This document shows positions 1 through 64,000 of a stretch of 64,000 nt of DNA, in pieces. The notes beneath the pieces were generated by a model, which saw only the letters and a program-made list of their open reading frames with translations, had not been told where the DNA came from and did no database searches. This DNA comes from an uncultured Kiritimatiellota bacterium (GTDB lineage Bacteria > Verrucomicrobiota > Kiritimatiellia > RFP12 > DVOR01), in the NCBI GenBank assembly GCA_944389585.1, contig CALXMW010000004.1, positions 1 through 64,000 on the forward strand. The letters are read 5' to 3'. Made by a program: the position numbers and the translations under genes. How positions within the stretch are numbered: position 1 is the first letter of the stretch; the number at the start of each line of letters is the position of its first letter.

Positions 1-478
1 GACAGACACCCCAAAAGACTTTGTGCCCCTTGTGGTGCTTTGAGCCTTTGTGATAGCCCGCGCAGCGACTACCCGCGCACGTCTGCGACGTGCCTGACAG
101 GCACCCCAAAAGACTTTGTGCCCCTTGTGGTGCTTTGAGCCTTTGTGATAGCCCGCGCAGCGACTACCCGCGGCACGTCTGCGACGTGCCCGCGCCCGCC
201 AAGCGGGCGACGGACTAGGGTGGGCAGAGAGGAGGGGACCACTGGGGCGGCGCCCTGTCCGTCGCCCCGCAGGGGCGCTCTTTGTCCTTTGTGACCGTTG
301 TGCCCTTTGCGATTTCCAAAATCCTGGCAGTCCTGCGTGCGCCAGCACGCCCTCAATCTGCTCCAAATCCGCGAAATCTGCGGTTTCTTTCGCCGCAGAC
401 CTCCTTTGTAATTTCAATCTCCGTGCCCCTCTGTGTGTTCCCTGTGGCCTCCGTGGTCTTCCTAGGGTGTGAATAAGG
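1..478. repeat. interspersed modular repeat element A (left end outside window)
   Basis: No gene is seen here. The stretch begins with two tandem copies of a 95-bp unit (1-95 and 96-190), each ending in a hairpin with the 7-8 bp stem GGCACGTC and a 3-nt loop (77-93, 172-190). Then follow a CGCCCGC/CAA/GCGGGCG hairpin, a CGCCCC/GCA/GGGGCG hairpin, and a terminal block rich in TTTGTGATTTC and TCCGTGTCC words (about 280-465). The same modules recur at 7269-7845, 8316-8790, 53128-53472 and 56450-56990. Short open frames across it arise from the repeat itself and are not credible genes. Confidence 0.85.
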
Positions 479-504
479 CTTTTGGGGAGAATGGATTAAA
501 ATCC

Positions 505-533
505 TTGACGGGGGGGGGTGGGTGTTGTAGAAT
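505..533 (+). promoter_or_regulatory. sigma70-type promoter of the giant secreted protein gene
   Basis: TTGACG (505-510) and TAGAAT (528-533) are separated by exactly 17 nt, and the spacer is almost entirely G and T. Transcription would start near 540, giving a leader of about 65 nt that ends in the ribosome-binding site AAGGAG (590-595). Confidence 0.7.
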
Positions 534-604
534 ATGGGGCATTTTTCTTGGGCCGGGCGTGCCGAAGGGTTTGTGGCACCCGGGTTGAGAAGGAGACAGA
601 GACC

Positions 605-3600
605 ATGCAGTTGAGACAATTCGCTTTGTGGGCGTTGGCCTCCGTGGCCATCCCAGCCTTTGGGGTGACGCGCGCGACCTCCACGGGCACCTATGACTTC
701 GTCTTTTCCTCGCTGACGCACGTGGGGGGGACGATCGCCGTGGCCGGCTTGAACGAGACGGTCGTCTCGGAGCCCCTCACGTTGGGCGAGGCGACCTTCG
801 ACAAGGCCATCGACTTTTCGGACGGGAGCCCGATCGGCTCCGGCGTGCAGGGCCTGCGCCAGATCGCGTACGTGCCGGACCAGGTGACGGTCAAGTCCGT
901 GGGCGTGGCCTTCACGCAGGGCTCTGAGGCGCCGGCGAAGCTGACGCTGACGGTGGGCGACGCGCCGACGACCTTCACGCTGGCCGAGGGCTCCGAGACG
1001 GTGACGCTCCACGGCGCGGCCGGCAGCCGCACGGCGGTCGTCCACACCTACGCGGCCGCCTCCGGCCCCGTGCTGGCGGACGCCTCGGCGGCCTTCTCCC
1101 TGGCCTTCCCCGAGGACGCCGTGGGCGGCGGCCAGCAGGTGAACAACCTCTTCACCTGCGACGGCAAACCCTTCGTGCGGGTGATCGGCTCGGCCCTCAT
1201 CCACCACTACGTTTTGGAGGTCTCCGACGGCGTGGACACGGAGACGCACGGCCAGGCGCTCTCCACCCTGCTCGCGGACACCGACTTCGTGGACGACGCG
1301 AACCACGTGGTCGTCGTCGAGTTCACGGGCGCGGGCGGCGGCGTGAAGATCGACCGCGCGCTCCAGAAGGCCCCGCTCATCTTCGGCTCGGCGGTGCCCG
1401 CGGCCCAGGCGCACCTGCACTTCGACGGCACGGACGGCACGCCCATCTGCGCGCCGATGACCTTCCGCGACGGCGCGACGACGGGCGGCGTCTCGCTCTA
1501 CGGCCCCTCCTACGCGGAGACCTCGAAGCTGAGCGTGTGGGATCCCAAGGCGCTGCTTGTGCTCTGCGACGTGACGCTCCGCTCGCCCCTCCCGTATGAC
1601 GTGGATCAGCCCGGCGTGGGCTGGTTCCAGAACAACACCATCACCATCCCCGCGAGGCGCACCTTCCGCCTGGAGCTGCCCGCGGGCACCTCCGAGAACC
1701 AGCTGCCCAAGCTGGCCTTCGAGGACGCCACCTCCATCCTCGAGCTGGCCTCCGCCAACGACGCCGCGGGCATCCCCACGAAGTATTACCAGGCGCTCTG
1801 CGCCCAATCCGGCACGCTGGTCATCGACCGCGACTTCTCCGCCGGCGCGCTCATCTTCTGGGGCTTGGGCGCGGAGCGCCTCTCCGTGGTGCTGCGCCCC
1901 GGCCACACTTATGCCATCGACGGCGCCTTCGGCGTCTCGGACTACGCCGAGGCCTCGCTGACGGTCGAGGGCGGCACGCTCAAGGTCAGCTCGCTCAACC
2001 TCGCCGCCAGCGCCGCCACGCTCGACATCCTCGCCGGCGCCGCCGTGGAGGCGGACAGCCTCACCGGCATCGACGCGGGCACCCTCACCACCGTTACCGT
2101 CGCGCAGGGCGCCACCCTCACGCTGAAGGGCGAGCTCGCCGCGGGCTCGGACGCCGGCGACGGCGTGCTCGACCTCACCGTCGCGGGCAAGCTCAACCTG
2201 GGCGGCAACCTCAACATGATCCCCGCCCGCCGCCGCACCCTTGCCCTCGCGGGCGGCGCCATCGTGGCCCAGAGCGTCGTGAAGGTCGATTGCGGCGACG
2301 GCTCCGAGGGCGAGAACTTCCTCGTCGTCCGCGGCGGCGGCGCCATCGAGGGCCCCGTCACCATCCCCGCCGTCACCGGCTCGGGCTGGCTCGCGGATGG
2401 GAGCATGGGCGTGCTCACGCTCGGCGCGGAGGCCACGCTTGGCCGCATCCACGACTACGTCGGCGACATCGAGGGCACCGGCGCCATCAGGCAGATCACC
2501 GGCTCCCTCGGCGACGTCTCCCTGGGCGGCGACTGGCACACGCGCATCGGCGAGCTCATCTTCACGGTCGCCAAGGATTTCCGCGGCACGCTCGGCTTCA
2601 CCGACGGCGACGCCGGCGCGGAGAAGACCGTCGACATCTCGGCGGTGAACGACCTGCTTTCCCTGCCCGGCGCCTTCCGCGTGAACAACCGCCAGCACAT
2701 CGTCATCCGCATCGACCAGTTCGCCGACGCCACCTTCCGCTGGCCCGCCGCGCCCGAGGGCATCACCCTCACCCTCATCGAGTCCGGCGCCTACGGCGGC
2801 GAGCTCACCATCCCCGCCATCCCGCGCGACGACATCGACTTCGAGCTCGCCTCCTTCACGGACGAGGGCGGCTATGCCGTCCGCCCCGAGGGCGACTACG
2901 TCTACCGCCCCGACGAGGACGGCGTCACCGCCGAGCTCACGTGGGACGACCCCGTCTTCACCGGCAAGGGCGCCTGGATCGATGTCGAGTTCAACGGCAC
3001 CACCGCCAACACCGGCTGGTTCACCCTCGGCGACTACGCGGGCAACCCCAGCGAGACGGACGAGCAGAAGCGGCTCTACAACGGCCTCCTCGGCGGCGAC
3101 CGCGTCTACGGCACCGGCTCCGGCGACGACGCGATGGACGTCTACGAGGTGCTGACCCAGGGCAAGACGGTCGACAACTGGGACGGCCCCGACTACACGG
3201 TGAACTTCGTCCGCTCTTCCAACCCTTACCAGGAGCAAGGCAGCCTGCCGCTGTGGTACCGCCCCTTCGTGGCCCTCGCGTCGCTGGAATACCCCGAGGC
3301 CTGGACGGTCGCCCTGCGCCTGAGCGCCCCCAACGCCGCCAACACCTGCCTCCTGGCCCTGGGCCACAACGACGTCGACGACAAGTCCCCCGACGCGGAC
3401 CTTGAGACCTATGCCCTCGTCTTCGCCACCGGCGACGACGCCAACGAGATCTGCCTCTGGGTCTTCCCCGGCAAGGGCGATGCCGCCAACGTCGCCCCCG
3501 CGGAGCCCGCCTTCCGCGTGCGCCTGGCCGACGCCACCAGCGCCCAGCACACCTTCTGCGTCATCTCCGACGGCACCACCCTGGCGCTCTACGTCGACGG

Positions 3601-6600
3601 CTCGCGCCTGGGCGAGCACACGCTCCCCGTGGGCCGCCTGGCCAACGGCCTCCAGGTCGGCACCCAGATGGGCGGCGACAGCGTCGAAAACGACCTCCCG
3701 AACCTCTACGCCCTGGCCAAGGACGCCGGGCGCGGCGCGGGCGGCGCCATCGACTTCCTCCGCTTCTACAAGGGCGCGATGCCCGAATCGGCCATGCGCA
3801 AGCTCGCCGAGACCGCCCCCGCCGTCGTGGCCGGCACCCGCTTCGTCCGCACCCTCGCCTCGGCCACCGAGACCTGGGTGCAGGCCGGCGCCTGGACGAA
3901 GCAGGTCTTCTCCCGCCCCGAGAACGGCACGGCCGGCTGGGTTGACGTCGGCGCCGCCGACGAGCCCGACGAGGGCGTGGAGTGCCGCGTCTACGTCCCC
4001 GACGGCGAGCACGCCCTCCAGGTGAACGTCACGAAGCACGGCGACTTCCCCTCCGCCGACCGTGCCTATTCCACCCTCGTCGTCGCCCCCGCCGAAGGCA
4101 ACGCCGGCGAGGCCACCCTCCGCATCGTCCCCTGCGGCGTCACCGCCAAGGAGACCGACGCGGGCTGGGAGCAGGCCATCATCCAGAGCGACTGGTTCAA
4201 CGACCCCGCCTACGGCACCCTCCGCTTCACCGGCGGCAACGCCGACGCCGTCAGCACGCAGGACGCCTCCCTCACCGGCGCGGCCTACGTCCTCTCCGCC
4301 CCCAGCCGCGACGAGAACACCACCGTCACCACCACGTGGGGAGACGAGGTCGAGCACCAAGAGGGTACGGCGTCGCTCTTTTACCCCTATGGCTGGTACG
4401 AGCAGACCGGCACGCGCACGACCGAGACCACGTGGACCAACGCCGGCGGCGTGGATTCCCGGGCCGTCCACCTGATCGTCGACGCGGGCGTCTGCGCCTT
4501 CTCCCCCGCCTCCGAGGTGGGCCTGCACGCCAACTTCGCCGGCTCCATCACGACGGTCGAGCACCTCTACCGCACCGGCACCTACAAGACGAACTGGGAG
4601 CTTCAGCGGGAGTACACGCCCGACGCGGACGGCGAGCGCGTCACGGCCTCGGAGACCACGGCCGCCGATGAGACCTACGGCACGCAGGTGAACACCCTGA
4701 CGGTGATCGCCGGGCCGACGCTGGCGCGCGGGTCGACGCGCGAATCGCAGACCTTCCGCCTCTCCGGCCCCGTGGTCGTCAAGGGGACGCCCGCCGAAAG
4801 GAGCGGCGTGCTCGGCAACCCCGGCGTGACGGGCGAGGGGCAGACCTCCACCCACGTCTGGGTGCCGGCCTTCGCCGGCGGCCGCTGGCTCTTCACCGAG
4901 GCGCCCGACAGCTCCCTGGACGCCGGGTTGGCGGCCATCGGCCGCCTGGCCGCCGGCAGGCTCTACCTGCTCCTCGGCCCCGGCGACGCCAGGGCGGCCT
5001 CCGCGGCGGCGTGGCACCGCTACGGCTACGCGGACGCCGAGACCACCGAGAGCGGCCTCCAGCCCACCCCCGCCGGAGAGGGCGACTACGCCGCCGCCGA
5101 CGCCTTCCAGATCCGCCTCTCCGGGGACGCGGCGCTGGACCTGGACGCCCTGCCGGCCTCCGGCGCGGTGCAGACCTTCTTCGTGGAGAAGGCCGCCGGC
5201 GCGGAAGGCACGCCCAAGCTGACGCTCACCATCAGCACGCGAAACGCCGAGGGCAACCCCTACCTCTGCGTCGAGCGCGAGGTCATCGTGGCCGGCGTGC
5301 GCCTGGACGTCTCCAACGGCCTGACAGGCAACAAGACCAACGTCAACACCCTGCGCGTGACCCGCGCCGACGGCACCCACTCGCCCATCCATAAGGGCAA
5401 CCAGGAGGGCGGCGCCTACATCTCCGGCCCCGGCGTCATCGACTGGGACTTCGGCGCGGAGAACTCCATCCCCCGCCTGGAGGTCGTCCCCGGCGCGGAG
5501 CTCATCTTCACCGTGGGGCAGAACTTCCGCGTCCACGGCACCACCCTCGTGGCCCAGGGCCGGACGGACGTGGAGGAGCCCGTCGTCGGGCCGCCGACCC
5601 CGGAGAGCATGGCGGCCGGCGCCTGGATCCACTACGCCAGCCCGGATCCCTTCCTGGGCGCGGACGTGGAGCTGGGCGAGGGCGCCTACTTCGGCTTCCA
5701 TGCCGACGCCGCCTCGGCCGACGCCGACATCCAGGAGGAGGGCGTCATCCTGGAGGGCGAGCTGCGCCTGACCGGCAACGCCACCCTCCGCGCCGACCAC
5801 GCCCACGGCGTCCCCCTCGACGGGGCCGCGCGCATCCCGCACTTCGTCGCCGCCGGCGGCATCCGCGCCACGAAGCTCGGCCTGACCCTGACGGTGGACG
5901 CGCCCTCCCACCAGGTGGCCGACGGGCAGCAGGGCTCCGTCGACTGGCACAGCCACACCTCCGCGCTGACGGGCGAGGAGGACTTCCGCCTCTGGAAGAC
6001 CGGCCCCGGCACGGTGACCTTCTACACCCTCGAGCCGCCCTCCGTCTCCGGCAAGGTGACGGTGGAGGAGGGCACCCTGGCCGTCTCCGGCGCGCCCGAC
6101 ACCCCCATCGGATCCAAGGGCCTCGAGGTCTGGGCGGGCGCGACGCTCGGCGATTCGGGCCGAGCCGCCGGCACCGGCACGGGCAGCCACCGCCTGGCCG
6201 CCATCCCCGCGGGGCAGACCCTCGCCGGCGGCGGCACGATCGGGGGCTGGGTGCGCCTGGAGCGCGGCGCCAAACTCGTGGCCAAGGACGGCGATACCCT
6301 CACCGTCACCGGCGGCGTCTCGGCAGACGCCTCCGGCGAGGCCGACATCACCGTCGACCTGACCGACTACACCGTCGGCGAGGGCCAGCGCGCCCAGCCC
6401 TACCTGGTCGTCAACCGCGAGGAGCGCGACCTCCGCGCCCGCCTCCTGCCCATGAAGGGCGAGGCGCGCTGGGACAGCGTGGCGTGGCTCCAGACCCGGG
6501 AGGACGGCACGGTCACCACCTCGCACGCCGCCCGCGCGCCCCAGTTCCCCGCGCCCCAGGACTACGAGGGCGGCGAGGACAACGCCATCAACGCCTACAT

Positions 6601-7207
6601 CGCCCCCTTCTTCATCAGCCAGTACCAGGCCAAGGGCCACGCCTACGTGGGCGCCACCCACGGCCGCACCCGCGGCGACGAGGTCCTCAGCGGCTCGGCC
6701 ATCAGCGAGGCGCTCCTCTGCTTCGGCAACATCAGCGCCTTCGTCGACACGGACGAGCGGACCGAGGCCGACGGGCGCACCTACATCGGCGGCGCCAACT
6801 TCTACGTGGCCTACGAGTTTGGCGTCTCGGACGTCGCGATGGCCGAGGTCGCGGGTGAGCCCTGCCTGGTCGTGGGCGTTTCCGTCGAGGCCACGCTCGA
6901 GGAGGCCTTCCCCGACGTCGCCTTCAACGGGGAGCAAAAGGCCTTCAAGGCCAGCTACAACGCCGGCACGACGCTCGCCCTCGGCCTCGTCCGGGCGGAC
7001 GGCACGGTCGAGCCCCTGCCCGAGAAGGTCACGGTCACCGAGGTCACCGGCCCCGACGGCCTGGCCGAGGGCACCGCGGCGACGCCCGAGGCGCCCGGCC
7101 TGCGTTGGTTCCGCGTGCCCTACGCCGACCTCTCCGAGGCCGCCCAGGCCGACGACGGCGTCATCCGCCTGACGGCCACGGCCGAGTACGCCCCCGCGGC
7201 GCAATGA
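605..7207 (+). CDS. giant secreted beta-rich protein with LamG-like and autotransporter-type repeats
   Basis: A 2200-residue protein. The start at 605 is chosen because AAGGAG lies 9 nt upstream and residues 1-23 (MQLRQFALWALASVAIPAFG...) form a signal peptide; an in-frame ATG at 518 lies upstream of the likely transcript start. The body is repetitive, with many G-T-L-x-V and L-x-L-x-G-x-A turns typical of parallel beta-helices. Residues about 895-1075 look like a LamG/concanavalin-type lectin domain (HTFCVISDGTTLALYVDGS, then IDFLRFYKGAMPESAM). Residues about 1800-1915 contain a GPGTVTF...VEEGTLAVSG pattern like the autotransporter-associated beta-strand repeat. No C-terminal beta-barrel, PEP-CTERM or LPXTG sorting signal is visible, so its anchoring is unknown. 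A surface adhesin or carbohydrate-binding role is inference. It is monocistronic, with its own promoter and terminator, and is flanked by repeat elements on both sides. Confidence 0.85.
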   Translation: MQLRQFALWALASVAIPAFGVTRATSTGTYDFVFSSLTHVGGTIAVAGLNETVVSEPLTLGEATFDKAIDFSDGSPIGSGVQGLRQIAYVPDQVTVKSVGVAFTQGSEAPAKLTLTVGDAPTTFTLAEGSETVTLHGAAGSRTAVVHTYAAASGPVLADASAAFSLAFPEDAVGGGQQVNNLFTCDGKPFVRVIGSALIHHYVLEVSDGVDTETHGQALSTLLADTDFVDDANHVVVVEFTGAGGGVKIDRALQKAPLIFGSAVPAAQAHLHFDGTDGTPICAPMTFRDGATTGGVSLYGPSYAETSKLSVWDPKALLVLCDVTLRSPLPYDVDQPGVGWFQNNTITIPARRTFRLELPAGTSENQLPKLAFEDATSILELASANDAAGIPTKYYQALCAQSGTLVIDRDFSAGALIFWGLGAERLSVVLRPGHTYAIDGAFGVSDYAEASLTVEGGTLKVSSLNLAASAATLDILAGAAVEADSLTGIDAGTLTTVTVAQGATLTLKGELAAGSDAGDGVLDLTVAGKLNLGGNLNMIPARRRTLALAGGAIVAQSVVKVDCGDGSEGENFLVVRGGGAIEGPVTIPAVTGSGWLADGSMGVLTLGAEATLGRIHDYVGDIEGTGAIRQITGSLGDVSLGGDWHTRIGELIFTVAKDFRGTLGFTDGDAGAEKTVDISAVNDLLSLPGAFRVNNRQHIVIRIDQFADATFRWPAAPEGITLTLIESGAYGGELTIPAIPRDDIDFELASFTDEGGYAVRPEGDYVYRPDEDGVTAELTWDDPVFTGKGAWIDVEFNGTTANTGWFTLGDYAGNPSETDEQKRLYNGLLGGDRVYGTGSGDDAMDVYEVLTQGKTVDNWDGPDYTVNFVRSSNPYQEQGSLPLWYRPFVALASLEYPEAWTVALRLSAPNAANTCLLALGHNDVDDKSPDADLETYALVFATGDDANEICLWVFPGKGDAANVAPAEPAFRVRLADATSAQHTFCVISDGTTLALYVDGSRLGEHTLPVGRLANGLQVGTQMGGDSVENDLPNLYALAKDAGRGAGGAIDFLRFYKGAMPESAMRKLAETAPAVVAGTRFVRTLASATETWVQAGAWTKQVFSRPENGTAGWVDVGAADEPDEGVECRVYVPDGEHALQVNVTKHGDFPSADRAYSTLVVAPAEGNAGEATLRIVPCGVTAKETDAGWEQAIIQSDWFNDPAYGTLRFTGGNADAVSTQDASLTGAAYVLSAPSRDENTTVTTTWGDEVEHQEGTASLFYPYGWYEQTGTRTTETTWTNAGGVDSRAVHLIVDAGVCAFSPASEVGLHANFAGSITTVEHLYRTGTYKTNWELQREYTPDADGERVTASETTAADETYGTQVNTLTVIAGPTLARGSTRESQTFRLSGPVVVKGTPAERSGVLGNPGVTGEGQTSTHVWVPAFAGGRWLFTEAPDSSLDAGLAAIGRLAAGRLYLLLGPGDARAASAAAWHRYGYADAETTESGLQPTPAGEGDYAAADAFQIRLSGDAALDLDALPASGAVQTFFVEKAAGAEGTPKLTLTISTRNAEGNPYLCVEREVIVAGVRLDVSNGLTGNKTNVNTLRVTRADGTHSPIHKGNQEGGAYISGPGVIDWDFGAENSIPRLEVVPGAELIFTVGQNFRVHGTTLVAQGRTDVEEPVVGPPTPESMAAGAWIHYASPDPFLGADVELGEGAYFGFHADAASADADIQEEGVILEGELRLTGNATLRADHAHGVPLDGAARIPHFVAAGGIRATKLGLTLTVDAPSHQVADGQQGSVDWHSHTSALTGEEDFRLWKTGPGTVTFYTLEPPSVSGKVTVEEGTLAVSGAPDTPIGSKGLEVWAGATLGDSGRAAGTGTGSHRLAAIPAGQTLAGGGTIGGWVRLERGAKLVAKDGDTLTVTGGVSADASGEADITVDLTDYTVGEGQRAQPYLVVNREERDLRARLLPMKGEARWDSVAWLQTREDGTVTTSHAARAPQFPAPQDYEGGEDNAINAYIAPFFISQYQAKGHAYVGATHGRTRGDEVLSGSAISEALLCFGNISAFVDTDERTEADGRTYIGGANFYVAYEFGVSDVAMAEVAGEPCLVVGVSVEATLEEAFPDVAFNGEQKAFKASYNAGTTLALGLVRADGTVEPLPEKVTVTEVTGPDGLAEGTAATPEAPGLRWFRVPYADLSEAAQADDGVIRLTATAEYAPAAQ

Positions 7208-7229
7208 CCGCCACCCCACGCCAACAGAC

Positions 7230-7258
7230 GGGGCCCCACACCGGGGCCCCGCCTTTTT
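7230..7258 (+). terminator. intrinsic terminator of the giant protein gene
   Basis: Perfect 8-bp stem GGGGCCCC (7230-7237 with 7243-7250), 5-nt loop ACACC, then GCCTTTTTG. It lies 22 nt after the stop codon. Confidence 0.85.
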
Positions 7259-7320
7259 GCGCACCTAGAGAAGATCACGGAGGCAACGGAGGACACGCAG
7301 AGGGACACAGGGATGGAAAT

Positions 7321-7392
7321 CACAAAGGACGCAAAGGACGCAAAGGACACAAAGGACGCAAAGGACACAAAGGACACAAAGGACACAAAGGA
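7321..7392. repeat. 9-bp tandem repeat array, 8 units
   Basis: Eight consecutive 9-bp units alternate between CACAAAGGA and CGCAAAGGA. It is followed by a purine-only tract (AAAAGGAAAGGG...) up to about 7438. The unit is the same word that appears, degenerated, through all five interspersed elements. Confidence 0.95.
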
Positions 7393-7510
7393 GAAAAGGA
7401 AAGGGAAAAGGGAAAATGGGGAATGGGGATGGGAGGGGCAAGGGGCGCTGCCCCTTGGACCCCGGCAGGGGGAAGCTCCCCCTGCACCCGCGGCACGTCT
7501 GCGACGTGCC

Positions 7511-7704
7511 TGACAGGCACCCCAAAAGACTTTGTGCCCCTTGTGGTGCTTTGAGCCTTTGTGATAGCCCGCGCAGCGACAACCCGCGGCACGTCCGGCG
7601 GACGTGCCTGACAGGCAACCCAAAAGAGTTTGTGTCCTTTGTGGTTCTTTGAGCCTTTGTGATAGCCCGCGCAGCGAAAACCCGCGGCACGTCTACGACG
7701 TGCC
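7511..7704. repeat. two tandem ~97-bp units inside element B
   Basis: Units 7511-7608 (98 bp) and 7609-7704 (96 bp) share the order TGACAGGCA, CCCAAAAGA, a run of TTTGTG words, GATAGCCCGCGCAGCGA, then a GGCACGTC hairpin. They differ by scattered substitutions, for example GACTTTGTGCCCC against GAGTTTGTGTCC. Confidence 0.85.
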
Positions 7705-7888
7705 AACGCCCGCCAAGCGGGCGACGGACTGGGACGGTGCCTCGCCCGTCGCCCCGCAGGGGCGCTCTCCGTTCTTTGTGCCCTTTGTGATTTCAATCCC
7801 CGTGTTCCTCTGCGTGTCCTCCGTGTCCTCTGTGATCTCCCCTGCGTCGTCCTTCCTTTGCGTTCTTTGTGATTTCCAAAAAAAGAGC

Positions 7889-7917
7889 TTGCGCATGGGG
7901 AAAGGGTTTGGTATTAT
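7889..7917 (+). promoter_or_regulatory. promoter of the tRNA-Gly/tRNA-Lys cluster
   Basis: TTGCGC (7889-7894), a 17-nt spacer and TATTAT (7912-7917), preceded by TGG as in an extended -10. Transcription would begin near 7924, about 13 nt before the first tRNA. Confidence 0.8.
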
Positions 7918-7936
7918 GTGTGGCGTTTTTGAGCGT

Positions 7937-8012
7937 GCGAACTTAGCTCAATTGGCAGAGCTCCACCTTGCCAAGGTGGAGGTTGAGGGTTCGAGTCCCT
8001 TAGTTCGCTCCA
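7937..8012 (+). tRNA. tRNA-Gly (GCC), copy 1
   Basis: 76 nt including an encoded CCA (8010-8012). The acceptor stem is GCGAACT with AGTTCGC, the anticodon loop is TTGCCAA (anticodon GCC) closed by CCACC/GGTGG, and the T arm holds GGTTCGAGTCC. The sequence is identical to the copy at 8123. Confidence 0.97.
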
Positions 8013-8015
8013 AAT

Positions 8016-8091
8016 GGGGGTGTAGCTCAGTTGGTAGAGCAAGTGACTCTTAATCACTGGGTCCACGGTTCAAGCCCGTGCACCCCTACCA
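8016..8091 (+). tRNA. tRNA-Lys (CTT), copy 1
   Basis: 76 nt with encoded CCA. The anticodon loop is CTCTTAA, closed by AGTGA/TCACT, giving anticodon CTT. The acceptor GGGGGTG pairs with CACCCCT, with a G-U pair at position 1-72. It starts 3 nt after the tRNA-Gly CCA. Confidence 0.96.
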
Positions 8092-8122
8092 TCCGGGGAT
8101 GGGACGCCAAAACAGCCATTGC

Positions 8123-8198
8123 GCGAACTTAGCTCAATTGGCAGAGCTCCACCTTGCCAAGGTGGAGGTTGAGGGTTCGAGTCCCTTAGTTCGCTCCA
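8123..8198 (+). tRNA. tRNA-Gly (GCC), copy 2
   Basis: Identical in sequence to 7937-8012 and offset by exactly 186 nt. It lies 31 nt after the first tRNA-Lys. Confidence 0.97.
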
Positions 8199-8201
8199 AA
8201 T

Positions 8202-8277
8202 GGGGGTGTAGCTCAGTTGGTAGAGCAAGTGACTCTTAATCACTGGGTCCACGGTTCAAGCCCGTGCACCCCTACCA
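8202..8277 (+). tRNA. tRNA-Lys (CTT), copy 2
   Basis: Identical to 8016-8091, again offset by 186 nt, so the Gly-Lys pair has been duplicated as one block. A terminator hairpin follows 7 nt later. Confidence 0.96.
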
Positions 8278-8283
8278 TTTTCC

Positions 8284-8308
8284 AAGGGCCGGCGTCGCCG
8301 GCCCTTTT
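8284..8308 (+). terminator. terminator of the tRNA cluster
   Basis: Ten-base-pair stem AAGGGCCGGC (8284-8293) with GCCGGCCCTT (8297-8306), loop GTC, followed by TTCG; the T-run is partly within the stem. Confidence 0.85.
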
Positions 8309-8315
8309 CGTGCCC

Positions 8316-8790
8316 GGAAATCACAAAGGACACAAAACGGAGAACGGAGAACGGAGCGCGCGGCGGCGAAGCCGCAAGCCTTCCCCGGCTACGGAACGCC
8401 CTGACGGGACGGCGCCCAGTCCGTCGCCCGCTTGGCTGGTGCTGGCACGTCGCGGACGTGCCGCGGGTTGTCGCTGCGCGGGCTATCACAAAGGCTCAAA
8501 GAACCACAAAGGACACAAAGTCTTTTGGGTTGCCTGTCAGGCACGTCCGGCGGACGTGCCGCGGGTTGTCGCTGCGCGGGCTATCACAAAGGCTCAAAGA
8601 ACCACAAAGGACACAAAGTCTTTTGGGTTGCCTGTCAGGCACGTCCGGCGGACGTGCCGCGGGTGCAGGGGGAGCTTCCCCCTGCCGGGGTCCAAGGGGC
8701 GGTGCCCCTTGCCCCTCCCATCCCCTTCCCCTTTCTTTTCTTTCTGTGTCTCTCTGCGTGTCCTCTGTGGCCTCTGTGGTCTCCCCTGCG
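8316..8790. repeat. interspersed modular repeat element C (inverted relative to B)
   Basis: Same module set as element B, read on the opposite strand: AAATCACAAAGGACACAAA at the left, hairpin GCGGC/GAA/GCCGC (8363-8375), the GGCACGTC hairpin (8444-8462), two 98-bp units, hairpins GCAGGGGGA/GCT and CAAGGGGC/GGT (about 8667-8710), a pyrimidine tract, and CTGCGTGTCCTCTGTGG at the right. No gene is seen. Confidence 0.85.
8463..8658. repeat. two identical 98-bp tandem units in element C
   Basis: 8463-8560 and 8561-8658 match at every base. Each runs from GCGGGTTGTCGCTGCGCGGGC through four 9-bp CACAAAG words to the hairpin GGCACGTCC/GGC/GGACGTGCC. Perfect identity implies recent duplication. Confidence 0.95.
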
Positions 8791-8874
8791 CCGTGCAAGC
8801 CTTCGAGTCCTTAGCCGTGGAAGGTTCGCCTTCGGCTCACGGTGTCCGTTGTGATTTTTGTTCTCTGATTTTTC

Positions 8875-8903
8875 TTGCGCGGGGGGCGTGCGCTTTGTAT
8901 AAT
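8875..8903 (+). promoter_or_regulatory. promoter upstream of tRNA-Arg and macAB
   Basis: TTGCGC (8875-8880), 17-nt spacer, consensus TATAAT (8898-8903). A second possible -10, TATACT (8954-8959), lies only 9 nt before the tRNA-Arg and has a poor -35 (TTCTTT, 8931-8936). Either could drive the tRNA-Arg/macAB transcript. Confidence 0.75.
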
Positions 8904-8968
8904 GCAGGGCGTTTTTCGTCCGAAAAGGGTTTCTTTTTCGGGCGGGGGTGGGATATACTGTTTCTGAG

Positions 8969-9044
8969 CGCCCTGTAGCTCAGTGGATAGAGCAGCGGTT
9001 TCCTAAACCGCGTGTCGCAGGTTCGATTCCTGTCTGGGCGACCA
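8969..9044 (+). tRNA. tRNA-Arg (CCT)
   Basis: 76 nt with encoded CCA. The anticodon loop is TTCCTAA (anticodon CCT) closed by GCGGT/ACCGC. The acceptor CGCCCTG pairs with CTGGGCG apart from a T-T mismatch at position 6-67. The macA ribosome-binding site begins 6 nt after the CCA and its start codon 19 nt after, so tRNA and macA probably share a transcript. Confidence 0.95.
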
Positions 9045-9062
9045 TCTTTTGGGAGGTTTTCG

Positions 9063-10346
9063 ATGCGCAAGGCGAGTGTCGTTTTGTTGGTGTTGGCGGC
9101 GTTTGGGGCGGCGTTGTGGTGGTGGCTGGGGCGCGGGGGCGCGCCGGCGGCGCAGGTGGCGTACAAGACGGGGGCGTTGACGGTGGGGCGGGCGACGCAG
9201 ACGATCCGGGCGACGGGGACGATCGAGCCGGAGGATTTGATTGACATCGGCGCGCAGATCACGGGGCAGATCATGGCGTTTGGGACGGACGCGGAGGGTC
9301 GGGAGGTGGATTATTGCTCGGTGGTGCGCAAGGGGCAGCTGTTGGCGCGGATCGACGATGTGACGTACAAGGCCGAGGTGACGATCGCGCAGGCGGCGTT
9401 GGCGAGCGCGAACGCGAAGCTAGCCTCGGCGAAGGCCGACGTGACGCAGGCGACGGCGAGTCTGCGCCAGGCGGAGCGCGATTGGGCGCGCGCGCAGAAA
9501 CTGGGGGTGGGGGACGCGCTTTCGCAGAAGGATTTCGACGCTTATCAGAGCGCCTATGAGATCGCGGTGGCGAACCTGGATGTGTGCAACGCGGCGGTGG
9601 CGCAGGCGGCCGCGAGCATCGCTCAGGCGCAGGCGGAGCTGGAGAAGGCGGAGCGGAACCTGTCGTATTGCGACATTTTGTCGACGGTGGATGGGGTGGT
9701 GATCGACCGGCGGGTGAACATCGGGCAGACGGTGACGGCCTCGATGAGCACGCCGTCGCTTTTCCTGGTGGCGAAGGATCTGCGCAAGATCGAGATTTGG
9801 GTGCCGGTGAACGAGGCGGACATCGGGGAGATCCAAGTGGGGCAGGAGGTGCGTTTCACGGTGGACGCTTTCCCGGGGCGGGATTTCACGGGGCGGGTGG
9901 GGCGCATCCGCCTGAACGCCTCGATGACCTCGAACGTGGTGACGTATACGGTGGAGGTGACGACGGACAATCCCGACGGGTTGCTGTTGCCGTATCTGAC
10001 GGCGAACGTGAGCTTTGTGTTGGCGGAGTCCGCGCCGGACGCGCTTTTGGCGCCGGTGGCGGCGTTGCGGTGGCGCCCGGAGGGGTGGGTGCCGCCGCCG
10101 GAGCTGGAGGGGCGCGAGGTGGTCTTTGTGCAGGACGCGCAGGGCGCGCCGCGGGCGGTGCCGGTGGAGCCGGGGGTGAGCGACGACGTGCGCACGGCCA
10201 TCGTCGCGGAGGGTTTGGGGCCCGGGGACGCGGTGATCACCGGGACGATGACGGCGCTGGAGGTGCAGCAGGCCGCGGCCGCGGGGCAGAATCCCTTCCT
10301 GCCGCAGCCGCCGAAGCGGCTGCCGCCGGGGCGGCGGGTGCGGTGA
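9063..10346 (+). CDS. macA: MacA-like periplasmic adaptor of an ABC efflux system
   Basis: 427-residue membrane-fusion protein (HlyD/RND-adaptor family) that bridges an inner-membrane ABC exporter to the outer membrane. Residues 1-22 form an N-terminal membrane anchor. The lipoyl halves (ARIDDVTYKAEV and LSYCDILSTVDGVV) flank a coiled-coil hairpin at about residues 100-200, and a beta-barrel segment carries IEIWVPVNEADIGEIQ and VGQEVRFTVDAF. GGGAGG lies 8 nt before the ATG; the frame stays open upstream only through the tRNA-Arg, so this start is firm. It heads a three-gene operon with the ATPase and permease. A TolC-like outer-membrane partner is not in the window. Confidence 0.9.
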   Translation: MRKASVVLLVLAAFGAALWWWLGRGGAPAAQVAYKTGALTVGRATQTIRATGTIEPEDLIDIGAQITGQIMAFGTDAEGREVDYCSVVRKGQLLARIDDVTYKAEVTIAQAALASANAKLASAKADVTQATASLRQAERDWARAQKLGVGDALSQKDFDAYQSAYEIAVANLDVCNAAVAQAAASIAQAQAELEKAERNLSYCDILSTVDGVVIDRRVNIGQTVTASMSTPSLFLVAKDLRKIEIWVPVNEADIGEIQVGQEVRFTVDAFPGRDFTGRVGRIRLNASMTSNVVTYTVEVTTDNPDGLLLPYLTANVSFVLAESAPDALLAPVAALRWRPEGWVPPPELEGREVVFVQDAQGAPRAVPVEPGVSDDVRTAIVAEGLGPGDAVITGTMTALEVQQAAAAGQNPFLPQPPKRLPPGRRVR

Positions 10347-10355
10347 GGGCTGGCC

Positions 10356-11063
10356 ATGGCAGGGAAGACGCTCATCGAGTTGCGGGGGTTGGAGAAGACT
10401 TACCGCCTGGGCGGGGGGCTGGCGGTGCCGGTGCTCCGGGGGATCGACATGACGATCCGGGAGGGGACGCTGCTGGCGCTGATGGGGCCTTCGGGCGGGG
10501 GGAAGTCCACGCTCATGAACATCCTGGGCTTCCTGGACGTGCCGACGGGGGGGCAGTATCTGCTGGATGGGCGGGACGTGACGACGCTTTCGGCGAACGC
10601 GCGGGCGGATCTGCGCAACGCGCGCATCGGGTTCGTCTTCCAGAACTTCAACCTGTTGGCGCGGACGTCGGCGCTGAAGAACGTGCTCATGCCCTTGGAG
10701 TATGCCAAGAACCGCAAGGGCGCGCGCGAGGAGCGGGAGTGGGCCGAGAGCCTGCTGCGGCGCGTGGGGCTGGGGGATCGGATGGCGTACCAGCCCTCGC
10801 AGATGTCCGGCGGGCAGCAGCAGCGCGTGGCCATCGCGCGGGCGTTGGTGAACCGCCCCAGGATCCTCTTCGCCGACGAGCCGACGGGGAACCTGGATTC
10901 GAAGACCTCGGAGGAGGTGCTGAGGATGTTCCAGGAGCTGAACGAGCAGGAGGGGCTGACCATCGTGCTCGTGACCCACTCGCCCGAGGTGGGGGCCTTC
11001 GCGAAGGAGGCCTACCACATCAAGGACGGGCGCATCGTGGGCGGGACGTACACCGAGAAGTGA
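10356..11063 (+). CDS. MacB-type ABC transporter ATP-binding protein
   Basis: 235 residues, the usual size for the LolD/MacB ATPase family that powers extrusion of peptides, lipoproteins or drugs from the periplasmic side. Walker A is GPSGGGKST (about residues 45-53), the signature is SGGQQQR and Walker B is RILFADEP, followed by the D-loop region NLDSKTSEE. It starts 9 nt after macA and ends 10 nt before the permease. In E. coli MacB these domains are fused; here ATPase and permease are separate genes, as is common outside the enterobacteria. Confidence 0.92.
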
Positions 11064-11073
11064 GGGGGGCGCG

Positions 11074-12444
11074 ATGATTTTGGCACAGCTCCTTTCGGCC
11101 TTTGTCTCGCTGCGGCGCAACGTGCTGCGCTCGCTGCTGACCATGCTGGGCATCGTCATCGGCGTGGCGGTGGTCATCACGATGATGGAGATCGGCGCGG
11201 GCGCCTCGAAATCCATCAAGAGCTCCATCTCGAACATGGGCACGAACGTGATGATGATCTGGCCGTGGGCCACGCAGACCGCGGGCATCAGCTCGGGCTC
11301 GGGCGGGGCGGTGACGCTGACGGAGGGCGACTGCGCGGCGATCAAGGCCGAGTGCCTCTCGGTGGAGGCGGTGACGCCCTCGCTCTCGCGGCGCGGCATC
11401 CAGGCCATCGCGGGGAACCGGAACTGGACGCCCTTCACGGTCTATTCGGGCAACGAGGACTATTTCACGGTGCAGTCGTGGGGCACGCCCGAGAGCGGGC
11501 GTTACTTCACGAAGCGCGAGGTGGACGTGGCCGCGTGCGTGTGCGTCATCGGGCAGACGGTGCGGCGCGAGCTCTTCCCCGGCGAGGAGGCGGTGGGGCG
11601 GGACCTGCGCCTGAACAACGTGCTCTTCCGCGTCATCGGCGTGCTTCCCGTCAAGGGCGCGAACATGATGGGGATGGATCAGGACGACACGGTCATCGTG
11701 CCGTGGACGACGATGCGCAACCGCCTCTCGCGCTCGGGCGGCTCGGCCACCGGCGCCTCCGGCGCCGCGAGCTCGGCCTCCACGGAGTCGGACACCTCGG
11801 ACGTCTACCCGGCCACCTCCGCGACGACCTACCCGGAGCAGGACTCGGTGCAGGCGCAGAACTATCTGCTGCCGGTGCGCTTCAACAACATCAACCAGAT
11901 CACCGTCTCGGCCAAGACCCCCGAGCAGGTGCCCGACGCCATCGCGCAGATCACCGAGGTGCTCCGCCGCCGCCATAAGATCGGCCCCGGCGAGGCGGAC
12001 GACTTCGTGATTCGCGACATGTCCGAGATGCTCAAGACGATGACGGCGACGAGCGGGCTGATGACGAGCCTGCTGCTGATCGTGGCCATGCTCTCGCTGG
12101 TCGTCGGCGGGGTGGGGATCATGAACATCATGCTCGTCTCCGTCACCGAACGCACGCGCGAGATCGGGCTGCGCATGGCGGTGGGGGCGCGCGGCGCGCG
12201 CATCCTGTGGCAGTTCCTCACCGAATCGGTGCTCCTGTGCCTGCTCGGCGGGCTGGTGGGCATCGGGGTGGGGCGCCTGGCCAGCGTGGTCATCGCCCAC
12301 GTGCTGGGCTGGCCGGTGAGCGTGAGCCTGGGGGCCATCCTCGTCTCGGCGGGCGTCTCGGCGGCCATCGGGGTGGTCTTCGGCTTCTACCCGGCGTGGC
12401 GCGCCTCGCGCCTGAACCCCATCGACGCGCTGAGGCATGAATGA
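11074..12444 (+). CDS. MacB-type ABC transporter permease (FtsX/MacB core)
   Basis: 456 residues with the MacB layout: one N-terminal membrane helix (about 20-42), a large periplasmic domain (about 45-320), then three C-terminal helices containing GGVGIMNIMLVSVTERTREI and the amphipathic GLRMAVGARGARI. An oddity is a Ser/Thr/Ala-rich low-complexity stretch at about residues 210-250 (SRSGGSATGASGAASSAS...), longer than usual for the family. The substrate cannot be read from the sequence. Confidence 0.9.
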   Translation: MILAQLLSAFVSLRRNVLRSLLTMLGIVIGVAVVITMMEIGAGASKSIKSSISNMGTNVMMIWPWATQTAGISSGSGGAVTLTEGDCAAIKAECLSVEAVTPSLSRRGIQAIAGNRNWTPFTVYSGNEDYFTVQSWGTPESGRYFTKREVDVAACVCVIGQTVRRELFPGEEAVGRDLRLNNVLFRVIGVLPVKGANMMGMDQDDTVIVPWTTMRNRLSRSGGSATGASGAASSASTESDTSDVYPATSATTYPEQDSVQAQNYLLPVRFNNINQITVSAKTPEQVPDAIAQITEVLRRRHKIGPGEADDFVIRDMSEMLKTMTATSGLMTSLLLIVAMLSLVVGGVGIMNIMLVSVTERTREIGLRMAVGARGARILWQFLTESVLLCLLGGLVGIGVGRLASVVIAHVLGWPVSVSLGAILVSAGVSAAIGVVFGFYPAWRASRLNPIDALRHE

Positions 12445-12457
12445 GGGGCGCGGAATG

Positions 12458-12466
12458 TGCTATCAT
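12458..12466 (+). promoter_or_regulatory. extended -10, leaderless start of the transglutaminase-like gene
   Basis: TGCTATCAT ends only 6 nt before the ATG at 12473, and no Shine-Dalgarno sequence fits between them. It lies just after the macB stop codon. Confidence 0.6.
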
Positions 12467-12472
12467 AAAACC

Positions 12473-14605
12473 ATGAGACGGACGCTGTTTGTTTGCGCGG
12501 CCCTCCTCGCGGCGGCCGTGGCCGGCGCGCAGCGGGTGGATTACGGCGCGCGCCGCCAGCCCATCCCGCCGACGGGCAAGGCCGAGCTGCGCTGGCTGGA
12601 CGCCGCGCTGTACGACTCGGGCTTCATCTTCAACGATGAGGTCCGCCAGGCCTATTATGACCTCTGTATGCGCCAGGTGGCGCCGGCGCTCCACTTCAGC
12701 GAGGCCACCTGGCTGTGGCTGGAGCAGCACCCCGCCGTCTTCAACGCCTGCTTCAGCCTCGAATACCCGCCCAACCCCAACGTCATCCACAACTTCGTCA
12801 AGCTCGCCAAGCTCGTCGGCCCGGCCTACGCCGAGAAATACCAGCAGCTGCTCATCGCCTTCGCCGTCGCCAACCGCTCGCGCCGCATCCTCGACAGCTC
12901 CCTCACCGCCGACCGTTACGGCACGCTTCAGACGCGCAACCTTACCTTCGACCCCAAGCGCAAGGCCGAGCTCGAGCAGCAGGTCAAGACCCGCCAGGGC
13001 TGGGCCGTGAACAGCGACGTCACCCCCCCCGAGGAATCCGCCCTCGCCCATGACAAGGACGGCAGGCTCTTCCAGGACGAGGCCGAGCGCCTCGCCCGCC
13101 TCCGCGCCCTCCACGCCAAGTTCGACCTCGGCGGCGACCAGCCCGCCAAGGCCCTCGCCGCCTGGCTCAAGAAGAACCCCCGCACCCAGGTTTCCGAGCT
13201 CGTCGGCATGAACGCCGGCGCCCTGCGCGCCAAGACCGGCGTCGACCTCGCCGGGCGCGAGCCCAAGTCCCTGCCCTGGGAGAAGATCGCCCACGCCGCC
13301 GGCCGCTTCCCCCCCCGCACCGACGGCACCCTCGCCGAGAACCTCTGCCTGCGCATCCTGCGCTACGAGGAAAAGGGCGCCGAGCGCTCCAAGCTCTTCC
13401 CCCTCTCCAAGGCCCCCTGGCCCCTCCTGCTCCTGCTCACCCAGCCCGATCCCGTCGACGAATCCACCTACTGGTGGGCGTACTACAAGCAGAAGGGCAA
13501 CGTCCCGGGCTACGCCACCTATTCCTTCGACTACACCAAGCCCGAGATCCGCTACAGGGACGCCGCCTGGCACCCCGACGCCACCCCCCGCATCCTCGCC
13601 GACGGCGGCGTCTGCGGCCGCCTCTCCACCCTCGCCGAGTTCGCCCAGCGCTCCATCGGCACCCCCGCCGCCGGCATGGGCCAGCCCGGCCACCGCGCCT
13701 TCATGACGTATGACTACGCCGGCGGCAAGTTCCGCGCCACGCTCAACCACTCCGTCGACACCATCGCCGTCTCCACCGTCGGCTGGCAGCTCCCGCCCCT
13801 CTACGGCCCCGTCACCGACCCCGAGACCAAGCTCACCGGCTTCGCGCGCATGACCCCGCAGAACGCCGACAACGAGCAGCGCAACAACGTCCGCTGGCAC
13901 ATCGGCCTCTGCGAGGCCATGAACATCGGCCTCCAGAACTGGGAAGACTCCCGCATGGCCCTGCACGTCCTCGACCTCTACACCGCCAACGCGGACCCCG
14001 CCCTCAACGCCAGCGCCGAGCAGCAAGAGGCCCTCCTGCGCTCGGCCATGCTCAAATGCGTCGCCAACACCGACGTCGTCTTCCGCCTCGCCCAGGCGCG
14101 CAAAGGCAACGCCACGCGCATCCTCGACCTCATGGAAGGCTTCGGCAACTTCTTCGTCTCCGTCTCCGACGGCGCCACCGGCGCCACCGCCCTCGCCCGC
14201 AACACCGACTTCGGCGGCACCCAGGCCGGCGCCGACCTCACCGCCCTCCTGCGCAACCAATTCTCCATCAACAACTCCCCCCGCAACCAGAAGAAAATCA
14301 CCAACGAGTGGGCCCTCTACGTCCGCAACGCCATCTTCCAAGGCGCCTTCACCAACATCCCCAACGCCGAAGACCCCCGCTACGCCGGCGACCGCCTCGC
14401 CTGGTTCAAGGACAAAAACGCCTACGCCAAAGCCGTCGCCGACGAGCTCAAATACCAGAAAAAGCTCGGCAACTCCCCCTTCCTCGCCGAAGTCCAGCGC
14501 CTCAACGACAAATACGACAAGGTGCGCCTCGACGCCCAACGCGACCACACCCGCAGCGTCAAAGAAGAACGCCAACGCCGCCAGGCCGAGGAAAACGCCT
14601 GGTGA
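12473..14605 (+). CDS. secreted transglutaminase-like protein of unknown function
   Basis: 710 residues. The start at 12473 gives a clear signal peptide (MRRTLFVCAALLAAAVAGA); the frame extends upstream to 12437 but across the promoter. A transglutaminase-like catalytic pattern is visible: GGVCGR with Cys381, and GQPGHRAF with His407, followed by NHSVDTIA. This arrangement of cysteine and histidine is known in large secreted proteins of planctomycetes and verrucomicrobia whose substrates are not known. The C-terminal 100 residues are charged and helical (EVQRLNDKYDKVRLDAQRD...). Cross-linking or peptidase activity on envelope proteins is inference. It sits between macB and pcnB and appears to have its own promoter. 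Confidence 0.65.
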   Translation: MRRTLFVCAALLAAAVAGAQRVDYGARRQPIPPTGKAELRWLDAALYDSGFIFNDEVRQAYYDLCMRQVAPALHFSEATWLWLEQHPAVFNACFSLEYPPNPNVIHNFVKLAKLVGPAYAEKYQQLLIAFAVANRSRRILDSSLTADRYGTLQTRNLTFDPKRKAELEQQVKTRQGWAVNSDVTPPEESALAHDKDGRLFQDEAERLARLRALHAKFDLGGDQPAKALAAWLKKNPRTQVSELVGMNAGALRAKTGVDLAGREPKSLPWEKIAHAAGRFPPRTDGTLAENLCLRILRYEEKGAERSKLFPLSKAPWPLLLLLTQPDPVDESTYWWAYYKQKGNVPGYATYSFDYTKPEIRYRDAAWHPDATPRILADGGVCGRLSTLAEFAQRSIGTPAAGMGQPGHRAFMTYDYAGGKFRATLNHSVDTIAVSTVGWQLPPLYGPVTDPETKLTGFARMTPQNADNEQRNNVRWHIGLCEAMNIGLQNWEDSRMALHVLDLYTANADPALNASAEQQEALLRSAMLKCVANTDVVFRLAQARKGNATRILDLMEGFGNFFVSVSDGATGATALARNTDFGGTQAGADLTALLRNQFSINNSPRNQKKITNEWALYVRNAIFQGAFTNIPNAEDPRYAGDRLAWFKDKNAYAKAVADELKYQKKLGNSPFLAEVQRLNDKYDKVRLDAQRDHTRSVKEERQRRQAEENAW

Positions 14606-14632
14606 CGCCGCCCGCAACGAAAGCCAAACGAC

Positions 14633-15967
14633 ATGTTCCTCTTCCACCGCAAGCCCAAACCCGTCATCCTCCCCAGAACCCAGCACAACATCTCCAGACG
14701 AGACATCGACCCCGACGCTCTCAAAGTCCTCTACCGCCTCTCCCAGCTCGGCCACGAGGCCTACCTCGTCGGCGGCTCCGTCCGCGACCTCCTCCTCGGC
14801 CGCAAACCCAAAGACTTCGACGTCGGCACCGACGCGCGCCCCAACGAAATCCGCCGCGAGTTCCGCAACTGCTTCCTCGTCGGCCGCCGCTTCCGCCTCG
14901 CCCACATCGTCTTCGGCAAAAAGGTCATCGAGACCGCCACCTTCCGCAAAGCCCCCGACCCCAACGCCGCCCCCGACGACCAAGGCCTCTACCAAGCCGA
15001 GGACAACACCTTCGGCACCCCCGAGGAAGACGCCCTCCGCCGCGACTTCACCGTCAACGGCCTCTTCTACGACATCCGCACCTTCGCCGTCATCGACTAC
15101 GTCGGCGGCCTCCGCGACCTCAAGGCCCGGCGCATCCGCGCCATCGGCGACCCCAACATCCGCTTCCGCGAAGACCCCGTGCGCATGATGCGCGCCCTCC
15201 GCTTCGCCGCCAAACTCGGCTTCGACATCTGCCCCGCCGACCTCCGCGCCATCCGCCGCTACGCCCCCGAGCTCGAAAACGCCTCCACCTCCCGCCTCTG
15301 CGAGGAAATCCAACGCCTCCTCCTCCCCGGCGCCACCCAACGCTGCCTCCGCCTCGCCCACGAAACCGGCGTCCTGCGCGCCCTCCTGCCCACCCTCGAC
15401 GCCTGGCTCCGCGCCGCCCCCGCCCACCGCGACCAAACCTGGGCCTCCCTCGCCGCGCTCGACCGCGCCGCCGCCGCGCGCGAGCCCACCCCCGCCGTCG
15501 CCTTCGTCGCCCTCTACTGGCCCATGATCCGCCAAACCCTCGCCCAAACCGCCCCCCAAGCCCCCGAGCCCAACCCCAAACGCGCCCGCGCCCACCTCCG
15601 CCAAGCCCGCCGCGCCGCCGCCCTCCAAGCCTTCAACCCCATCATCCACAAATACCGCCTCCCCCGCGCCGTCTGGATGACCGCCCTCGACATCATCGAG
15701 CACCGCGACCGCTTCGACGCCACCCCCAAAGGCACCCCCTCCGACGGCCGCTTCATCCGCCACCCCCTCTACCCCGACCTCCGCCAAGGCGCCCAGCTCA
15801 TCGCCGCGCTCGACCCCGCGCGCCCCGCCCCCGACTTCGCCGCCTGGGACGCCCTCCACGTCCGCCTCGCCCCCCACGGCGCCCTCCCCAACCCCCACGC
15901 CGGGCGCCGCCGCCGCCCCCGCCGCGGCAAACGCAAACCCGCCCCCCAAGCCCCCGCCCAACCCTAA
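14633..15967 (+). CDS. pcnB: poly(A) polymerase (PcnB type)
   Basis: 444 residues, the normal length for bacterial poly(A) polymerase I, which adds 3' A-tails that mark RNA for decay. The nucleotidyltransferase motif GGSVRD is at residues 47-52 with the metal-binding acidic pair in KPKDFDVGT (60-66), followed by the conserved HIVFG and ETATFR strands, RRDFTVNGLFYD and the RNA-binding region EDPVRMMRALRFAAKLGF. The N-terminal RTQHNISRRDIDPDALKVLYRL is characteristic of PcnB rather than CCA-adding enzymes. The C-terminus is Arg/Lys/Pro-rich, as in other PcnB proteins. It follows the preceding gene by 27 nt, so is probably co-transcribed. Confidence 0.9.
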   Translation: MFLFHRKPKPVILPRTQHNISRRDIDPDALKVLYRLSQLGHEAYLVGGSVRDLLLGRKPKDFDVGTDARPNEIRREFRNCFLVGRRFRLAHIVFGKKVIETATFRKAPDPNAAPDDQGLYQAEDNTFGTPEEDALRRDFTVNGLFYDIRTFAVIDYVGGLRDLKARRIRAIGDPNIRFREDPVRMMRALRFAAKLGFDICPADLRAIRRYAPELENASTSRLCEEIQRLLLPGATQRCLRLAHETGVLRALLPTLDAWLRAAPAHRDQTWASLAALDRAAAAREPTPAVAFVALYWPMIRQTLAQTAPQAPEPNPKRARAHLRQARRAAALQAFNPIIHKYRLPRAVWMTALDIIEHRDRFDATPKGTPSDGRFIRHPLYPDLRQGAQLIAALDPARPAPDFAAWDALHVRLAPHGALPNPHAGRRRRPRRGKRKPAPQAPAQP

Positions 15968-16004
15968 GCCCCCCGCCCCGGGCCCCCCGCGCGGACGATT
16001 TCGC

Positions 16005-16033
16005 TTGCAAGCGGGCCCAAGATATGCTATTGT
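16005..16033 (+). promoter_or_regulatory. rpsT promoter
   Basis: TTGCAA (16005-16010), 17-nt spacer, TATTGT (16028-16033), with TGC directly before the -10. The leader is about 63 nt. Confidence 0.7.
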
Positions 16034-16102
16034 GTCGCTTCGCAATTGGAACCAAAAGGTTCCCGGACACGTTTTCGTCGATCAACGCAAGGACATCAGA
16101 CC

Positions 16103-16366
16103 ATGCCGAACATCAAGAGCGCCGCCAAGCGCGTGAAGACCGCCGCCAAGGCCAACCTGCGCAACCGCTCCGTCAAGAGCGAGCTCCTCACCTACCGCAA
16201 AAAGGTCGAGGCCGCCATCGCCGGCGGCGACAAGACCGCCGCCTTCGCCGCCGTCTCCGCCTACGCCTCCAAGCTGGACAAGGCCGCCAAGAAAGGCGTG
16301 ATCAAGCGCAACACCGCCGACCGCAAGAAATCCCGCACCGCCCAGGCCATCGCCAAGATGGCGTAA
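16103..16366 (+). CDS. rpsT: 30S ribosomal protein S20
   Basis: 87 residues, standard length. The lysine- and alanine-rich three-helix sequence begins MPNIKSAAKRVKTAAKANLRN and contains KKGVIKRNTADRKKSR, both diagnostic for S20, which binds 16S rRNA early in 30S assembly. AAGGA lies 8 nt before the ATG. It is monocistronic, with its own promoter and a terminator after it. Confidence 0.97.
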   Translation: MPNIKSAAKRVKTAAKANLRNRSVKSELLTYRKKVEAAIAGGDKTAAFAAVSAYASKLDKAAKKGVIKRNTADRKKSRTAQAIAKMA

Positions 16367-16389
16367 GCCAGGCCCGCGATCGACGGCCC

Positions 16390-16435
16390 CGAGGAAGAGG
16401 CGCCCGCACCCCGGCGCGCCTCCTCTTCTTTTTTG
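16390..16435 (+). terminator. terminator between rpsT and the convergent MATE gene
   Basis: Stem GAGGCGC (16397-16403) with GCGCCTC (16415-16421), extended imperfectly by GAGGAA against CTCTTC, followed by TTTTTT. The reverse strand also carries a T-rich flank on the MATE side only weakly, so it mainly serves rpsT. Confidence 0.65.
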
Positions 16436-16445
16436 CCCCGTCGCC

Positions 16446-17798
16446 CTAAGCCGCCTCGCCCCGCCGCAGGGGCAGGAGCGTCGGCAACGTCAGCGGCAAC
16501 GCCAGCGCCGCCGCCAGCACGTCCGCCGCCGCCTGCGCCGCCACCACCCCGCCCAGCCCGAACCAGCACGGCAGGAGCGCCACCGCCGGCAGGAAGAAGA
16601 GCCCCTGGCGGCTGGCGGCCAAGAGCGAGGCGCGCACCGGCTTGCCGATGGCCTGCATCATCATGTTGCACGGCACGATCCACGCCGAGAGCGCCAAGGT
16701 GGCCATCTGCCAGCGCAGGGCCGCGGCCCCCACCGCCACCACCTGCGCGTCGCCCGTCTGGAAAAGCGCCACCACCTCCGGCGCCCACGCCCAGCACAGC
16801 GCCGCCACCGCCAGCAGGAAGCCCGCCCCCGCCTGGCAGAGGAAGCGGAAGCCCTCGTAGACGCGCCGCCACAGCCGCGCGCCGTAGGCGAAGGCGCACA
16901 CCGGCTGGAAGCCCTGCCCCAGCCCCACCAACGCCGAGCCGACGAACTGCGTCAGGCGCGTGACGATGCTCATGCCCGCGAGCGCCGCGTCGCCATACGC
17001 CGCGGCGGCGTGGTTGAGCGCCGCCATCGCCACGCACGCCAGCCCCTGCCGGAAGAGCGAGGGCGCCCCCCCGCGCGCCACCTCTCTGAGCGCCGCGCGG
17101 GTGGGCGCGAAGGCCCGCAGGCGCACCGGCACCACCGCCGCGCGCCGATCCAGGCGCCACAGCAGCAGGCACCCGGCCAGCTTGCTCAGCGCCGTGGCCG
17201 CCGCCGCGCCGCCCACGCCCCAGCCGAAGACGAAGATGAAGAGCGGGTCGAGCGCGCAGTTGAGCGCGGCCCCGGCCACGATGCCGACCATCGCCAGGGC
17301 GGCCTTGCCCTGGAAGCGGAGCTGGTTGTTGAGCGTGAGGCTGGCGCAGAGCGCCGGCGCGCCCAGGAGGACGAAGGCCAGGTAGGCGCGGGCCTCAGGC
17401 AGGATGGTGGGCGTGGCGCCCATCGCCACGGCCAGCGGACCCAGGAAGGCCAGCCCCAGCGCGGCGATGAGGCACCCGGCGAGGGCCGAGCAGACCACGC
17501 CCACCGCCGCCATGCGCCGCGCGCCGTGGCGGTCCCCCGCGCCGAGCATCCGCGCCAGGGTGTTGCCCGAGCCGTGGCCGAAGAAGAAGCCCGTGGCCTG
17601 GATGACGGCCATCGCGGGGAAGCCCACGCCCACCGCCGCCACGCTCGCGGTGCCCAGGCGCCCGACGAACCAGGCGTCGGCCACGTTGTAGAAGGCGGAG
17701 ATGAGCATGCTGGCGATGGTGGGCAGCGCCAGGCGCAGGATGAGGCGCCGGACGGGCGCCGCGCGCAGGTCGCGGAGGGCGGCGGCGGGGCCGGCCAT
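16446..17798 (-). CDS. MATE-family multidrug/metabolite exporter
   Basis: 450 residues with about twelve membrane helices, the normal MATE size. It starts MAGPAAALRDLRAAPVRRLILRLALPT, and the family motif around NVADAWFVGRLGT and AVGVGFPAMAVIQA is clear, with the second-half counterpart YGDAALAGMSIVTRLTQF and GLGQGFQPVCAFAYGAR. Such transporters use Na+ or H+ gradients to expel organic cations or metabolites. Its ATG overlaps the stop of the upstream lipoprotein gene by 4 nt (ATGA), so it is the last gene of a tightly coupled operon. Substrate unknown. Confidence 0.9.
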   Translation of the reverse strand: MAGPAAALRDLRAAPVRRLILRLALPTIASMLISAFYNVADAWFVGRLGTASVAAVGVGFPAMAVIQATGFFFGHGSGNTLARMLGAGDRHGARRMAAVGVVCSALAGCLIAALGLAFLGPLAVAMGATPTILPEARAYLAFVLLGAPALCASLTLNNQLRFQGKAALAMVGIVAGAALNCALDPLFIFVFGWGVGGAAAATALSKLAGCLLLWRLDRRAAVVPVRLRAFAPTRAALREVARGGAPSLFRQGLACVAMAALNHAAAAYGDAALAGMSIVTRLTQFVGSALVGLGQGFQPVCAFAYGARLWRRVYEGFRFLCQAGAGFLLAVAALCWAWAPEVVALFQTGDAQVVAVGAAALRWQMATLALSAWIVPCNMMMQAIGKPVRASLLAASRQGLFFLPAVALLPCWFGLGGVVAAQAAADVLAAALALPLTLPTLLPLRRGEAA

Positions 17799-18298
17799 CA
17801 GTTCAGGCGCCCGGACATCTTGAACTGGAAGAGCTGGGTGCGGATCTCGTTGATGAGGGCCTCGTCGTAGGTGAACTTCTCGATCTTCTTGTGGTTGATG
17901 TTGGCGCGGACGAGGACTTTGGGGTAGAGGGGCGTGTCGTCGTCGGGCGCGCCCTCCTCCTTGAAGAGCCCGGTGTCCACCAGCAGCTGGAGCGTCTGGC
18001 GGAAGAGGGTCGGGTCCATCTGGTAGTAATACTTGCGCACGTCGCCGAAGGTGGGCGCGCGGTAGTCAATGTTGAAGTCGTCGCCCACGGTGACGGACTT
18101 GCCCTCGAGGATGGTGATCTGCCCCTCGTTGCGCATGTCGCAGCGCACGCGCGGGGCCTCGGGCGAGGCCTGGTAATAGATCTGCAGCCAGCTGAGGCGC
18201 GAGTCGGCCACCTGGAACTCCTCCGGGTGTTTGTACCAGTAGGGCGAGCAGCCCACCAGGGCGAGCAGGGGCAGGAAGGCCAGCAAGAGACGTTTCAT
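17798..18298 (-). CDS. putative lipoprotein of unknown function
   Basis: 166 residues. Residues 1-17 are a lipoprotein signal with lipobox LVGC (Cys17), followed by SPYWYKHPEEFQVADSRLSWLQIYYQ. The rest is soluble and mixed alpha/beta with no motif I recognise; it includes the acidic stretch EEGAPDDDTPLYPKV. The start is fixed by a 4-nt ATGA overlap with the upstream thiamine pyrophosphokinase gene, and its stop overlaps the MATE start in the same way. Location is presumably the periplasmic face of a membrane. Confidence 0.7.
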   Translation of the reverse strand: MKRLLLAFLPLLALVGCSPYWYKHPEEFQVADSRLSWLQIYYQASPEAPRVRCDMRNEGQITILEGKSVTVGDDFNIDYRAPTFGDVRKYYYQMDPTLFRQTLQLLVDTGLFKEEGAPDDDTPLYPKVLVRANINHKKIEKFTYDEALINEIRTQLFQFKMSGRLN

Positions 18299-18903
18299 GG
18301 TGCGCTCCAAGGTTGGTAGACGAACAGCGGCGCCTCGCAGACGAGGCTCAATTCGGGGGCCGCGGCGCGGTTGAGCGTCGCGCGCCACAGGCTCTCCAGC
18401 GCCAGGCCCTCCACCGGCCAGGCCAGGCCGCGGGCGGTGACGCGCTGGGGGCGCAGGGAAATCAGCGAGACGGCCCCGCCGGGCCGCGCGGGCAGGGTGT
18501 GCGCCCCCGCCGGGAAGAGGTCGAAGCGCCCGGCCTGGGTGAGCACGGCCGCGCGCGCGGCCGTCTCGTAAATGTGGGCCAGGTTGGCGAGGGTGTGGTC
18601 CTCGCGCCGACCGGTGACGGCGAAGTAGTCGAGCCGCGCGCCGGGCGCGTGGCGGCGGCACCAGCGGATGGCCTTGGCCAGGTCGCATGTCTCCTGCTCG
18701 CTTTCGCGGTGGAGGAACCCCGGCGGCACGGCCGCGCGCAGGGTGTCGCCGTCGCCCACCACCTGCAGGAGGGGCGGGGCGCCCTCGGGCGGCAGGCGGT
18801 CGCAGCAGACGCACGCGCCGCAACGGGCCAGGGCCGCCCGCTCGCCCGGCGTCTCGGGCGGGGCGCCGTTGGCGATGACGGCGATGCGCGCGGGGGCGTT
18901 CAC
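18295..18903 (-). CDS. thiamine pyrophosphokinase
   Basis: 202 residues if the GTG at 18903 is the start, which fits because it overlaps the preceding stop codon as GTGA. The enzyme transfers pyrophosphate from ATP to thiamine to give thiamine diphosphate. Visible family motifs are VVGDGDTL (normally GDxDS), the aspartate-containing QETCDLAKAIRWC and the nucleotide-binding TGRREDHTLANL (normally GGRxDHxLAN). The serine of the first motif is replaced by threonine. An ATG-initiated extension to 19122 would run antisense to nothing but would overlap the HMA gene in another frame, so it is rejected. No TPP riboswitch is seen upstream. Confidence 0.75.
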   Translation of the reverse strand: MNAPARIAVIANGAPPETPGERAALARCGACVCCDRLPPEGAPPLLQVVGDGDTLRAAVPPGFLHRESEQETCDLAKAIRWCRRHAPGARLDYFAVTGRREDHTLANLAHIYETAARAAVLTQAGRFDLFPAGAHTLPARPGGAVSLISLRPQRVTARGLAWPVEGLALESLWRATLNRAAAPELSLVCEAPLFVYQPWSAP

Positions 18904-19091
18904 GGCGCCAGCCCGTAGCCCAGTTCGGCGAGGTCTTGCGCGAGGGTCTCGGGCAGGGGGCCGCCCTCCACGGCGAAGGCGTCGGGCCCGGCCTGCTCCA
19001 CGCGCGTCACGCCCGGGTAGCCCTCGAGCAGGCGGCGCACGGCGGCGCGGCAATGGTCGCACATCATCCCTTTGACGGTCACGGTTTCCAT
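18900..19091 (-). CDS. small heavy-metal-binding (HMA domain, CopZ-like) protein
   Basis: 63 residues, a single HMA domain. The metal site GMMCDHC (residues 10-16, CxxC) follows the first beta-strand METVTVK, and the babbab fold pattern continues with AAVRRLLEGYPGVTRVEQAG. Such proteins ferry Cu+ or similar ions to a P-type ATPase, but none is nearby. AAAGGAG lies 8 nt before the ATG. It opens the operon with the thiamine kinase, lipoprotein and MATE genes, an unusual combination whose logic is unclear. Confidence 0.85.
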   Translation of the reverse strand: METVTVKGMMCDHCRAAVRRLLEGYPGVTRVEQAGPDAFAVEGGPLPETLAQDLAELGYGLAP

Positions 19092-19110
19092 GGCATGCTC
19101 CTTTGGCTTT

Positions 19111-19119
19111 ATTGTAGCA
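19111..19119 (-). promoter_or_regulatory. promoter of the HMA/thiamine kinase/MATE operon
   Basis: On the minus strand TGCTACAAT forms an extended -10. It sits back to back with the tolB promoter on the other strand. Confidence 0.6.
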
Positions 19120-19144
19120 CACCCGCCCCGAACGCCGCGGGATT

Positions 19145-19153
19145 TGGTATCAT
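19145..19153 (+). promoter_or_regulatory. extended -10, leaderless start of tolB
   Basis: TGGTATCAT ends 8 nt before the tolB ATG at 19162. The transcript would carry at most a base or two of leader. Confidence 0.6.
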
Positions 19154-19161
19154 AGGGAACC

Positions 19162-20382
19162 ATGAAACGGTTCATCGGCATTCTTTTGGCAGTCGCCGCG
19201 GGCGTGGCCCAGGCGGCCGGGCCGGTCATCGACGTGAACGTCTCGGGCGTCTCGCGCCAGTCGCTCACGATGGCCGAGGCGCGCGGCGAGGGGAGCGCGG
19301 GGCAGGCCTTCGTCGCCACGCTGCGCAACGACCTGCTCCGGTGCGGGTGGTATCGCCTCACCGAGGGCCAGGGCCAGGTGAAGGTCGCCGGCACGGCCGC
19401 GGGGGCCGACGGCGTCTCGCAGAACCTCACGGTGGGCTGGCCGGGCAAGCGCTTCGGCTGGGCGCGCACGGCGCAGGACGCCGCGCAGGCCCGCCGCCAC
19501 GCCCACGAGCTGGCCGACGCCATCGTCAAGGCCACCACCGGCGAGGAAGGCATCGCCCGGAGCCGCTTCGCCATGGTCGCCAAGACCGGCGTGCGGCGCG
19601 ACGGCCAGGCCATCGAGGATCTCTACGTCTGCGACTACGACGGGCACAACCTCACCCGCATCACCACCGACGGCGCCCCCATCGTCGGCCCCCGCTGGTC
19701 GCCCGACGGCCGCTCCGTCTACTTCACCAGCTACCGCCTGGGCTACCCCGCCGTCTTCGTGGCGGACGTGGCCAGCCGCCGCGTCACCAAGCTCGCCTCC
19801 TTCCGCGGCCTGAGCACCGGCGCGGTGCCCTCCCCCGCCGACCCCTCCAAGGTGGCCCTCATCCTCTCGCACCAAGGCAACCCCGAGCTCTACGTGATGG
19901 ACACGCGCACCCGCGCCCTCACCCGCCTCACCGAGACCAAGCTCGCCGCCGAGGCCAGCCCCGCCTGGAGCCCCGACGGCACGCGCATCTGCTACGTCTC
20001 CGACCGCTCCGGCTCGCCCCAGCTCTACGTGGTGGACGTGGCCACGCGCCAATCCCGCCGCCTCACCCTCCGCGGCGGCGAGAACGTCCAGCCCGACTGG
20101 GGCCCCCGCGGCATCGTCTTCGCCACCAAGCGCGGCGCGCCCTACCGCATCGCCCTCATCGACCCCGACCGCGGCGAAGGCTCCACCCGCTTCCTCACCC
20201 CCCTCAACGAGCAGTTCGAATCCCCCTCCTGGGCCCCCGACGGCCGCCACGTCGTCACCTCCCGCACCCAAGGCCGCCGCGCCTCCATCTGGGTGCTCGA
20301 CGCGGCCGAGGGCGGCGCCGAGCCCTACAGCCCCTTCTCGGGCGGCGGCGCGGACTGGCTCAACCCCGCTTGGAGCAACTAA
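19162..20382 (+). CDS. tolB: TolB, periplasmic beta-propeller of the Tol-Pal system
   Basis: 406 residues, normal for TolB. A signal peptide (about 1-18, ending VAQA) is followed by the N-terminal alpha/beta domain and then WD-like propeller blades with the repeated SPDG motif (PRWSPDGRSVYFTSYR, PAWSPDGTRICYVSDRSG, PSWAPDGRHVVTSR). TolB links Pal and the Tol motor and helps keep the outer membrane attached during division. The next gene is pal, 20 nt downstream. TolQ, TolR and TolA are not in this window. Confidence 0.9.
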   Translation: MKRFIGILLAVAAGVAQAAGPVIDVNVSGVSRQSLTMAEARGEGSAGQAFVATLRNDLLRCGWYRLTEGQGQVKVAGTAAGADGVSQNLTVGWPGKRFGWARTAQDAAQARRHAHELADAIVKATTGEEGIARSRFAMVAKTGVRRDGQAIEDLYVCDYDGHNLTRITTDGAPIVGPRWSPDGRSVYFTSYRLGYPAVFVADVASRRVTKLASFRGLSTGAVPSPADPSKVALILSHQGNPELYVMDTRTRALTRLTETKLAAEASPAWSPDGTRICYVSDRSGSPQLYVVDVATRQSRRLTLRGGENVQPDWGPRGIVFATKRGAPYRIALIDPDRGEGSTRFLTPLNEQFESPSWAPDGRHVVTSRTQGRRASIWVLDAAEGGAEPYSPFSGGGADWLNPAWSN

Positions 20383-20402
20383 CCACAACAAAGGAGCAAA
20401 CG

Positions 20403-20963
20403 ATGCGTACCCCCATTTGTCTCTGTGCCCTCGCCGCCGCCCTCGCCTTCGCGGGCTGCGCCACCAAAGGCGGCCCCGGCCTCGAGGGCTCCGCCGACGG
20501 CGCCTACGCCGGCGACGGCCTCTCCGTCGACCCCAACGCCGCGGCCTACGACCCCAACGACCCCAATGTCGGCGCCTTCGCCGAGGGCGCCTCCGGCAAC
20601 TTCGAGGACCGCTACGCCCGCGTCACCGACTCCGGCCTCCAGCCCCTGCTCTTCACCTTCGACAGCTACGAGCTGCCCCCGGACGAGCTCGCCAAGGCCG
20701 ACGCCGCCGCGCAGTACCTCCTCAACAACCCCTCCCACGTCATGATCATCGAGGGCCACTGCGACGAGCGCGGCTCCAATGAGTACAACCTCTCGCTCTC
20801 CGAGCAGCGCGCCGGCGGCGTCCGCGACTACATCGCCGCTTACGGCATCGACCCCGCGCGCCTCCAGACCCGCGCCTTCGGCGAGGAGAAGCCCGCCGAC
20901 CCCGGCCACAACGAGGAGGCCTACCGCCTCAACCGCCGCGCCGAGTTCGTCCCCTACAAGTGA
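20403..20963 (+). CDS. pal: Pal, peptidoglycan-associated outer-membrane lipoprotein
   Basis: 186 residues. Signal peptide with lipobox AFAGC (Cys19), a linker rich in Asp, Ala and Pro (DPNAAAYDPNDPNVG), then an OmpA-like domain in the last 110 residues with FTFDSYELP, IIEGHCDERGSNEYNLSLSEQRA and NRRAEFV, the peptidoglycan-binding signature. AAAGGAG precedes the ATG at 20403 by 7 nt. It is co-transcribed with tolB. Confidence 0.92.
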   Translation: MRTPICLCALAAALAFAGCATKGGPGLEGSADGAYAGDGLSVDPNAAAYDPNDPNVGAFAEGASGNFEDRYARVTDSGLQPLLFTFDSYELPPDELAKADAAAQYLLNNPSHVMIIEGHCDERGSNEYNLSLSEQRAGGVRDYIAAYGIDPARLQTRAFGEEKPADPGHNEEAYRLNRRAEFVPYK

Positions 20964-21042
20964 GCCGCGCGCCGACCGTGAGCCGTGAGCCGCCGCCCGG
21001 GCGGCCCACGGCTTGCGATTGACGGCCCGCCGCCGCCCGCCC

Positions 21043-21480
21043 ATGTCCTTCGCCGAGACACTCATCATCCTCCTCGTCGCGGTCATCGTCCTGGGGCCGC
21101 GCCGCCTCCCCGAGGCCGCCCGCAAGCTCGGTCGGTGGATGGGCATGGCCCGCCGCGCCGGCGACGAGTTCAAGCGCCAGCTCATGAACATGGATCAGGC
21201 CTTCGAGGACCGCCTCAACACCGCCGCCGCGGACCTCGACAAGCTCGTCCCCACCGACGAGGAGCTCGCCGCCAAGCTCGACGCCGCCGTCGCCGAGGCC
21301 GAGGCCGCCTACGGCGCGCCGCCCCCCGCCTCGCCCGACGACGCCTGGGGGGCGCCCCCCGTCCCCGGCGGCCTGCCCCAAGACCCCGCGCCCGAGCCGC
21401 CGGCGCCGCCCGCCGGGGCCGAGCCCCCGCCCGCGCCCGCCGCGCCCGAGGCCGCCCCCGCCGCGGAGGCGCGCCCGTGA
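21043..21480 (+). CDS. tatB: TatB-like Sec-independent translocase component
   Basis: 145 residues. One N-terminal membrane helix (FAETLIILLVAVIVLGP) is followed by the conserved Gly-Pro hinge and an amphipathic helix (RRLPEAARKLGRWMGMARR), the TatA/TatB pattern; the long tail and adjacency to tatC favour TatB. The C-terminal third is Pro/Ala/Glu-rich low complexity. There is no upstream Shine-Dalgarno of note and an in-frame TTG at 21013 is a possible alternative start. Its stop overlaps the tatC start (GTGA). Confidence 0.8.
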   Translation: MSFAETLIILLVAVIVLGPRRLPEAARKLGRWMGMARRAGDEFKRQLMNMDQAFEDRLNTAAADLDKLVPTDEELAAKLDAAVAEAEAAYGAPPPASPDDAWGAPPVPGGLPQDPAPEPPAPPAGAEPPPAPAAPEAAPAAEARP

Positions 21481-22301
21481 GCGCCGCCCGCCAGGGCCGC
21501 GCCGCGCGCGCCTTCCGCCGCCTCTTCACCGAGACGCCCGAGGATCGCGCGCATGAGGACGAGTTCGACCCGCCGCGCCCCTTCATCGAGCATTTCATCG
21601 ACCTGCGCGACTGCATCATCCGCTGCGCCCTCTCGTGGGTGGCCGCCATGCTTCTCATCGCGCCCTTCGCGCCGTGGGTGATGAAGGCGCTGCAGTGGCC
21701 GCTCCGCCAGGCCGGGCTCGAGGGGCAGGTCACCGTGCAGGGGCTGGAGGTGGGGGCGGGCTTCAACATCTTCATGTCCACCCTCCTTTGGGGCGGCACC
21801 ATCCTGGCGCTGCCGGCCATCTTTTATTTCGTGGCCCGCTTCGTCTTCCCGGGGCTGCGGCGGCACGAGCGCAATCTGCTGCTGTTCACGCTGGGCGCGG
21901 GGCTGGTGCTCTTCGTCGGCGGCGTCTGGCTGTGCTACGGCTTCACGCTGCGCCTGGCGCTCAAGATGCTCATCGCCTTCAACGGCTGGATGAACGTCCC
22001 CACCACCATCCTTGAGGCCAACAACTACGTCTCCATCGTCCTCAAGATCCTCCTGGCCTTCGGGCTGGCCTTCCAGTTCCCCCTCATCCTGCTGGCCCTG
22101 GGGTGGCTGGGGATCGTCAGCGCCGAGGCGCTCCGCCGCCACCGCGGCCTGGCCATCATCCTCATCTTCACCGTCGCGATGTTCCTCACGCCGCCGGACG
22201 TCCTCTCCCAGCTGATCATGGCCGTCCCGATGTGCGCCCTTTACGAACTCACCATCTGGCTTGTTCGCCTGCGCGAGCGCCTTGCCCAAGAAACGGAGTG
22301 A
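21477..22301 (+). CDS. tatC: TatC, twin-arginine translocase receptor subunit
   Basis: 274 residues with six membrane helices. The N-terminal cytoplasmic segment holds the family hallmark FIEHFIDLRDCIIRCALSW (E-H-x-x-x-L-R), and later PAIFYFVARFVFPGLRRHERN and FLTPPDVLSQLIMAVPMCALYE match TatC signatures. The GTG start at 21477 is chosen because it overlaps the tatB stop by 4 nt. TatC recognises twin-arginine signal peptides and assembles with TatA/B to export folded proteins. No separate tatA is present here. Confidence 0.92.
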   Translation: MSAARQGRAARAFRRLFTETPEDRAHEDEFDPPRPFIEHFIDLRDCIIRCALSWVAAMLLIAPFAPWVMKALQWPLRQAGLEGQVTVQGLEVGAGFNIFMSTLLWGGTILALPAIFYFVARFVFPGLRRHERNLLLFTLGAGLVLFVGGVWLCYGFTLRLALKMLIAFNGWMNVPTTILEANNYVSIVLKILLAFGLAFQFPLILLALGWLGIVSAEALRRHRGLAIILIFTVAMFLTPPDVLSQLIMAVPMCALYELTIWLVRLRERLAQETE

Positions 22302-22309
22302 CAGACCCA

Positions 22310-23499
22310 TGGGCTTCGAATCCGGCTCCCTCTCCTTCCACGCCTTCTATTTGTCCAAGGACTTCGTCCCCGGCGACGTCGAGAAGTTCGCCGCCCGCCC
22401 CCTTCCCCCCCTCAAGACCCTCACCGGCGACCAGCCCCTCCACGGCTGGGCCGGCCCCCTCCACGCCCTCGACCAAGACCTCTCCGAGGCCCACTGCTGG
22501 CGCGGCGACTGGCTGTGGCTGGCGCACGTCACCGCCCGCAAGGCCGTCCCCCCCAGCTACCTCCGCGCCACCCTCCTCTCCGAGCTCGAGGTCGAGCGCC
22601 GCGCCCGCGGCGTCGAGTTCCTCCCCCGCGCCGCCAAGACCGAGGTCCGCGAGCGCGTCGCCGAGGCCCTCCTGCGCGACGCCCAGCCCGCTTTCGGCTC
22701 CATGGAATGCGCCATCGACCTGCGCCGCCGCCTCCTGCTGGCCACCGCCCTCACCGACAACGCCCTCCAGCTCCTCTGCCCCTTCTTCCGCGAGACCACC
22801 GGCGTCATGCCCGTCCTCTGCTGCCCCGAGAGCGCGGCCTACCGCCTTCGCGGCGTCGACGCCAACGCCCTCGAGCCCCTCCCCCTCACCCCCAACCCCG
22901 CCGTCCAGCCCCCCGCCCAGCCCGCCCTCGGCGAGGAGTTCCTCACCTGGCTCTTCCACCGCTGGGAAAAGGAAAGCGCCGTCTTCGACCTCGAGGGCCA
23001 GCGCTGCGGCCTCCTCTTCGAGGGCCCCCTCACCTTCTCCGCCGACGACGCCCCCGGCTGCCACGAGACGCTCCTGCGCAACGGCACCCCCCTCGACACC
23101 CCCGAGCTCGGCACCGCCCTCTGGAACGGCAAGCGCCTCCGCCGCGCCAAGCTCACCCTCACCCGCGCCGACTGGGTCGTCACCGCCACCCTCGACGCCC
23201 AGGACTTCGCCGTCCGCTCCCTCAAGATCGTCGAGCCCAAAGGCGAGGCCGCCCCCGGCGCCGAGCCCGACGCCCTCCAGGGCCTCCCCTCGCGCAACCG
23301 CCCCGGCGCCGCGCCCGAGGCCCCCGCGCCCAAGCGCAAGCTCGACGTCGACGAGCGCCTTGACCGCGCCGCCTTCTACCTCGAGGCCCTCCTCCACCTT
23401 TACGGCCAATTCCTCGCCCTCCGCGAGGATCCCGCCGCCTGGCGCGCCGCCCTCGCCCCCCTCCACGCCTGGGTCAAGACCCGCGCCGGCCAGGACTGA
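22310..23499 (+). CDS. RdgC-like recombination-associated protein
   Basis: 396 residues, longer than E. coli RdgC (about 300). The pattern fits the family: an N-terminal MGFESGSLSFHAFYL strand, the central KAVPPSYLRATLLSELEVE, a charged RAAKTEVRERVAEALLRDAQP segment, and CAIDLRRRLLLATALTDNA leading to PVLCC. The later segment GEEFLTWLFHRWE resembles a motif of longer RdgC relatives. RdgC forms a ring around duplex DNA and limits RecA-driven strand exchange. It follows tatC by 8 nt and probably shares its transcript. The assignment rests on pattern recognition, so function is moderately certain. Confidence 0.6.
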
Positions 23500-23510
23500 G
23501 AGGCGTCTTG

Positions 23511-23555
23511 CCCCACAAAAAAAGGCCCCCGTGATGGGGGCCTTTTTTTGTGGGG
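23511..23555. terminator. bidirectional terminator between convergent rdgC-like and nfnB
   Basis: A perfect 20-bp stem: 23511-23530 with 23536-23555, loop GTGAT. A run of seven A on the left arm and seven T on the right arm makes it work on both strands. Confidence 0.95.
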
Positions 23556-23566
23556 TGGGGGCGGGC

Positions 23567-25060
23567 TCACTTCGCGGCGAGGTAGGCGTTGATGGCCTTG
23601 GCGGCGCGGCGGCCTTCGCCCATCGCGAGGATGACGGTGGCCGCGCCCAGGACGATGTCGCCGCCGGCGTAGACGCCGGGGAGGCTGGTGGCCTGGTTTC
23701 CGTCCACCACGATGTGGCCCTTGCGGTCGATCTCCAGGCCGTCGGTGGTCTGCGGGATGAGGGGGTTCGAGGCGTTGCCGATGGCGATGATGACCGCGTC
23801 CATGGGCAGGGTGAACGCGGAGCCCGGGATGGGCACGGGGCTGCGGCGGCCCGAGGCGTCGGGCTTGCCCAGCTCATAGCGCAGGCACTCGATGGCGTTG
23901 ACCACGCCGTTCTCGTCGCCCAGGATGCGCTCGATGTTGCAGAGGAAGCGGAAGTCGACGCCCTCCTCCTCGGCGTGGCCGATTTCCTCGGCGCGGGCGG
24001 GCATCTCGGCGCGGGAGCGGCGGTAGATGAGGAAAACCTCCTCGGCGCCGAGGCGGAAGGCCATGCGCGCGGCGTCCATGGCCACGTTGCCGCCGCCGAG
24101 GACGGCGACGCGCTTGGCGGGGTAGTAGGGGGTGGCGGCATCGGCCTTGTCGTAGGCCTTCATGAGGTTGGCGCGGGTGAGGTATTCGTTGGCGGAGAAG
24201 ACGCCGACGAGCTCCTCGCCGGGGATGCCCATGAAGCGGGGAAGCCCGGCGCCGGTGCCCACGTAGACGGCGTCGTAGCCGTCCTTGTCCAGGAGGTCGC
24301 GCAGTTTGCGGGTGCGGCCGACGACGAAGTTGGGCTCCACGTCCACGCCCATGGCCTTGAGCCCCTGGATCTCCTTGTCCACGATAGCCTTGGGCAGGCG
24401 GAACTCGGGGATGCCGTAGACGAGCACGCCGCCGGGTTTCTGGAAGGCCTCGAAGAGGGTCACGGCGTGGCCCTCGCGGCGGACGTCCGCCGCCACGGTG
24501 ATGCCCGAGGGGCCCGAGCCGATGACGGCGACCTTCTTGCCCGTCTCGGGCTTGACGCTGTTGTCGATGGGGGCCTGGGCCTCGTGGGCGCGCTGCCAGT
24601 CGGCCACGTAGCGCTCCAGGCGGCCGATGGCGACGGATTGGTTGACGTCTTTGTGGATGGCGCCGACGGTGCAGAACTTCTGGCACTGGCTTTCCTGCGG
24701 GCAGACGCGGCCGCAGATGGCCGGCAGGATGCTCGTGCGGCGGATGACGCCGAGCGCCGCGGCGTAGTCGCCTTGCGCGATTTGGTGGATGAAGCCGGGG
24801 ATGTCGATGGCCACGGGGCAGCCCTTCATGCAGGGGGCGTTCTTGCATTGGAGGCAACGGCTGGCCTCGACGCGCGCCTGGCACTCGGAGTAGCCCAGCG
24901 CCACCTCGTTCATGTTGCGCTTGCGCGCGCCCGGCTCCTGCACGGGCATCTCCTGCTGCGCGATGGCGGTGCGCTCCTTGGGCGTGAGCGCCTTGTCCTT
25001 GATGGCGGCCCAGGTCTCTTCCGCGCGGGCCTCAAGCGCTTCCTTGGAAACAAAGCTCAT
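23567..25060 (-). CDS. NfnB-like large subunit of ferredoxin-dependent NADPH:NAD+ transhydrogenase (GltD-type)
   Basis: 497 residues in the glutamate synthase small subunit superfamily. The N-terminal half holds two [4Fe-4S] cysteine sets (CLQCKNAPCMKGCP and CGRVCPQESQCQKFC); the rest holds the FAD-binding VAVIGSGPSGITVAADVR and the NAD(P)-binding VAVLGGGNVAMDAARMA. Because it directly follows a SudB/NfnA-type gene by 10 nt, I read the pair as NfnAB, the electron-bifurcating enzyme that links NADH, NADPH and reduced ferredoxin in anaerobes. Annotation pipelines often call it gltA (NADPH-dependent glutamate synthase), and no large glutamate synthase subunit is nearby. Confidence 0.85.
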   Translation of the reverse strand: MSFVSKEALEARAEETWAAIKDKALTPKERTAIAQQEMPVQEPGARKRNMNEVALGYSECQARVEASRCLQCKNAPCMKGCPVAIDIPGFIHQIAQGDYAAALGVIRRTSILPAICGRVCPQESQCQKFCTVGAIHKDVNQSVAIGRLERYVADWQRAHEAQAPIDNSVKPETGKKVAVIGSGPSGITVAADVRREGHAVTLFEAFQKPGGVLVYGIPEFRLPKAIVDKEIQGLKAMGVDVEPNFVVGRTRKLRDLLDKDGYDAVYVGTGAGLPRFMGIPGEELVGVFSANEYLTRANLMKAYDKADAATPYYPAKRVAVLGGGNVAMDAARMAFRLGAEEVFLIYRRSRAEMPARAEEIGHAEEEGVDFRFLCNIERILGDENGVVNAIECLRYELGKPDASGRRSPVPIPGSAFTLPMDAVIIAIGNASNPLIPQTTDGLEIDRKGHIVVDGNQATSLPGVYAGGDIVLGAATVILAMGEGRRAAKAINAYLAAK

Positions 25061-25070
25061 GGTGCTTCCC

Positions 25071-25913
25071 TTATTTGGTCTTTTCTTCGGCCATGCGGAG
25101 GAGGTTGCAGTTTTCCTCGCGCTCGCGGGGGACGAAGGTGCGGTTGCGCTTCATCAGGTTGTCGAAGTCCACCTGGTGGGCGTCGAACTCGGGGCCGTCG
25201 ACGCAGACGAACTTGATTTTGCCGCCGACGAGGACGCGGCAGCCGCCGCACATGCCCGTGCCGTCGATCATGATGGAGTTGAGCGAGGCGATGGTGGGCA
25301 CGCCGAAGGGACGGGTGGTCTCGGCGCAGAACTTCATCATGATGGGCGGGCCGATGGTGACGCACTCGTCGACCTTCTCGCGCTCGCAGACCTCCTTGAG
25401 CGGCTCGGTGACGAGGGCCTTGCGGCCGTAGGAGCCGTCGTCGGTGCAGACGATGAGCTCGTCGGCGATCTTGCGCATGTCCTCCTCCATGATGAGGAGG
25501 TCTTTGTTGCGCGCGCCCATGATGACGATGACCTTGTTGCCGGCGGCCTTCATGGCCTGGGCGATGGGGTGCAGGGGCGCCACGCCGATGCCGCCGCCCA
25601 CGCAGACGACGGTGCCGCGCTTCTCGATGTGCGTGGGGCGCCCCAGGGGGCCGAGGAAGACGGGCAGGGCCTCGCCCACTTCCATCAGGGCGAGCTTCTT
25701 GGTGGAGTAGCCGACGGCCTGGAAGATGATGCGCACGTCGCCCTTCGCGGGGTCGGCGTCGGCGATGGTCAGCGGGATGCGCTCGCCGAACTGCTCGTCG
25801 AGCTGCAGGATGATGAATTGGCCGGCCCGGCGCTCCTCGGCGATGAGCGGCGCGTGGATCCACATGGAGTAGACCTCGGCGGACAGCTGTTCCTTGGCGA
25901 CAATGGGAAACAT
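25071..25913 (-). CDS. NfnA-like FAD/[2Fe-2S] subunit (sulfide dehydrogenase-like)
   Basis: 280 residues, typical of NfnA/SudB and related to dihydroorotate dehydrogenase electron-transfer subunits. An N-terminal FAD-binding barrel is followed by the NAD-binding VVCVGGGIGVAPLHPIAQAMKAAG, then a C-terminal [2Fe-2S] cluster motif DGTGMCGGCRVLVGGKIKFVC. The start at 25913 is preceded by AAGGAG at 7-8 nt; the frame open to 25946 covers the promoter. It is the first gene of the nfnAB operon. Confidence 0.87.
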   Translation of the reverse strand: MFPIVAKEQLSAEVYSMWIHAPLIAEERRAGQFIILQLDEQFGERIPLTIADADPAKGDVRIIFQAVGYSTKKLALMEVGEALPVFLGPLGRPTHIEKRGTVVCVGGGIGVAPLHPIAQAMKAAGNKVIVIMGARNKDLLIMEEDMRKIADELIVCTDDGSYGRKALVTEPLKEVCEREKVDECVTIGPPIMMKFCAETTRPFGVPTIASLNSIMIDGTGMCGGCRVLVGGKIKFVCVDGPEFDAHQVDFDNLMKRNRTFVPREREENCNLLRMAEEKTK

Positions 25914-25936
25914 CGTTCTCTCCTTTGTTGCCCCAC

Positions 25937-25945
25937 AGTATACCA
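25937..25945 (-). promoter_or_regulatory. promoter of nfnAB
   Basis: Minus-strand TGGTATACT, an extended -10, ending 23 nt before the ATG, with a ribosome-binding site in between. Confidence 0.65.
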
Positions 25946-25967
25946 AATCGGCGCGGCGCGGGCGGGC

Positions 25968-26387
25968 TCAGCAGCCGACGACGGAGATGAGCCCGATATA
26001 GGAGAAGAAGAAGTGGACGACGAAATCCACCGGGGTGAGGACGAGCGCAAAGAAGAGTAGCCAGGGTTTGTCGCGCCAACAGGCGCCGATGAGCGCCAAC
26101 AGGCCGAAGAGCGCCGTGACGGCGAACCCACCGAAGAACCCGACGGCAAAGAGGATTTCCCCGGCCTCGCGCGGCCACCCTTCCCACCGCGCGCCGAGAA
26201 GGGCAAAGGCGGCGAGTTCAACCAGCCAGCACAGCGCCAACCCGCCCCCCATCGGCGCCAGGGCGGCCGCCCGCCCCGAGAAGCAGACGCAAAAGGGCCA
26301 CGCCAGCGCGCGCAGGAGCCTCCTTGCCGCGCCCGCCTGTCGCGGGGCGCCGCGGGGTTCACGTGGGGGTGCCTTGGGGGCGTCCAT
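25968..26387 (-). CDS. small integral membrane protein, unknown
   Basis: 139 residues with a basic Pro-rich N-terminus and three or four membrane helices (GGGLALCWLVELAAFALLG, FAVGFFGGFAVTALFGLLALIG, LLFFALVLTPVDFVVHFFFSYIGLI). I recognise no family. It is the last gene of the operon that starts at 31510, 13 nt after the GH2 gene, and is followed by the nfnA promoter on the same strand. Base composition matches its neighbours. Confidence 0.6.
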   Translation of the reverse strand: MDAPKAPPREPRGAPRQAGAARRLLRALAWPFCVCFSGRAAALAPMGGGLALCWLVELAAFALLGARWEGWPREAGEILFAVGFFGGFAVTALFGLLALIGACWRDKPWLLFFALVLTPVDFVVHFFFSYIGLISVVGC

Positions 26388-26400
26388 GGCCGGCGGGGGG

Positions 26401-28839
26401 TTATTCGCCGAAGGCGGATTGCTGGGCCTCGACTTCGGAGAGGTCGAGGGGCGGGGGTTGGGGGCGGCCGGAGAGTGTGGGGCTGGGGGCGAGGGGGGCG
26501 GGTTTGTCGCAGATGAGGGGGATGGGGGAGGGTTTGGTGGTGAAGGTGAGGGCGGCGGCGCCGGTGACGTGGCGGCCGGGGCGGTCGACCTCGGCGCGGA
26601 GGGTGACCTTGCCGGGCTCGGTGCCGAGGCGGAGGAGGACGACGGCCTCGCCGTAGCGGGTGTATTGGGGGTTGAGGGCGCGGTCTTCGGTGTCGACGAT
26701 CTCGGCGGGGCCTTCGACGGCGAAGCGGATGCGCTCGGTGGCGAGGTGCTTGGGGGTGCCGTCGGGGTCGGTGAGGGTGGCGACGGCGAGGACGAGCTCG
26801 GAGCCGTCGGCGATGAGGTCGGTGCGCATGGTGTCGAGGCGGAGGTTGAGGCCGGTACGGCGGTAGGAGGCCTTCTTGGCGAAGGGCTTGCCGCCGTAGG
26901 TGCCGGCGATCTGGACCTGGGCTTTCTTCTTGGAGCGGTCGAGGTCTTTCAGCTTATAGAAGGAGAAGCCTTTGCCGTCCTGGGTGGTGTAGCGGAAGGG
27001 GGCGATTTCCTTGAGGGGCTGGCCGAAGAGGTTGAGGCCGGCGAGGGGGACGTTGGAATAGATGTCGATCTCGGCGGGGGAGAAGGGGGTGAGGTCGTGG
27101 GCGACGTGGACGAAGGGGCCGAGGTGGACGTTGGGGATTTTGGGGGCGGGCTGGGTGCGGGTGAGGAGGGCCTTGAACATCCAGTAGGAGGTCTTGGGGA
27201 GGCGGGCGGAGGTCATGATGCCGCCGTAGAACATGTCGGGGTGGTAGCCGCGGGCATGGTCGAAGCTGTGCCAGAGGGCGCCGCCGAAGTGCTTGGGGGG
27301 CTGGGCGAGGAGCATGGTGAGGGAGGTGACGGGAAAGTCGGGGTCGGTGGTGTCGAGGTAGTGGCGGGCCTGGATGAGCTGGGGGATCTCGCCCCAGGCG
27401 CGGTCGGCACGGGAGGGGGAGTTGTGGGAGCTCCAGTCGTCGACGCAGTCGCCCCATTCGCGGGTGAAGGTGGGGCGGTTGCCTTCGGGGCCGACGGAGT
27501 GGGCTTCGTTGGTGGAGCCGGCGGGGTGGCGGAAGATGATGTCGTAGTGCTGCTGTCCCTTGGCGCCGGAGTCGCAGGCGCAGAGGTCGGGGCCGAGGTC
27601 GGCCTCTTGCTTGACGGCCGCGACCCAGGATTTGGCGGTGTCGCCGGGGTAGTAGGTTTCGTTGAGGATGGGTTCCCAGAGGAGGAGGCAGGGACGGGAG
27701 CGGTCGCGGCGGACCATGGCACGGATGTCGTCGAGGACGCGCTGGCCGAAGATGGGCTTCTTGTTCCAGAACTGCCAGCCGGGGGTGTTGGCGATGACGA
27801 AGAGGCCCACCTCGTCGCAGGCGTCCATGAAGGCGGGGTCCTGGAGGTAGTGGGCGTTGCGGATGAGGGTGAGGCCGGCCTCGCGGAGCTTGACGGCGTC
27901 GCGGTAGTGGAGGAGGTTGCTCATGGCGTTGCCGACGAAGGCGAAGTCTTGGTGGCGGTTGGCGCCGATGAGCTTGCGCCAGGGCTTGCCGTTGAGGATG
28001 AGGCCTTGGTCGGGGGTGATCTGGACGTCGCGGAAGCCGAAACGGACGTCGGCGGCGTCGGAGAGGGTGCCGTCGGGGGCGATGGCCTCGACGCGGAGGA
28101 AGTGGAGGGCGGGGGTGTCGGGGGTCCACTCGGCGGGGTTGTCGACGGTGAAGGTCTCGGGGACCTCCTTGCCTTCGTAGAGGCGGCGGACGGTGCCCTG
28201 GCCGTCGAGGGCGACGCGGGCGGTGACCTGCCATTTGCCCTCGGCGAGGCGCTTGGTGGCGAGGTAGACGCCGCCCTGGGTGCCGGGGGCGGAGAGGGCG
28301 ACGGGGCCGGTCTCGATGAGCCAGACGTCGCGGTAGATGCCGCCGAAGTAGGAGAAGTCGAGCTGTTCCTGAACCTTGCCGGGGGGGTAGTCCTTGTCGT
28401 CGGAGTTGTCGCACTCCACGCGGAGGAGGTTGCCGGTGGGCTTGAGCTTGCCGGTGACCTCGAGGTGGATGGGGTGGTAGCCGCCGAAGCGCTCGGCCAC
28501 CTTCTCGCCGTTGAGGAAGATTTCGCTCTTGCCCATGACGGCCTCGAAATGGAGGAACTGGCGGGCGCCCTTGGGCGTCCAGTCGAAGCGCTTCTCATAG
28601 GTGGCCGGCCCCTGGTAGTTCGAGCCGCCGCTGGCCTCGAAGCCGACGACATTGAGGGTGTGCGGCAGGTTCACGCGCGCCTGGAAGCCGTCGCCGCGCG
28701 CGAAATCCCACCCCACGTTCATCGAGGCGACCGCGCGCGGCGAGCCCTCGGCCGGGAAGTAGCCGCCGCGCGAGAACTGCGGCGCGTAGGCGAAGAGCGC
28801 GGCGGGCGCGAGGGCAAGCAGGGCGGCGAGGGCTCTCAT
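26401..28839 (-). CDS. secreted glycoside hydrolase family 2 protein (beta-galactosidase/beta-glucuronidase class)
   Basis: 812 residues with a signal peptide (about 1-17). The family 2 layout is clear: an N-terminal jelly-roll (LHFEAVMGKSEIFLNGEKVAE, FSYFGGIYRDVWLIE), an Ig-like domain, then a TIM barrel with GANRHQDFAFVGNAM and LREAGLTLIRNAHYLQDP. Likely acid/base is Glu394 in WEPILNETYYP and likely nucleophile Glu461 in TREWGD. The C-terminal 200 residues form extra Ig-like domains. It would remove a beta-linked sugar from host or plant glycans in the periplasm or outside; the exact sugar cannot be read. It follows the sulfatase-like gene by 7 nt, which suggests joint action on a substituted glycan. 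Confidence 0.87.
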   Translation of the reverse strand: MRALAALLALAPAALFAYAPQFSRGGYFPAEGSPRAVASMNVGWDFARGDGFQARVNLPHTLNVVGFEASGGSNYQGPATYEKRFDWTPKGARQFLHFEAVMGKSEIFLNGEKVAERFGGYHPIHLEVTGKLKPTGNLLRVECDNSDDKDYPPGKVQEQLDFSYFGGIYRDVWLIETGPVALSAPGTQGGVYLATKRLAEGKWQVTARVALDGQGTVRRLYEGKEVPETFTVDNPAEWTPDTPALHFLRVEAIAPDGTLSDAADVRFGFRDVQITPDQGLILNGKPWRKLIGANRHQDFAFVGNAMSNLLHYRDAVKLREAGLTLIRNAHYLQDPAFMDACDEVGLFVIANTPGWQFWNKKPIFGQRVLDDIRAMVRRDRSRPCLLLWEPILNETYYPGDTAKSWVAAVKQEADLGPDLCACDSGAKGQQHYDIIFRHPAGSTNEAHSVGPEGNRPTFTREWGDCVDDWSSHNSPSRADRAWGEIPQLIQARHYLDTTDPDFPVTSLTMLLAQPPKHFGGALWHSFDHARGYHPDMFYGGIMTSARLPKTSYWMFKALLTRTQPAPKIPNVHLGPFVHVAHDLTPFSPAEIDIYSNVPLAGLNLFGQPLKEIAPFRYTTQDGKGFSFYKLKDLDRSKKKAQVQIAGTYGGKPFAKKASYRRTGLNLRLDTMRTDLIADGSELVLAVATLTDPDGTPKHLATERIRFAVEGPAEIVDTEDRALNPQYTRYGEAVVLLRLGTEPGKVTLRAEVDRPGRHVTGAAALTFTTKPSPIPLICDKPAPLAPSPTLSGRPQPPPLDLSEVEAQQSAFGE

Positions 28840-28846
28840 GGCGGCC

Positions 28847-29977
28847 TCAGTCGGGGGTCTCGGGCTTTTGGAAGATGGGCAGCGCCGCGTGGTCGAAGCC
28901 GGGCGGCGTGACGATGAACAGCTCGATCAACTGCGGCTCGGGGCCCTCCAGGCGCCAGCGCGCCGGCTCGGCGGGCTCCCACACCGAGAAGACGGGCCGC
29001 TGCCCCACGCGCACCACCGCCGAGACCCCCGCCGGGAAGGTCAGGTCCAGCGCGGCCTGCTCGGCGCGGACGTAGAAGCCCTGCGTGCCGCGCGAGGGCT
29101 CCACCAGCCCTGCGTCCTCGGCCGGCAGCGGCAGGGCGTGCGGCAGGAAGAGACGCTCGGAGGCGCGGCAGGCCGTCGCGTTGGTGAAGTCCGGCACCCA
29201 CGGGCAGGGCCCCTCCCAATCCTCGAAGTGGCTGAGCATGGTGTAGGCGCCCTTCTCGCCGGGCGCGGGCTGGGCGGGCGGGAGCTCCTCCAGCGGCCGC
29301 TGGTAGCCCACGCCGGTGAGCAGCGGGAAGATGGATGCCGCGGCGCACGCCGCCGGCGGCGGCAGCCCCACGATGTCGGCCACCGTGGGGATCCAATGGT
29401 CGGCGCCGATGGGCTTGGGGTCGAGGTGCGCGGGCCAGACGACGTTGCGCCAGCAGACGACCAGGGGCAGGCCGCCGCGCTGCGGGGCCAGGATGACGAG
29501 CGCGTCCGTCGCCAACAGCGCCGGGAGCGTGGCGGCGAGATCCTCTGGCGCGGCGTCCTCGCACAGCAGCACGCACAGCGGGTCGAGCGCGATGCCGTCC
29601 TCCACGCGCGAGCGGCGGCGCAGGGCGAGCATCCCGGCGAGGGTCTCGCAGGCCTCGCGCCAGGGCACGTCGCGCACCGGCAGGAAGCGGTAGCCCGCCG
29701 CCTCGAGGATGGGCAGGGGCCCGCCGGAACGGAAGTCCGCGTCGGCCAGGAAGGCGTTCGGGAGGGCGGTGCCGGCGGCCTCGGCGGCGTCGAGGGCCGC
29801 GGCGTAGGCCCGGGGCTCGGCGGTGGGCTTGGGCGCCAGGAAGAGGATGTCGGGGCGGCGCGTGTCGGCGTGCTGCCCCTGCAGCTCGAGCACCGAGGGC
29901 GTCGCGGCGGCGGGGGCGCGGCAGGCCAGGAGCGCCGCCGCGCAGAGCAGGAGCGCGCGTGCCCTCAGCCGAGCCAT
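28847..29977 (-). CDS. secreted sulfatase-like protein lacking an evident catalytic motif
   Basis: 376 residues; MARLRARALLLCAAALLACRA is a signal peptide, possibly lipoprotein-type at Cys19. The stretch GADHWIPTVADIVGLPPPAACAAASIFPLLTG matches the C-terminal end of sulfatase domains in the alkaline phosphatase superfamily, and LVVCWRNVVWPAHLDPKPIG fits the preceding strand. However, the activating C-x-P-S-R or S-x-P-S-R motif and most of the metal-binding Asp/His residues of true sulfatases are not visible. It may be a degenerate or structural member. The start at 29977 overlaps the pgpA end by 13 nt. Confidence 0.5.
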   Translation of the reverse strand: MARLRARALLLCAAALLACRAPAAATPSVLELQGQHADTRRPDILFLAPKPTAEPRAYAAALDAAEAAGTALPNAFLADADFRSGGPLPILEAAGYRFLPVRDVPWREACETLAGMLALRRRSRVEDGIALDPLCVLLCEDAAPEDLAATLPALLATDALVILAPQRGGLPLVVCWRNVVWPAHLDPKPIGADHWIPTVADIVGLPPPAACAAASIFPLLTGVGYQRPLEELPPAQPAPGEKGAYTMLSHFEDWEGPCPWVPDFTNATACRASERLFLPHALPLPAEDAGLVEPSRGTQGFYVRAEQAALDLTFPAGVSAVVRVGQRPVFSVWEPAEPARWRLEGPEPQLIELFIVTPPGFDHAALPIFQKPETPD

Positions 29978-30510
29978 GGGCGGAGCACCCACACCCAAAG
30001 GGCCCAGTTCGCGGCCAGCGCGTAGAGCTGCGCGGCGAAGTCGTCGGCCACGATGCCCCAGCCGCCGGGGAGGAATTGGAGCTGGCGCGCGGGCGGCGGC
30101 TTGATCACGTCCAGCGCGCGGATGACCAGGAAGGTGGCGGGGATGAGCCACGGGCACGCGGCCAGCGGCAGGCCGATGGTGGCGATGGGGTAGAGCATCC
30201 ACTCGTCGGCGGAGATGCGCCCGTCGTCCTTCTTCTTCAGGCAGTCCTCGGCCACGGCGCAGACGGGCACGGCCAGGAGCGCGAGCGCCGCGCAGAGGAG
30301 CGCCTGCGCCCACCAGCAGGGCATCCAGGCGGCCAGCGCCACGGCCAGCGCCACGCCGGGCAGCGAGCCGAAGGTGCCCGGCGCGCAGGGGGCCACCAGC
30401 CCGATGCCGAAGCCGGTGCCGACCCAGACGCAGAGGCGCCGGGCAAAGGAAACGCCCAGGGTTGCCTCCGGGCGTTGTCCTGCGTAGGGGTCTGGGCCTT
30501 TCCAGCCCAT
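29965..30510 (-). CDS. pgpA: phosphatidylglycerophosphatase A
   Basis: 181 residues. It shows all PgpA landmarks: GTGFGIGLVAPCAPGTFGSLPG near the N-terminus, DDGRISADEW in the middle, and RALDVIKPPPARQLQFLPGGWGIVADD near the C-terminus, with four membrane helices between them. The enzyme dephosphorylates phosphatidylglycerophosphate in the inner membrane, the last step to phosphatidylglycerol. It starts one base before the stop of the upstream gene ends its reach (gap of 1 nt), so it is translationally coupled within the operon. Confidence 0.92.
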   Translation of the reverse strand: MGWKGPDPYAGQRPEATLGVSFARRLCVWVGTGFGIGLVAPCAPGTFGSLPGVALAVALAAWMPCWWAQALLCAALALLAVPVCAVAEDCLKKKDDGRISADEWMLYPIATIGLPLAACPWLIPATFLVIRALDVIKPPPARQLQFLPGGWGIVADDFAAQLYALAANWALWVWVLRPWLG

Positions 30511-30511
30511 C

Positions 30512-30940
30512 TCATTGCCCTTTCGTCATGCGGTAGAAGGTGAGGAAGGAGCGGATGACGTTTTCCTTCGTCACGTCGTCGATGGTGTACTTGACGCCCT
30601 CGGGGCGGAAGGGCTCGTCGTGGTTGGTGGTGCGCGCGTTCATGCGCACCACGCGGGCGTTGGCGCGGGGGAGGATGCCGTCGTTGACGTATTGCCGGGT
30701 GACGGAGTAGCAGATTTCCTCCACGTTGCCGTCGCGGTAGACCGTGAGGATGGTGGAGGCCGGCGCGGCGCGCACCGAGGCCACGCGCCCCAGGCGCCGC
30801 ATCTCCTCGGCCACCTCCTCGAGCGCGGGGGTGGCGACCTCGCGCAGGAAGCGGACGAAGCGCGCGTTCTCGCGCTCGGCCCGCGAGGCCTGCGAGTCGC
30901 TCAGGAAGATGTTCTCAAGCTCCTGCTTCCAATCGGCCAT
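30512..30940 (-). CDS. conserved-looking cytoplasmic protein of unknown function
   Basis: 142 residues with no signal peptide. The N-terminal half is helical and charged (ASRAERENARFVRFLREVATPALEEVAEEMRRLG); the C-terminal half is strand-rich (TILTVYRDGNVEEICYSVT, RVVRMNARTTNHDEPFRPEGVKYTIDDVTKENVI). No motif that I can assign. It lies between the LA_2272-like gene (3-nt gap) and pgpA (1-nt gap) in one operon. Confidence 0.65.
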   Translation of the reverse strand: MADWKQELENIFLSDSQASRAERENARFVRFLREVATPALEEVAEEMRRLGRVASVRAAPASTILTVYRDGNVEEICYSVTRQYVNDGILPRANARVVRMNARTTNHDEPFRPEGVKYTIDDVTKENVIRSFLTFYRMTKGQ

Positions 30941-30943
30941 CGC

Positions 30944-31510
30944 TCAGTACCCGAGCATGAAGTTGAGGATCGGGAAGAAGGTGACCGGCGAGGAGCGGAT
31001 GACGTTGATGAGGCCGATTTGGTAGCCGTAGATGGAGTCGGTCGAGTTGATGAGGCCCACCTGCACGCCGCGGATGTCGCTGGTGGCGTTGATGAGGCCC
31101 ACCTGCAGGCCCTTGGCGATGGTGGCCTCGTTGAGCAGGCCCACCTGCATGCCCGAAAGCTCGCCCGCGCCGTTCGCGCCGATGGCGATCTGGAGGGCGC
31201 CGGCACGGTCGATGACGTTGTTGCGCACGAGGGCCAGCTGCAGGCCGTAGGCGTTCACCGCCTCGCCGGCGATGGAGAGATCCAGGCCGGTGAGGTCGTT
31301 GCACTTGCCGCAAATGCCCAGGCGCAGGCCGACGATGTCGACGGTCTCGTCCCCCTGCAGGGCGAACCAGACCGGCGAGATGGTGCGCGTCTCGACGCGC
31401 GTGGGCTGGGCGGGCTTCTGTTGCTCGGCGGCCGCCGCCTCGGCCTCCTGCGCAAACGCGCAGACGGTCAGGGACAGGCAGGCGAAAAGGGCCACAATCG
31501 ATTTCTTCAT
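30944..31510 (-). CDS. secreted LA_2272-type surface repeat protein
   Basis: 188 residues with a signal peptide (MKKSIVALFACLSLTVCAFA). From about residue 55 it is made of a repeated G-x-Q-x-G-L-x-N pattern (GLQLALVRN, GMQVGLLNEA, GLQVGLINATS, GVQVGLINSTDS, GYQIGLINV), the hallmark of the LA_2272 surface-repeat family, predicted to fold as a beta-helix or barrel-like stack. Function unknown in the family. It is the first gene of the operon running to 25968 and has its own promoter. Confidence 0.8.
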   Translation of the reverse strand: MKKSIVALFACLSLTVCAFAQEAEAAAAEQQKPAQPTRVETRTISPVWFALQGDETVDIVGLRLGICGKCNDLTGLDLSIAGEAVNAYGLQLALVRNNVIDRAGALQIAIGANGAGELSGMQVGLLNEATIAKGLQVGLINATSDIRGVQVGLINSTDSIYGYQIGLINVIRSSPVTFFPILNFMLGY

Positions 31511-31546
31511 AGCGTCCTCGCTAGGTTGGTTCTCACGTTCACGGAA

Positions 31547-31575
31547 AGAATACCCCATTCCGAGCGAAAGTGCAA
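31547..31575 (-). promoter_or_regulatory. promoter of the LA_2272-like/pgpA/GH2 operon
   Basis: Minus-strand TTGCAC (31570-31575), 17-nt spacer, TATTCT (31547-31552). The leader is about 30 nt. Confidence 0.65.
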
Positions 31576-31606
31576 GCGCAAAAGTTTCTTCTCCCCGCGG
31601 CCCGCC

Positions 31607-32824
31607 TCACGGCGCGGCCTTGGCGAGGGCCTCGGCGAGCCAGGCGCGGGAGCGGGCGCGCCCGGCCTCGAGGGCCGCCTCGTCGAAGGCGACGCGCTCG
31701 CCGGCGGCCAGGGAGGCCAGCGCCGCGGGCAGGCCGTCCTGGATGAGCGGCCCGCGCGCGAAGTCCTCCGCGAAGCTCGTGATACGGGTGAACATGTCCT
31801 TGCGCAGCCCTTCCGCCGCCGGGCGCAGGAAGCGCACGTCGAGGCCGAAGATGGAAGAGAACTGCAGGGCGTGGAAGGAATCGGTGACGCACCAATCGGC
31901 CTGGGCAAAGGCGCGCAGGAAATCCTCCGGCCCGGCCCCGTTCAGCACCTTGACGCGCCGCAGGGCGCGGGCGCGGGCCACCCGCCGGGCGTTGTCGCGC
32001 AGGACGCGCCGTTTGCGGCGGAACTTGGGCAACACCCAGTTCTCCAGCAGCACCGCCACGTCGCACCCCGCCTCCCGCGCGAAGGCCTCCAGGCGCTCGA
32101 GCCGCTCCAGGCAGGTGTCCGAGAGGTAGCCATCCATGAAATAGCACACCAGCCTGGGCCGCGCCCCCGCCCCGCCGCGTTCGGGCAGCCCGAAGCAGGC
32201 GCGCCACCGCGCCGCGGGGAGCAACTGCGTGGGGTCAAGGACGAGCGTGGCCTCGAAGCCCAGCTCGGCCAGCAGCTCCTGGGCGCGGGCCTCGCGCACG
32301 CTGATGGCGGCGAAGCGCGGCAGCCCTTTCCGAAAGAGGTCCTGAACCTCCGCGGGGAGCGTCGGCGCGCCGATGCTGGCCGCATAACTGACGAGGGGGG
32401 GCAGAGTTATTTCGGCGTTCACAAGCAGGAAGGTCGCGAGGCCCGCGAAGGCGGGGTTCCACACCTGGTCGCTGCCCACGACGATGCGCTCGAGCCCCAG
32501 GTCGCGCCCCGCCAGCTCGCCCCACGAGACGAAATGGTAGGGCGTGCGGTTGAGGCGGCGGCGGACGAAGCGGATGGTTCGCAGGATGCGCCGCAGGTGC
32601 GCGCCCATGCCGTAGCCGAACGCCGCCGCCAGGAGAATGTCCACCCACTTGAAGGGGTTGTGGACGGCGAAGGGCCCCAGGAGCAGGCTGTTTTCGGCGT
32701 CCGGCCGGCGGTCGATGAGAAAGGCCTCGTGGTCCATGCCCGCGAGGGTCTCGCGCAGGGCGAAGGCCTGGAGGACGCCGCCGTGGTTGATCTGGGAGTG
32801 GAAGGTGAGGATGCCAACCTTCAT
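31607..32824 (-). CDS. polysaccharide pyruvyl transferase family protein
   Basis: 405 residues. The N-terminal MKVGILTFHSQINHGGVLQAFALRETL and the following IVVGSDQVWNPAFAG are diagnostic for this family, as is the late FLRAFAQADWCVTDSFHALQFSSIFGL. Such enzymes transfer pyruvate from phosphoenolpyruvate to sugars of exopolysaccharide or cell-wall polymers. No other glycan biosynthesis gene sits beside it; it is last in a five-gene operon, 14 nt after the thioredoxin-like gene. Confidence 0.85.
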   Translation of the reverse strand: MKVGILTFHSQINHGGVLQAFALRETLAGMDHEAFLIDRRPDAENSLLLGPFAVHNPFKWVDILLAAAFGYGMGAHLRRILRTIRFVRRRLNRTPYHFVSWGELAGRDLGLERIVVGSDQVWNPAFAGLATFLLVNAEITLPPLVSYAASIGAPTLPAEVQDLFRKGLPRFAAISVREARAQELLAELGFEATLVLDPTQLLPAARWRACFGLPERGGAGARPRLVCYFMDGYLSDTCLERLERLEAFAREAGCDVAVLLENWVLPKFRRKRRVLRDNARRVARARALRRVKVLNGAGPEDFLRAFAQADWCVTDSFHALQFSSIFGLDVRFLRPAAEGLRKDMFTRITSFAEDFARGPLIQDGLPAALASLAAGERVAFDEAALEAGRARSRAWLAEALAKAAP

Positions 32825-32838
32825 GCTTGCCTCTGTGT

Positions 32839-34479
32839 TCAGCGGGTGGGAAGGGCGGGGAGATGGGCCCGGAACTGCCGCAGACGGCAGGCCGCGGGCG
32901 AGGCCGCGAGGGCGCGGGCGTAAAGGGCCGCGGCGCGGTCGCCCTCCCCGGCGCGCGCGGCCAGCTCGGCGGCGACGGTGAACCAGGCCTGGGCGTAGGC
33001 CGGGTCGTCGCGGTCGTTCAGCTCGGCCAAGCGCTCGGCGGCGCGGCTCTGCCGGGGGACGGTCTCGAGGGCGAGCTCGGGCCAGGCGTCGACGACCTTG
33101 AGAAGCATCTCCAGCGCGCCGGGGTCGTCCTTGAAGGTCTCCAGGCACCAATCGAGGCGCCGCTTGCCCTCGTCCAGATCCTTGGCCTGGTAGGGCGTGG
33201 CGAGGATCTGCGGCAGGAGCAGGGTGCCCCAGCCCCTGGGGAGCGGCTCGCCGAGGAGGCCCCGGAGGAGGGCGTCGCGCTCGGCGGGGGCGGCGGAGCG
33301 GAGGCTCCGGAAGGCGCCGGCGAGGGCCTCCTGGCGGGCCTCCTCCTGCTTGGCGGCGGCCTGGGCGGCCTCGGGGGTGGCGGGGGGCGTGGGGGCGCGG
33401 AGGGCGGCGGGCAGGGCCTCGAGCGGGCCTTTCCAAAGGAGCCTGCCGCCGCGGAAGTAGGCCACGAAGGGCGGGTTGAAGCGGCCGTCCACGCCGAAGA
33501 GGCCGGGCGGGACATCGTCGGCGAAGCGGGGGCCGGGGCCGCGCCAGGCGAGGGGGGCGAGGAGCTTTTCCAGGTGGGGCCTGGCCTTGGCCGGGGCCAC
33601 GGTGAGGACGCGGTGGGGGTAGGGGAGGGCCTTGGCGAGGCGGCGGTCGGGGAGGCTGGCGAGGGTGGCCCAGTTGAGCTTGGCGATCCAGAAGGGGTTG
33701 GGCCAGTAGGCCACGAGGGTGGGCAGGCCGTCGGCGGGGAGGGGCTCGCCGAGGAGCGCGGCGTAGGGCGCGGCGTCGCCCTCGGCGGTGGTTTGGGCGC
33801 AGGGGCGCTCGGGGAGGCGGCCGAGGGCCGGCGCGCCGGCGGCGGGGTCGGCGCCGGGGGCGGCCTTGGCGGCGAGGGGGTGTGCCCGAAGGGCCTGCGC
33901 CTGAAGGGCCTGGGCGGCGGCCCAGTCGCCCCGGGCGGCGGCCGCGTCGGCCCGGGCCTCGAGGGCGAGGGTGGCGGCCAGGGGGTCGGGCTTGGCCTCT
34001 TCCCGGGGTTTGCGCGCGTCGCGGAGGGCGCGGAGCTTCTCGGCGGTGAGGGTGGCGGGGTGTCCCTGCCAGACGACGTCGCCGCCGCGGACGGCGATGG
34101 CGTGGGGGATGCCTTTGACGCCGAGGCGCTTGGGGAGGGCGCCGGCGCGGTCGACGGCCTGGTCGTAGGTCGGCGGCGTGGGCTGGCGGGCGAGGAAGTC
34201 GAGGATCTCCCGGTCGGTGGCGCGATCCCAGACGTTCACGCCGACGACGCGCACGCCCTCGCCCTTGAGCGCTTGGTGGAGGGCCTCGAGGTGGGGCATG
34301 GCGCGGAGGCAGGGGCCGCACCAGCGTGCCCAGCATTCCAGGAGCACGAGGCCCTCCCGGGGCCAGGCGTCGGGGCGCTCGCCGCGCAGGAAGGTCTCGG
34401 GCAGGGCCTCGAGGGGGAGGGGCTCGGCGCAGAGGCGCAGGGCGGCGGCGAGCGCGGCGAGGGCGAGGGGCAGGCGCAT
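32839..34479 (-). CDS. secreted TlpA-like thioredoxin protein with a long extra C-terminal region
   Basis: 546 residues. Signal peptide (about 1-18), then a thioredoxin fold with the redox pair WCGPC at residues 53-57 and the cis-proline strand VKGIPHAIAV. TlpA/ResA proteins are normally 160-200 residues; here about 360 more follow. The middle part (about 255-375) reads like a second, CxxC-less thioredoxin-like domain (PTLVAYWPNPFWIAKLN, NPPFVAYFRGGRLLWKGP), and the C-terminal part is helical with TPR-like character (AQAWFTVAAELAARAGEGDRAAALYARALAASP). Role in envelope disulfide handling is inferred. AAAGGAG precedes the ATG; an in-frame ATG at 34494 is less well placed. Confidence 0.75.
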   Translation of the reverse strand: MRLPLALAALAAALRLCAEPLPLEALPETFLRGERPDAWPREGLVLLECWARWCGPCLRAMPHLEALHQALKGEGVRVVGVNVWDRATDREILDFLARQPTPPTYDQAVDRAGALPKRLGVKGIPHAIAVRGGDVVWQGHPATLTAEKLRALRDARKPREEAKPDPLAATLALEARADAAAARGDWAAAQALQAQALRAHPLAAKAAPGADPAAGAPALGRLPERPCAQTTAEGDAAPYAALLGEPLPADGLPTLVAYWPNPFWIAKLNWATLASLPDRRLAKALPYPHRVLTVAPAKARPHLEKLLAPLAWRGPGPRFADDVPPGLFGVDGRFNPPFVAYFRGGRLLWKGPLEALPAALRAPTPPATPEAAQAAAKQEEARQEALAGAFRSLRSAAPAERDALLRGLLGEPLPRGWGTLLLPQILATPYQAKDLDEGKRRLDWCLETFKDDPGALEMLLKVVDAWPELALETVPRQSRAAERLAELNDRDDPAYAQAWFTVAAELAARAGEGDRAAALYARALAASPAACRLRQFRAHLPALPTR

Positions 34480-34493
34480 GGCGGCTCCTTTCA

Positions 34494-35918
34494 TCAGGCG
34501 GGTTGGAGGGCGATAAGGCGGCCGATGCGGCGGCGTTCGTGGAGGTGGAAGCCCAGGGCGACGAGCACGGAGAGGACATCGGAGATGGGCGCGGCCCACC
34601 AGACGCCGATGGGCCCCAGGAGCGGCGGGAGCAGGAGCATGAGCGGCACCAGCAGGAAGCATTGGCGCGAGAGGCTCATCGCCAGCGCCACGCCGCCGCG
34701 GCCGATGCTCTGGAAGTATTGCCCCACCAAGATGGCGTAGCCCACGAAGGAGAAGCCGCAGAAGAAGACGAGCAGGTCGGTGGGCCCCACGGCCAGCAGC
34801 TCGGCGGCCATCTCCTCCTTGCAGAAGAGCAGGAAGAGGGGCCGGCGCAGGAGCATGACCGCGGCCGAGAGCACGAAGATGTAGCCGCCGCCCCACCAGG
34901 CCGCCAGGTTGAAGGTCTGCGTCAGGCGCCGGTAGTTGCGCGCGCCATAGTTGAAGCCGAGGATGGGCTGCATCCCCTGCGCCACGCCGAGCACGGGCAT
35001 GCACACCAGCATCTGCACCGTCATCACCACGCCCACGGCCGCGATCTCCACCTCCGCCGTGCGCGCGTCCGGCGCGAAGGCGCGGAAGAGGACGGCGTAG
35101 AGCGCGGTGACGCCGCTGCCCACCAGGTTGAGCGCGAAGGGCGGCAGCCCCGCCACGACGACCTTCCAGAAGAGCGGGCGGTACAGGCGCACGAAGCCCA
35201 GGCGCAGGCGCAGCGCCGCCCCCCGGCGCAGGAAGTGCGCCAGCACCCAGGCCGAGGAGACGCCCTGCGAGAGCACCGTCGCGATTGCCGCGCCCTGGAT
35301 CTTGAGCCCCAGCCCCGGGAGCGTGCAGAAGCCCAGCGGCACCTCCTCGAAGATGAAGAAGGGGTCGAGGATGGCGTTGGCCACCGCCCCGAAGAGCATG
35401 GTGAAGAGAGCCTTGTTCGGGTGGCCCTCGGCGCGCATCGTGTGGTTCAGCCCGAAGCCGATGTACTGCAGGATGGCGCAGAGGAAGACGACGCGCAGGT
35501 AGCCCGCCGCCCACGGGATCGTCTGCTCCGTGCCGCCGGTGGCCCACAGGATCGGCTCCGCGAAGAGCGCGCACAGCGGGTAGACCACCAGCGAGAGGAT
35601 CGCGTAGAAGCACACCGCCTGGCCCAGGTAGCACTGCGCCACCGTGCGCTTGCCCTGCCCCATCGCGATGGAGATCCGCGTGGCCGTCCCCACCCCGAAC
35701 AGCAGCCCGAAGGCCAGCATCACCATCATCGGCGGGAAGGTCAGCGCGAAGCCCGCCAGCCCCTCCTGCCCCACGCACCGCCCCACGTACAGCCGGTCCA
35801 CCACGTTGTACAGCGCCATCACCAGCATCCCGATGATGGCCGGCACGGAATACTTCCACAGCAGCCTCCCCACCGGGAAGCGCGCCAATTCCTTCGAGGC
35901 CCGCGTCGCCGCCGCCAT
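34494..35918 (-). CDS. MATE-family exporter (second copy)
   Basis: 474 residues with about twelve membrane helices. Family features include YNVVDRLYVGRCVGQEGLAGFALTFPPMM, LNHTMRAEGHPNKALFTMLFGAVANAILDPFFIF and GVAQGMQPILGFNYGARNYRR. It is only distantly similar to the MATE protein at 16446-17798 and belongs to the branch with the AEGHPNKA motif. Its start lies 2 nt after the rpe stop. Substrate unknown. Confidence 0.9.
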   Translation of the reverse strand: MAAATRASKELARFPVGRLLWKYSVPAIIGMLVMALYNVVDRLYVGRCVGQEGLAGFALTFPPMMVMLAFGLLFGVGTATRISIAMGQGKRTVAQCYLGQAVCFYAILSLVVYPLCALFAEPILWATGGTEQTIPWAAGYLRVVFLCAILQYIGFGLNHTMRAEGHPNKALFTMLFGAVANAILDPFFIFEEVPLGFCTLPGLGLKIQGAAIATVLSQGVSSAWVLAHFLRRGAALRLRLGFVRLYRPLFWKVVVAGLPPFALNLVGSGVTALYAVLFRAFAPDARTAEVEIAAVGVVMTVQMLVCMPVLGVAQGMQPILGFNYGARNYRRLTQTFNLAAWWGGGYIFVLSAAVMLLRRPLFLLFCKEEMAAELLAVGPTDLLVFFCGFSFVGYAILVGQYFQSIGRGGVALAMSLSRQCFLLVPLMLLLPPLLGPIGVWWAAPISDVLSVLVALGFHLHERRRIGRLIALQPA

Positions 35919-35920
35919 GC

Positions 35921-36604
35921 TCACCTGCCCCAGGCCCGCGCGAAGGCCTCCGCGCACCGCGCCCGCAGCCCGGCCACCGCCGCGGCCAGGTCTTCCTGGG
36001 CGAAGAGGAAGGAGCCGGCGACGAAGGCGTTGGCGCCGGCCTCGGCGGCCAGCGCGGCCGTCTCGGCGTTCACGCCGCCGTCGACCATGATGTCCAGCGC
36101 CGGGGCGCGCTCGCGCAGGGCCCGCACCTTGGGCAGGACGTCGGCGATGAAGGCCTGCCCGCCGTAGCCCGGGTGCACGGTCATGCAGAGGAGCTCGTCG
36201 GCGCAGTCGAGGTAGGGGAAGGCCGCCTCGGCGGGCGTCTCGGGGTTGAGGGCCAGGCCCACGCGGGCCTTCCGCGCGTGGAGGTCGGCCGCCAGGGCGC
36301 GGACGTTGAGCGCGTCGCGCAGCTCGAGGTGGAATTGGACGGTGTCGGCGCCGGCCTCGGCGAAGCGCTCGGCGTAGCGCTCGGGGTTGGTCATCATCAG
36401 GTGGGCGTTGAGCTCGAGGCCCGCGGCCAGGCGCCTGCGGCAGAGGGCCGCGGTGGCCGGGGAGAAGGAGAGGTTCGGCACGAAGTGCCCGTCCATCACG
36501 TCCAGGTGCAGGCCGTCGGCGCCGCTGCGCGCGGCGCGGTCGATCTCCTCGCCCAGGCGCGCCAGGTCGGCGGCCAGCAGGGAGGGCAGGATGCGGATCG
36601 TCAT
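35921..36604 (-). CDS. rpe: ribulose-phosphate 3-epimerase
   Basis: 227 residues, standard length. A TIM barrel with the motifs ILPSLLAADLARLGEEI, DGLHLDVMDGHFVPNLSF (metal-binding His and Asp), MTVHPGYGGQAFI and MVDGGVNAETAALAAEAGAN. It interconverts ribulose 5-phosphate and xylulose 5-phosphate in the pentose phosphate pathway. It lies 12 nt after the DUF1846 gene and is translationally coupled to the MATE gene. Confidence 0.95.
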   Translation of the reverse strand: MTIRILPSLLAADLARLGEEIDRAARSGADGLHLDVMDGHFVPNLSFSPATAALCRRRLAAGLELNAHLMMTNPERYAERFAEAGADTVQFHLELRDALNVRALAADLHARKARVGLALNPETPAEAAFPYLDCADELLCMTVHPGYGGQAFIADVLPKVRALRERAPALDIMVDGGVNAETAALAAEAGANAFVAGSFLFAQEDLAAAVAGLRARCAEAFARAWGR

Positions 36605-36616
36605 GGGGCTTCTCCT

Positions 36617-38137
36617 TTAGGCGTCGACGAAGAGCTCGGCGGTGGCGAAGAGCGGGTCGTTCGTCGCGCGGATGCCCAGGCGGCGGAGGCCGGCCTCGTC
36701 GCCGGGGGTGAGCATGTGCGAGAGGTGCATCTCGCAGTCGCGCAGGTCGGCCAGGCGCTCGAGGGCGGCCTTCGCGGCGGGGTCGGTGGCGGCGCAGATG
36801 GCCAGGGAGACGAGCGTCTCGTCGAGGTTCAGCGAGCCGTACTTGCCCTTGAGGATGCCCTGCTTCATGTGGGTGACGGAGGCGATCGTCTCGGGGGCGA
36901 GCAGGTGGCGGCCCTGGGGGATGGCGGCCAGGCGCTTGACGGCGTTGAGGACGGTGGCGGCGGCGGCGTGGAGGTTGGGGGAGTTCTTGCCCTGGACGAT
37001 GGCGCCGTCTGGCAGCTCCAGGGCCGCGCCGCAGGCCACGCCCTCGAGCGCGTGCGCCAGCGAGGCGTCGTGCGCGGCCTGGCGGGCGGGGACGACCACG
37101 GGGCGGTCCTCGGGCTTCAGGCCCAGCTGGTGCATCAGGCGCTCGACGATCTCCACGGGGTGCTTGTCGCTGGAGCCTTTGGCGACGGCGTCGGAGAGGT
37201 GGCGGAAGTAGCGGCGGATGACCTCCTGGCGCGCGGCCTCCTGGCAGACGGCGTCGTCCACGATGCCGGTGGAGATGCGGTTCACGCCCATGTCCGTCGG
37301 GCTCCGGTAGGGGCACGAGCCCGTGGGGTCCAGGCGCGTCCAGATCTCGCGCAGGATGGGGAAGGCGTCGACGTCGCGGTTGTAGTTCACCGCCGCCTTG
37401 CCGTAGGCCTCCAGGTGGAAGGGGTCGATCATGTTGATGTCGCCCAGGTCCGCCGTCGCGGCCTCGTAGGCCAGGTTCACGGGGTGCTTCAGCGGCAGGT
37501 CCCACACCGGGAAGGTCTCGAACTTCGCGTAGCCCGCCGGGCGCCCGGCCATGCGGTCGTGGTAGAGCATGGTCAGGCAGGTGGCCAGCTTGCCCGAGCC
37601 CGGGCCGGGGCCGGTGACGACGACGATGGGGCGCGTTGTCTCCACGTAGGCGTTCGCGCCGTAGCCCTCGGGCGAGACCACCAGGTCGAGGTTCGAGGGG
37701 TAGCCCGGCACCGCGCGGTGGAGCTTCACGGTGATGCCGCGCGCCTCGAGCTTGTTGCGGAACTGGAGCGCCGCGGGCTGGCCGTCGAAGCGGGTGATGA
37801 CCACGGCGCAGACGTGGATGCCCCAGGCGCGGAGCGAGTCGATGAGCTTGAGCGCGTCGTCGTCGTAGGAGATGCCGAAGTCCGCGCGCATCTTCTTGCG
37901 CTCGATGTCCTCGGCGTAGACGCAGAGGATGATCTCGGCCTTGTCCCCCAGCGCGCGCAGCAGGCGCAGCTTCGCGTTCGGGTCGTAGCCCGGCAGCACG
38001 CGCGCGGCGTGGTAGTCGAACATCAGCTTGCCGCCGAACTCCAGGTAAAGCTTGTTGCCGAAGGCCTCCGCGCGCTTCGTCAGCCCCTCGGCCTGCGCCT
38101 TCAGGTATGCCTCGTTGTCAAACCCGGTCTGTCTCAT
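36617..38137 (-). CDS. DUF1846 (UPF0371) protein
   Basis: 506 residues. The sequence closely follows the UPF0371 family seen in streptococci and clostridia: NKLYLEFGGKLMFDYHAARVLPG, GPGPGSGKLATCLTMLYHD, YAKFETFPVWDLPLKHPVNL and EAATADLGDINMIDPFHLE. The GPGPGSGK segment looks like a nucleotide-binding loop, but the reaction is not established for the family. The start at 38137 has GGGAG upstream; the frame open to 38173 lacks a better site. First gene of the operon down to 31607. Confidence 0.88.
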   Translation of the reverse strand: MRQTGFDNEAYLKAQAEGLTKRAEAFGNKLYLEFGGKLMFDYHAARVLPGYDPNAKLRLLRALGDKAEIILCVYAEDIERKKMRADFGISYDDDALKLIDSLRAWGIHVCAVVITRFDGQPAALQFRNKLEARGITVKLHRAVPGYPSNLDLVVSPEGYGANAYVETTRPIVVVTGPGPGSGKLATCLTMLYHDRMAGRPAGYAKFETFPVWDLPLKHPVNLAYEAATADLGDINMIDPFHLEAYGKAAVNYNRDVDAFPILREIWTRLDPTGSCPYRSPTDMGVNRISTGIVDDAVCQEAARQEVIRRYFRHLSDAVAKGSSDKHPVEIVERLMHQLGLKPEDRPVVVPARQAAHDASLAHALEGVACGAALELPDGAIVQGKNSPNLHAAAATVLNAVKRLAAIPQGRHLLAPETIASVTHMKQGILKGKYGSLNLDETLVSLAICAATDPAAKAALERLADLRDCEMHLSHMLTPGDEAGLRRLGIRATNDPLFATAELFVDA

Positions 38138-38184
38138 CTCTCGCTCCCGAAAAGTGGCGGGCCCGTCGCCCAAAACGGGGCACT

Positions 38185-38193
38185 ATGATACCA
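38185..38193 (-). promoter_or_regulatory. promoter of the DUF1846/rpe operon
   Basis: Minus-strand TGGTATCAT, extended -10, about 47 nt upstream of the start codon. Confidence 0.6.
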
Positions 38194-38221
38194 AAACCCC
38201 GCCCCGCCGTCACCCCGCCCC

Positions 38222-38260
38222 ACAAAGGAAGGCCCCCGGCTGGGCGCCGGGGGCCCTTCC
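38222..38260 (-). terminator. terminator of the sulfite/nitrite reductase gene
   Basis: Stem GGCCCCCGGC (38231-38240) with GCCGGGGGCC (38246-38255), extended by GGAA/TTCC with one bulged base; on the minus strand TTCCTTTGTG follows. Confidence 0.75.
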
Positions 38261-38280
38261 CCTCGCCGGGGCGCACGGCC

Positions 38281-39786
38281 TCAGAGCAGGCCCAGGTTGG
38301 CCAGCAGGCAATGCGGCAGGTCGTCGATGGCGATGGGCGCGGCCAGCGGCTCGCCGAGCGTCGGCGGCTCGGCCGTGGCGGGGCTGAAGGGGATGAGCAC
38401 GTCCTGCCCGCCCAACTTGCGGCATTGGAAGCCGAACTTCGCGGCGGGGTGGGCCGTGCAGCTGTTCGGGCAGCCGCTGATGCGCACCTCCGTGGTGACG
38501 ATGCGCGCGAGGGCCCGCTTCTGGGGCGTGTCGGCGGGGAGCCAGGCGTCGAGGACGCGGGCGAGGCGCTCGCCGATGCGCGGGGAATCGGCCGCGCCGA
38601 TCTTGCAGACGGTGTTGCCGATGCAGGTGGGGATGTGCCCCACGTAGGAGCGCAGCGTCAGGTCGAAGTCCGGGAACTCGCGCAGCAGCGCGTTGTAGAG
38701 CGCCGCCAGGCATTGCCGGTGGACGCGCGGGATGACGAAATCCTGCGAAATCAGCAGCTGCAGGCGCGTGAGGCCGTATTTGCGCAGGAACGCGCAGAAG
38801 CGCGCCAGCATCGCCTGCGTGAAGTTCCCGAACGGCACGAAGAGCCGCGCCGCGAAGGTGCCGTCGGCCAACGGCTCGCAGGCCACCGCCAGCCAATCCT
38901 CGAAGCCCGGCGCGGGCGTCTCGCCTTCCGGCAGGGTGGAGAGCGGGTACGCCTCCGGCTTGAGGTCGGCCTCCGGGCACCACGGGTAGCCCCGCGCGTC
39001 GGCCTGGGCGTAATAGTCTTGGAAGAGGTTTGCCAGGCCTTCGTCGCCGAGCTTCGCGCGCAAGAAGCGGAGGCGTGCGGTGGCGCGGCAGGCGCGGTCG
39101 CCATGGTCGTGGAAGAGCGCGGTCACCGCCATCGCCACGCGGATGCACGCCTCCGCCGGGAGGGCCTCGAAGAGCTTGAAGCCCACGCGCGGCTTGTTGC
39201 CGATGCCCCCGCCCAGCCACGTCTCGAAACAGCGCCGGCCTTCCTTCTCCACGGCCACGAAGCCCAGGTCCTGGATGGCGCAGAGCATCCGGTCGGCCGC
39301 GCGGTCGGCGAAGGCGATCTTGATTTTGCGCGGCAGGGCGTAGGCCGCGTCGAAGGCGTAGAAGGCCTCGGAGAGGGCGCGCGCGTAGGGCAGCACGTCA
39401 AAGGCCGTGTCCGCGTGCAGCCCGCTGTTCGGGTTCACCAGCACGTTGCGGAAGGTGTTCCCCCCGCCCCCGCGGAAGCGCAGGCCGGCCGCCTCGCAGT
39501 CGGCCAGGCACGCGGCCACGTCCGCCGCCGCCACGCCGTGCAGCTGGATGGCCTGGCGCGTGGTGAGGTGCGCGTAGGGCACGCGGTATTTCGCCAGGAG
39601 CCCCGCGACGGTCTCCAGATCCCCGAGCGTGACGATGCCGCCCGTGCGGCGGATCCGCATCATCGTCGCGTCGTCCTTCTGCTGGTAGATGCCGAAGTTG
39701 GAGGAGACCGCCTTGAGCTGGAGCGGCGTGATCTTCTTGGCGTTGTAATCGGCCCAGGCGCCGAGCAGTTCGTCATGGTATCCCAT
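38281..39786 (-). CDS. siroheme-[4Fe-4S] sulfite/nitrite reductase
   Basis: 501 residues, the size of ferredoxin-dependent nitrite/sulfite reductases. The two ferredoxin-like halves are visible, beginning with the ARLTTRQ-type motif YAHLTTRQAIQLHGV. The cluster/siroheme ligands are Cys388-x5-Cys394 (TCIGNTVC) and Cys439-x3-Cys443 (GCPNSC), complete and correctly spaced. It catalyses a six-electron reduction of sulfite to sulfide or nitrite to ammonia; which one cannot be told from this. Its own promoter is on the minus strand at 39820-39828. No sulfate activation genes are near. Confidence 0.88.
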   Translation of the reverse strand: MGYHDELLGAWADYNAKKITPLQLKAVSSNFGIYQQKDDATMMRIRRTGGIVTLGDLETVAGLLAKYRVPYAHLTTRQAIQLHGVAAADVAACLADCEAAGLRFRGGGGNTFRNVLVNPNSGLHADTAFDVLPYARALSEAFYAFDAAYALPRKIKIAFADRAADRMLCAIQDLGFVAVEKEGRRCFETWLGGGIGNKPRVGFKLFEALPAEACIRVAMAVTALFHDHGDRACRATARLRFLRAKLGDEGLANLFQDYYAQADARGYPWCPEADLKPEAYPLSTLPEGETPAPGFEDWLAVACEPLADGTFAARLFVPFGNFTQAMLARFCAFLRKYGLTRLQLLISQDFVIPRVHRQCLAALYNALLREFPDFDLTLRSYVGHIPTCIGNTVCKIGAADSPRIGERLARVLDAWLPADTPQKRALARIVTTEVRISGCPNSCTAHPAAKFGFQCRKLGGQDVLIPFSPATAEPPTLGEPLAAPIAIDDLPHCLLANLGLL

Positions 39787-39819
39787 CGTGGCCTCCCGCT
39801 GAAAGAACGTTCGCCCACC

Positions 39820-39828
39820 AGTATACCA
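39820..39828 (-). promoter_or_regulatory. promoter of the sulfite/nitrite reductase gene
   Basis: Minus-strand TGGTATACT, extended -10, with GGGAGG ribosome-binding site between it and the ATG at 39786. Confidence 0.65.
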
Positions 39829-39857
39829 AAAACCCGCCGCCCGCCCCCGCGGGGTTT

Positions 39858-39866
39858 TGTTAGAAT
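39858..39866 (+). promoter_or_regulatory. extended -10, leaderless start of the ABC permease gene
   Basis: TGTTAGAAT ends 7 nt before the ATG at 39874. Confidence 0.55.
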
Positions 39867-39873
39867 AGGGGCG

Positions 39874-41049
39874 ATGTTGCGCTATGTGCTGAGGCGGCTG
39901 CTGGAGATGGTGCCCACGACGTTCGGGGTGCTGCTGCTCTCCTTTGTCCTGTTCTACGTGGTCGGCGGCTCGCCGGCGCAGACGGTGCTGGGCCAGCACG
40001 CCACGCAGGAGGCCATCGCGGCCTTCGACGCGGCCAATGGCTACGACCTGCCGCTGTTCTGCGGGAATTGGGCGCGGCTCGACGCCCTGCGCAAGGCGCC
40101 GGGGGGCGGCACGGAGCTGGCCTTTTCCCTGGGCCCGGGGCGCTACGCGCTGCCCGGCGCGCCCGAGGCCGTCCTGCGCGACGCGGCCACGGGGGCGGAG
40201 CGGGCGGTGCCGTTGGGGGCGGACGGCGCGCTGGAGGTGCCCGAGGGCGCGCGCCTGGTGGGGGCGGACGGCGCGCTGGCGGTGCGGCGGCACACGCGCC
40301 ATTTCTTCGACTCGCAGTTCGTGCGCTACCTGGTCAGCCTCGCCCACCTGGATCTGGGGACGTCGGTGGAGACGAAGCAGCCGGTGACGCAGGTGCTGGC
40401 GCAGGGGCTGCTGCCGACGCTCTCGCTGTCGGTGCCGATTTTGTTCTTCGGGGCGCTCTTCGGGGTGGTGCTGGGGCTGCTGTGCGCGGCGGCGCAGGGC
40501 GGGTGGCTGGATCGCGGCGTCCTGGCCTTCTCGACGGCGCTGATGAGCGTGAACTACGTGGTGTGGATCCTGCTGGGGCAGTTCCTGCTGGGCTTCAAAT
40601 GGCCGCTCTTCCCCATCTGGGGCTACGAAGGCGCGTACTACCTGGCGCTGCCGGTGGCCATCGGGGTGGTCAGCTCGCTGGGCGGGGACGTGCGCTTCTA
40701 CCGCGCGGCCATCCTCGACGAGGTCTACCGCCCCTACGTGCGCACCGCCGTCTCCAAGGGCCTCGGGCGCGGGCGCACGCTCTTCGTCCACGTCCTGCGC
40801 AACTCGCTCATCCCCATCGTCACCTACGTCTCGCTCTCCATCCCCTACCTCTTCACGGGCAGCCTGCTGCTGGAGAGCTTCTTCGGCATCCCCGGCCTCG
40901 GGAGCGTCTCCATCAACGCGATCAACTCCGCCGACATGTCCGTCGTCCGCGCCGTGGTCATCTTCGGCGCGCTCCTCTACCAAGCGGTCAACCTGCTCAC
41001 CGACATCGCCTACGGCTGGCTTGACCCGCGCGTGAGGGTCGCCCAATGA
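39874..41049 (+). CDS. OppB/YejB-type ABC transporter permease
   Basis: 391 residues. N-terminal MLRYVLRRLLEMVPTTFGVLLLSFVLFYV and C-terminal VHVLRNSLIPIVTYVSLSIPYLFTGSLLLE are typical of oligopeptide/dipeptide permeases; the cytoplasmic EAA-type loop is YVRTAVSKGLGRGRTLFVHVLRNS. Between the first and second helix there is an unusually long periplasmic loop (about residues 50-165) containing LGPGRYALPGAPEAVLRDA and repeated VGADGAL, which accounts for the extra length over the usual 310-340 residues. It forms a pair with the next gene (ATGA overlap). No ATPase or binding protein gene lies alongside. Confidence 0.88.
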   Translation: MLRYVLRRLLEMVPTTFGVLLLSFVLFYVVGGSPAQTVLGQHATQEAIAAFDAANGYDLPLFCGNWARLDALRKAPGGGTELAFSLGPGRYALPGAPEAVLRDAATGAERAVPLGADGALEVPEGARLVGADGALAVRRHTRHFFDSQFVRYLVSLAHLDLGTSVETKQPVTQVLAQGLLPTLSLSVPILFFGALFGVVLGLLCAAAQGGWLDRGVLAFSTALMSVNYVVWILLGQFLLGFKWPLFPIWGYEGAYYLALPVAIGVVSSLGGDVRFYRAAILDEVYRPYVRTAVSKGLGRGRTLFVHVLRNSLIPIVTYVSLSIPYLFTGSLLLESFFGIPGLGSVSINAINSADMSVVRAVVIFGALLYQAVNLLTDIAYGWLDPRVRVAQ

Positions 41050-42035
41050 ACGCCGCCGCCGAGACCGCCGCGCGCCGCGGCCCCTCCGCCTGGGCCCGCC
41101 TGTGGGCCGACAAGGTCACGCGCCTGTGCGTGGTGGCCATCGCGCTCTACACCCTCACCGCGCTCTACGGCGAGGCCGTCTACCGCTATTACAAAGGCGC
41201 GCCCTGGGAAGGCGCGCCCGCGTGCCTTGTCTGGGGCCCCGAGCGCGTCCCGCCCTACAACCAGGTCCACATGGAAAGCCGCTACCTGCCGCCGCTCAGC
41301 GTGGCCACGTGGCCGGCCCACACCCTGGCCGACGGCACGGCGGTGCCCGAGACGCGCCACCGCTACTGGCTGGGCTCGGACAACCTGGGGCGGGACGTCC
41401 TCCAACGCCTGATCCAGGGCGCGCGCATCGCCTTCCACGTGGGCGTGATGACCTCGCTCATCGCCATCCCGCTGGGCGTGCTGCTGGGGTGCCTGGGCGG
41501 GTACTTCGGGGGGAAGGCGGACAGCCTGGTGGTGTGGCTGTGCGCCACCGTCTCGGCCATGCCGGGGCTCCTCTTCATCCTGGCCATCGCGCTCATCGCC
41601 GGCAAAGGGCTCTTCGGCATCTACCTGGGCATCGGGCTGACCACGTGGGTGAGCGTCTGCCGCAACATCCGCGCCGAGGTGCTCAAGCACCGCGACCGCG
41701 CCTACGTCCAGGCCGCCCGCGTCCTGGGCTACTCGCACCCGCGCATCCTCTTCCTGCACATCCTGCCCAACGTGATGCACATCGTGCTCATCTCCTTCTC
41801 CATCCGCTTCCCCGCCAGCGTCGCCACCGAGGTCTTCATCTCCTTCCTGGGCATCGGCGTGCAGGGCGAGCCCTCGTGGGGGATCATGATCAACAACGCC
41901 CGCGCCCGCCTCTGGCAGGGCATCTGGTGGGAGCTGGCCTTCGTCTCCCTGGCCATCTTCCTGCTGGTGCTCCTCTTCAACCGCCTCGCCGACGCCCTGC
42001 GCGACGTCTTTGACCCCGCCCTCCGCAACCGCTGA
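41046..42035 (+). CDS. OppC-type ABC transporter permease
   Basis: 329 residues. One helix at about 25-45, an external loop with [26 protein letters not shown] (the OppC hallmark), then the permease core with [23 protein letters not shown] and [26 protein letters not shown]. It pairs with the preceding permease to form the channel of a peptide-type importer. ATP-binding subunits must be encoded elsewhere. Confidence 0.9.
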
Positions 42036-42069
42036 AAGCGCCGCTTTTTGGAATGATTGCAAAAAGTTC

Positions 42070-42099
42070 TTGCCCCCGGGCCCGGACTTTTTGTATAAT
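42070..42099 (+). promoter_or_regulatory. rubrerythrin promoter
   Basis: TTGCCC (42070-42075), 18-nt spacer, consensus TATAAT (42094-42099). The leader of about 27 nt ends in AAGGAGAG. Confidence 0.75.
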
Positions 42100-42132
42100 G
42101 GCCCCGTTCGAAACCCCAACAAGGAGAGTGCC

Positions 42133-42669
42133 ATGGAACTCAAAGGCAGCAAGACCGAGAAAAACCTGATGGACGCCTTCGCCGGCGAATCCCAGGCCCG
42201 CAACAAGTACACCTACTTCGCCTCCGTCGCCAAGAAGGAAGGCTACGTCCAGATCGCCAAGATCTTCGAGGAGACCGCCAACAACGAGAAAGAGCACGCC
42301 AAGCTCTGGTTCAAGCACCTCCAAGGCATCGGCACCACCCTCGACAACCTCAAGGCCGCCGCCGCCGGCGAAAACTATGAGTGGACCGACATGTACAAGC
42401 GCATGGCCGACGAGGCCGACGCCGAGGGCTTCCACGACATCGCCCGCCAGATGCGCGGCGTCGCCGAGGTCGAGGCCCGCCACGAGGCCCGCTACAACGC
42501 CCTCGCCAAAAACGTCGAGACCGGCGAGGTCTTCGTCCGCACCGGCAAACGCCGCTGGGAATGCCTCAACTGCGGCGCCGTCATCATCAGCGACAAGGCC
42601 CCCGAGCTGTGCCCCGTCTGCAAGCACCCCCGCGCCTACTTCGCCCTCGAGCCCGAAAACGCCTACTGA
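42133..42669 (+). CDS. rubrerythrin
   Basis: 178 residues. The N-terminal four-helix bundle has the two ExxH-type di-iron motifs ([18 protein letters not shown], and later [13 protein letters not shown]), and the C-terminus holds a rubredoxin-like iron site with [10 protein letters not shown] and CPVCKHP. Rubrerythrin reduces hydrogen peroxide in the cytoplasm of anaerobes. AAGGAG lies 6-7 nt before the ATG. Monocistronic, with its own promoter and terminator. Confidence 0.95.
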
Positions 42670-42690
42670 GACGCAAAAACGCGCGCCAAA

Positions 42691-42721
42691 GGCCCCCGGC
42701 CCCCGCCGGGGGCCCTTTTTT
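42691..42721 (+). terminator. rubrerythrin terminator
   Basis: Ten-base-pair stem GGCCCCCGGC (42691-42700) with GCCGGGGGCC (42705-42714), loop CCCC, followed by CTTTTTT. Confidence 0.9.
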
Positions 42722-42799
42722 CGCCTACCCCAAAACGCGCCATCAGGGAACGGAAGGGCGCTTCCCTCGGCGAAGCCCCGCCGCCGCACGGGCGCGCTG

Positions 42800-42808
42800 T
42801 GGTATAAT
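42800..42808 (+). promoter_or_regulatory. extended -10, leaderless start of the ABC-F gene
   Basis: TGGTATAAT, a perfect consensus, ends 9 nt before the ATG at 42818; no ribosome-binding site lies between. Confidence 0.65.
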
Positions 42809-42817
42809 GCCCGCGCT

Positions 42818-44599
42818 ATGGCACTGGTGACCCTGCATGACGTGACGGTGGGCTTCGGCAACGCGCCCGTCCTGGAAAACATCACCCTCTCGGTCGAGCC
42901 CGGGGCGCGCGCCTGCGTCACGGGCCGCAACGGCGAGGGCAAATCCACCCTCCTCAAGGTCATCGCCGGCCTCCTCGAGCCCGACTCCGGCGAGGTGCTC
43001 AAGGCCCCCGCCACCCGCGTGGCCTACCTGCCCCAAGACGTCCCCGCCGACCGCCCCGGCACGGTGCGCGAGATCCTCCTCGAGGCCCTGCACGACCCGG
43101 CGCGCGCCCACGTGGCCGACGCGCTCTGCACGCGCCTCTGCCTGCCCCCCGCGGCCGCCTTCAACGCCCTCTCCGGCGGGCTCCGCCGCCGCGTCCTGCT
43201 GGGCTGCACCCTGGCGCAGGAGCCGCACCTGCTGCTGCTGGACGAGCCGACGAACCACCTGGACATCGCCTCCATCCAATGGCTGGAGCGCTTCCTGGCC
43301 ACGGCGCCCTTCGCGTGCCTCTTCATCACGCACGACCGCGCCTTCCTCCGCGCCGTCGCCAAAAGCGTCTTCGACCTCGACCGCGGCGTCCTCTCGGGCT
43401 GGGACTGCGACTACCCCACCTTCCTGCGGCGCAAGGCCGACCTGCTGGCCGACGAGGCCGTCTACTGGGAGCGCAAGGCCAAGAAGCTCACCGAGGAGGA
43501 AGCCTGGCTCCGCCGCGGCGTCAAGGCCCGCACCTGCCGCAACGAAGGGCGCGTGGCCGCGCTCATGAAACTGCGCCGGGAGTTCGCCGAGCGCCGCGCC
43601 CAGGCGGGCCAGGCCACGCTCACCCTCGCCGCCGAGGGGCGCGCCGGCGACCTCGTCTACCGCTGCGAGGGCGTCACCTTCGGCTACGACCCCGCGCGCC
43701 CCGTCCTGCGCGACGTCTCCCTGCGCATCCTGCGCGGGGAGCGCATCGGCATCCTGGGCGGGAACGGCGCGGGCAAGTCCACCCTCCTCAACCTCATCCT
43801 CGGGCGCCTGGCCCCGCAGGCCGGCGAGCAGCGCCTCGGCACGAACGTCAGGCCGGCCTTCTTCGACCAGCTCCGCGCGGCGCTCGACCCGGAGGCCACC
43901 GTGGCGGAGAACGTCGCTGAAGGCAAGGCGTTCGTCACCGTCGGCGGTGTCCGTAAGCATCTGTACGGCTATCTCGGCGATTTCCTGTTCACCCCGCAGC
44001 GCGCCCGCACGCCCGTCAAGGCCCTCTCCGGCGGCGAACGCGCGCGCCTGCTCCTGGCGCGCCTCTTCCTCAACCCCGGCAACCTGCTGGTGATGGACGA
44101 GCCGACCAACGACCTGGACGTGGAGACGCTCGAGCTCCTCGAGGAACAGCTCGCCAACTACCAGGGCACCCTCCTCCTGGTGTCGCACGACCGCGACTTC
44201 ATCGACCACGTGGCCACCTCCGTCCTCGTCGTCGAGGACGGGCGCGTCCGCGCCTATCCCGGCGGCTACAGCGATTGGCAGGCCGCCCTGGCCCGTCAAC
44301 CCGCGCCCGTCCCGGCGCCCGCCGAAGCGGAGCCGAGGAAGACCGCGCCGTCCCGGCGCGACAATGCCGCCACGCGCCTCTCTTACAAGGAGCGGCGGTT
44401 GTTGGAGACCCTGCCGGGGGAAATCGAGGGGATGGAGGGGCGCGTCGCCGAACTCAACGCCGCCCTCGCCGCGCCGGACGCGGATTACGCCGCGCTTTCG
44501 GCGGAGCTGGCCCAGGTGCAGGCCGCGCTCGACGCGGCCGTCGAGCAGTATCTGGCGCTCGAGGAAAAGTCGGAGGCCCTCGCCGCTCAGGCCAAATAG
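42818..44599 (+). CDS. ABC-F family ATPase (Uup-like)
   Basis: 593 residues with two ABC domains and no membrane segment. Walker A motifs GRNGEGKST and GGNGAGKST, signatures LSGGLRRR and LSGGERAR, and Walker B motifs LLLLDEPTNHLD and LLVMDEPTNDLD are intact. The linker region has KARTCRNEGRVAALMKLR, close to the Uup hallmark, and a C-terminal coiled coil (about 520-590) follows. ABC-F proteins act on ribosomes or, for Uup, on branched DNA and ribosome-related processes. It starts MALVTLHDVTVGF from the ATG at 42818. The last 13 nt overlap the convergent gene at 44587. Confidence 0.9.
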   Translation: MALVTLHDVTVGFGNAPVLENITLSVEPGARACVTGRNGEGKSTLLKVIAGLLEPDSGEVLKAPATRVAYLPQDVPADRPGTVREILLEALHDPARAHVADALCTRLCLPPAAAFNALSGGLRRRVLLGCTLAQEPHLLLLDEPTNHLDIASIQWLERFLATAPFACLFITHDRAFLRAVAKSVFDLDRGVLSGWDCDYPTFLRRKADLLADEAVYWERKAKKLTEEEAWLRRGVKARTCRNEGRVAALMKLRREFAERRAQAGQATLTLAAEGRAGDLVYRCEGVTFGYDPARPVLRDVSLRILRGERIGILGGNGAGKSTLLNLILGRLAPQAGEQRLGTNVRPAFFDQLRAALDPEATVAENVAEGKAFVTVGGVRKHLYGYLGDFLFTPQRARTPVKALSGGERARLLLARLFLNPGNLLVMDEPTNDLDVETLELLEEQLANYQGTLLLVSHDRDFIDHVATSVLVVEDGRVRAYPGGYSDWQAALARQPAPVPAPAEAEPRKTAPSRRDNAATRLSYKERRLLETLPGEIEGMEGRVAELNAALAAPDADYAALSAELAQVQAALDAAVEQYLALEEKSEALAAQAK

Positions 44600-45279
44600 T
44601 GGACGAGCGAGCGCGGGAGCCAATCGGGCAGCAACGCGCCGAGGGCCCGCCAGAAACGGGGCGAGTGGTTGAACTCCAGCAGGTGGGCGGCCTCGTGGGC
44701 GAGCGTTTCCTCAAGGATCCCCGCGGGCCAATCGGCCAGACGCGGGTTCAGGCGGATCTCGCCCGAGCGCATGCACTGCCCAAGCGTCCGGTTCCTGAGG
44801 CGCGGCCAGACGGCGAGCCCCGCCGGGCGCCGCGCGAGGCGCCCCTCCCAGCCCGCCAGGATCGCCTCCGCCCGCGCCAGGAGCGCGCCGCGGCGGAAGG
44901 CCTCGACCCGCGCCGCGAGGGCCTCGGCGTCGGGTCGGCGGCGGTAGGCCAGGAAGAGCTCCCCGCCCTCGCGCCACGTGTCCTCCGCGCCGGCGAAGAG
45001 CGGGCGCACGCGCAGGATCTCGCCGAAGAGGAGCGCCTCGCCGGGCCCGGGGGGGTGGGGGAGGGGCGCGCCGGCGCCGGCCCAGGCGGCCTCGAGGGCG
45101 GCGGCGTCGGCGGGGAACTCGTGGGCGGGCAGGAAGACGCCGGCCACGCCCTTCCAGGGGACGAAGTGGAAGACGCGCCCGCGGAGCGTGCGCTCGGCCA
45201 GGGCCGCGCGCGCCTGGCGGAAGGTGCGCACGCGGAAGCCGCGGAAGGCGGGCACGGGCGATGGGATTTCCCGGAACAC
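44587..45279 (-). CDS. YgjP-like zinc metallopeptidase (DUF45)
   Basis: 230 residues from a GTG at 45279, chosen because it begins 2 nt after the stop of the upstream M3 peptidase gene; the frame runs further back only inside that gene. The zinc site HEAAH is at residues 195-199 in EETLAHEAAHLLEFNHSPRFWRAL, with the downstream His205, matching the YgjP/SprT-like group. The preceding LGQCMRSGEIRLNPRLADWP is also typical of it. The N-terminal 120 residues are poorly recognisable. Substrate unknown. Confidence 0.78.
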   Translation of the reverse strand: MFREIPSPVPAFRGFRVRTFRQARAALAERTLRGRVFHFVPWKGVAGVFLPAHEFPADAAALEAAWAGAGAPLPHPPGPGEALLFGEILRVRPLFAGAEDTWREGGELFLAYRRRPDAEALAARVEAFRRGALLARAEAILAGWEGRLARRPAGLAVWPRLRNRTLGQCMRSGEIRLNPRLADWPAGILEETLAHEAAHLLEFNHSPRFWRALGALLPDWLPRSLVHYLA

Positions 45280-45281
45280 GG

Positions 45282-47270
45282 TCAGCCCAGGAGCCCCTCC
45301 AGGCGGAGGATGGCGGCGGCGTCCGGGTCGCGCCCCATGAGGTCGCGGAAGACCTGCGCGGCGGGGGCGGAGCCGCCGAGGGCGAAGAGGGTCTCGCGGA
45401 CGCGGCGGCCGAGTTTGCGGCGCTGGGCGGCGGTGGCGCCCTGGAAGCGGGCGTAGATGTCCGCGGAGAGGGTCTCGCTCCATTTGTAGGAGTAGTAGCC
45501 CGCGGCGTACCCGCCGGAGAAGATGTGGGTGAAGGCGTTGAGGAAGCGGTCGTCCTCGTGGAGGCCGCCGGGGAGGAGGCGCCTGGCCGTGCGGCGCAGG
45601 AGGGCCAGGGGGGTGTCGCCCTTGCGGGGGAAGCCCTTGGCGTGGAGCGCCAGGTCGGTCTCGGCGAAGAGGAGCTGGCGCACGAGGGCGTTGCCGGCGC
45701 GGTAGGTGCGCTTGGCGACGACGCGCTTGGCGAGGGCCGGGGGCAGGGGCTTGCCCGTCTCGACGTGTTGGGAGAGGCCGCGCAGGAGGGCGGGCTCGTA
45801 GGGGAACTGCTCGAGGAACTGCGAGGCGATCTCCACCGCGTCCCACTCGACGTTGCTGATGCCCGAGCAGGTGGGGGAGTCGACGCGCGTGAGGGTCTCC
45901 TGGAGGGCGTGGCCGACCTCGTGGAAGAGGGTGGCGACCTCGTAGAAGCTCATGGTGGCGGGGGCCTTGCCGCGCGGGGGCTTCTGGTTGCAGCAGACGA
46001 CGGCGATGGGCAGCTGGCGGCGGGTCTCGAAGTCGCGCCCGCGGATCTCGTTCATCCAGGCGCCGCCGTTCTTGGTGCCGGGGCGGGCGTAGGGGTCGAG
46101 GTAGAGGCCGGCGATGAGGTCGCCGCCCTCGTAGAGGCGGTAGAAGCGCACGTCCTTGTGCCAGGCGTGGAGGGCGCCTTTCTGGCGCTCGGCGCGCACG
46201 CCGAAGAGCTCCTCGACGAGGGCGAAGAGACCCTCGAGCACGCGCTCCATGGGGAAGTAGCGGCGCAGTTCCTCCTCGTCGTAGCCGAAGGTCTCCTGCG
46301 AGAGGCGCTCGGCCCAGAAGGCTTTGTCCCAGGGCTGGAGCCTGCCTTTGTGGCCGTGGGCCTTGGCGAAGGCGGCCAGCGCGGCGTCCTCGGCCTGGGC
46401 GGCGGGGCGGCCGGCCCGGGCCATGGGGGCCAGGAGGTCGAGCACGGCCTGCGGGGTGCCGGCCATCTTCGCGTCGGTGGAGAGGTGGGCGTAGTCGGCG
46501 TAGCCCAGCAGCTCGGCCTCTTGGCGGCGCAGGGCCAGGATTTTGTCGATGGCGGCGGTGTTGTCGTGGGGGGCGAGGGCGCCGCGCGAGGCCCGGGCCC
46601 GCCAGAAGCGCTCGCGCACGGCGGGGCACTCGGCATGGCGCATGACCGCGTCGTAGGTGGCGAAGTCCACGCCCAGCGTCCACGGGCCCTTGCCCTGGAG
46701 GAGGTCGGCGGGGATGCCGGCGGCCTCGTCCGGCGCGACGGCCACCTTCGCCTCGCGCTCGGCGTCGAGGACGTTGTTCGAGAAGGCCATCGAGAGGCGC
46801 GCCAGCTTGCTTTGCACGGCGTTGAGCTTTTTGCGCCGGGGCGCGGGCAGGCCCACGCCCGCCTGGCGCATGGCCAGGAGCTGGCGGGCCACCACGTGGC
46901 GCTGCCAGGGCGCGAGGGCGGGGTCGTCCTTCAGCGCCATCAGCCCTTCGTAGAGGGGGCGGCTTTGGGCGGCGCGCTGGGAGAGGGCGATGATCGGCGC
47001 CTGCCACTTCTCCTCCTGCTCGCGCCAGGCGGGGCTGTTGACCACGCTCGTGAGGTGGCAGAGGGCGCCCCAGGCCTCGAAGGGCGCGCGCAGCGCCAGG
47101 GCCGGCGCCACCACGAGCCCCTGCCAGGAGACGTCCAGGCGCTTCTCCACGCCTTCGAGCGCGCGTTGCGCCGCGGGCAGGGCCGCCTCCATCGCCGCCG
47201 CGCACGCCTCGGGCGTCATCGCGTCGTACTTCGGCATCCACCCGTCGTCGAGGAAGGGATTTTTTTTCAT
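45282..47270 (-). CDS. M3-family oligopeptidase (PrlC/oligopeptidase A type)
   Basis: 662 residues, normal for the family. The zinc-binding HEVGH is at residues 450-454 in LFHEVGHALQETLTRVDSPTCSG, with the downstream glutamate in NVEWDAVEIASQF. Other family features are YEGGDLIAGLYLDPYARPGTKNGGAW and HIFSGGYAAGYYSYKWSE. It degrades short peptides, such as cleaved signal peptides, in the cytoplasm. The start at 47270 is preceded by AAAGGAG; a run of eight A follows the start codon. The -10 of its promoter overlaps the stop of the upstream nhaC-like gene. Confidence 0.92.
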   Translation of the reverse strand: MKKNPFLDDGWMPKYDAMTPEACAAAMEAALPAAQRALEGVEKRLDVSWQGLVVAPALALRAPFEAWGALCHLTSVVNSPAWREQEEKWQAPIIALSQRAAQSRPLYEGLMALKDDPALAPWQRHVVARQLLAMRQAGVGLPAPRRKKLNAVQSKLARLSMAFSNNVLDAEREAKVAVAPDEAAGIPADLLQGKGPWTLGVDFATYDAVMRHAECPAVRERFWRARASRGALAPHDNTAAIDKILALRRQEAELLGYADYAHLSTDAKMAGTPQAVLDLLAPMARAGRPAAQAEDAALAAFAKAHGHKGRLQPWDKAFWAERLSQETFGYDEEELRRYFPMERVLEGLFALVEELFGVRAERQKGALHAWHKDVRFYRLYEGGDLIAGLYLDPYARPGTKNGGAWMNEIRGRDFETRRQLPIAVVCCNQKPPRGKAPATMSFYEVATLFHEVGHALQETLTRVDSPTCSGISNVEWDAVEIASQFLEQFPYEPALLRGLSQHVETGKPLPPALAKRVVAKRTYRAGNALVRQLLFAETDLALHAKGFPRKGDTPLALLRRTARRLLPGGLHEDDRFLNAFTHIFSGGYAAGYYSYKWSETLSADIYARFQGATAAQRRKLGRRVRETLFALGGSAPAAQVFRDLMGRDPDAAAILRLEGLLG

Positions 47271-47288
47271 GCGTTCTCCTTTGCCCTT

Positions 47289-47297
47289 ATCATACCA
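47289..47297 (-). promoter_or_regulatory. promoter of the M3 peptidase gene
   Basis: Minus-strand TGGTATGAT, extended -10, overlapping the TGA stop codon of the upstream antiporter gene (47290-47292). Confidence 0.6.
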
Positions 47298-48603
47298 CAC
47301 CGCGCCCGCGGAGGAAGCCGCGCAGGAGCAGGACGAGCGGCACGGTGAGGCCCATCAGCAGGGGGTAGAAGAGCCAGGGCAGCAGCTGCGCCGGGGTGAG
47401 CGCCACCCCCAGCGCGGTGGCCCCGGCGGCGGCGTAGAGCAGCTGCGCGCCGTAGGGCAGGAGGCCCTGGCAGACGCTGGCGTAGATGTCGATGAGCGCG
47501 GCGGCGCGCGCCGGGGAGACGCCGTGGCGCTCGGCGACGGCGCGGACGACCGGCCCGGCCATGACGATGGCGACGGTGTTGTTCGCGGTCGCCACGTCCA
47601 CCGCCGAGACGAGCAGGGCGATGCCGGCCTGCGCCCCGCGGCGGCCCTTGGCGCGGCGCAGGACGTGCCCGAGGAGCCAGTCGATGCCGCCGTTCTCGCG
47701 CACCAGCCCCAGCACGCCCGCCACGACGATGGAGATGGCCGTGATGTCGTACATCCCCGCCACGCCGTCGCCCACGGCCCGGAAGGCCTCGGCCGGCGGG
47801 AGCGCCCCGGTGAGGATGCCCACGCCCAGCGAGAGGAGCGTCCCCAGCGCCAGCACGAGGACGACGTTCATCCCGCAGAGCGCCGCGGCCAGGACCGCGA
47901 CGTAGGGCAGCAGGCGCGGGAGGCTGTAGGGCAGCGCCCCGCCCACGGGCGCGCCGCCGGGGGCCAGGACGGCGAAGAGCAGCAGCGAGAGGAGCGCCGC
48001 GGGCCAGACCAGGCGGAGGTTCTCGCGGAACTTGGCGCGCATGTCGCAGCCTTGGGTGCGGGTGGCGGCGATGGTGGTGTCGGAGATGACCGAGAGGTTG
48101 TCGCCGAACATGGCCCCGCAGACGGCCGCGCCGACGCAGAGCGCGCCGGGGAGGGCGGCCTGGAGCGCGATGCCCACGGCGATGGGGGTGAAGGCGACGA
48201 TGGTGCCCACCGAGGTGCCCATGGCCGTGGAGACGAAGGCCGAGAGGGCGAAGAGCCCGGCGACGGCGGCCCAGGGCGGCAGGAGCGTGAGGCCCAGGTT
48301 GACGGTGCTCTCGACGGCGCCGGCGGCCTGCGCCGCCCCGGCGAAGGCCCCGGCCAGGAGGAAGACCAGGCACATGACCATGACGTCGACCTGCCCCATG
48401 GCGCGGGCGGTGAGGGTGAGGCGCTCGGCGAAGGGGCACGCGCGGCATTGGAGGAAGGCCACGCCCAGCGCCGCGAGGAAGGGGACGATCGCCGGCAGGG
48501 CCACGCTTTCGCGGAAGGGGATGCCCACGCCCAGGAAGAGGAGCAGGAGGAGGGCCACGGGCAGGAGCCCGGAGAGGCGCGCTTGGGCGGCGGGGGCGGG
48601 CAT
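47290..48603 (-). CDS. NhaC-family sodium/proton antiporter
   Basis: 437 residues with about eleven membrane helices. The core motifs FVSTAMGTSVGTIVAFTPIAVGIA and GAMFGDNLSVISDTTIAATRTQGCDMRAKF match NhaC. It exchanges Na+ for H+ at the inner membrane, in an organism that may also use Na+ gradients for MATE and ABC-linked uptake (inference). The ATG overlaps the parE stop by 4 nt. Confidence 0.9.
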   Translation of the reverse strand: MPAPAAQARLSGLLPVALLLLLFLGVGIPFRESVALPAIVPFLAALGVAFLQCRACPFAERLTLTARAMGQVDVMVMCLVFLLAGAFAGAAQAAGAVESTVNLGLTLLPPWAAVAGLFALSAFVSTAMGTSVGTIVAFTPIAVGIALQAALPGALCVGAAVCGAMFGDNLSVISDTTIAATRTQGCDMRAKFRENLRLVWPAALLSLLLFAVLAPGGAPVGGALPYSLPRLLPYVAVLAAALCGMNVVLVLALGTLLSLGVGILTGALPPAEAFRAVGDGVAGMYDITAISIVVAGVLGLVRENGGIDWLLGHVLRRAKGRRGAQAGIALLVSAVDVATANNTVAIVMAGPVVRAVAERHGVSPARAAALIDIYASVCQGLLPYGAQLLYAAAGATALGVALTPAQLLPWLFYPLLMGLTVPLVLLLRGFLRGRGVV

Positions 48604-50426
48604 CAGAAGTCGGTGTTGTCGACGAAGAGGTTGTCGAAGATGTAGCGGCGGCGCTCGGGGGTGTTGGAGCCCATGAGGAACTGGACGGTGTCCCAGACGC
48701 GGGTGTCGGCGTGGACGTTCACGGGGGTCAGGCGGATGCCCTCGCCGATGAAGTCCTTGAACTCCTTGGCGTTGATCTCGCCGAGGCCCTTGAAGCGGGT
48801 GATCTCGGCCTTGGGGCCGCAGGCCTTGATGGCGGCGGCGCGCTCGCCGTCGTCGTAGCAGTAGAGGCTTTGCTTGGCGTTGCGGACGCGGAAGAGGGGG
48901 GTCTCGAGGATGAAGAGGCGCCCGTCCTTGACGATGTGGTCGAAGAAGCGCAGGAAGAAGGTGATGAGCAGGTTGCGGATGTGCAGGCCGTCGACGTCGG
49001 CGTCGGTGGCGAGGATGACCTTGCCGTAGCGCAGGTTGTCGGGCGACTGCTCGATGCCGAGGCTCTTGACGAGGTCGTAGAACTCTTTGTTCTTGTAGAT
49101 GGCGTCGCGGCGGAGGTCGCAGACGTTGAGGGGCTTGCCGCGGAGCTTGAAGACGGCCTGGGTCTGGGTGTCGCGGGCGGTGCCGACGGTGCCGCCGGCG
49201 GATTTGCCCTCGACGAGGAAGATCATGGTGTCCTCGCCCTTGCCCTTGGCCTTGTCGAGGTGGCGCTTGCAGTCGATGAGCTCCTCCACGCGCACGGCGC
49301 TCTGCTTGGCGCGCTCGCGGATGGTCTTCTGGAGGTCTTTGCTGGCGGCGCGGAGCTTGGCGGTCTCGTCGATCTTGTCGAGCAGGCGCTGGGCGTCCTC
49401 GGGGTGGCGGTGGAGCTCGTCCTCGACGACCTTCTTGATCTCGGCGACGAGTGCGGCGCGGATCTCGGGGTTGCCGAGCTTGTTCTTGGTCTGGCTCTCG
49501 AAGACGGGGTCTTTGAGGCGGATGGCGACGGCGGCGATGATGCCGTCGCGCGCCACGTCGCCGTCGTAGCGCTTCTTGGCGAACTCTTGCACGCCGCGCA
49601 GGAAGCCTTCCTTGAAGGCGGTGAGGTGGGTGCCGCCGTCGTTGGTGTACTGGCCGTTGACGAAGGAGTAGTACTCCTCGCCCATGTGGTTGGTGTGGGT
49701 GAAGGCCACCTCGAGCATCTTGGAGCGGAAGTGGAAGGGGCCGTAGAGCTGGCCGCCGTCGGCCTCCGCGCCGATGAGGTCCATCAGGCCGTCCTCCGAG
49801 CGGATGGGCTCGCCGTTGAGCTCGATGGTCAGCCCCGCGTTGAGGTAGGCGTACATCCGCAGGCGGCGCACGACGTGCTCCTCGCGGAAGGTGAACTTCG
49901 GGAAGATCTGCGCGTCGGGCAGGAAGGCCATGAAGGTGCCGTTGCGCTCCTTCGTCTCGCCCTCCGTGCGCCCCAGCAGCTTGCCGCGCGCGAAGGAGGC
50001 CTCCACGAAGCGCCCCTCGCGCGTCGCGCGCACCGTGAAGCGTTCCGAGAGGGCGTTCACCGCCTTCGTGCCCACGCCGTTCATGCCCACGGAGAATTGG
50101 AAGACGTCGTCGTTGTACTTCCCGCCCGTGTTCATCTCGCTCACGCAGGCGACGACCTTCTCCAGCGGGATGCCGCGCCCGTAGTCGCGCACCGAGACCT
50201 CGCCCGTCGCGTAGTCCAGGCGCACCACGATGCGCTTGCCGTGGCCCATGATGAACTCGTCGATGGCGTTGTCCAGCACCTCCTTCAGGAGGATGTAGAC
50301 GCCGTCCTCATACTGCGCGCCGTCGCCCTTGCGCCCGATGTACATCCCCGTGCGCAGGCGGATGTGCTCCATCGGGTCGAGCGTCTTGATGCTGTCGGCG
50401 GTGTATTCGGCGGGGTTCTTGGCCAT
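48603..50426 (-). CDS. parE: type IIA topoisomerase B subunit (ParE-type topoisomerase IV)
   Basis: 607 residues. The GHKL ATPase has DNAIDEF (52-58), DYGRGIPLE (81-89) and NGVGTKAVNAL; the transducer loop QTKNKLG is at 312-318; the Toprim domain has EGKSAGG (406-412) and TDADVDG (474-480). It resembles the Bacteroidetes ParE type (TQAVFKLRGKPLN, LRYGKVILATDADVDG). The usual EGDSAxG has lysine in place of aspartate. Its partner parC is not adjacent; downstream is the antiporter gene, overlapping by 4 nt. Confidence 0.88.
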   Translation of the reverse strand: MAKNPAEYTADSIKTLDPMEHIRLRTGMYIGRKGDGAQYEDGVYILLKEVLDNAIDEFIMGHGKRIVVRLDYATGEVSVRDYGRGIPLEKVVACVSEMNTGGKYNDDVFQFSVGMNGVGTKAVNALSERFTVRATREGRFVEASFARGKLLGRTEGETKERNGTFMAFLPDAQIFPKFTFREEHVVRRLRMYAYLNAGLTIELNGEPIRSEDGLMDLIGAEADGGQLYGPFHFRSKMLEVAFTHTNHMGEEYYSFVNGQYTNDGGTHLTAFKEGFLRGVQEFAKKRYDGDVARDGIIAAVAIRLKDPVFESQTKNKLGNPEIRAALVAEIKKVVEDELHRHPEDAQRLLDKIDETAKLRAASKDLQKTIRERAKQSAVRVEELIDCKRHLDKAKGKGEDTMIFLVEGKSAGGTVGTARDTQTQAVFKLRGKPLNVCDLRRDAIYKNKEFYDLVKSLGIEQSPDNLRYGKVILATDADVDGLHIRNLLITFFLRFFDHIVKDGRLFILETPLFRVRNAKQSLYCYDDGERAAAIKACGPKAEITRFKGLGEINAKEFKDFIGEGIRLTPVNVHADTRVWDTVQFLMGSNTPERRRYIFDNLFVDNTDF

Positions 50427-50448
50427 GGCGGGCTTCCGTTGGGCGGGG

Positions 50449-53040
50449 TCAATGGGTGGACGAGGCCGCCGGGAGCGCGGCCTTGGCGCGGCGGCGCGAG
50501 GGCGGCTGGCGCGGGGCCTTGCGCGGCGCGGCGGCCGGCGCGGGGCGCGCCGCGGCCGTGAGGCGACGCTCGCCGCCGGGGCCGGGCTCGCCGGGGGTGA
50601 GCAGGTAGGGCGCCTTCCGCGGGCCGTCGCGCAGGACGGCGTCGGCCAGCGCGTCCTCCACCAGGCGCTCGATGGCGCGGCGCAGGGGGCGCGCGCCCTG
50701 CTCGGGCTTGAAGCCCTCGTCGAGCACCAGGCGCTCCGCGGCGTCGTCGAGCTCGAAGTGGACGCCGTTGGCGGCCAGGCGCCGGCGCACCGCCGCCAGC
50801 TCCGCCTTCAGGATCTTCGCCATCGCCTCGCGGTCGAGCGCGCGGAAGACGATGGTCTCGTCGAAGCGGTTCAGCAGCTCTGGCTTGAGCGCCTTGCGCG
50901 CCTCGGCCAGGATTTTCGTGCGCAGCGCCTCGTGCGCCATCAGCACGCCCTTGGCCGCCTCGCCGGGCAGGAAGCCCATCGTCGGCGCCTCGCCGGCGAA
51001 GTTGCAGCCGATGTTCGAGGTCAGGATGACGACCGTGTTGCGGAAGTCCACCCGCCGCCCCAGCCCGTCGGTCAGGCACCCCTCCTCCAAGATCTGCAGC
51101 AGCGTGTTCGCCACGTCCGGGTGGGCCTTCTCGATCTCGTCGAAGAGCACCACGCAATAGGGGCGGCGGCGGACGCGCTCGGTCAGCTGGCCGCCCTCCT
51201 CGTGCCCCACGTAGCCCGGCGGCGAGCCGACCAGGCGGCTGACGGTGTGCTTCTCCATGTACTCGGACATGTCCAGCTGCACGAGCGCCTTCGCGTCGCC
51301 GAAGAGCGCCTTGGCCAGCTCCTTGGCCAGCAACGTCTTGCCCACGCCGCTGGGCCCCAGGAAGAGGAACGAGCCGATCGGCCGCGCGGGGTCCTTCATC
51401 CCCGCGCGCGCCCGGCGCAACGCCCGCGCCACGGCCGAGACCGCGTCGTGCTGGCCGATGACGCGCCCGTCGAGCTCCTGCTCCAGGGCCAGCATCCGGC
51501 GGCGGTCGCCCTCGGTCATCTGGCTCACGGGCACGCCCGTCATCGTCGCCACCGTCTGGGCCACCGCGTCGGCCGAGACGGTCAGGCGCTTGGCGCCGCG
51601 GCGCCCCTGCCACTTGCGCAGCTCCTCCTCGAAGCGCTCGGCGGCGGCCGTCTCGCGGTCGCGCAGCACGGCGGCGGCGTCGTAGTTGTCCGCCGCCACC
51701 GCCACGTCCTTCTGCCTCGTCAGGGCGCGCAGCTCCTGCTCCATCTTGCGCAGGTGCGCCGGGCGCATCGCGGCGGCCAGGCGCAGGCGCGAGCCCGTCT
51801 CGTCGATCGCGTCGATGGCCTTGTCCGGCAATTGGCGCGCCGGCTGGTAGCGCGCCGTCAGGCGCACGGCCGCCTCGAGCGCCGCGGGGGAGTAGCGCAC
51901 GCCGTGGTGCTCGGCGTACTTCGGCGCCAGCCCGCGCAGGATCTCAAGGGCCTGGGCCACCGTCGGCTCCTCCACCATCACCGTCTGGAATCGCCGCTCC
52001 AGCGCCGCGTCCTTCTCGATGCCCTTGCGGTACTCGTTGAGCGTCGTGGCGCCGATGCACTGGAACTCGCCGCGCGCCAGGGCCGGCTTGATGATGTTCG
52101 CCGCGTCCATCGCCCCCTCGGAGCCGCCGGCCCCCACGATGGTGTGCAGCTCGTCCAGGAAGAGGATGACCTGCCCGCTCTGCGCCACCTCGTTGATCAC
52201 GCGCTTCAGGCGCTCCTCGAACTGCCCGCGGTACTGCGTCCCGGCCACCAGCAGCGCCATGTCCAGCGCCACCACCCGCTTGCCGAGCATCCCCTCGGGC
52301 ACCTCCCCGGCCGCGATGGCCTGGGCCAGCCCCTCCACCACCGCCGTCTTGCCGACGCCCGCCTCGCCGATGAGCACGGCGTTGTTCTTGCTCCTGCGGC
52401 ACAAAATCTGGACCAGGCGGCGCAGCTCCGCCTCGCGCCCGATCACCGGGTCGAGCTTCCCGCGCGCCGCCAGCTCCGTCAGATCCCGCCCGAAGGTGTC
52501 CAACGCCGGCGTCTTCCGCGGCTCCTTCCCCTCCTCGGGCTTCGCCTGCTGCTGGCCCGGCCTGATCGCCTCGGGCCCCTCAAACTCCTGCTCCGTCGCG
52601 TCCACCTGCGGCATGAAGCGCTCCAACGCCTCCGTCGTCACCCCCAGCTGGCGCAGCACCAACGCCCCCAGCCCCCCCTCCGCCACGATGGCGTAAAGCA
52701 ACGTCGTCGTGTCCACCCCCTGGCGCCCGCGCGTCTCGGCCACCATCCGCGCCACGTCGCAGATCTTCCGTGCCCGCTGGGACCACGGCAGCCCCGCCGG
52801 GTTCGCCTCCTGCACCCCGCCCGCGGCGCACTGCGCCTCCACGCGGATGCGCAGATCCTCGGCCGACGTCTTGAACTCCGCGCGCAGGATCCCCTGCGCC
52901 CGGCACTCCACCTCCGCCAGCGCGATGGTCAGGTGCTCCGACCCCACATGGTCGTGCCCCAACCGCTGCGCCACCACCTGCGCCTGGCGCATCACGCGCC
53001 GCGCGTTCGGCGAAAACCCCGTCAAATCCGGCAAATCCAT
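50449..53040 (-). CDS. clpC: ClpC/ClpA-type AAA+ unfoldase
   Basis: 863 residues. Two N-terminal Clp_N repeats (about 1-145), the first AAA+ module with Walker A GEAGVGKT (225-232), an inserted middle domain including a UVR-like segment (about 432-465, [18 protein letters not shown]...[11 protein letters not shown]), and the second AAA+ module with Walker A GPSGVGKT (562-569). A MGF tripeptide in the second module sits about where ClpC carries the ClpP-docking (I/L/V)GF loop, so it probably works with ClpP (elsewhere). The C-terminal 45 residues are Ala/Pro/Arg-rich. It begins a minus-strand run of genes down to 44587. Confidence 0.92.
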
Positions 53041-53074
53041 TCCTCAATCCTCACTTTCAATCTTTTGACCCATT

Positions 53075-53083
53075 ATTCTACCA
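53075..53083 (-). promoter_or_regulatory. promoter of clpC
   Basis: Minus-strand TGGTAGAAT, extended -10, 34 nt before the ATG. Repeat element D ends about 45 nt upstream of it. Confidence 0.65.
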
Positions 53084-53127
53084 CAATCCGCCCCACCCGC
53101 GCTTTTTTCCCCACGAAAAGAAAAGGG

Positions 53128-53472
53128 AAATCACAAAGGACACAAAACGGAGAACGGAGCGCGCGGCGGCGAAAGCCGCAAGCCTTCATCGGCTACAGAA
53201 AACGCCCCTGCGGGGCGACGGGCAGACGTTCGCCGCGCGGGCTGTCGCCGCGCGGGCTACCACAAGGGCACAAAGGCGCACAAAGGGCGCAAGGTCTTTT
53301 GGGGCGCCCCTCACCCGTCGCCCGCTTGGCGGGTGTTGGCACGTCGCAGACGTGCCGCGGGTCCAAGGGGCAGCGCCCCTTGCCCCAATTTCCCTTTCCT
53401 TTCCCTTTCCCCTTCGTGTCCGTCGTGATTTCGCTCTGCGTGTCCCTCTGCGTGTCCTCTGTGATCGCGGCA
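53128..53472. repeat. interspersed modular repeat element D
   Basis: No gene is seen. Modules in element C orientation: AAATCACAAAGGACACAAA, hairpin GCGGC.../GCCGC, CGCCCC/TGC/GGGGCG, a single diverged ~98-bp unit with CACAAAGG words, the CCCGCTTGGCGGG hairpin, the GGCACGTC/GCA/GACGTGCC hairpin (about 53339-53357), CAAGGGGC/AGC/GCCCCTTG, a pyrimidine tract, and CTGCGTGTCCTCTGTGATC. It ends within 3 nt of the stop codon of the gene at 53475. Confidence 0.8.
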
Positions 53473-53474
53473 TC

Positions 53475-54230
53475 TCAGGCCTTGCCCATCAGGCGCGCGT
53501 AGGCGGCGTTGATGGCGGCCATGCGCTCGGAGGCCTGGCGGAGCATTGCCTGGGGCAGGCCTTGGGCCTGGAGGCGGTCTGGGTGGAGTTCCTTCACCTT
53601 TTGGCGGTAAGCTTTCTTGATGTCGGCCTCGGCGGCGGAGGGGGGCAGGCCCAGGAGGGCCAGATCCTCGGCGCGGGAATGGGGCTCGCGCCGTGGCTCG
53701 GCGCGCCCGCCGCCGGGGTGGGGGCCTCTGCCCGTGAGCTGGGCGAAGAGCTGCGCGGCCAGGGGGGCGGGGATGCCGAAGATGGCCGCGGCGCGCGCCA
53801 GCATCGCCCGCTCGGCGTCGGAGACCGCGCCGTCGGCGGCGGCCACCAGGACGAGGTATTGGAAGGTGACCACGCGCAGCTCGAAGTCCCCCACCGCGCG
53901 CGCCAGCTCGTGCGCCGCCGCGTCGAAGCGCCCCGGCGCGTCCTTGCTTTCGGAGAAGACGCGCGCGGCCATGCGGCGCTCGGCCTCGGAGAGGCCCAGG
54001 CTGCGGAAGATCGCCTCCACGCGGTCGATCTCGCGTTCGCTCACGCGGCCGTTGGCCTTGGCGATTTTGGCCAGCAGGGGCATCAGCAGGCGCAGGTAAC
54101 GCTCGCGCCCCACCGCCCGGCGCGGCGCGGCCTCCTCCCCCAGGAAGAGCGGCGCGATGAGGAAACGCCACGCCAGGTTCACCAGCCACAGCAGGAAGAG
54201 GAAGTGGAGGATGGAGACGACGCAGCCCAT
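53475..54230 (-). CDS. TerB/DnaJ-domain membrane-anchored co-chaperone (DjlA-like)
   Basis: 251 residues. An N-terminal membrane helix (VVSILHFLFLLWLVNLAWRFLIAP), a TerB-like all-helical domain (about 45-160: LLAKIAKANGRVSEREI and VAAADGAVSDAERAMLA, each with the acidic metal-site pattern), and a C-terminal J domain with the HPD motif (KVKELHPDRLQAQGLP). This is the DjlA order, so it probably stimulates DnaK near the membrane. It starts 1 nt before the release factor gene ends (adjacent), in the rpmE-prfA operon. Confidence 0.85.
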   Translation of the reverse strand: MGCVVSILHFLFLLWLVNLAWRFLIAPLFLGEEAAPRRAVGRERYLRLLMPLLAKIAKANGRVSEREIDRVEAIFRSLGLSEAERRMAARVFSESKDAPGRFDAAAHELARAVGDFELRVVTFQYLVLVAAADGAVSDAERAMLARAAAIFGIPAPLAAQLFAQLTGRGPHPGGGRAEPRREPHSRAEDLALLGLPPSAAEADIKKAYRQKVKELHPDRLQAQGLPQAMLRQASERMAAINAAYARLMGKA

Positions 54231-54231
54231 G

Positions 54232-55314
54232 TCAGCCCTCCAGCGCGGCCTGCAGGCGTTGTTCCAGGTCGGCGGCCTCGAGCGGCCCCAGCACGGGATC
54301 CAGGTCGCCCTCCATCACGCGGTCGAGCGCGTAGAGCGTCAGCCCGATGCGGTGGTCGGTCAGCCGGTTCTGCGGGAAGTTGTAGGTGCGGATACGCTGG
54401 GAGCGGTCGCCCGAGCCCCGGAGCGTCAGGCGCGTGGCCCCGGCCTCGGCCTCGGCCTGCCGCCGGCGCGCGTCGAGGATCCGGGCCTTGAGCACGGCCA
54501 GGGCCTTTTCCTTGTTGCGGTGCTGGCTGCGCTCGTCCTGGCACTGCGCCACCAGGCCCGTGGGCAGGTGGGTGACGCGCACGGCGGAATAGGTGGTGTT
54601 CACGCCCTGGCCCCCGTGGCCGCCCGCGCAGAAGATGTCCACCCGCAGCTCGCTTTCGGGGATTTCCAGCGCGTCCTCCTCCTCCGCCGCCGGCAGCACC
54701 ACCACGGTGGCCGCGGAGGTGTGGATGCGCCCCTGCGCCTCCGTCGCCGGGATGCGCTGCACGCGGTGGCCGCCGCTCTCGAAGCGCAGGCGCCCGTAAG
54801 GCCGCTCCCCGCCCGAGACCGAGAAGACGATTTCCTTGTATCCCCCCAGCTCGCTCGGCGCCTCGTCCATCACCGCCAGCGCGTGGCCGTGCGCCTCGGC
54901 CCAGCGCGCGTACATCCTGAAGAGGTCCCCCGCGAAGAGGGCGGCCTCCTCGCCCCCCGTCCCCGCGCGGATCTCCACCATCGCGTCGCGCCCGTCCAGC
55001 GGATCCTCCGGCAACAGCGCGTGCAGCAGGCGCCGCTCGGCCTGGGGCAGGGCCTCCTCGGCGCGGGCCAGCTCCTCGCGCGCCAACTCGGCCATCTCGG
55101 GGTCTGCGGCCAGGGCCCGCGCCGCCTCCGCGTCGTCGGCGAGGCGGAAGAAGTCCCGCGCCGCCGCCTCCAGGCGACGCAGGGCCGCATGGCGGCGCAG
55201 CGCCTCGCGGTAACGCGCGCGGTCGCCCGCCACCGCCGGGTCGGCAAGCGCCGCCTCCGCCTGGGGCAGTTCCGCCAGGCGCGCGGCGATTTGGGCGCGG
55301 TCGATCAGGGGCAT
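54232..55314 (-). CDS. prfA: peptide chain release factor 1
   Basis: 360 residues, exactly the usual length. The stop-codon recognition tripeptide PAT is at 189-191 ([14 protein letters not shown]), which marks RF1 (UAA/UAG) rather than RF2. The catalytic GGQ is at 234-236, in the unusual context [11 protein letters not shown] where most RF1 have [37 protein letters not shown] is typical. It lies 73 nt after rpmE with a weak terminator between them. Confidence 0.94.
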
Positions 55315-55332
55315 GGCGCGGGGTTTTGACGA

Positions 55333-55369
55333 AAAGACCGGCGGGGGCGCGGGCCCGGGCCGGTCTTCG
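55333..55369 (-). terminator. attenuator/terminator between rpmE and prfA
   Basis: Minus-strand stem AAGACCGGC with GCCGGTCTT around a GC-rich 16-nt loop, then TTCG. The short T-run suggests partial termination, with read-through into prfA. Confidence 0.5.
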
Positions 55370-55387
55370 TGCGGGGCTGGCCGCGGC

Positions 55388-55588
55388 TTACTTCTTGCCG
55401 TAGCGCTGCATGAACTTGTCGATGCGGCCCTCGGTGTCCATCACCGTCTTCTTGCCCGTGTAGTACGGGTGGCAGGCGGAGCAGACGTTGCACGTCATCG
55501 CCTTGACGGTGGAACGGGTGTGGATGACGTTCCCGCACGCGCAGGTGATCGTCGCGTCCTCGTACTTCGGGTGGATGTCCTTCTTCAT
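55388..55588 (-). CDS. rpmE: 50S ribosomal protein L31
   Basis: 66 residues, zinc-binding form: Cys residues in TCACGN and [25 protein letters not shown] and [25 protein letters not shown] are diagnostic. L31 bridges the two ribosomal subunits. The start at 55588 is fixed by family length; the frame open to 55633 crosses the promoter. Confidence 0.97.
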
Positions 55589-55621
55589 CGTCGAAAGCCT
55601 TTCAATCACAAAAGTCGCGCT

Positions 55622-55630
55622 AAGATACCA
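55622..55630 (-). promoter_or_regulatory. promoter of rpmE-prfA
   Basis: Minus-strand TGGTATCTT, extended -10, about 33 nt before the L31 start codon. Confidence 0.55.
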
Positions 55631-55721
55631 CACCGCCCCCGCCCTGTCAAGCCCCGTTCCTTAAATCACAACTTTCCGTGTCCTTTGTGATTTCCGTTCT
55701 CCGTTCTCCGTTTTCCCGATA

Positions 55722-55730
55722 TGCTATTAT
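55722..55730 (+). promoter_or_regulatory. extended -10, leaderless start of the TRIC-like gene
   Basis: TGCTATTAT ends 9 nt before the ATG at 55740, with no ribosome-binding site between. Confidence 0.6.
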
Positions 55731-55739
55731 ACCTGTGCT

Positions 55740-56444
55740 ATGGACGTGTCGGCTTTGACGGAACATCGGGATGCCATCATCTTGGGGTTGGATCTCTTCG
55801 GCACGGCGGTCTTCGCCGTGACGGGGGCGTTGCGGGGGTGGCGCAGCCGGTTGGACTTCTTTGGGGTCATCGTGCTGGCGTGCGCGGTGGGCATCGGCGG
55901 CGGGCTGATGCGCGACGCGCTCATCGGGGCGACCCCCGCGGCGGCCTTCACCGACAGCCGCTATTTGATCATCTGCGCGGCGGTGGGGGCGGCGGCCTTT
56001 TACGTGGCACCGCGCCTGAGCGACCGCTGGAACGTCATCCCGGTGCTCGACGCGGTGGGGCTGGGCGTCTTCACGGCCATCGGCTGCGAGAAGGCCGCCG
56101 CCTACGGTTGCGAATGGGTGGCCATCGTGCTCTGCGGCGTCATGACGGCGGTGGGCGGCGGCGTCATCCGCGACGTGCTGGCCATGCGCATCCCCGCCGT
56201 CCTGCGCAGCGACTTCTACGCCACGGCCTCGGTGCTCGGCGGCGGCCTCTTCCTGGCGCTGACGCGCTGGGCGCCGGAAGACGACTTCTTCTACTTCTGG
56301 CGCTTTTTGGCCGTTTCGGGCTTTGTGCTGCTCATCCGGCTGGTGGCGATGCGCTTCAAGTTCCGCCTGCCCGAGGCCCACACCGTCCCCGCCCGCCAAC
56401 GCTGGCACCTCAAATACCCCCGCCTCCGCCTCCCAAAAGAATAA
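55740..56444 (+). CDS. TRIC/UPF0126-family membrane protein (YadS/YicG-like)
   Basis: 234 residues with seven membrane helices in two related halves, each with the family motif GGG-x-x-RD: IGGGLMRDALIG and VGGGVIRDVLAM. LDLFGTAVFAVTGALRGWR and LDAVGLGVFTAIGCEKA are also typical. Prokaryotic members form trimeric cation channels, and some relatives have been linked to glycine uptake. Monocistronic; a repeat element begins right after the stop codon and no terminator hairpin with a T-run is evident. Confidence 0.9.
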   Translation: MDVSALTEHRDAIILGLDLFGTAVFAVTGALRGWRSRLDFFGVIVLACAVGIGGGLMRDALIGATPAAAFTDSRYLIICAAVGAAAFYVAPRLSDRWNVIPVLDAVGLGVFTAIGCEKAAAYGCEWVAIVLCGVMTAVGGGVIRDVLAMRIPAVLRSDFYATASVLGGGLFLALTRWAPEDDFFYFWRFLAVSGFVLLIRLVAMRFKFRLPEAHTVPARQRWHLKYPRLRLPKE

Positions 56445-56449
56445 ACACG

Positions 56450-56990
56450 CCGCGCGGGCACTCGCTGCGCGGGCTCTCACAAAGGCACAAAGGACCACAA
56501 AGGGCGCAAGGTTTTTTGGGTCGCCCCGGAAAGGGCGCCGTCGCAGTGGTCTCAGGGGTCCCAGTGGTCCCAGACCGGCTGTTTCGGCGGCGCAGGCTGG
56601 GACCACTGAGACCACTGGGACAACTGGGACGGGCAACGCCCTCCAGCCGCCCTCCTCTCTGCCCACCCCAGCCTGTCGCCCGCTTGGCGGACGTGCCGCG
56701 GGTTTTCGCTGCGCGGGCTCTCACAAAGGCACAAAGGACCACAAAGGACACAAAGTCTTTTGGGTTGCCTGTCAGGCACGTCGCGGACGTGCCGCGGGTG
56801 CAGGGGGAGCTTCCCCCCTGCCGGGGTCCAAGGGGCCGCGCCCCTTGCCCTTCCCTTTCCCTTCTCCTTCTCCTTCCCCTTTCCTTTTTCCGTCCTCCCC
56901 TTTGTGCCCTTTGTGTCCGTTGTGATTTTCTGCGTCGTGCGTCTCCGTGTTCCTCTGCGAGTCCTCCGTGCCCTCTGTGATCGCTCCCTC
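56450..56990. repeat. interspersed modular repeat element E
   Basis: No gene is seen. Same modules as element C: two 98-bp-like units (about 56450-56530 and 56698-56800) now separated by a palindromic block, the GGCACGTC/GCG hairpin (about 56777-56795), GCAGGGGGA-type and CAAGGGGC-type hairpins, a pyrimidine tract (about 56845-56900), and CTCTGCGAGTCCTCCGTGCCCTCTGTGATC at the right. It separates the TRIC-like gene from the second large secreted protein. Confidence 0.8.
56544..56630. repeat. large imperfect palindrome of 9-bp units inside element E
   Basis: CAGTGGTCCCAG (56562-56573) pairs perfectly with CTGGGACCACTG (56597-56608), and pairing continues imperfectly outward for about 18 more bases on each side; the loop is 23 nt. 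Each arm is itself a 9-bp tandem repeat (CAGTGGTCT, CAGGGGTCC, CAGTGGTCC). Confidence 0.8.
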
Positions 56991-57031
56991 GGGTTACCCC
57001 ACACGTCTATTTGTTTTTGTGAAAAGAACAC

Positions 57032-57060
57032 TTGATTTTGCGTTCTCAAGCGAGTAAAAA
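57032..57060 (+). promoter_or_regulatory. possible promoter of the second large secreted protein gene
   Basis: TTGATT (57032-57037), 17-nt spacer, TAAAAA (57055-57060) in a locally AT-rich stretch. It lacks the TGn extension seen elsewhere, so support is weak. Confidence 0.4.
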
Positions 57061-57095
57061 TCCCGCGCCAATCCAGAAAAAGAAGAGGACTTCCC

Positions 57096-59234
57096 ATGAA
57101 GAAAACATGGCTTACCACCTTCCTTGCCGCTGGGCTGGGCGTCTTTGCCCTTGCACAACAGATTGGGGGGGCACTTACTGAGAACGCTGACAACGCCTTC
57201 GGGGCGGGTGACGCGGAATTCATCGTCGTCCCCCACGACGTCTCCATCAAGAGTCTGTCGGCCAACGGCGGCGCCCACACGGTCGTCGGCGCCGGGCGGC
57301 CCACCGCCTCGGGGGCGCTGACGGTGGCCTCCTCGGCGGCGCTCACGCTTTCCGGCAACAAGGGCTTGGAAGCGGCCTCGGCCAACGTCGCGGCGAACGG
57401 CACGCTCATCCTCAACGGCTCCACCCAGAGTTTCCGCCATGTCCGCCTGGCGCTCACCCGCCGCAGATATCCCACGAATACCAAGAATGGCGTGCTCAAT
57501 GGCAACGGGTTGGCCATCTCGGAGTTCCGCCTGACGCTCGGCGGCGAGCCCGTCGCTTGGGACGGCGCCACGCTGAACGCCCCGCTGGCCGGGTCGTTGT
57601 ATCCTGGCAACCAGCCCCAATGTGCGCCTTCCATGATTATGGATGGCACGGTCGCCACCAGCTCCAAATGGTTCTGGGCCACGGATGACGCCACCAATCT
57701 TGATTGCTTCATCACCTTCGATTTCGACGCGGGCGAAGGCAAGGCCTTCACCTTCGACGGTTACCAGCTGGCGATGGCCGACGTGAGATACCGCCATCCC
57801 ACCGCTTGGTCGGTCTACGGCAGCGATGACGGGGTGACCTGGACGGCGCTCGACACGCGCACCTACACCGACGCCGAAGTCCAAACATTTGCCACGAACA
57901 CTTGGCTTGACACCTACACCTTCAGCGGGTCCACCGACTGCTCCGCGCGCTTCGTGCGCTGGGTCATCACCGCCATCAACGAGGACAAGAATCCCGACAG
58001 CGTGGCCTTGGCGGAGTTCCAGCTCCTGCGCGATGGCGAGCCCGTCTCCTGGGGCCGCTCGGACATCGCGAACCTGGTCACCTCCAGCCACACGCAGGCC
58101 TATGGGCAGGGCTACAACCACGCGGACGAGAACGTCGTCGACGGCGTCATCGGCACGCTCTCGAAGTGGTATCACCAGTGGGACTCCGGCAATCCCGGGC
58201 AGGAATTCGCCGACGCCGGCGAGATGTCCTTCCTCTTCGACGCGGGCATTGACCGCACCTTTACCTTCAACGGCTACCGCCTGGCGATGGCCGACGTGGC
58301 CAAGCGCAACCCCCGCGGCTGGCGCCTGGAGGTCTCCAACTCCGCGGCCGGCCCCTGGACGGTCGTCGACAGCCAGGCCTACACCTCCGACGAAGCCATC
58401 TCTTGGCCGACGAACAGCTGGATGCCCTATGCGTATGCCGTCAGCGCCAAGGCCTTGACGCTGACAGACGGCGGCACGGCCACCATCGGCGGCACCCTCG
58501 CCGGCAACGGCAAGGTCGAGGGCACCGTCGCCTTCCAGGACGGCTCCACGCTCGAAGCCTCCACCGCCCTCTCGGGCGGCATCATCGTCGCCGACGCCGT
58601 CACCGCCGCCGGCACGGTCATGGTCAAGGTTCCTGCCTCCTACGTCGGCGACGCGGTCAAGCTCATGGGCTGGAACACCCCGCTCTCGGGCTCGGGCACC
58701 TTCGCTTTCGCTTCCCCCGAAACCGCCCCCGCCAACAGCTCCCTGGAGACCCGCACGGGCGGACTCTACCTGGTGAAGAAGGTCGAGGAGGCCGGGCAAC
58801 CGTTCTACGTTCCGGAAACACAACAGGGTCACGGCTTCGTTACTGAAACGAACAAGACCTATCCCAATGCCACGCTTGGTTACCAAACGTTGGTGCTTTA
58901 CTGCGAGAACCTCGCCTTCCCCGGCGTGACGATGGTGGATGGCACGGCGCTTGACATCTCCGGCACGGCCATTACCCTCACCGACGCCAAGAAGTTGGCC
59001 GGCACGGTCACGGTCTCTTCCGGCGACCTCATGCTTGGCCTGGCCACGGACGGCACCGCCGCCCTCACCGGCGCGACCATCGCCTCCGGCGCGACGCTGA
59101 AGATCGAGGGCCACCGGGCGCTCCATCAGCCTGAACGTCGCCAACGGCACCAACACCTACACGGCGAACCTCTCCGGCGACACGGCCTATGGCCTTGTCC
59201 CCGTCCCCGGGAAGAACTGGGTCAACCTCTTTGA
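57096..59234 (+). CDS. large secreted protein with two discoidin-like domains, N-terminal part (frameshifted)
   Basis: Reads 712 residues from a start with AGAGGA 7 nt upstream and a signal peptide (MKKTWLTTFLAAGLGVFALA). Two related modules at about residues 112-279 and 283-449 resemble F5/8 type C (discoidin) domains: each has ...SEFRL/AEFQL...GEPV.W, then a ...DGV.....KW strand, FTF(D/N)GYRLAMADV, and a ....YGSDDG/VSNSAAGPWT region. Beta-helix-like repeats follow. The last about 40 residues (from ALHQPERRQRHQHL) are out-of-frame: the true continuation is in the frame of the next entry, a +1 shift at 59105-59121. Likely a surface or secreted carbohydrate-binding protein; role is inference. 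Confidence 0.8.
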   Translation: MKKTWLTTFLAAGLGVFALAQQIGGALTENADNAFGAGDAEFIVVPHDVSIKSLSANGGAHTVVGAGRPTASGALTVASSAALTLSGNKGLEAASANVAANGTLILNGSTQSFRHVRLALTRRRYPTNTKNGVLNGNGLAISEFRLTLGGEPVAWDGATLNAPLAGSLYPGNQPQCAPSMIMDGTVATSSKWFWATDDATNLDCFITFDFDAGEGKAFTFDGYQLAMADVRYRHPTAWSVYGSDDGVTWTALDTRTYTDAEVQTFATNTWLDTYTFSGSTDCSARFVRWVITAINEDKNPDSVALAEFQLLRDGEPVSWGRSDIANLVTSSHTQAYGQGYNHADENVVDGVIGTLSKWYHQWDSGNPGQEFADAGEMSFLFDAGIDRTFTFNGYRLAMADVAKRNPRGWRLEVSNSAAGPWTVVDSQAYTSDEAISWPTNSWMPYAYAVSAKALTLTDGGTATIGGTLAGNGKVEGTVAFQDGSTLEASTALSGGIIVADAVTAAGTVMVKVPASYVGDAVKLMGWNTPLSGSGTFAFASPETAPANSSLETRTGGLYLVKKVEEAGQPFYVPETQQGHGFVTETNKTYPNATLGYQTLVLYCENLAFPGVTMVDGTALDISGTAITLTDAKKLAGTVTVSSGDLMLGLATDGTAALTGATIASGATLKIEGHRALHQPERRQRHQHLHGEPLRRHGLWPCPRPREELGQPL

Positions 59235-59286
59235 CGCCAACGCCAGCGTTGCCAACGCGGTCCGCGCCGTCAAGGGCGCCGCCACG

Positions 59287-61788
59287 GTGACGCGCGCCTA
59301 CGACACGCTGCTCGGCGCGGACACTGCCCTGGGCACGCCCGTCTCCGTCACCTTCTCCGCCAACAACGCGTGGACGGCCGGCACCTCCGCGACCATGTCG
59401 ACCCTCTTCCACACCTATCTGGACGACTGCATGCCGGGCGCGGACGGATCGCCCGCCGCGCAGGTGGCCACCATCGCCGTCAAGGACGTCCCCTTCGCCC
59501 GCTACGACGTCATCGTCTACTTCTCCACCGGCAGCCAGTGGAAGATTGACGCCACGGGCGGCCTGCGGGAGGATTCGAGCCTGGGCCGCATGGGCTTCTC
59601 GCCCGTCACGGTCAATGGCGAGACCTATTCGTGGCGCAACGGCGCCCTGGTTTCCGGCGAGGCCGCCAAGGGCCTGGCCTTCGGCGAATCCCTGCAACAC
59701 GCGCCTGAACTGGGCGTGAACGCCCTGCGCATCCCCAACCTCTCGGGCGACCTGCTCGTCCAGGGCGGCCCGCGCAACCGCGAGGTGCTCGCCGACGGCC
59801 GCGTCATCCACTCCGGCCGCGGTACCATCGCCGTCATCCAGATTGTCGACGTCTCCCCTTCCATCAGCGTCAATATGGTGGGGAAGGTGGGCAATACCCC
59901 GGAAAATGCCGGCCCCATCCAGGGCATTGTCGGCAATTCGGGCCTGCTCTCCGTCCCGAACGCGCGCTGGAACGACTTCTCGGCCGCCTCCCTGTCCGGC
60001 TTGGTTGACTCCACCGGCACCGCCACGGCCGCGACGGTGGAGACGGACATCGCGTCCGGTGCTTACGGTTCCTACCAGAACAGCACGCAGAACGGCTACC
60101 CGGCCGCCATCACCGACCGCGGCGCGAAATATGGCGTGATGGCCCAGGGCTATCGCGAGGCCTGCGCGAACACGGAGCTCCGCCTGCGCGACATCCCTTA
60201 TCCGCGCTACGACCTCATTCTCTATCTGGGCACGGACAAGAGCGACAAGCAGTGGAACCCCGTCAAGGTGACCACCGCCGCCGGCGGCGTCACCTACTAT
60301 TCCTACCCCGCCGGCTCGACCGACCAGGCCGCCACCGCCTCGAAGACCGACCCCGGCCTCTGGGGCGACACCGAAAATGGCCTCGTCGCCGCGGACATGG
60401 GCCTTGGCAAGGACGCGATGCTCATCCGCAACCTCTCCGACGACGACATCGTCGACATTGAGGAGCATGGCCCTGTGCCCTGCTTCTCTGGTGCGCTCAC
60501 CACCGCTTTGGGCACGGAGTTCCGCCTCCCTTGGGTTCAGAACGCGACCTTGAAACTGGCGGGGTCGCTTCCCAATGTGAGCGCGCAGCTCGACCCAGTT
60601 GCATTTGCCAACATTGCCGGGGTTTATACGGAGACAGGGCTCTGTTATCTCGGGTCGGACGGCAATGTCTTCTGGAGCTCGTCCATCCATGACCGCCCAG
60701 TGGTCTGGACGGGCGCTGCCGGGGACGGCGATTGGAACAATCCCGACAATTGGTATGGCGGCAGGAGGCCCAATGCGACCTATCCTTCCACGGTTCTTGT
60801 TTCCGTGAAGGATGGTGAGGAGACCTTCATCGACATCCCCGATGGGGTGACGATCGAAGCACTGACGGTCGTCGGGCGCGGCGACAGCGGGAAGGTCACG
60901 ATCAACGGCAATCCCACCATCAATTCCGGCAAGGTGACGGTCGAGGGCAAGGTGACGATCGACGGGAGCGCCTTCGTCGAAGAAGCCATCGCGATTGACG
61001 GCGACGTGACGTTGGGCGCGGGCGTGCGCCCTCTCCCCGTCATCACGAAGGGCGACACCGCAGATCCCTACGGCACGGTCACCATCCAGCCCACCCTCGA
61101 GGAGGCCCTCAAGGGCGGCCCCGTCACCCTCCCCGCCGGGAGCGGCACCACCCTGCCCGACGGCGCCCAGATCGTCATCGAGGACGCCGAGGGCAACCAT
61201 GTGGCGACCGTCGGCGGCGCCCTCGCCGAGGATACGCTCACGGCTGGCTTCGCCGTGATGAACCCGCTCCCCGGCGGCGGCGACGTGAGCGACGCCGTCA
61301 AGGACGCCATCGTCGAAGACGCGATGGGGAACGGCATCACCGGGCCCTTCGACGTGGCCCTCACGCCCAACGGCAAGCCCGCGGGGAACCTCGACGGCGC
61401 GACGCTCGAGGAGGCGCTCGACATCTTCGAGGACCTCACGCCCACCGTCACGGAGGACGCCGAAGGCAACAAGACGCTGACCTACGCCTTCTGGTTCGGC
61501 ATCGCCCGCTTCACCCTCGAGAACGGCACGTGGAAGGTCACCGCCCAGGCGATGGACGCCAACGCCGAGAACAAGCCCGCCGCCCTCGCCGCCGGGTGCG
61601 CCTACACCCTCCGGACCAACCTCCCCGGGGCGTCGACGCCCAAGGTCACGGCGGTCGACGAGGCGAACCGCGGCCAGGGCCTTGTGGTGCTGAGCGTGGA
61701 GAACGCGCCCGCGCTCTCCTCCGCCGAGGGGCTGGCGTGCGAGATCGACCTCTTCATCGAGGCCCCCCAGGCGACGCCCGCGGAGTAA
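59287..61788 (+). CDS. large secreted protein, C-terminal part after frameshift
   Basis: 833 residues from the first ATG, but the coding frame really extends back to 59122 (SISLNVANGTNTYTANLSGD...) where it joins the preceding entry; together they would give about 1560 residues. Two related modules at about nt 59471-59865 and 60175-60470 share a (D)VP(F/Y).RYD.I.Y...T strand, a variable middle and a G..AL.IRNLS.D(D/L).V end. Then VVWTGAAGDGDWNNPDNW, a motif common in passenger regions of large autotransporter-like proteins, and a Val/Thr-rich beta region. No C-terminal anchor is seen. It has no start signal of its own, so independent translation is unlikely. Confidence 0.75.
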   Translation: MTRAYDTLLGADTALGTPVSVTFSANNAWTAGTSATMSTLFHTYLDDCMPGADGSPAAQVATIAVKDVPFARYDVIVYFSTGSQWKIDATGGLREDSSLGRMGFSPVTVNGETYSWRNGALVSGEAAKGLAFGESLQHAPELGVNALRIPNLSGDLLVQGGPRNREVLADGRVIHSGRGTIAVIQIVDVSPSISVNMVGKVGNTPENAGPIQGIVGNSGLLSVPNARWNDFSAASLSGLVDSTGTATAATVETDIASGAYGSYQNSTQNGYPAAITDRGAKYGVMAQGYREACANTELRLRDIPYPRYDLILYLGTDKSDKQWNPVKVTTAAGGVTYYSYPAGSTDQAATASKTDPGLWGDTENGLVAADMGLGKDAMLIRNLSDDDIVDIEEHGPVPCFSGALTTALGTEFRLPWVQNATLKLAGSLPNVSAQLDPVAFANIAGVYTETGLCYLGSDGNVFWSSSIHDRPVVWTGAAGDGDWNNPDNWYGGRRPNATYPSTVLVSVKDGEETFIDIPDGVTIEALTVVGRGDSGKVTINGNPTINSGKVTVEGKVTIDGSAFVEEAIAIDGDVTLGAGVRPLPVITKGDTADPYGTVTIQPTLEEALKGGPVTLPAGSGTTLPDGAQIVIEDAEGNHVATVGGALAEDTLTAGFAVMNPLPGGGDVSDAVKDAIVEDAMGNGITGPFDVALTPNGKPAGNLDGATLEEALDIFEDLTPTVTEDAEGNKTLTYAFWFGIARFTLENGTWKVTAQAMDANAENKPAALAAGCAYTLRTNLPGASTPKVTAVDEANRGQGLVVLSVENAPALSSAEGLACEIDLFIEAPQATPAE

Positions 61789-61806
61789 ATCCCGCGCGCG
61801 ACCAAG

Positions 61807-61840
61807 GCGGAGGCCGGGGCCACCCCGGCCTCCGCTTTTT
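61807..61840 (+). terminator. terminator of the second large protein gene
   Basis: Perfect 13-bp stem GCGGAGGCCGGGG (61807-61819) with its complement (61823-61835), 3-nt loop CCA, then TTTTT. Its last T is also the first base of the ispE extended -10. Confidence 0.92.
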
Positions 61841-61848
61841 GGTAGAAT
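61840..61848 (+). promoter_or_regulatory. extended -10, leaderless start of ispE
   Basis: TGGTAGAAT ends 7 nt before the ATG at 61856. An in-frame ATG at 61847 overlaps the -10 itself and so cannot be in the transcript. Confidence 0.6.
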
Positions 61849-61855
61849 GCCGGCC

Positions 61856-62890
61856 ATGAAGGTTTTTGCGCCGGCGAAGGTCAATTTGGGTCTGCGCGTG
61901 CTGGGGACGCGCGCGGATGGGTTCCATGCGCTCGATTCGATCGTCGTGCCCCTGGGCTTCGGCGACGACGTGGAGCTGGAACGGGCCTCGGCGACGGCGC
62001 TGGAGACGGTGGACGGCGGGGTGGGGCTCGGGGCCTTGCCGGAAGACGCGGAGCGGAACCTGGCGGTGCGCGCGGCGCGGCTCTTGGAGCGCGCGGCGGG
62101 GCGGCCCCTGCCCACGCGCATCCGGATCGTGAAGCGCATCCCGCTGGGCGGGGGGCTCGGGGGGGGGAGCACGGACGCGGCGGCGGTGCTGCGGGGGATG
62201 AACGACCTTTGGGGCCTGGGCCTCTCCCGCGGGCGGCTGTGCGCGCTGGGGGCGGAGTTGGGGTCGGACGTGCCGCTCTTCGTGCTGGACGGGACGGTGC
62301 GGATGACGGGGCGCGGGGAAACCGTCGAGCGCCTGCCGATGGCCGGGGCCAAGCCGCTCTGGCTCGTCCTCGCCAACGACGGCACGCACTGCCCCACGCC
62401 GCAGGTCTACAAGGCCTGGGACGCGGGGCGCCCGGCGGCGCCGCCCGCCGCAGGGGCGTGCGGCGCCGCCAATCCAATCAGCCCATCTGCCCATCCGCCA
62501 CGCCACGCCCCGCCCGGCTTGACAAAAGGGGGCGAATTATGGGATACTTTGTGTTTCTTCCTCCGGATGGGAGGGCCTTCGGACGTGGCCGGGGCGGTCG
62601 TGAACGACCTGTCGGCGCCGTGCCTGGGGCTGTTCCCCGGGGTCGCCCGGACGGCCGAGGCCTTGCGGGCGGCGGGTTGCAGAGGGGTGACCCTGTGCGG
62701 CAGCGGCGCGACGGTTTTCGGGCTGGTCGGGTCCCGTGCGGAGGGGGAAGGCGTGCTCGCGCACCCGGCTTTGGCCGGCTGTTGGCGGGCGTGCGCACAG
62801 ACGCTGCCCGATGGTGTAATGGCAGCACACGGGCCTTTGACGCCCATAGTCATGGTTCGAATCCATGTCGGGCAACCATGCAGCGTCTGA
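61856..62890 (+). CDS. ispE: 4-diphosphocytidyl-2-C-methyl-D-erythritol kinase, with an insert and a readthrough tail
   Basis: 344 residues; the family is usually 280-300. It phosphorylates CDP-methylerythritol in the non-mevalonate isoprenoid pathway. GHMP motifs are clear: APAKVNLGLRVLGTRADGFHAL at the N-terminus, the ATP loop IPLGGGLGGGSTDAAAVL and the C-terminal LCGSGATVFGLV. Two oddities: about 25 extra residues between KAWD and the conserved NDL (around SAHPPRHAPPGLTKGGELWDT), encoded by AT-richer DNA holding a promoter; and no stop codon before the tRNA-Gln, so the frame runs through the entire tRNA (29 extra residues from DGVMAAHGPL) to 62890. Start chosen at 61856 because the earlier ATG lies in the promoter. 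Confidence 0.85.
   Translation: MKVFAPAKVNLGLRVLGTRADGFHALDSIVVPLGFGDDVELERASATALETVDGGVGLGALPEDAERNLAVRAARLLERAAGRPLPTRIRIVKRIPLGGGLGGGSTDAAAVLRGMNDLWGLGLSRGRLCALGAELGSDVPLFVLDGTVRMTGRGETVERLPMAGAKPLWLVLANDGTHCPTPQVYKAWDAGRPAAPPAAGACGAANPISPSAHPPRHAPPGLTKGGELWDTLCFFLRMGGPSDVAGAVVNDLSAPCLGLFPGVARTAEALRAAGCRGVTLCGSGATVFGLVGSRAEGEGVLAHPALAGCWRACAQTLPDGVMAAHGPLTPIVMVRIHVGQPCSV
62519..62548 (+). promoter_or_regulatory. internal promoter within ispE, for tRNA-Gln and prs
   Basis: Consensus TTGACA (62519-62524), 18-nt spacer, GATACT (62543-62548) preceded by TGG. It is the only perfect TTGACA -35 that I noticed in the window and faces tRNA-Gln 250 nt downstream. Confidence 0.65.
62805..62878 (+). 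tRNA. tRNA-Gln (TTG), inside the ispE reading frame
   Basis: 74 nt with encoded CCA. The acceptor TGCCCGA pairs with TCGGGCA (U1-A72, typical of tRNA-Gln), the anticodon loop is CTTTGAC (anticodon TTG) closed by GGGC/GCCC, and the T arm is CATGGTTCGAATCCATG. It lies wholly within the open frame of ispE and ends 29 nt before prs. Confidence 0.93.
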
Positions 62891-62906
62891 GAAAGGGAAC
62901 GGCGAG

Positions 62907-63857
62907 ATGGAAAACCTGCAGGTCTTCTCCGGAAGCGCGAATCGGCCCTTGGCCGAGAAGATTGCGGCGTGCATGGGCACGACGCTCGGGGCGATCGACA
63001 TCCGGCATTTCCCGGACGGCGAGACGTTCGTGAAGTACAGCGACAACGTGCGCGGGGCGGACCTCTTCCTGGTGCAGCCGATCTGCAAGCGGCCCAACGA
63101 GATGTTCATGGAGCTGCTGATCATGATCGACGCCGCGCGCCGCGGCTCGGCCGACCGCATCACCGCCGTGCTCCCCTATTACGGCTACGCGCGCCAGGAC
63201 CGCAAGGATCAGCCGCGCGTGCCGATCACCGCCAAGCTGGTGGCCAACCTGTTGGTGGCCGCCGGGGCGAACCGCGTGCTGACGATGGACCTGCACGCGC
63301 AGCAGATTCAAGGCTTTTTCGATATTCCCGTGGATCACCTTCACGCCGCGCCGGTAATGGTGAAATACCTGCGCGAGATGAAGCTGGATAAGCCGCTTGT
63401 GGTTTCCCCCGATACCGGCGGGGTCAAGACGGCTTACGCTTATTCGCAGATGCTGGGCACCGGCCTGGCCATCGTGGCGAAGCAGCGTCTGGGTGCCGCG
63501 GAAGTGGATGCGTTCAGCGTCGTCGGCGACGTCGACGGCTGTGACGTGGTGATGGTGGATGACATGACGACGACGTGCGGGACGCTCTGCGCCGCGGCGA
63601 AGTTGCTGAAGTCGCACGGGGCCAAGAGCGTGCGCGCCGTCGTCAGCCACATCCCCCTCACGCAGGTGGGCATCGACCGCCTGCGCGCCAACGACGGGCT
63701 CATCGAGGAGCTCATCACGACCGACTCCATCCCGCTCGACGAGACCATCGCCGGGCTGCCGTCGATCAAGGTGCTCTCCGTCGCGCCCCTCCTGGCCGAG
63801 GCCATCACCCGCATCCATAACAACCAGTCCGTCTCCTCGCTCTTCCGCCTGTCGTGA
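62907..63857 (+). CDS. prs: ribose-phosphate pyrophosphokinase
   Basis: 316 residues, standard length. It makes PRPP from ribose 5-phosphate and ATP for nucleotide, His and Trp synthesis. Motifs: FSGSANRPLAEKIA, the flexible-loop YYGYARQDRKDQPRVPI, DLHAQQIQGFFDIPVDH and the PRPP-binding VVMVDDMTTTCGTL. The start at 62907 matches the family N-terminus (MENLQVFSGSAN); the frame upstream only reads the tRNA. The next gene, L25, follows in the common prs-rplY order. Confidence 0.95.
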   Translation: MENLQVFSGSANRPLAEKIAACMGTTLGAIDIRHFPDGETFVKYSDNVRGADLFLVQPICKRPNEMFMELLIMIDAARRGSADRITAVLPYYGYARQDRKDQPRVPITAKLVANLLVAAGANRVLTMDLHAQQIQGFFDIPVDHLHAAPVMVKYLREMKLDKPLVVSPDTGGVKTAYAYSQMLGTGLAIVAKQRLGAAEVDAFSVVGDVDGCDVVMVDDMTTTCGTLCAAAKLLKSHGAKSVRAVVSHIPLTQVGIDRLRANDGLIEELITTDSIPLDETIAGLPSIKVLSVAPLLAEAITRIHNNQSVSSLFRLS

Positions 63858-63895
63858 GGGGCCGGGCTTTTTCGCAGAACCAAGGACACACATCC

Positions 63896-64000
63896 ATGAA
63901 CCAGATCACACTCACCGCCCAAGTGCGCACCGAGCAGGGATCCAAGGCCGCCGGCCGCCTGCGCCGCGCCGGGAAGATCCCCGGCATCATCAAGCGCATG
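63896..64000 (+). CDS. rplY: 50S ribosomal protein L25 (Ctc type), N-terminal 35 residues, cut by window end
   Basis: The visible residues (MNQITLTAQVRTEQGSKAAG then RLRRAGKIPGII) match the conserved L25/Ctc start with the RLRRxGxIP motif. L25 binds 5S rRNA. AAGGA lies 9-10 nt before the ATG at 63896, and prs is 38 nt upstream. Length and a possible Ctc C-terminal domain cannot be judged. Confidence 0.85.
   Translation, partial: MNQITLTAQVRTEQGSKAAGRLRRAGKIPGIIKRM

Follow-up and report, generated by a model that had tools for sequence, protein, structure and literature searches.

Among the systems described so far, the nearest to the elements reported here is the 23S rRNA intervening sequence (IVS) that carries an S23/IVP gene, as in Coxiella burnetii, which is regarded as selfish (PMC4990558). 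Like the cassettes presented below, such an IVS places a small PF05635 four-helix-bundle gene between inverted repeats, whose pairing gives a long stem. Unlike an IVS, the cassettes occupy intergenic DNA and gene junctions, their ends are locus-specific arrays of 7-8-bp words, and gene-less copies are numerous; since they lie between protein genes and not in 23S rRNA, membership of the 23S IVS class is not met.

Several families of short bacterial repeats share other features with these elements. As in MITEs, the elements are short, gene-less and intergenic, with mirrored ends and many copies, and so fit the definition of short elements without a gene, bearing terminal inverted repeats and present in many copies, but no target-site duplication was found, the ends are degenerate word arrays, and the partner is not a known transposase; the ends are instead held in common with GxxExxY and four-helix-bundle cassettes, whose autonomy is unproven. 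GTAG REPs with their RAYT genes (REPtrons) are likewise palindromic, interspersed and presumed to be mobilised in trans, but the genome studied here has no RAYT gene and its elements are composites, 300-980 bp long, in which word arrays are combined with hairpins. CGTC-tagged REPs, for which no transposase is known, are defined by a CGTC tag and an 8-9 bp stem opening with two A-T pairs (PMC3733652). Two hairpins of the present elements, h0 and h4, carry CGTC beside the stem (CGTCGCCCGCTTGGCGGGC), and in-frame intragenic copies occur too, but the stems lack the two initial A-T pairs and are found beside word arrays, so membership of this class is not met either. Finally, TAACTGA heptamer direct repeats in Beggiatoaceae have been interpreted as signals for translation, lying upstream of start codons (PMC4679880). 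They resemble the arrays described here in being tandem 7-bp words that are intergenic and patchy across distant phyla, whereas here inverted arrays surround a small gene; by analogy, the heptamers might be the same kind of array.

The window analysed is a stretch of 64,000 nucleotides from G000, a Kiritimatiellaeota MAG of 1.95 Mb in 26 contigs that is 94% complete. We read its five elements, A to E, as gene-less, nested derivatives of two kinds of small mobile cassette, moved in trans and now serving as recombination substrates. Our confidence in this reading only modestly exceeds our doubt (probability about 0.58).

Anatomy and spread of the elements

The sequence-only reading had proposed a single modular element in five copies, built of an end block, short hairpins, units of about 98 bp and an opposite end block. 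All five stretches and the parts described for them were confirmed, with the following boundaries (from BLAST for whole elements) and contents.

1 to 478, no strand assigned: element A, truncated where the contig begins; contains two 98-bp-type units, hairpins h1, h0 and h4, and blocks of CACAAAG, CGCAGATT and CACAGAG words
318 to 390, minus strand: terminus of CGCAGATT words with a GGACTGCCAG tail, in element A
7267 to 7880, no strand assigned: element B; mirrored CACAGAG/CACAAAG ends, h3, h2, h1, two 98-bp-type units, h0 and h4
7276 to 7390, plus strand: word array on the left side of B, with CACAGAG/CACGGAG words followed by 9-bp words of the CACAAAGGA type
7768 to 7834, minus strand: word array on the right side of B, repeating the left one in inverted copies
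8315 to 8870, no strand assigned: element C, its core oriented opposite to that of B; CACAAAG and GAACGGA words on the left, two perfect 98-bp units, h2, h3, and CACAGAG words on the right
8335 to 8355, plus strand: GAACGGA 7-bp words (a four-helix-bundle-type end) nested in the CACAAAG end of C
8452 to 8647, plus strand: the two identical 98-bp units of C, a hairpin-to-hairpin tandem duplication
8665 to 8710, plus strand: hairpins h2 (GCAGGGGGAGCTTCCCCCTGC) and h3 (CAAGGGGCGGTGCCCCTTG) of C
53115 to 53472, no strand assigned: element D; CACAAAG, GAACGGA, h4, CACAAAG, h1, h3, and inverted CACAAAG and CACAGAG words
56436 to 56995, no strand assigned: element E; CACAAAG, h4, an inverted TGGGAC pair, one 98-bp unit, h1, h2, h3, and inverted CACAAAG and CACAGAG words

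The longest piece shared by two elements is 231 nt of B and C (7503-7733 and 8415-8645), which are complementary at 95%; there are also direct families of 133 nt and 98 nt, and most shared pieces show 80-100% identity or complementarity. Within B, the mirrored ends are 79 nt long (7267-7345 and 7765-7843, 84%). With up to two mismatches, CACAAAGGACACAAAG occurs 22 times in the window, and with up to three mismatches the end word TCTCTGTGTCCCTCTGCGTGTCC occurs five times; all of these occurrences fall within A to E, and shuffled sequences gave 0 for either. K-mer density segmentation of the loci and a loose hairpin regular expression were discarded as too noisy.

A module map of the elements reveals an outer frame, in which CACAGAG and then CACAAAG words in one orientation are answered by CACAAAG and then CACAGAG words in the other, that is fully mirrored in B and partly so in the rest. 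Inside it lies a core of hairpins h1 (CACGTC..GACGTG), h2 (GCAGGGGG..CCCCCTGC) and h3 (AAGGGGC..GCCCCTT) with the 98-bp unit and the CGTC-tagged palindromes h0 and h4, in either orientation. The shared module order claimed earlier thus held, but not rigidly: D is without h2, A is without h2 and h3 and has the additional CGCAGATT module, E has the extra TGGGAC pair, and the 98-bp unit varies from 0 to 3 copies per element across the genome.

Three further observations concern the window. Inverted pairs of the 9-bp TGGGACCAC (TGGGAC) word occur at 56549-56630 and in many elements elsewhere in the genome. Between the inverted elements B and C, at 7937-8278, a tRNA-Gly/tRNA-Lys pair is perfectly tandem-duplicated with a spacing of 186 bp. 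At 518-7207 lies an open reading frame of 2229 amino acids without a Pfam match.

One alternative holds that the elements are structured RNA spread by retro-mobilisation, such as a DGR or a group II intron. In its favour, B folds end to end (z = -12.7) and the h2 hairpin shows compensatory, covarying variants among other copies. Against it, none of the 17 genomes of the genus contains RVT_1, so that the elements do not qualify as DGRs, group II introns or retrons, and an Rfam search of the window returned only tRNAs, so that no known structured RNA was recognised; this explanation is close to being ruled out. Both the fold of B and the covariation of one hairpin follow from the inverted repeats and do not thereby show transcription, and either selection or palindrome correction could have produced the h2 covariation. 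A structured RNA, one of the three identities suggested earlier, is therefore not needed as a primary one.

The elements are not confined to the window; had they been, the sequence-only reading would have been refuted. Element C has 84 matches across the genome, in which there are at least 35 or so elements longer than 180 bp (on contigs C1-C4, C7, C8, C17, C22 and C26), the count being a lower bound as several run into contig ends; core matches also occur in four of 16 other genomes of the genus. The statement that the elements make up nearly all non-coding stretches over 300 nt remains that reading's own, with no gene-caller check behind it. As for its claim that the window lacks any mobile-element gene, RVT_1 and Y1_Tnp are indeed absent, and absent from the whole genome, though other transposase families were not systematically covered.

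These results bear on another alternative, in which classical REP/BIME or MITE sequences are moved by a RAYT (Y1) transposase or by another insertion sequence. Palindromes, intergenic position and either orientation speak for it, and REP families are known in the verrucomicrobial relative O. terrae (PMC3733652). However, Y1_Tnp has 0 matches in the source genome and only weak ones in two other genomes of the genus, so that a RAYT/Y1 partner was rejected, GTAG REP/REPtron membership is not met, and we consider this explanation highly improbable. For mobilisation in trans, our preferred reading, the candidates carried by cassettes are the small proteins to which we now turn.

Gene-bearing cassettes with the same ends

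Each cassette holds a single short gene of about 120-135 codons. On either side stand degenerate 7-9-bp words, in arrays that are inverted with respect to each other, and both arrays often enclose a GC-rich hairpin. GxxExxY cassettes have 9-bp CRCRRAR-type words (CACAGAGGA, CACAAAGGA, CGCAGATTT), the arrays sharing the loose common form TTTAACCACRRARNNCACRRAR, and four-helix-bundle cassettes have 7-8-bp words (GAGAACGG, GTGAATC, TTGGAAGT). The GxxExxY proteins meet the membership thresholds of their family (TIGR04256, 96-100 bits against a cut-off of 35; PF13366, 96-98 bits), which has the PD-(D/E)XK nuclease fold, and the nuclease-fold residues E37, D78, E88 and K90 are invariant in eight sequences. 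The four-helix-bundle proteins likewise exceed the cut-offs for the 23S IVP family (TIGR02436, 115.5 bits; PF05635, 124 bits), and their gene is under purifying selection (dN/dS 0.03-0.25).

None of the GxxExxY or four-helix-bundle matches found in the source genome lies inside the window; intact GxxExxY genes lie at C2:228208 and C3:153661, and intact four-helix-bundle genes at C3:224283 and C7:18685. The GxxExxY gene at C2:228208 sits between AGATCACGGAGGTTCACGGAGG and its mirror CCTCCGTGGGTCTCCGTGATCT, ends that resemble those of the elements (AGATCACAGAGGACACGCAGAGG), and that at C3:153661 is flanked by CACAAAG-type arrays. In G005, a GxxExxY gene with the same neighbour gene as one in the source genome has GGAAATCACAAAGGACACAAAGG with CACAGAGG words outside it, which is the end block of the sequence-only reading itself, and it has GGAAATCACAAAGGACACAAAGGACACAAAGG, matched closely by the sequence across the gene. 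GxxExxY cassettes of related species, in G003 and G006, have ends like the CGCAGATT module of element A (318-390). The four-helix-bundle gene at C3:224283, like its relatives, stands between the GAACGGA words that also occur inside C, D and many other elements. The parts of A to E are, in our view, cassette ends of several kinds, one nested within another, and not, as had been proposed, one element. The TGGGAC pair and the h1-h3 hairpins could not be linked to any gene-bearing cassette found here. At C1:120699 (L231), a four-helix-bundle gene that covers only profile positions 1-67, and is possibly broken, still lies within TTGGAAGT arrays.

Matched inverted arrays around these genes extend well beyond the source genome. 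For each gene, the upstream flank was aligned with the downstream flank in reverse complement, and matched pairs of flanks were compared with mismatched ones. GxxExxY loci exceeded the 95th percentile of mismatched pairs in 15 of 17 cases among relatives and in 22 of 30 across the phylum; a score of at least 18 was reached at 24 of the 30 phylum loci but at none of 58 control positions, offset by 900 bp, and at none of 29 ParE toxin genes, used as a further control. Four-helix-bundle genes had matched arrays at 21 of 28 loci in relatives and, with their alignment used for a contig scan of named genomes, at 47 of 75 loci in more than 10 phyla, with the shifted-position control at the 5% level. 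The word is the same on both sides of a locus and differs between loci (GAGAACGG, GTGAATC, TTGGAAGT, AGTGGCT, GGGACCG and others). GxxExxY is present in 157 of 289 genomes of the phylum (E <= 1e-25) and four-helix-bundle proteins in 41 of 50 relatives; a phage collection gave no four-helix-bundle match. Two Calothrix plasmids with an S23 gene were set aside, as the larger, integrase-containing operon common to both left no cassette boundary to be read. We found no paper describing GxxExxY or four-helix-bundle genes flanked by word arrays, in a literature search that omitted most subscription journals.

Insertion, turnover and rearrangement

Comparison with G001, a sister species with about 93% identity in aligned stretches, and with G003 and G005 shows that the gene-bearing cassettes are insertions and that cassettes with different words replace one another at one site. 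The site GxxExxY#2 is empty in G001 and holds different gene-less composites in G003 and G005. The four-helix-bundle site on C3 is a tight gene junction without a cassette in G001 and G003. A site on C1 has no cassette in G001 and, between nearly identical flanks, different four-helix-bundle cassettes, built with GCTGATTG words in G003 and with TTGGAAGT words in G005.

About nine non-coding elements of the source genome are absent from colinear sites in G001, where there is often an unrelated spacer of 26-300 bp in place of a clean junction; others, at C2:7251 and C1:163549, are common to both genomes at high identity. The element at C1:163549-163845 (L104), beside the tmRNA gene, is nearly identical in G001 (L110) while the DNA on its far side is less so, a degree of conservation that is unusual for a non-coding repeat. 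No target-site duplication was seen against G001, G003 or G005, the replaced spacers blurring the junctions, and no precise excision was found at the sites compared. Terminator hairpins lie beside eight of 66 element ends versus 0.2% of random positions; as most random positions are coding, we do not read this difference as a sign of targeting.

Such spacers are a point in favour of a second kind of alternative, in which the elements are self-made filler: slippage would expand words, template switching at hairpins would mirror them, and the genes would be passengers with nothing mobilised. The tandem degenerate words and perfect short palindromes also fit, as does the similar size of the unrelated spacers at orthologous sites. 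On the other hand, long modules at 80-98% identity in many places need copying, and both gene families, but not ParE genes, sit specifically inside matched arrays. We regard filler as unlikely.

Returning to mobile cassettes and their derivatives, the flanks of elements are not neighbours in G001 at 10 of 23 sites. In one stretch of G001 (C4:66181-84000), the order of the source genome breaks at the element at C2:19636, at B and at C; another break, at C4:23500, has no element. Recombination between copies is a possible explanation for these breaks, although misassembly of MAGs at repeats could mimic them. With that caveat, the ten sites support the suggestion, made from sequence alone, that the elements are recombination substrates. 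The companion suggestion of a non-autonomous mobile element is supported by presence and absence at orthologous sites, by ends held in common with gene-bearing cassettes, and by nesting.

A prophage word dialect and a proposed mechanism

A stretch of contig C7 (4000-31000; L341, L342) is a prophage with a GTGAATC word dialect, about a dozen array sites and one four-helix-bundle gene. It is Mu-like, with Mu Gam, Mu I protease and Mu transposition-like proteins. Of the 42 GTGAATC-triplet matches in the genome, 38 fall within 23 kb (C7:5.7-28.8 kb) around that gene. The arrays flank several native start codons and run in frame into N-termini (for example, NDSRFAIHDSP), and a related stretch in G001 has other words or none at the same prophage sites. 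This clustering is good evidence that one word spread from one gene. It is also the best evidence for a further alternative, that the arrays are operators which bind the small protein, as RNA stems or DNA, and so regulate its own gene and others that carry the word. Each gene sits within its own word, about a dozen pairs of phage-word arrays occur at prophage gene starts, several of them flanking start codons, and the four-helix-bundle protein weakly matches the Avd-like PF22296 (E 0.005, below its cut-off). The chromosomal elements, however, lie at gene ends and after terminators, are nested, differ in presence between sister species and stand at rearrangements; the operator model appears improbable. 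Several observations nevertheless count against mobile cassettes, our preferred reading. Besides the missing target-site duplications and precise excision, and the modules not linked to a gene-bearing cassette, the prophage arrays at start codons resemble half-element insertion or array growth and not a two-ended cassette, and the presence of a gene predicts word abundance imperfectly.

The sequences show the common ends, the general anatomy, the insertion of cassettes, replacement at one site and purifying selection; the role of the small proteins as mobilising factors, the chemistry involved and the concerted copying of arrays are all inferred. In the mechanism we propose, the target of a cassette's protein would be the word-array ends, which are able to form fold-back hairpins; the protein would move its own cassette as well as gene-less copies in trans. 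Words would drift from locus to locus, but hairpin-templated copying would keep the left and right arrays of each one alike, and nested insertion at tolerated gene junctions would build composites. The elements of the window would be copies whose ends survived without the gene and which gained further insertions at the same tolerated spots, and such copies would then provide homology for rearrangements. That one homologous protein family is found with many different words speaks against simple sequence-specific recognition. A bolder reading, which we offer only as a possibility, is that there exists a widespread and undescribed class of mobile element, with a single small gene (GxxExxY nuclease-fold or four-helix bundle) between inverted, locus-specific arrays of 7-9-bp words, whose ends are recognised by their form, as repeated words that fold back, and not by a fixed sequence, and which, in many bacterial genomes, seeds a large part of the word-rich non-coding DNA.

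To our knowledge, no role has been assigned to GxxExxY, a common small protein family. If the small proteins do work word-ended cassettes, a single explanation would cover many uncharacterised genes and much repetitive intergenic DNA, and it would become possible to test where 23S rRNA intervening sequences come from. Should the bolder reading also be true, it would provide a role for two large families of unknown function and a DNA-mobile origin for the four-helix-bundle IVS elements. In this way, word-ended cassettes may offer a means by which bacterial genomes rearrange without ordinary insertion sequences.

Follow-up and report, generated by a model that had tools for sequence, protein, structure and literature searches.

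The window analyzed here is a stretch of 64,000 nucleotides at the start of contig CALXMW010000004.1 (assembly GCA_944389585.1), from an uncultured Kiritimatiellota bacterium of the genus Ca. Spyradenecus. Five copies of a hairpin-rich element lie in it (composites A to E; Table 1), and 15 of its 19 perfect triloop stems of at least 8 bp fall within these copies. In element B (7439 to 7764), all seven hairpins listed in a first-pass annotation of this DNA are present, together with an eighth, overlapping one absent from that list (GTGCCT/GAC at 7506). The 326 bases of element B hold 8 perfect triloop stems of at least 6 bp, compared with a mean of 0.165 per shuffle and a maximum of 3 in 1000 dinucleotide shuffles, and 5 stems of at least 8 bp, compared with 0.008 in such shuffles; folded as single-stranded DNA, it has a z-score of -4.3. 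A three-nucleotide loop is the rule throughout the window, as had been annotated, but AAACA or longer loops occur in some copies elsewhere. Loops are indeed more variable than stems, with a mean diversity of 0.169 in loops, 0.061 in stems, and 0.106 in linkers (28 rows from the source genome). The loop differences cited for HP3 are partly a strand artifact, because TGC and GCA are reverse complements and represent the same hairpin on opposite strands, as do GGC and GCC. The HP3 stem GGCACGTC/GACGTGCC is invariant in the window, and its sole coupled change is an extra C/G next to the loop.

Table 1. Features of the element and its composites in the 64,000-nucleotide window
Feature	Position	Strand	Sequence or remark
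Composite A	1-470	+	Cut by contig start; end approximate
Left arm of composite B	7267-7345	+	GATCAC..GAGG and (CACAAAGGA)n 9-nt quasi-tandem; tandem continues to 7400
HP1	7439-7457	+	CAAGGGGC-GCT-GCCCCTTG, then GACCCCG; in alignments A1 and A2
ACCCC-type tag between HP1 and HP2	7458-7464	+	Also in other phyla, where it is part of the search pattern
HP2	7465-7485	+	GCAGGGGGA-AGC-TCCCCCTGC; best-covarying hairpin
Second tag	7486-7491	+	ACCCGC
HP3 copy a	7492-7510	+	GGCACGTC-TGC-GACGTGCC
Spacer of 98-nt tandem unit	7511-7587	+	TGACAGGCACCCCAAAAGACTTTGTG...
HP3 copy b	7588-7608	+	GGCACGTCC-GGC-GGACGTGCC
HP3 copy c	7686-7704	+	GGCACGTC-TAC-GACGTGCC
Hairpin	7707-7723	+	CGCCCGC-CAA-GCGGGCG
Hairpin	7750-7764	+	CGCCCC-GCA-GGGGCG
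Right arm of composite B	7765-7843	+	CCTCTGTGATC near its end
Composite C	8316-8790	-	Inverted copy past tRNA block; end points approximate
Hairpins of composite C		-	HP1 8693-8711; HP2 8665-8685; HP3 8638-8658, 8540-8560, 8444-8462
Composite D	53126-53463	-	Without HP2; ends approximate
Composite E	56448-56995	-	Ends approximate

Composite B is a fold-back structure whose seven hairpins form the middle and whose nested inverted arms, 79 nt each and 84% complementary, are built of 9-nt quasi-tandem repeats. The composite ends resemble GATCAC../..GTGATC (more fully, GATCAC..GAGG and CCTCTGTGATC), and an RNA fold of the whole (7267 to 7843) has a z-score of -13. Arms match their own partner only slightly better than the arms of other composites (P = 0.04, driven by locus L023), and arm-to-arm coevolution was set aside on this weak signal. 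Composites B and C are inverted to each other and flank a block of four tRNA genes, in which a tRNA-Gly/tRNA-Lys pair is exactly duplicated (7937 to 8278; 186-nt unit); the double pair is also present in the relative G001 (L233), in another neighborhood. The source genome (1.95 Mb in 26 contigs) contains 54 matches to the element, partial or full, and three contigs (C4, C17, and C22) start or end inside a copy. Interchangeable cassettes of 9- to 11-nt quasi-tandem repeats flank elements in the window (7321 to 7400) and at loci L041 to L053 of relatives G003 and G005, with the repeat strings CACAAAGGA, ACACAGAGG, GCTGATTGG, TTCCAAGCC, TCCCAGTGG, and GCAGATTNC. Similar strings presumably occur in many unrelated bacteria, and we know of no name for them.

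Within the phylum, the element is restricted to one genus among the genomes searched: matches were found in 9 of 40 relatives, only members of the source genus, and in 8 of 288 genomes of the phylum, all Ca. Spyradenecus. Copy number across species of the genus ranges from 0 to at least 149 (33 matches in the source genome, at least 149 in G005, 86 in G003, 46 in G008, and 6 in G001), and 5 of 11 relatives in the genus have none. All 128 full-length copies tested in the genus fall outside genes predicted by a purpose-made gene finder (leaving out rows from G006, G011, and G015, which lack gene calls), with 24 between divergent genes and 20 between convergent genes.

Comparison of the source genome with the part of G001 examined (HlyD 91% identical) shows copies missing at some matching sites. 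A composite with two inverted copies at L023 (3714 to 4729) is missing in G001 (L229, near 9662 to 9678), where no target-site duplication is seen and the flanks are also altered, and the second copy at L029 is missing in L037 (115 bp compared with 514 bp). At least four copies are common to relatives (L024/L036 beside tmRNA, L030/L038, L029/L037, and L035/L230). Relative to G001, gene order is broken or replaced at copies in L017, L026, L030, and L032 and, in the window, at composites B and C; a further synteny break near position 23500 has no copy close by. The break beside L024 sits exactly at the end of the tmRNA gene, a usual place of genomic islands. There (L024, 3637 to 3990; L237; L036), an island-like difference of 12 kb between genomes begins exactly at the tmRNA end. 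Candidate movers were sought in the host genomes. A Y1 transposase (PF01797) was found in 0 of 1 source genome, 2 of 16 genomes of the genus, and 3 of 17 other hosts, draft assemblies in which absence is not final, and a reverse transcriptase (PF00078) in 0 of 13 genomes within the genus and in 5 of 14 outside it; both were set aside as movers because they were not found in most hosts. No parent transposon was seen in this search, which was limited to the same two families.

The first-pass annotation had also read the matched changes in stem arms as compensatory, hence as a sign of selection on the folded form, and had suggested a covariation test over genomic copies. The seed alignment (A1) was partly gathered by hairpin pattern. 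For alignment A2, 794 kb were scanned with a sequence-only model, avoiding preselection of paired copies, and the best 150 of 170 matches were aligned (127 distinct). Over the three-hairpin structure of A2, 97.3% of stem cells pair, compared with 92.7% in shuffles (0 of 500 as high), and slid frames pair at only 24 to 50%; changes on both sides occur in 11 of 26 stem pairs, compared with 4.3 in shuffles. Under a tree-aware null that keeps the changes per column (110 rows), an HP2 pair (columns 35 and 62; A-U, G-C, and C-G) is the strongest of all 2278 column pairs, with ~0.01 expected by chance. HP2 variants that all pair include GGGGGA/TCCCCC, GGGCGA/TCGCCC, GGGAGA/TCTCCC, and GGGGGT/ACCCCC. 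HP1 occurs as CAAGGGGC/GCCCCTTG and as GTGGGGC/GCCCCAC; its pair 4-20 (0.07 expected by chance) ties with the non-pair 4-19, so the HP1 covariation amounts to about one event. Stem partners changed on the same branch in 15/47 cases, compared with 331/3712 among other column pairs. Most stem pairs barely vary and are hence uninformative on covariation. HP3, the example chosen in the annotation, serves poorly: its stem hardly varies, double changes are rare, and none of its pairs is significant one by one under the same null. Compensatory change is thus real, chiefly in HP2, but thinner than had been claimed, with few events within the genus. What is conserved appears to be the folded shape and not the precise letters.

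The same core is found in bacteria of widely different kinds. A search for HP1, tag, and HP2 base as an exact pattern (26 fixed letters) retrieved 92 stretches from a collection of 84,980 species. The hosts are isolates of Sandaracinobacter and Sandaracinobacteroides, other Sphingomonadales, Acetobacteraceae, Selenomonadaceae (Negativicutes), Oscillospiraceae and other Clostridia, and the source genus. Eighty loci among these stretches were taken, 69 of them from outside the genus and holding 75 copies, and each of the 17 pattern-bearing host genomes tested has several copies, from 5 to 149. The right arm of HP2, which is not in the pattern, has CCCTGC in 68 of the 75 copies and is then followed by ACCC in 65 of the 68. 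The inner stems of HP2 vary in sequence and length across phyla yet still pair: in the 22 distinct types, complementary letters stand at 38 of 44 positions, compared with 21.5 in shuffles (maximum 31 in 2000). A further alignment, A4 (32/33 distinct foldable types from the 75 copies plus ten rows from the genus), has a biased pairing score, other-phyla rows having been kept only when HP2 folded, and we therefore place weight on A2 and on the inner-stem test.

Of 74 copies in other phyla, 62 follow the upstream gene in sense orientation (62:12; one further copy overlaps a gene call), with Selenomonadaceae at only 3 of 6. The 41 co-oriented copies in Sandaracinobacter and Sandaracinobacteroides lie 0 to 71 nt past the stop codon (median, 20). 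In Sandaracinobacter loci, ACCC stands on one side of 177 of 566 perfect hairpins (31%), compared with ~2.4% expected from base frequency; elsewhere it flanks 58/188 in Firmicutes, 19/68 in the Acetobacteraceae/Sphingomonadales set, and 51/254 and 102/635 in the genus, all at loci chosen for holding copies and so not genome-wide rates. No matching sites were found among the fetched loci of three Sandaracinobacter(-oides) species. A search of 398 genomes from the phylum to which one Clostridia host belongs gave matches in 4, three of them with a single weak match, under strict filters and with 14 candidates scored each. Several long A/U-rich hairpins at a Selenomonadaceae locus (L130, 2832 to 2895, 4199 to 4254, and 6558 to 6617) give sub-threshold matches to miRNA models, which are probably due to chance.

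The core also lies on plasmids and in a phage. BLAST matched it, at 84 to 88% identity, on plasmids of Streptomyces (two) and Prauserella (one); one of the Streptomyces plasmids carries a run of five tagged hairpins, and the other has a similar run. On both Streptomyces plasmids (L254 and L255), the array occupies a long gene-poor region and has just one annotated gene, of ~26 to 30 kb (UvrD-helicase domain), next to it. In a tortoise-gut microvirus, the core adjoins the replication gene. The exact pattern gave 0 stretches in viral contigs, and a Clostridia-type query gave no match in plasmids and seven phage records. Six of these are unannotated, possibly bacterial fecal records (the four examined are marked UNVERIFIED), and thus only the tortoise microvirus is counted among phages.

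Paired positions do change together, but pairing alone does not prove selection on the folded form, because palindrome-correcting template switching would also yield perfect stems. Stems could be made or remade in this way, as corrected quasi-palindromes, or could descend from a few master copies that spread recently, with no selection on the fold. Intermediates are few, stems and linkers differ little in diversity (0.061 and 0.106), and HP2 types track subfamilies and linkers and therefore represent few independent events within the genus. We nonetheless regard this explanation as distinctly unlikely, given inner stems that are complementary yet unlike across host groups while base and tag stay the same, a diversity lower in stems than in loops in each of the three groups, and same-branch co-change in 15/47 cases in stems compared with 331/3712 elsewhere. 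The likeness between phyla might instead be convergence, since it takes little for a GC-rich hairpin with a C-rich tail to arise. Their composition is simple (left arms purine-rich, right arms pyrimidine-rich), and no shared flanks are seen. Against this stand the 26 fixed letters of the matches, the common right arm and second tag outside the search pattern, and, at loci chosen for copies, ACCC beside 31% of perfect hairpins in Sandaracinobacter compared with the expected ~2.4%; convergence appears to us rather improbable.

Selection at the RNA level would account for the fold in all hosts, this genus included, if the unit were an abundant 3'-UTR stabilizer or terminator. The sense orientation just past stop codons in other phyla (62:12), the covariation of stems, and the strong RNA fold all agree with such a role. 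Within the genus, the picture differs: 54 copies share the orientation of the upstream gene and 66 oppose it (P = 0.32; 8 more have no upstream gene in the stretch), 24 of 128 lie between divergent genes, and imperfect pairs comprise 35 G-U and 24 A-C (P = 0.19; 9:11 in a second count). With no G-U excess and no preferred gene orientation, the genus data argue against a one-strand cis-acting RNA there, and ACCC follows the hairpins in place of the U-run of an intrinsic terminator. An RNA role common to all hosts is rather unlikely in our judgment.

In the reading we prefer, the element is probably a REP-like repeat with a unit of ~50 nt (hairpin 1-ACCCC-hairpin 2-ACCC), accompanied in this genus by a third hairpin. 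The unit is multi-copy and intergenic, its stems are kept through changes of letter, and its core recurs in very unlike bacteria. In Ca. Spyradenecus it is housed in the larger fold-back composite, which is present or absent at those matching sites of related genomes that could be compared. The composite may spread as a nonautonomous, MITE- or REPIN-like element, its hairpins folding in single-stranded DNA and being copied or moved by some factor. Scattered, near-identical inverted copies could also act as recombination sites, which would explain the synteny breaks at copies. In Sphingomonadales, Acetobacteraceae, and Clostridia, the compact sense-oriented unit behind stop codons is probably a 3'-end RNA hairpin for mRNA end protection or termination, and E. 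coli REPs are thought to act in this way.

A broader scenario is possible, if doubtful: ACCC-tagged hairpin chains would be a third great family of tagged palindromes, crossing from one phylum to another, perhaps via single-stranded DNA phages and plasmids, and lodging past stop codons as hairpins at 3' ends. In one Kiritimatiellales genus they would have become part of a fold-back mobile element, and the enzyme moving all of them would be something other than a RAYT or a reverse transcriptase. REP-like repeats belong to the most abundant noncoding DNA of bacteria, and the movement of the best-known kinds is tied to one enzyme class. In the ACCC-tagged family the tag is another one, no enzyme of that class was found in most hosts, and occurrence is patchy and high-copy in several phyla, with the same core placed in sense behind genes in some hosts and free of orientation in another. 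Two questions become testable: which enzyme, if any, reads ACCC-tagged hairpins, and whether the hairpin acts as RNA or DNA.

Among known systems, the GTAG- and CGTC-tagged REPs are the closest in kind; as described in Di Nocera 2013 (PMC3733652), these palindromes are intergenic, present in high copy number, and marked by a few unpaired tag letters on one side, and they are found in several phyla and mostly downstream of genes, all of which applies here. Unlike them, our unit comprises two different hairpins in tandem and carries the tag ACCC; no ACCC-initial word appears in the accessible main text of PMC3733652, nor was such a motif seen in the accessible portion of a 2025 REP survey (PMC12306157). 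With ACCC as the tag in 65 of the 68 copies with a complete HP2 base, and CGTC occurring in HP3 within the stem rather than as a tag, the element falls outside the GTAG/CGTC superfamily; as a short, intergenic, multi-copy palindrome, it is a REP in the broad sense. Searches of the literature by words and by sequence, with most subscription journals outside their coverage, gave no description of it. At the gathering threshold, Rfam finds only tRNAs in the window. The Clostridiales-2 RNA (RF02937) was considered and rejected, with scores of 22.6 bits (window) and 35.1 bits (L142) below the threshold of 58.6; the first hairpin of this RNA is similar to HP2 read on the opposite strand (GGGUGCAGGGGG..CCCCCUGCC), and its alignment has one hairpin, compared with two tagged hairpins here. 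REPINs, which accompany RAYT enzymes, are two-hairpin units spread in intergenic DNA as an inverted pair. Our unit likewise has two hairpins and is spread through intergenic DNA, but the hairpins stand in tandem, each with a tag behind it, and the REP-associated Y1 transposase was not found in most of the (draft) host genomes. MITEs and modular repeats such as BOX have terminal inverted arms, no gene, and a modular build and are present or absent between relatives. The composite shares these traits, including 79-nt terminal inverted repeats, but its arms are nested 9-nt quasi-tandems, and neither a parent transposon nor a clean target duplication is seen. Most likely, then, this is a new REP-like family whose mover has not been found and which, in this genus, has acquired a MITE-like housing.
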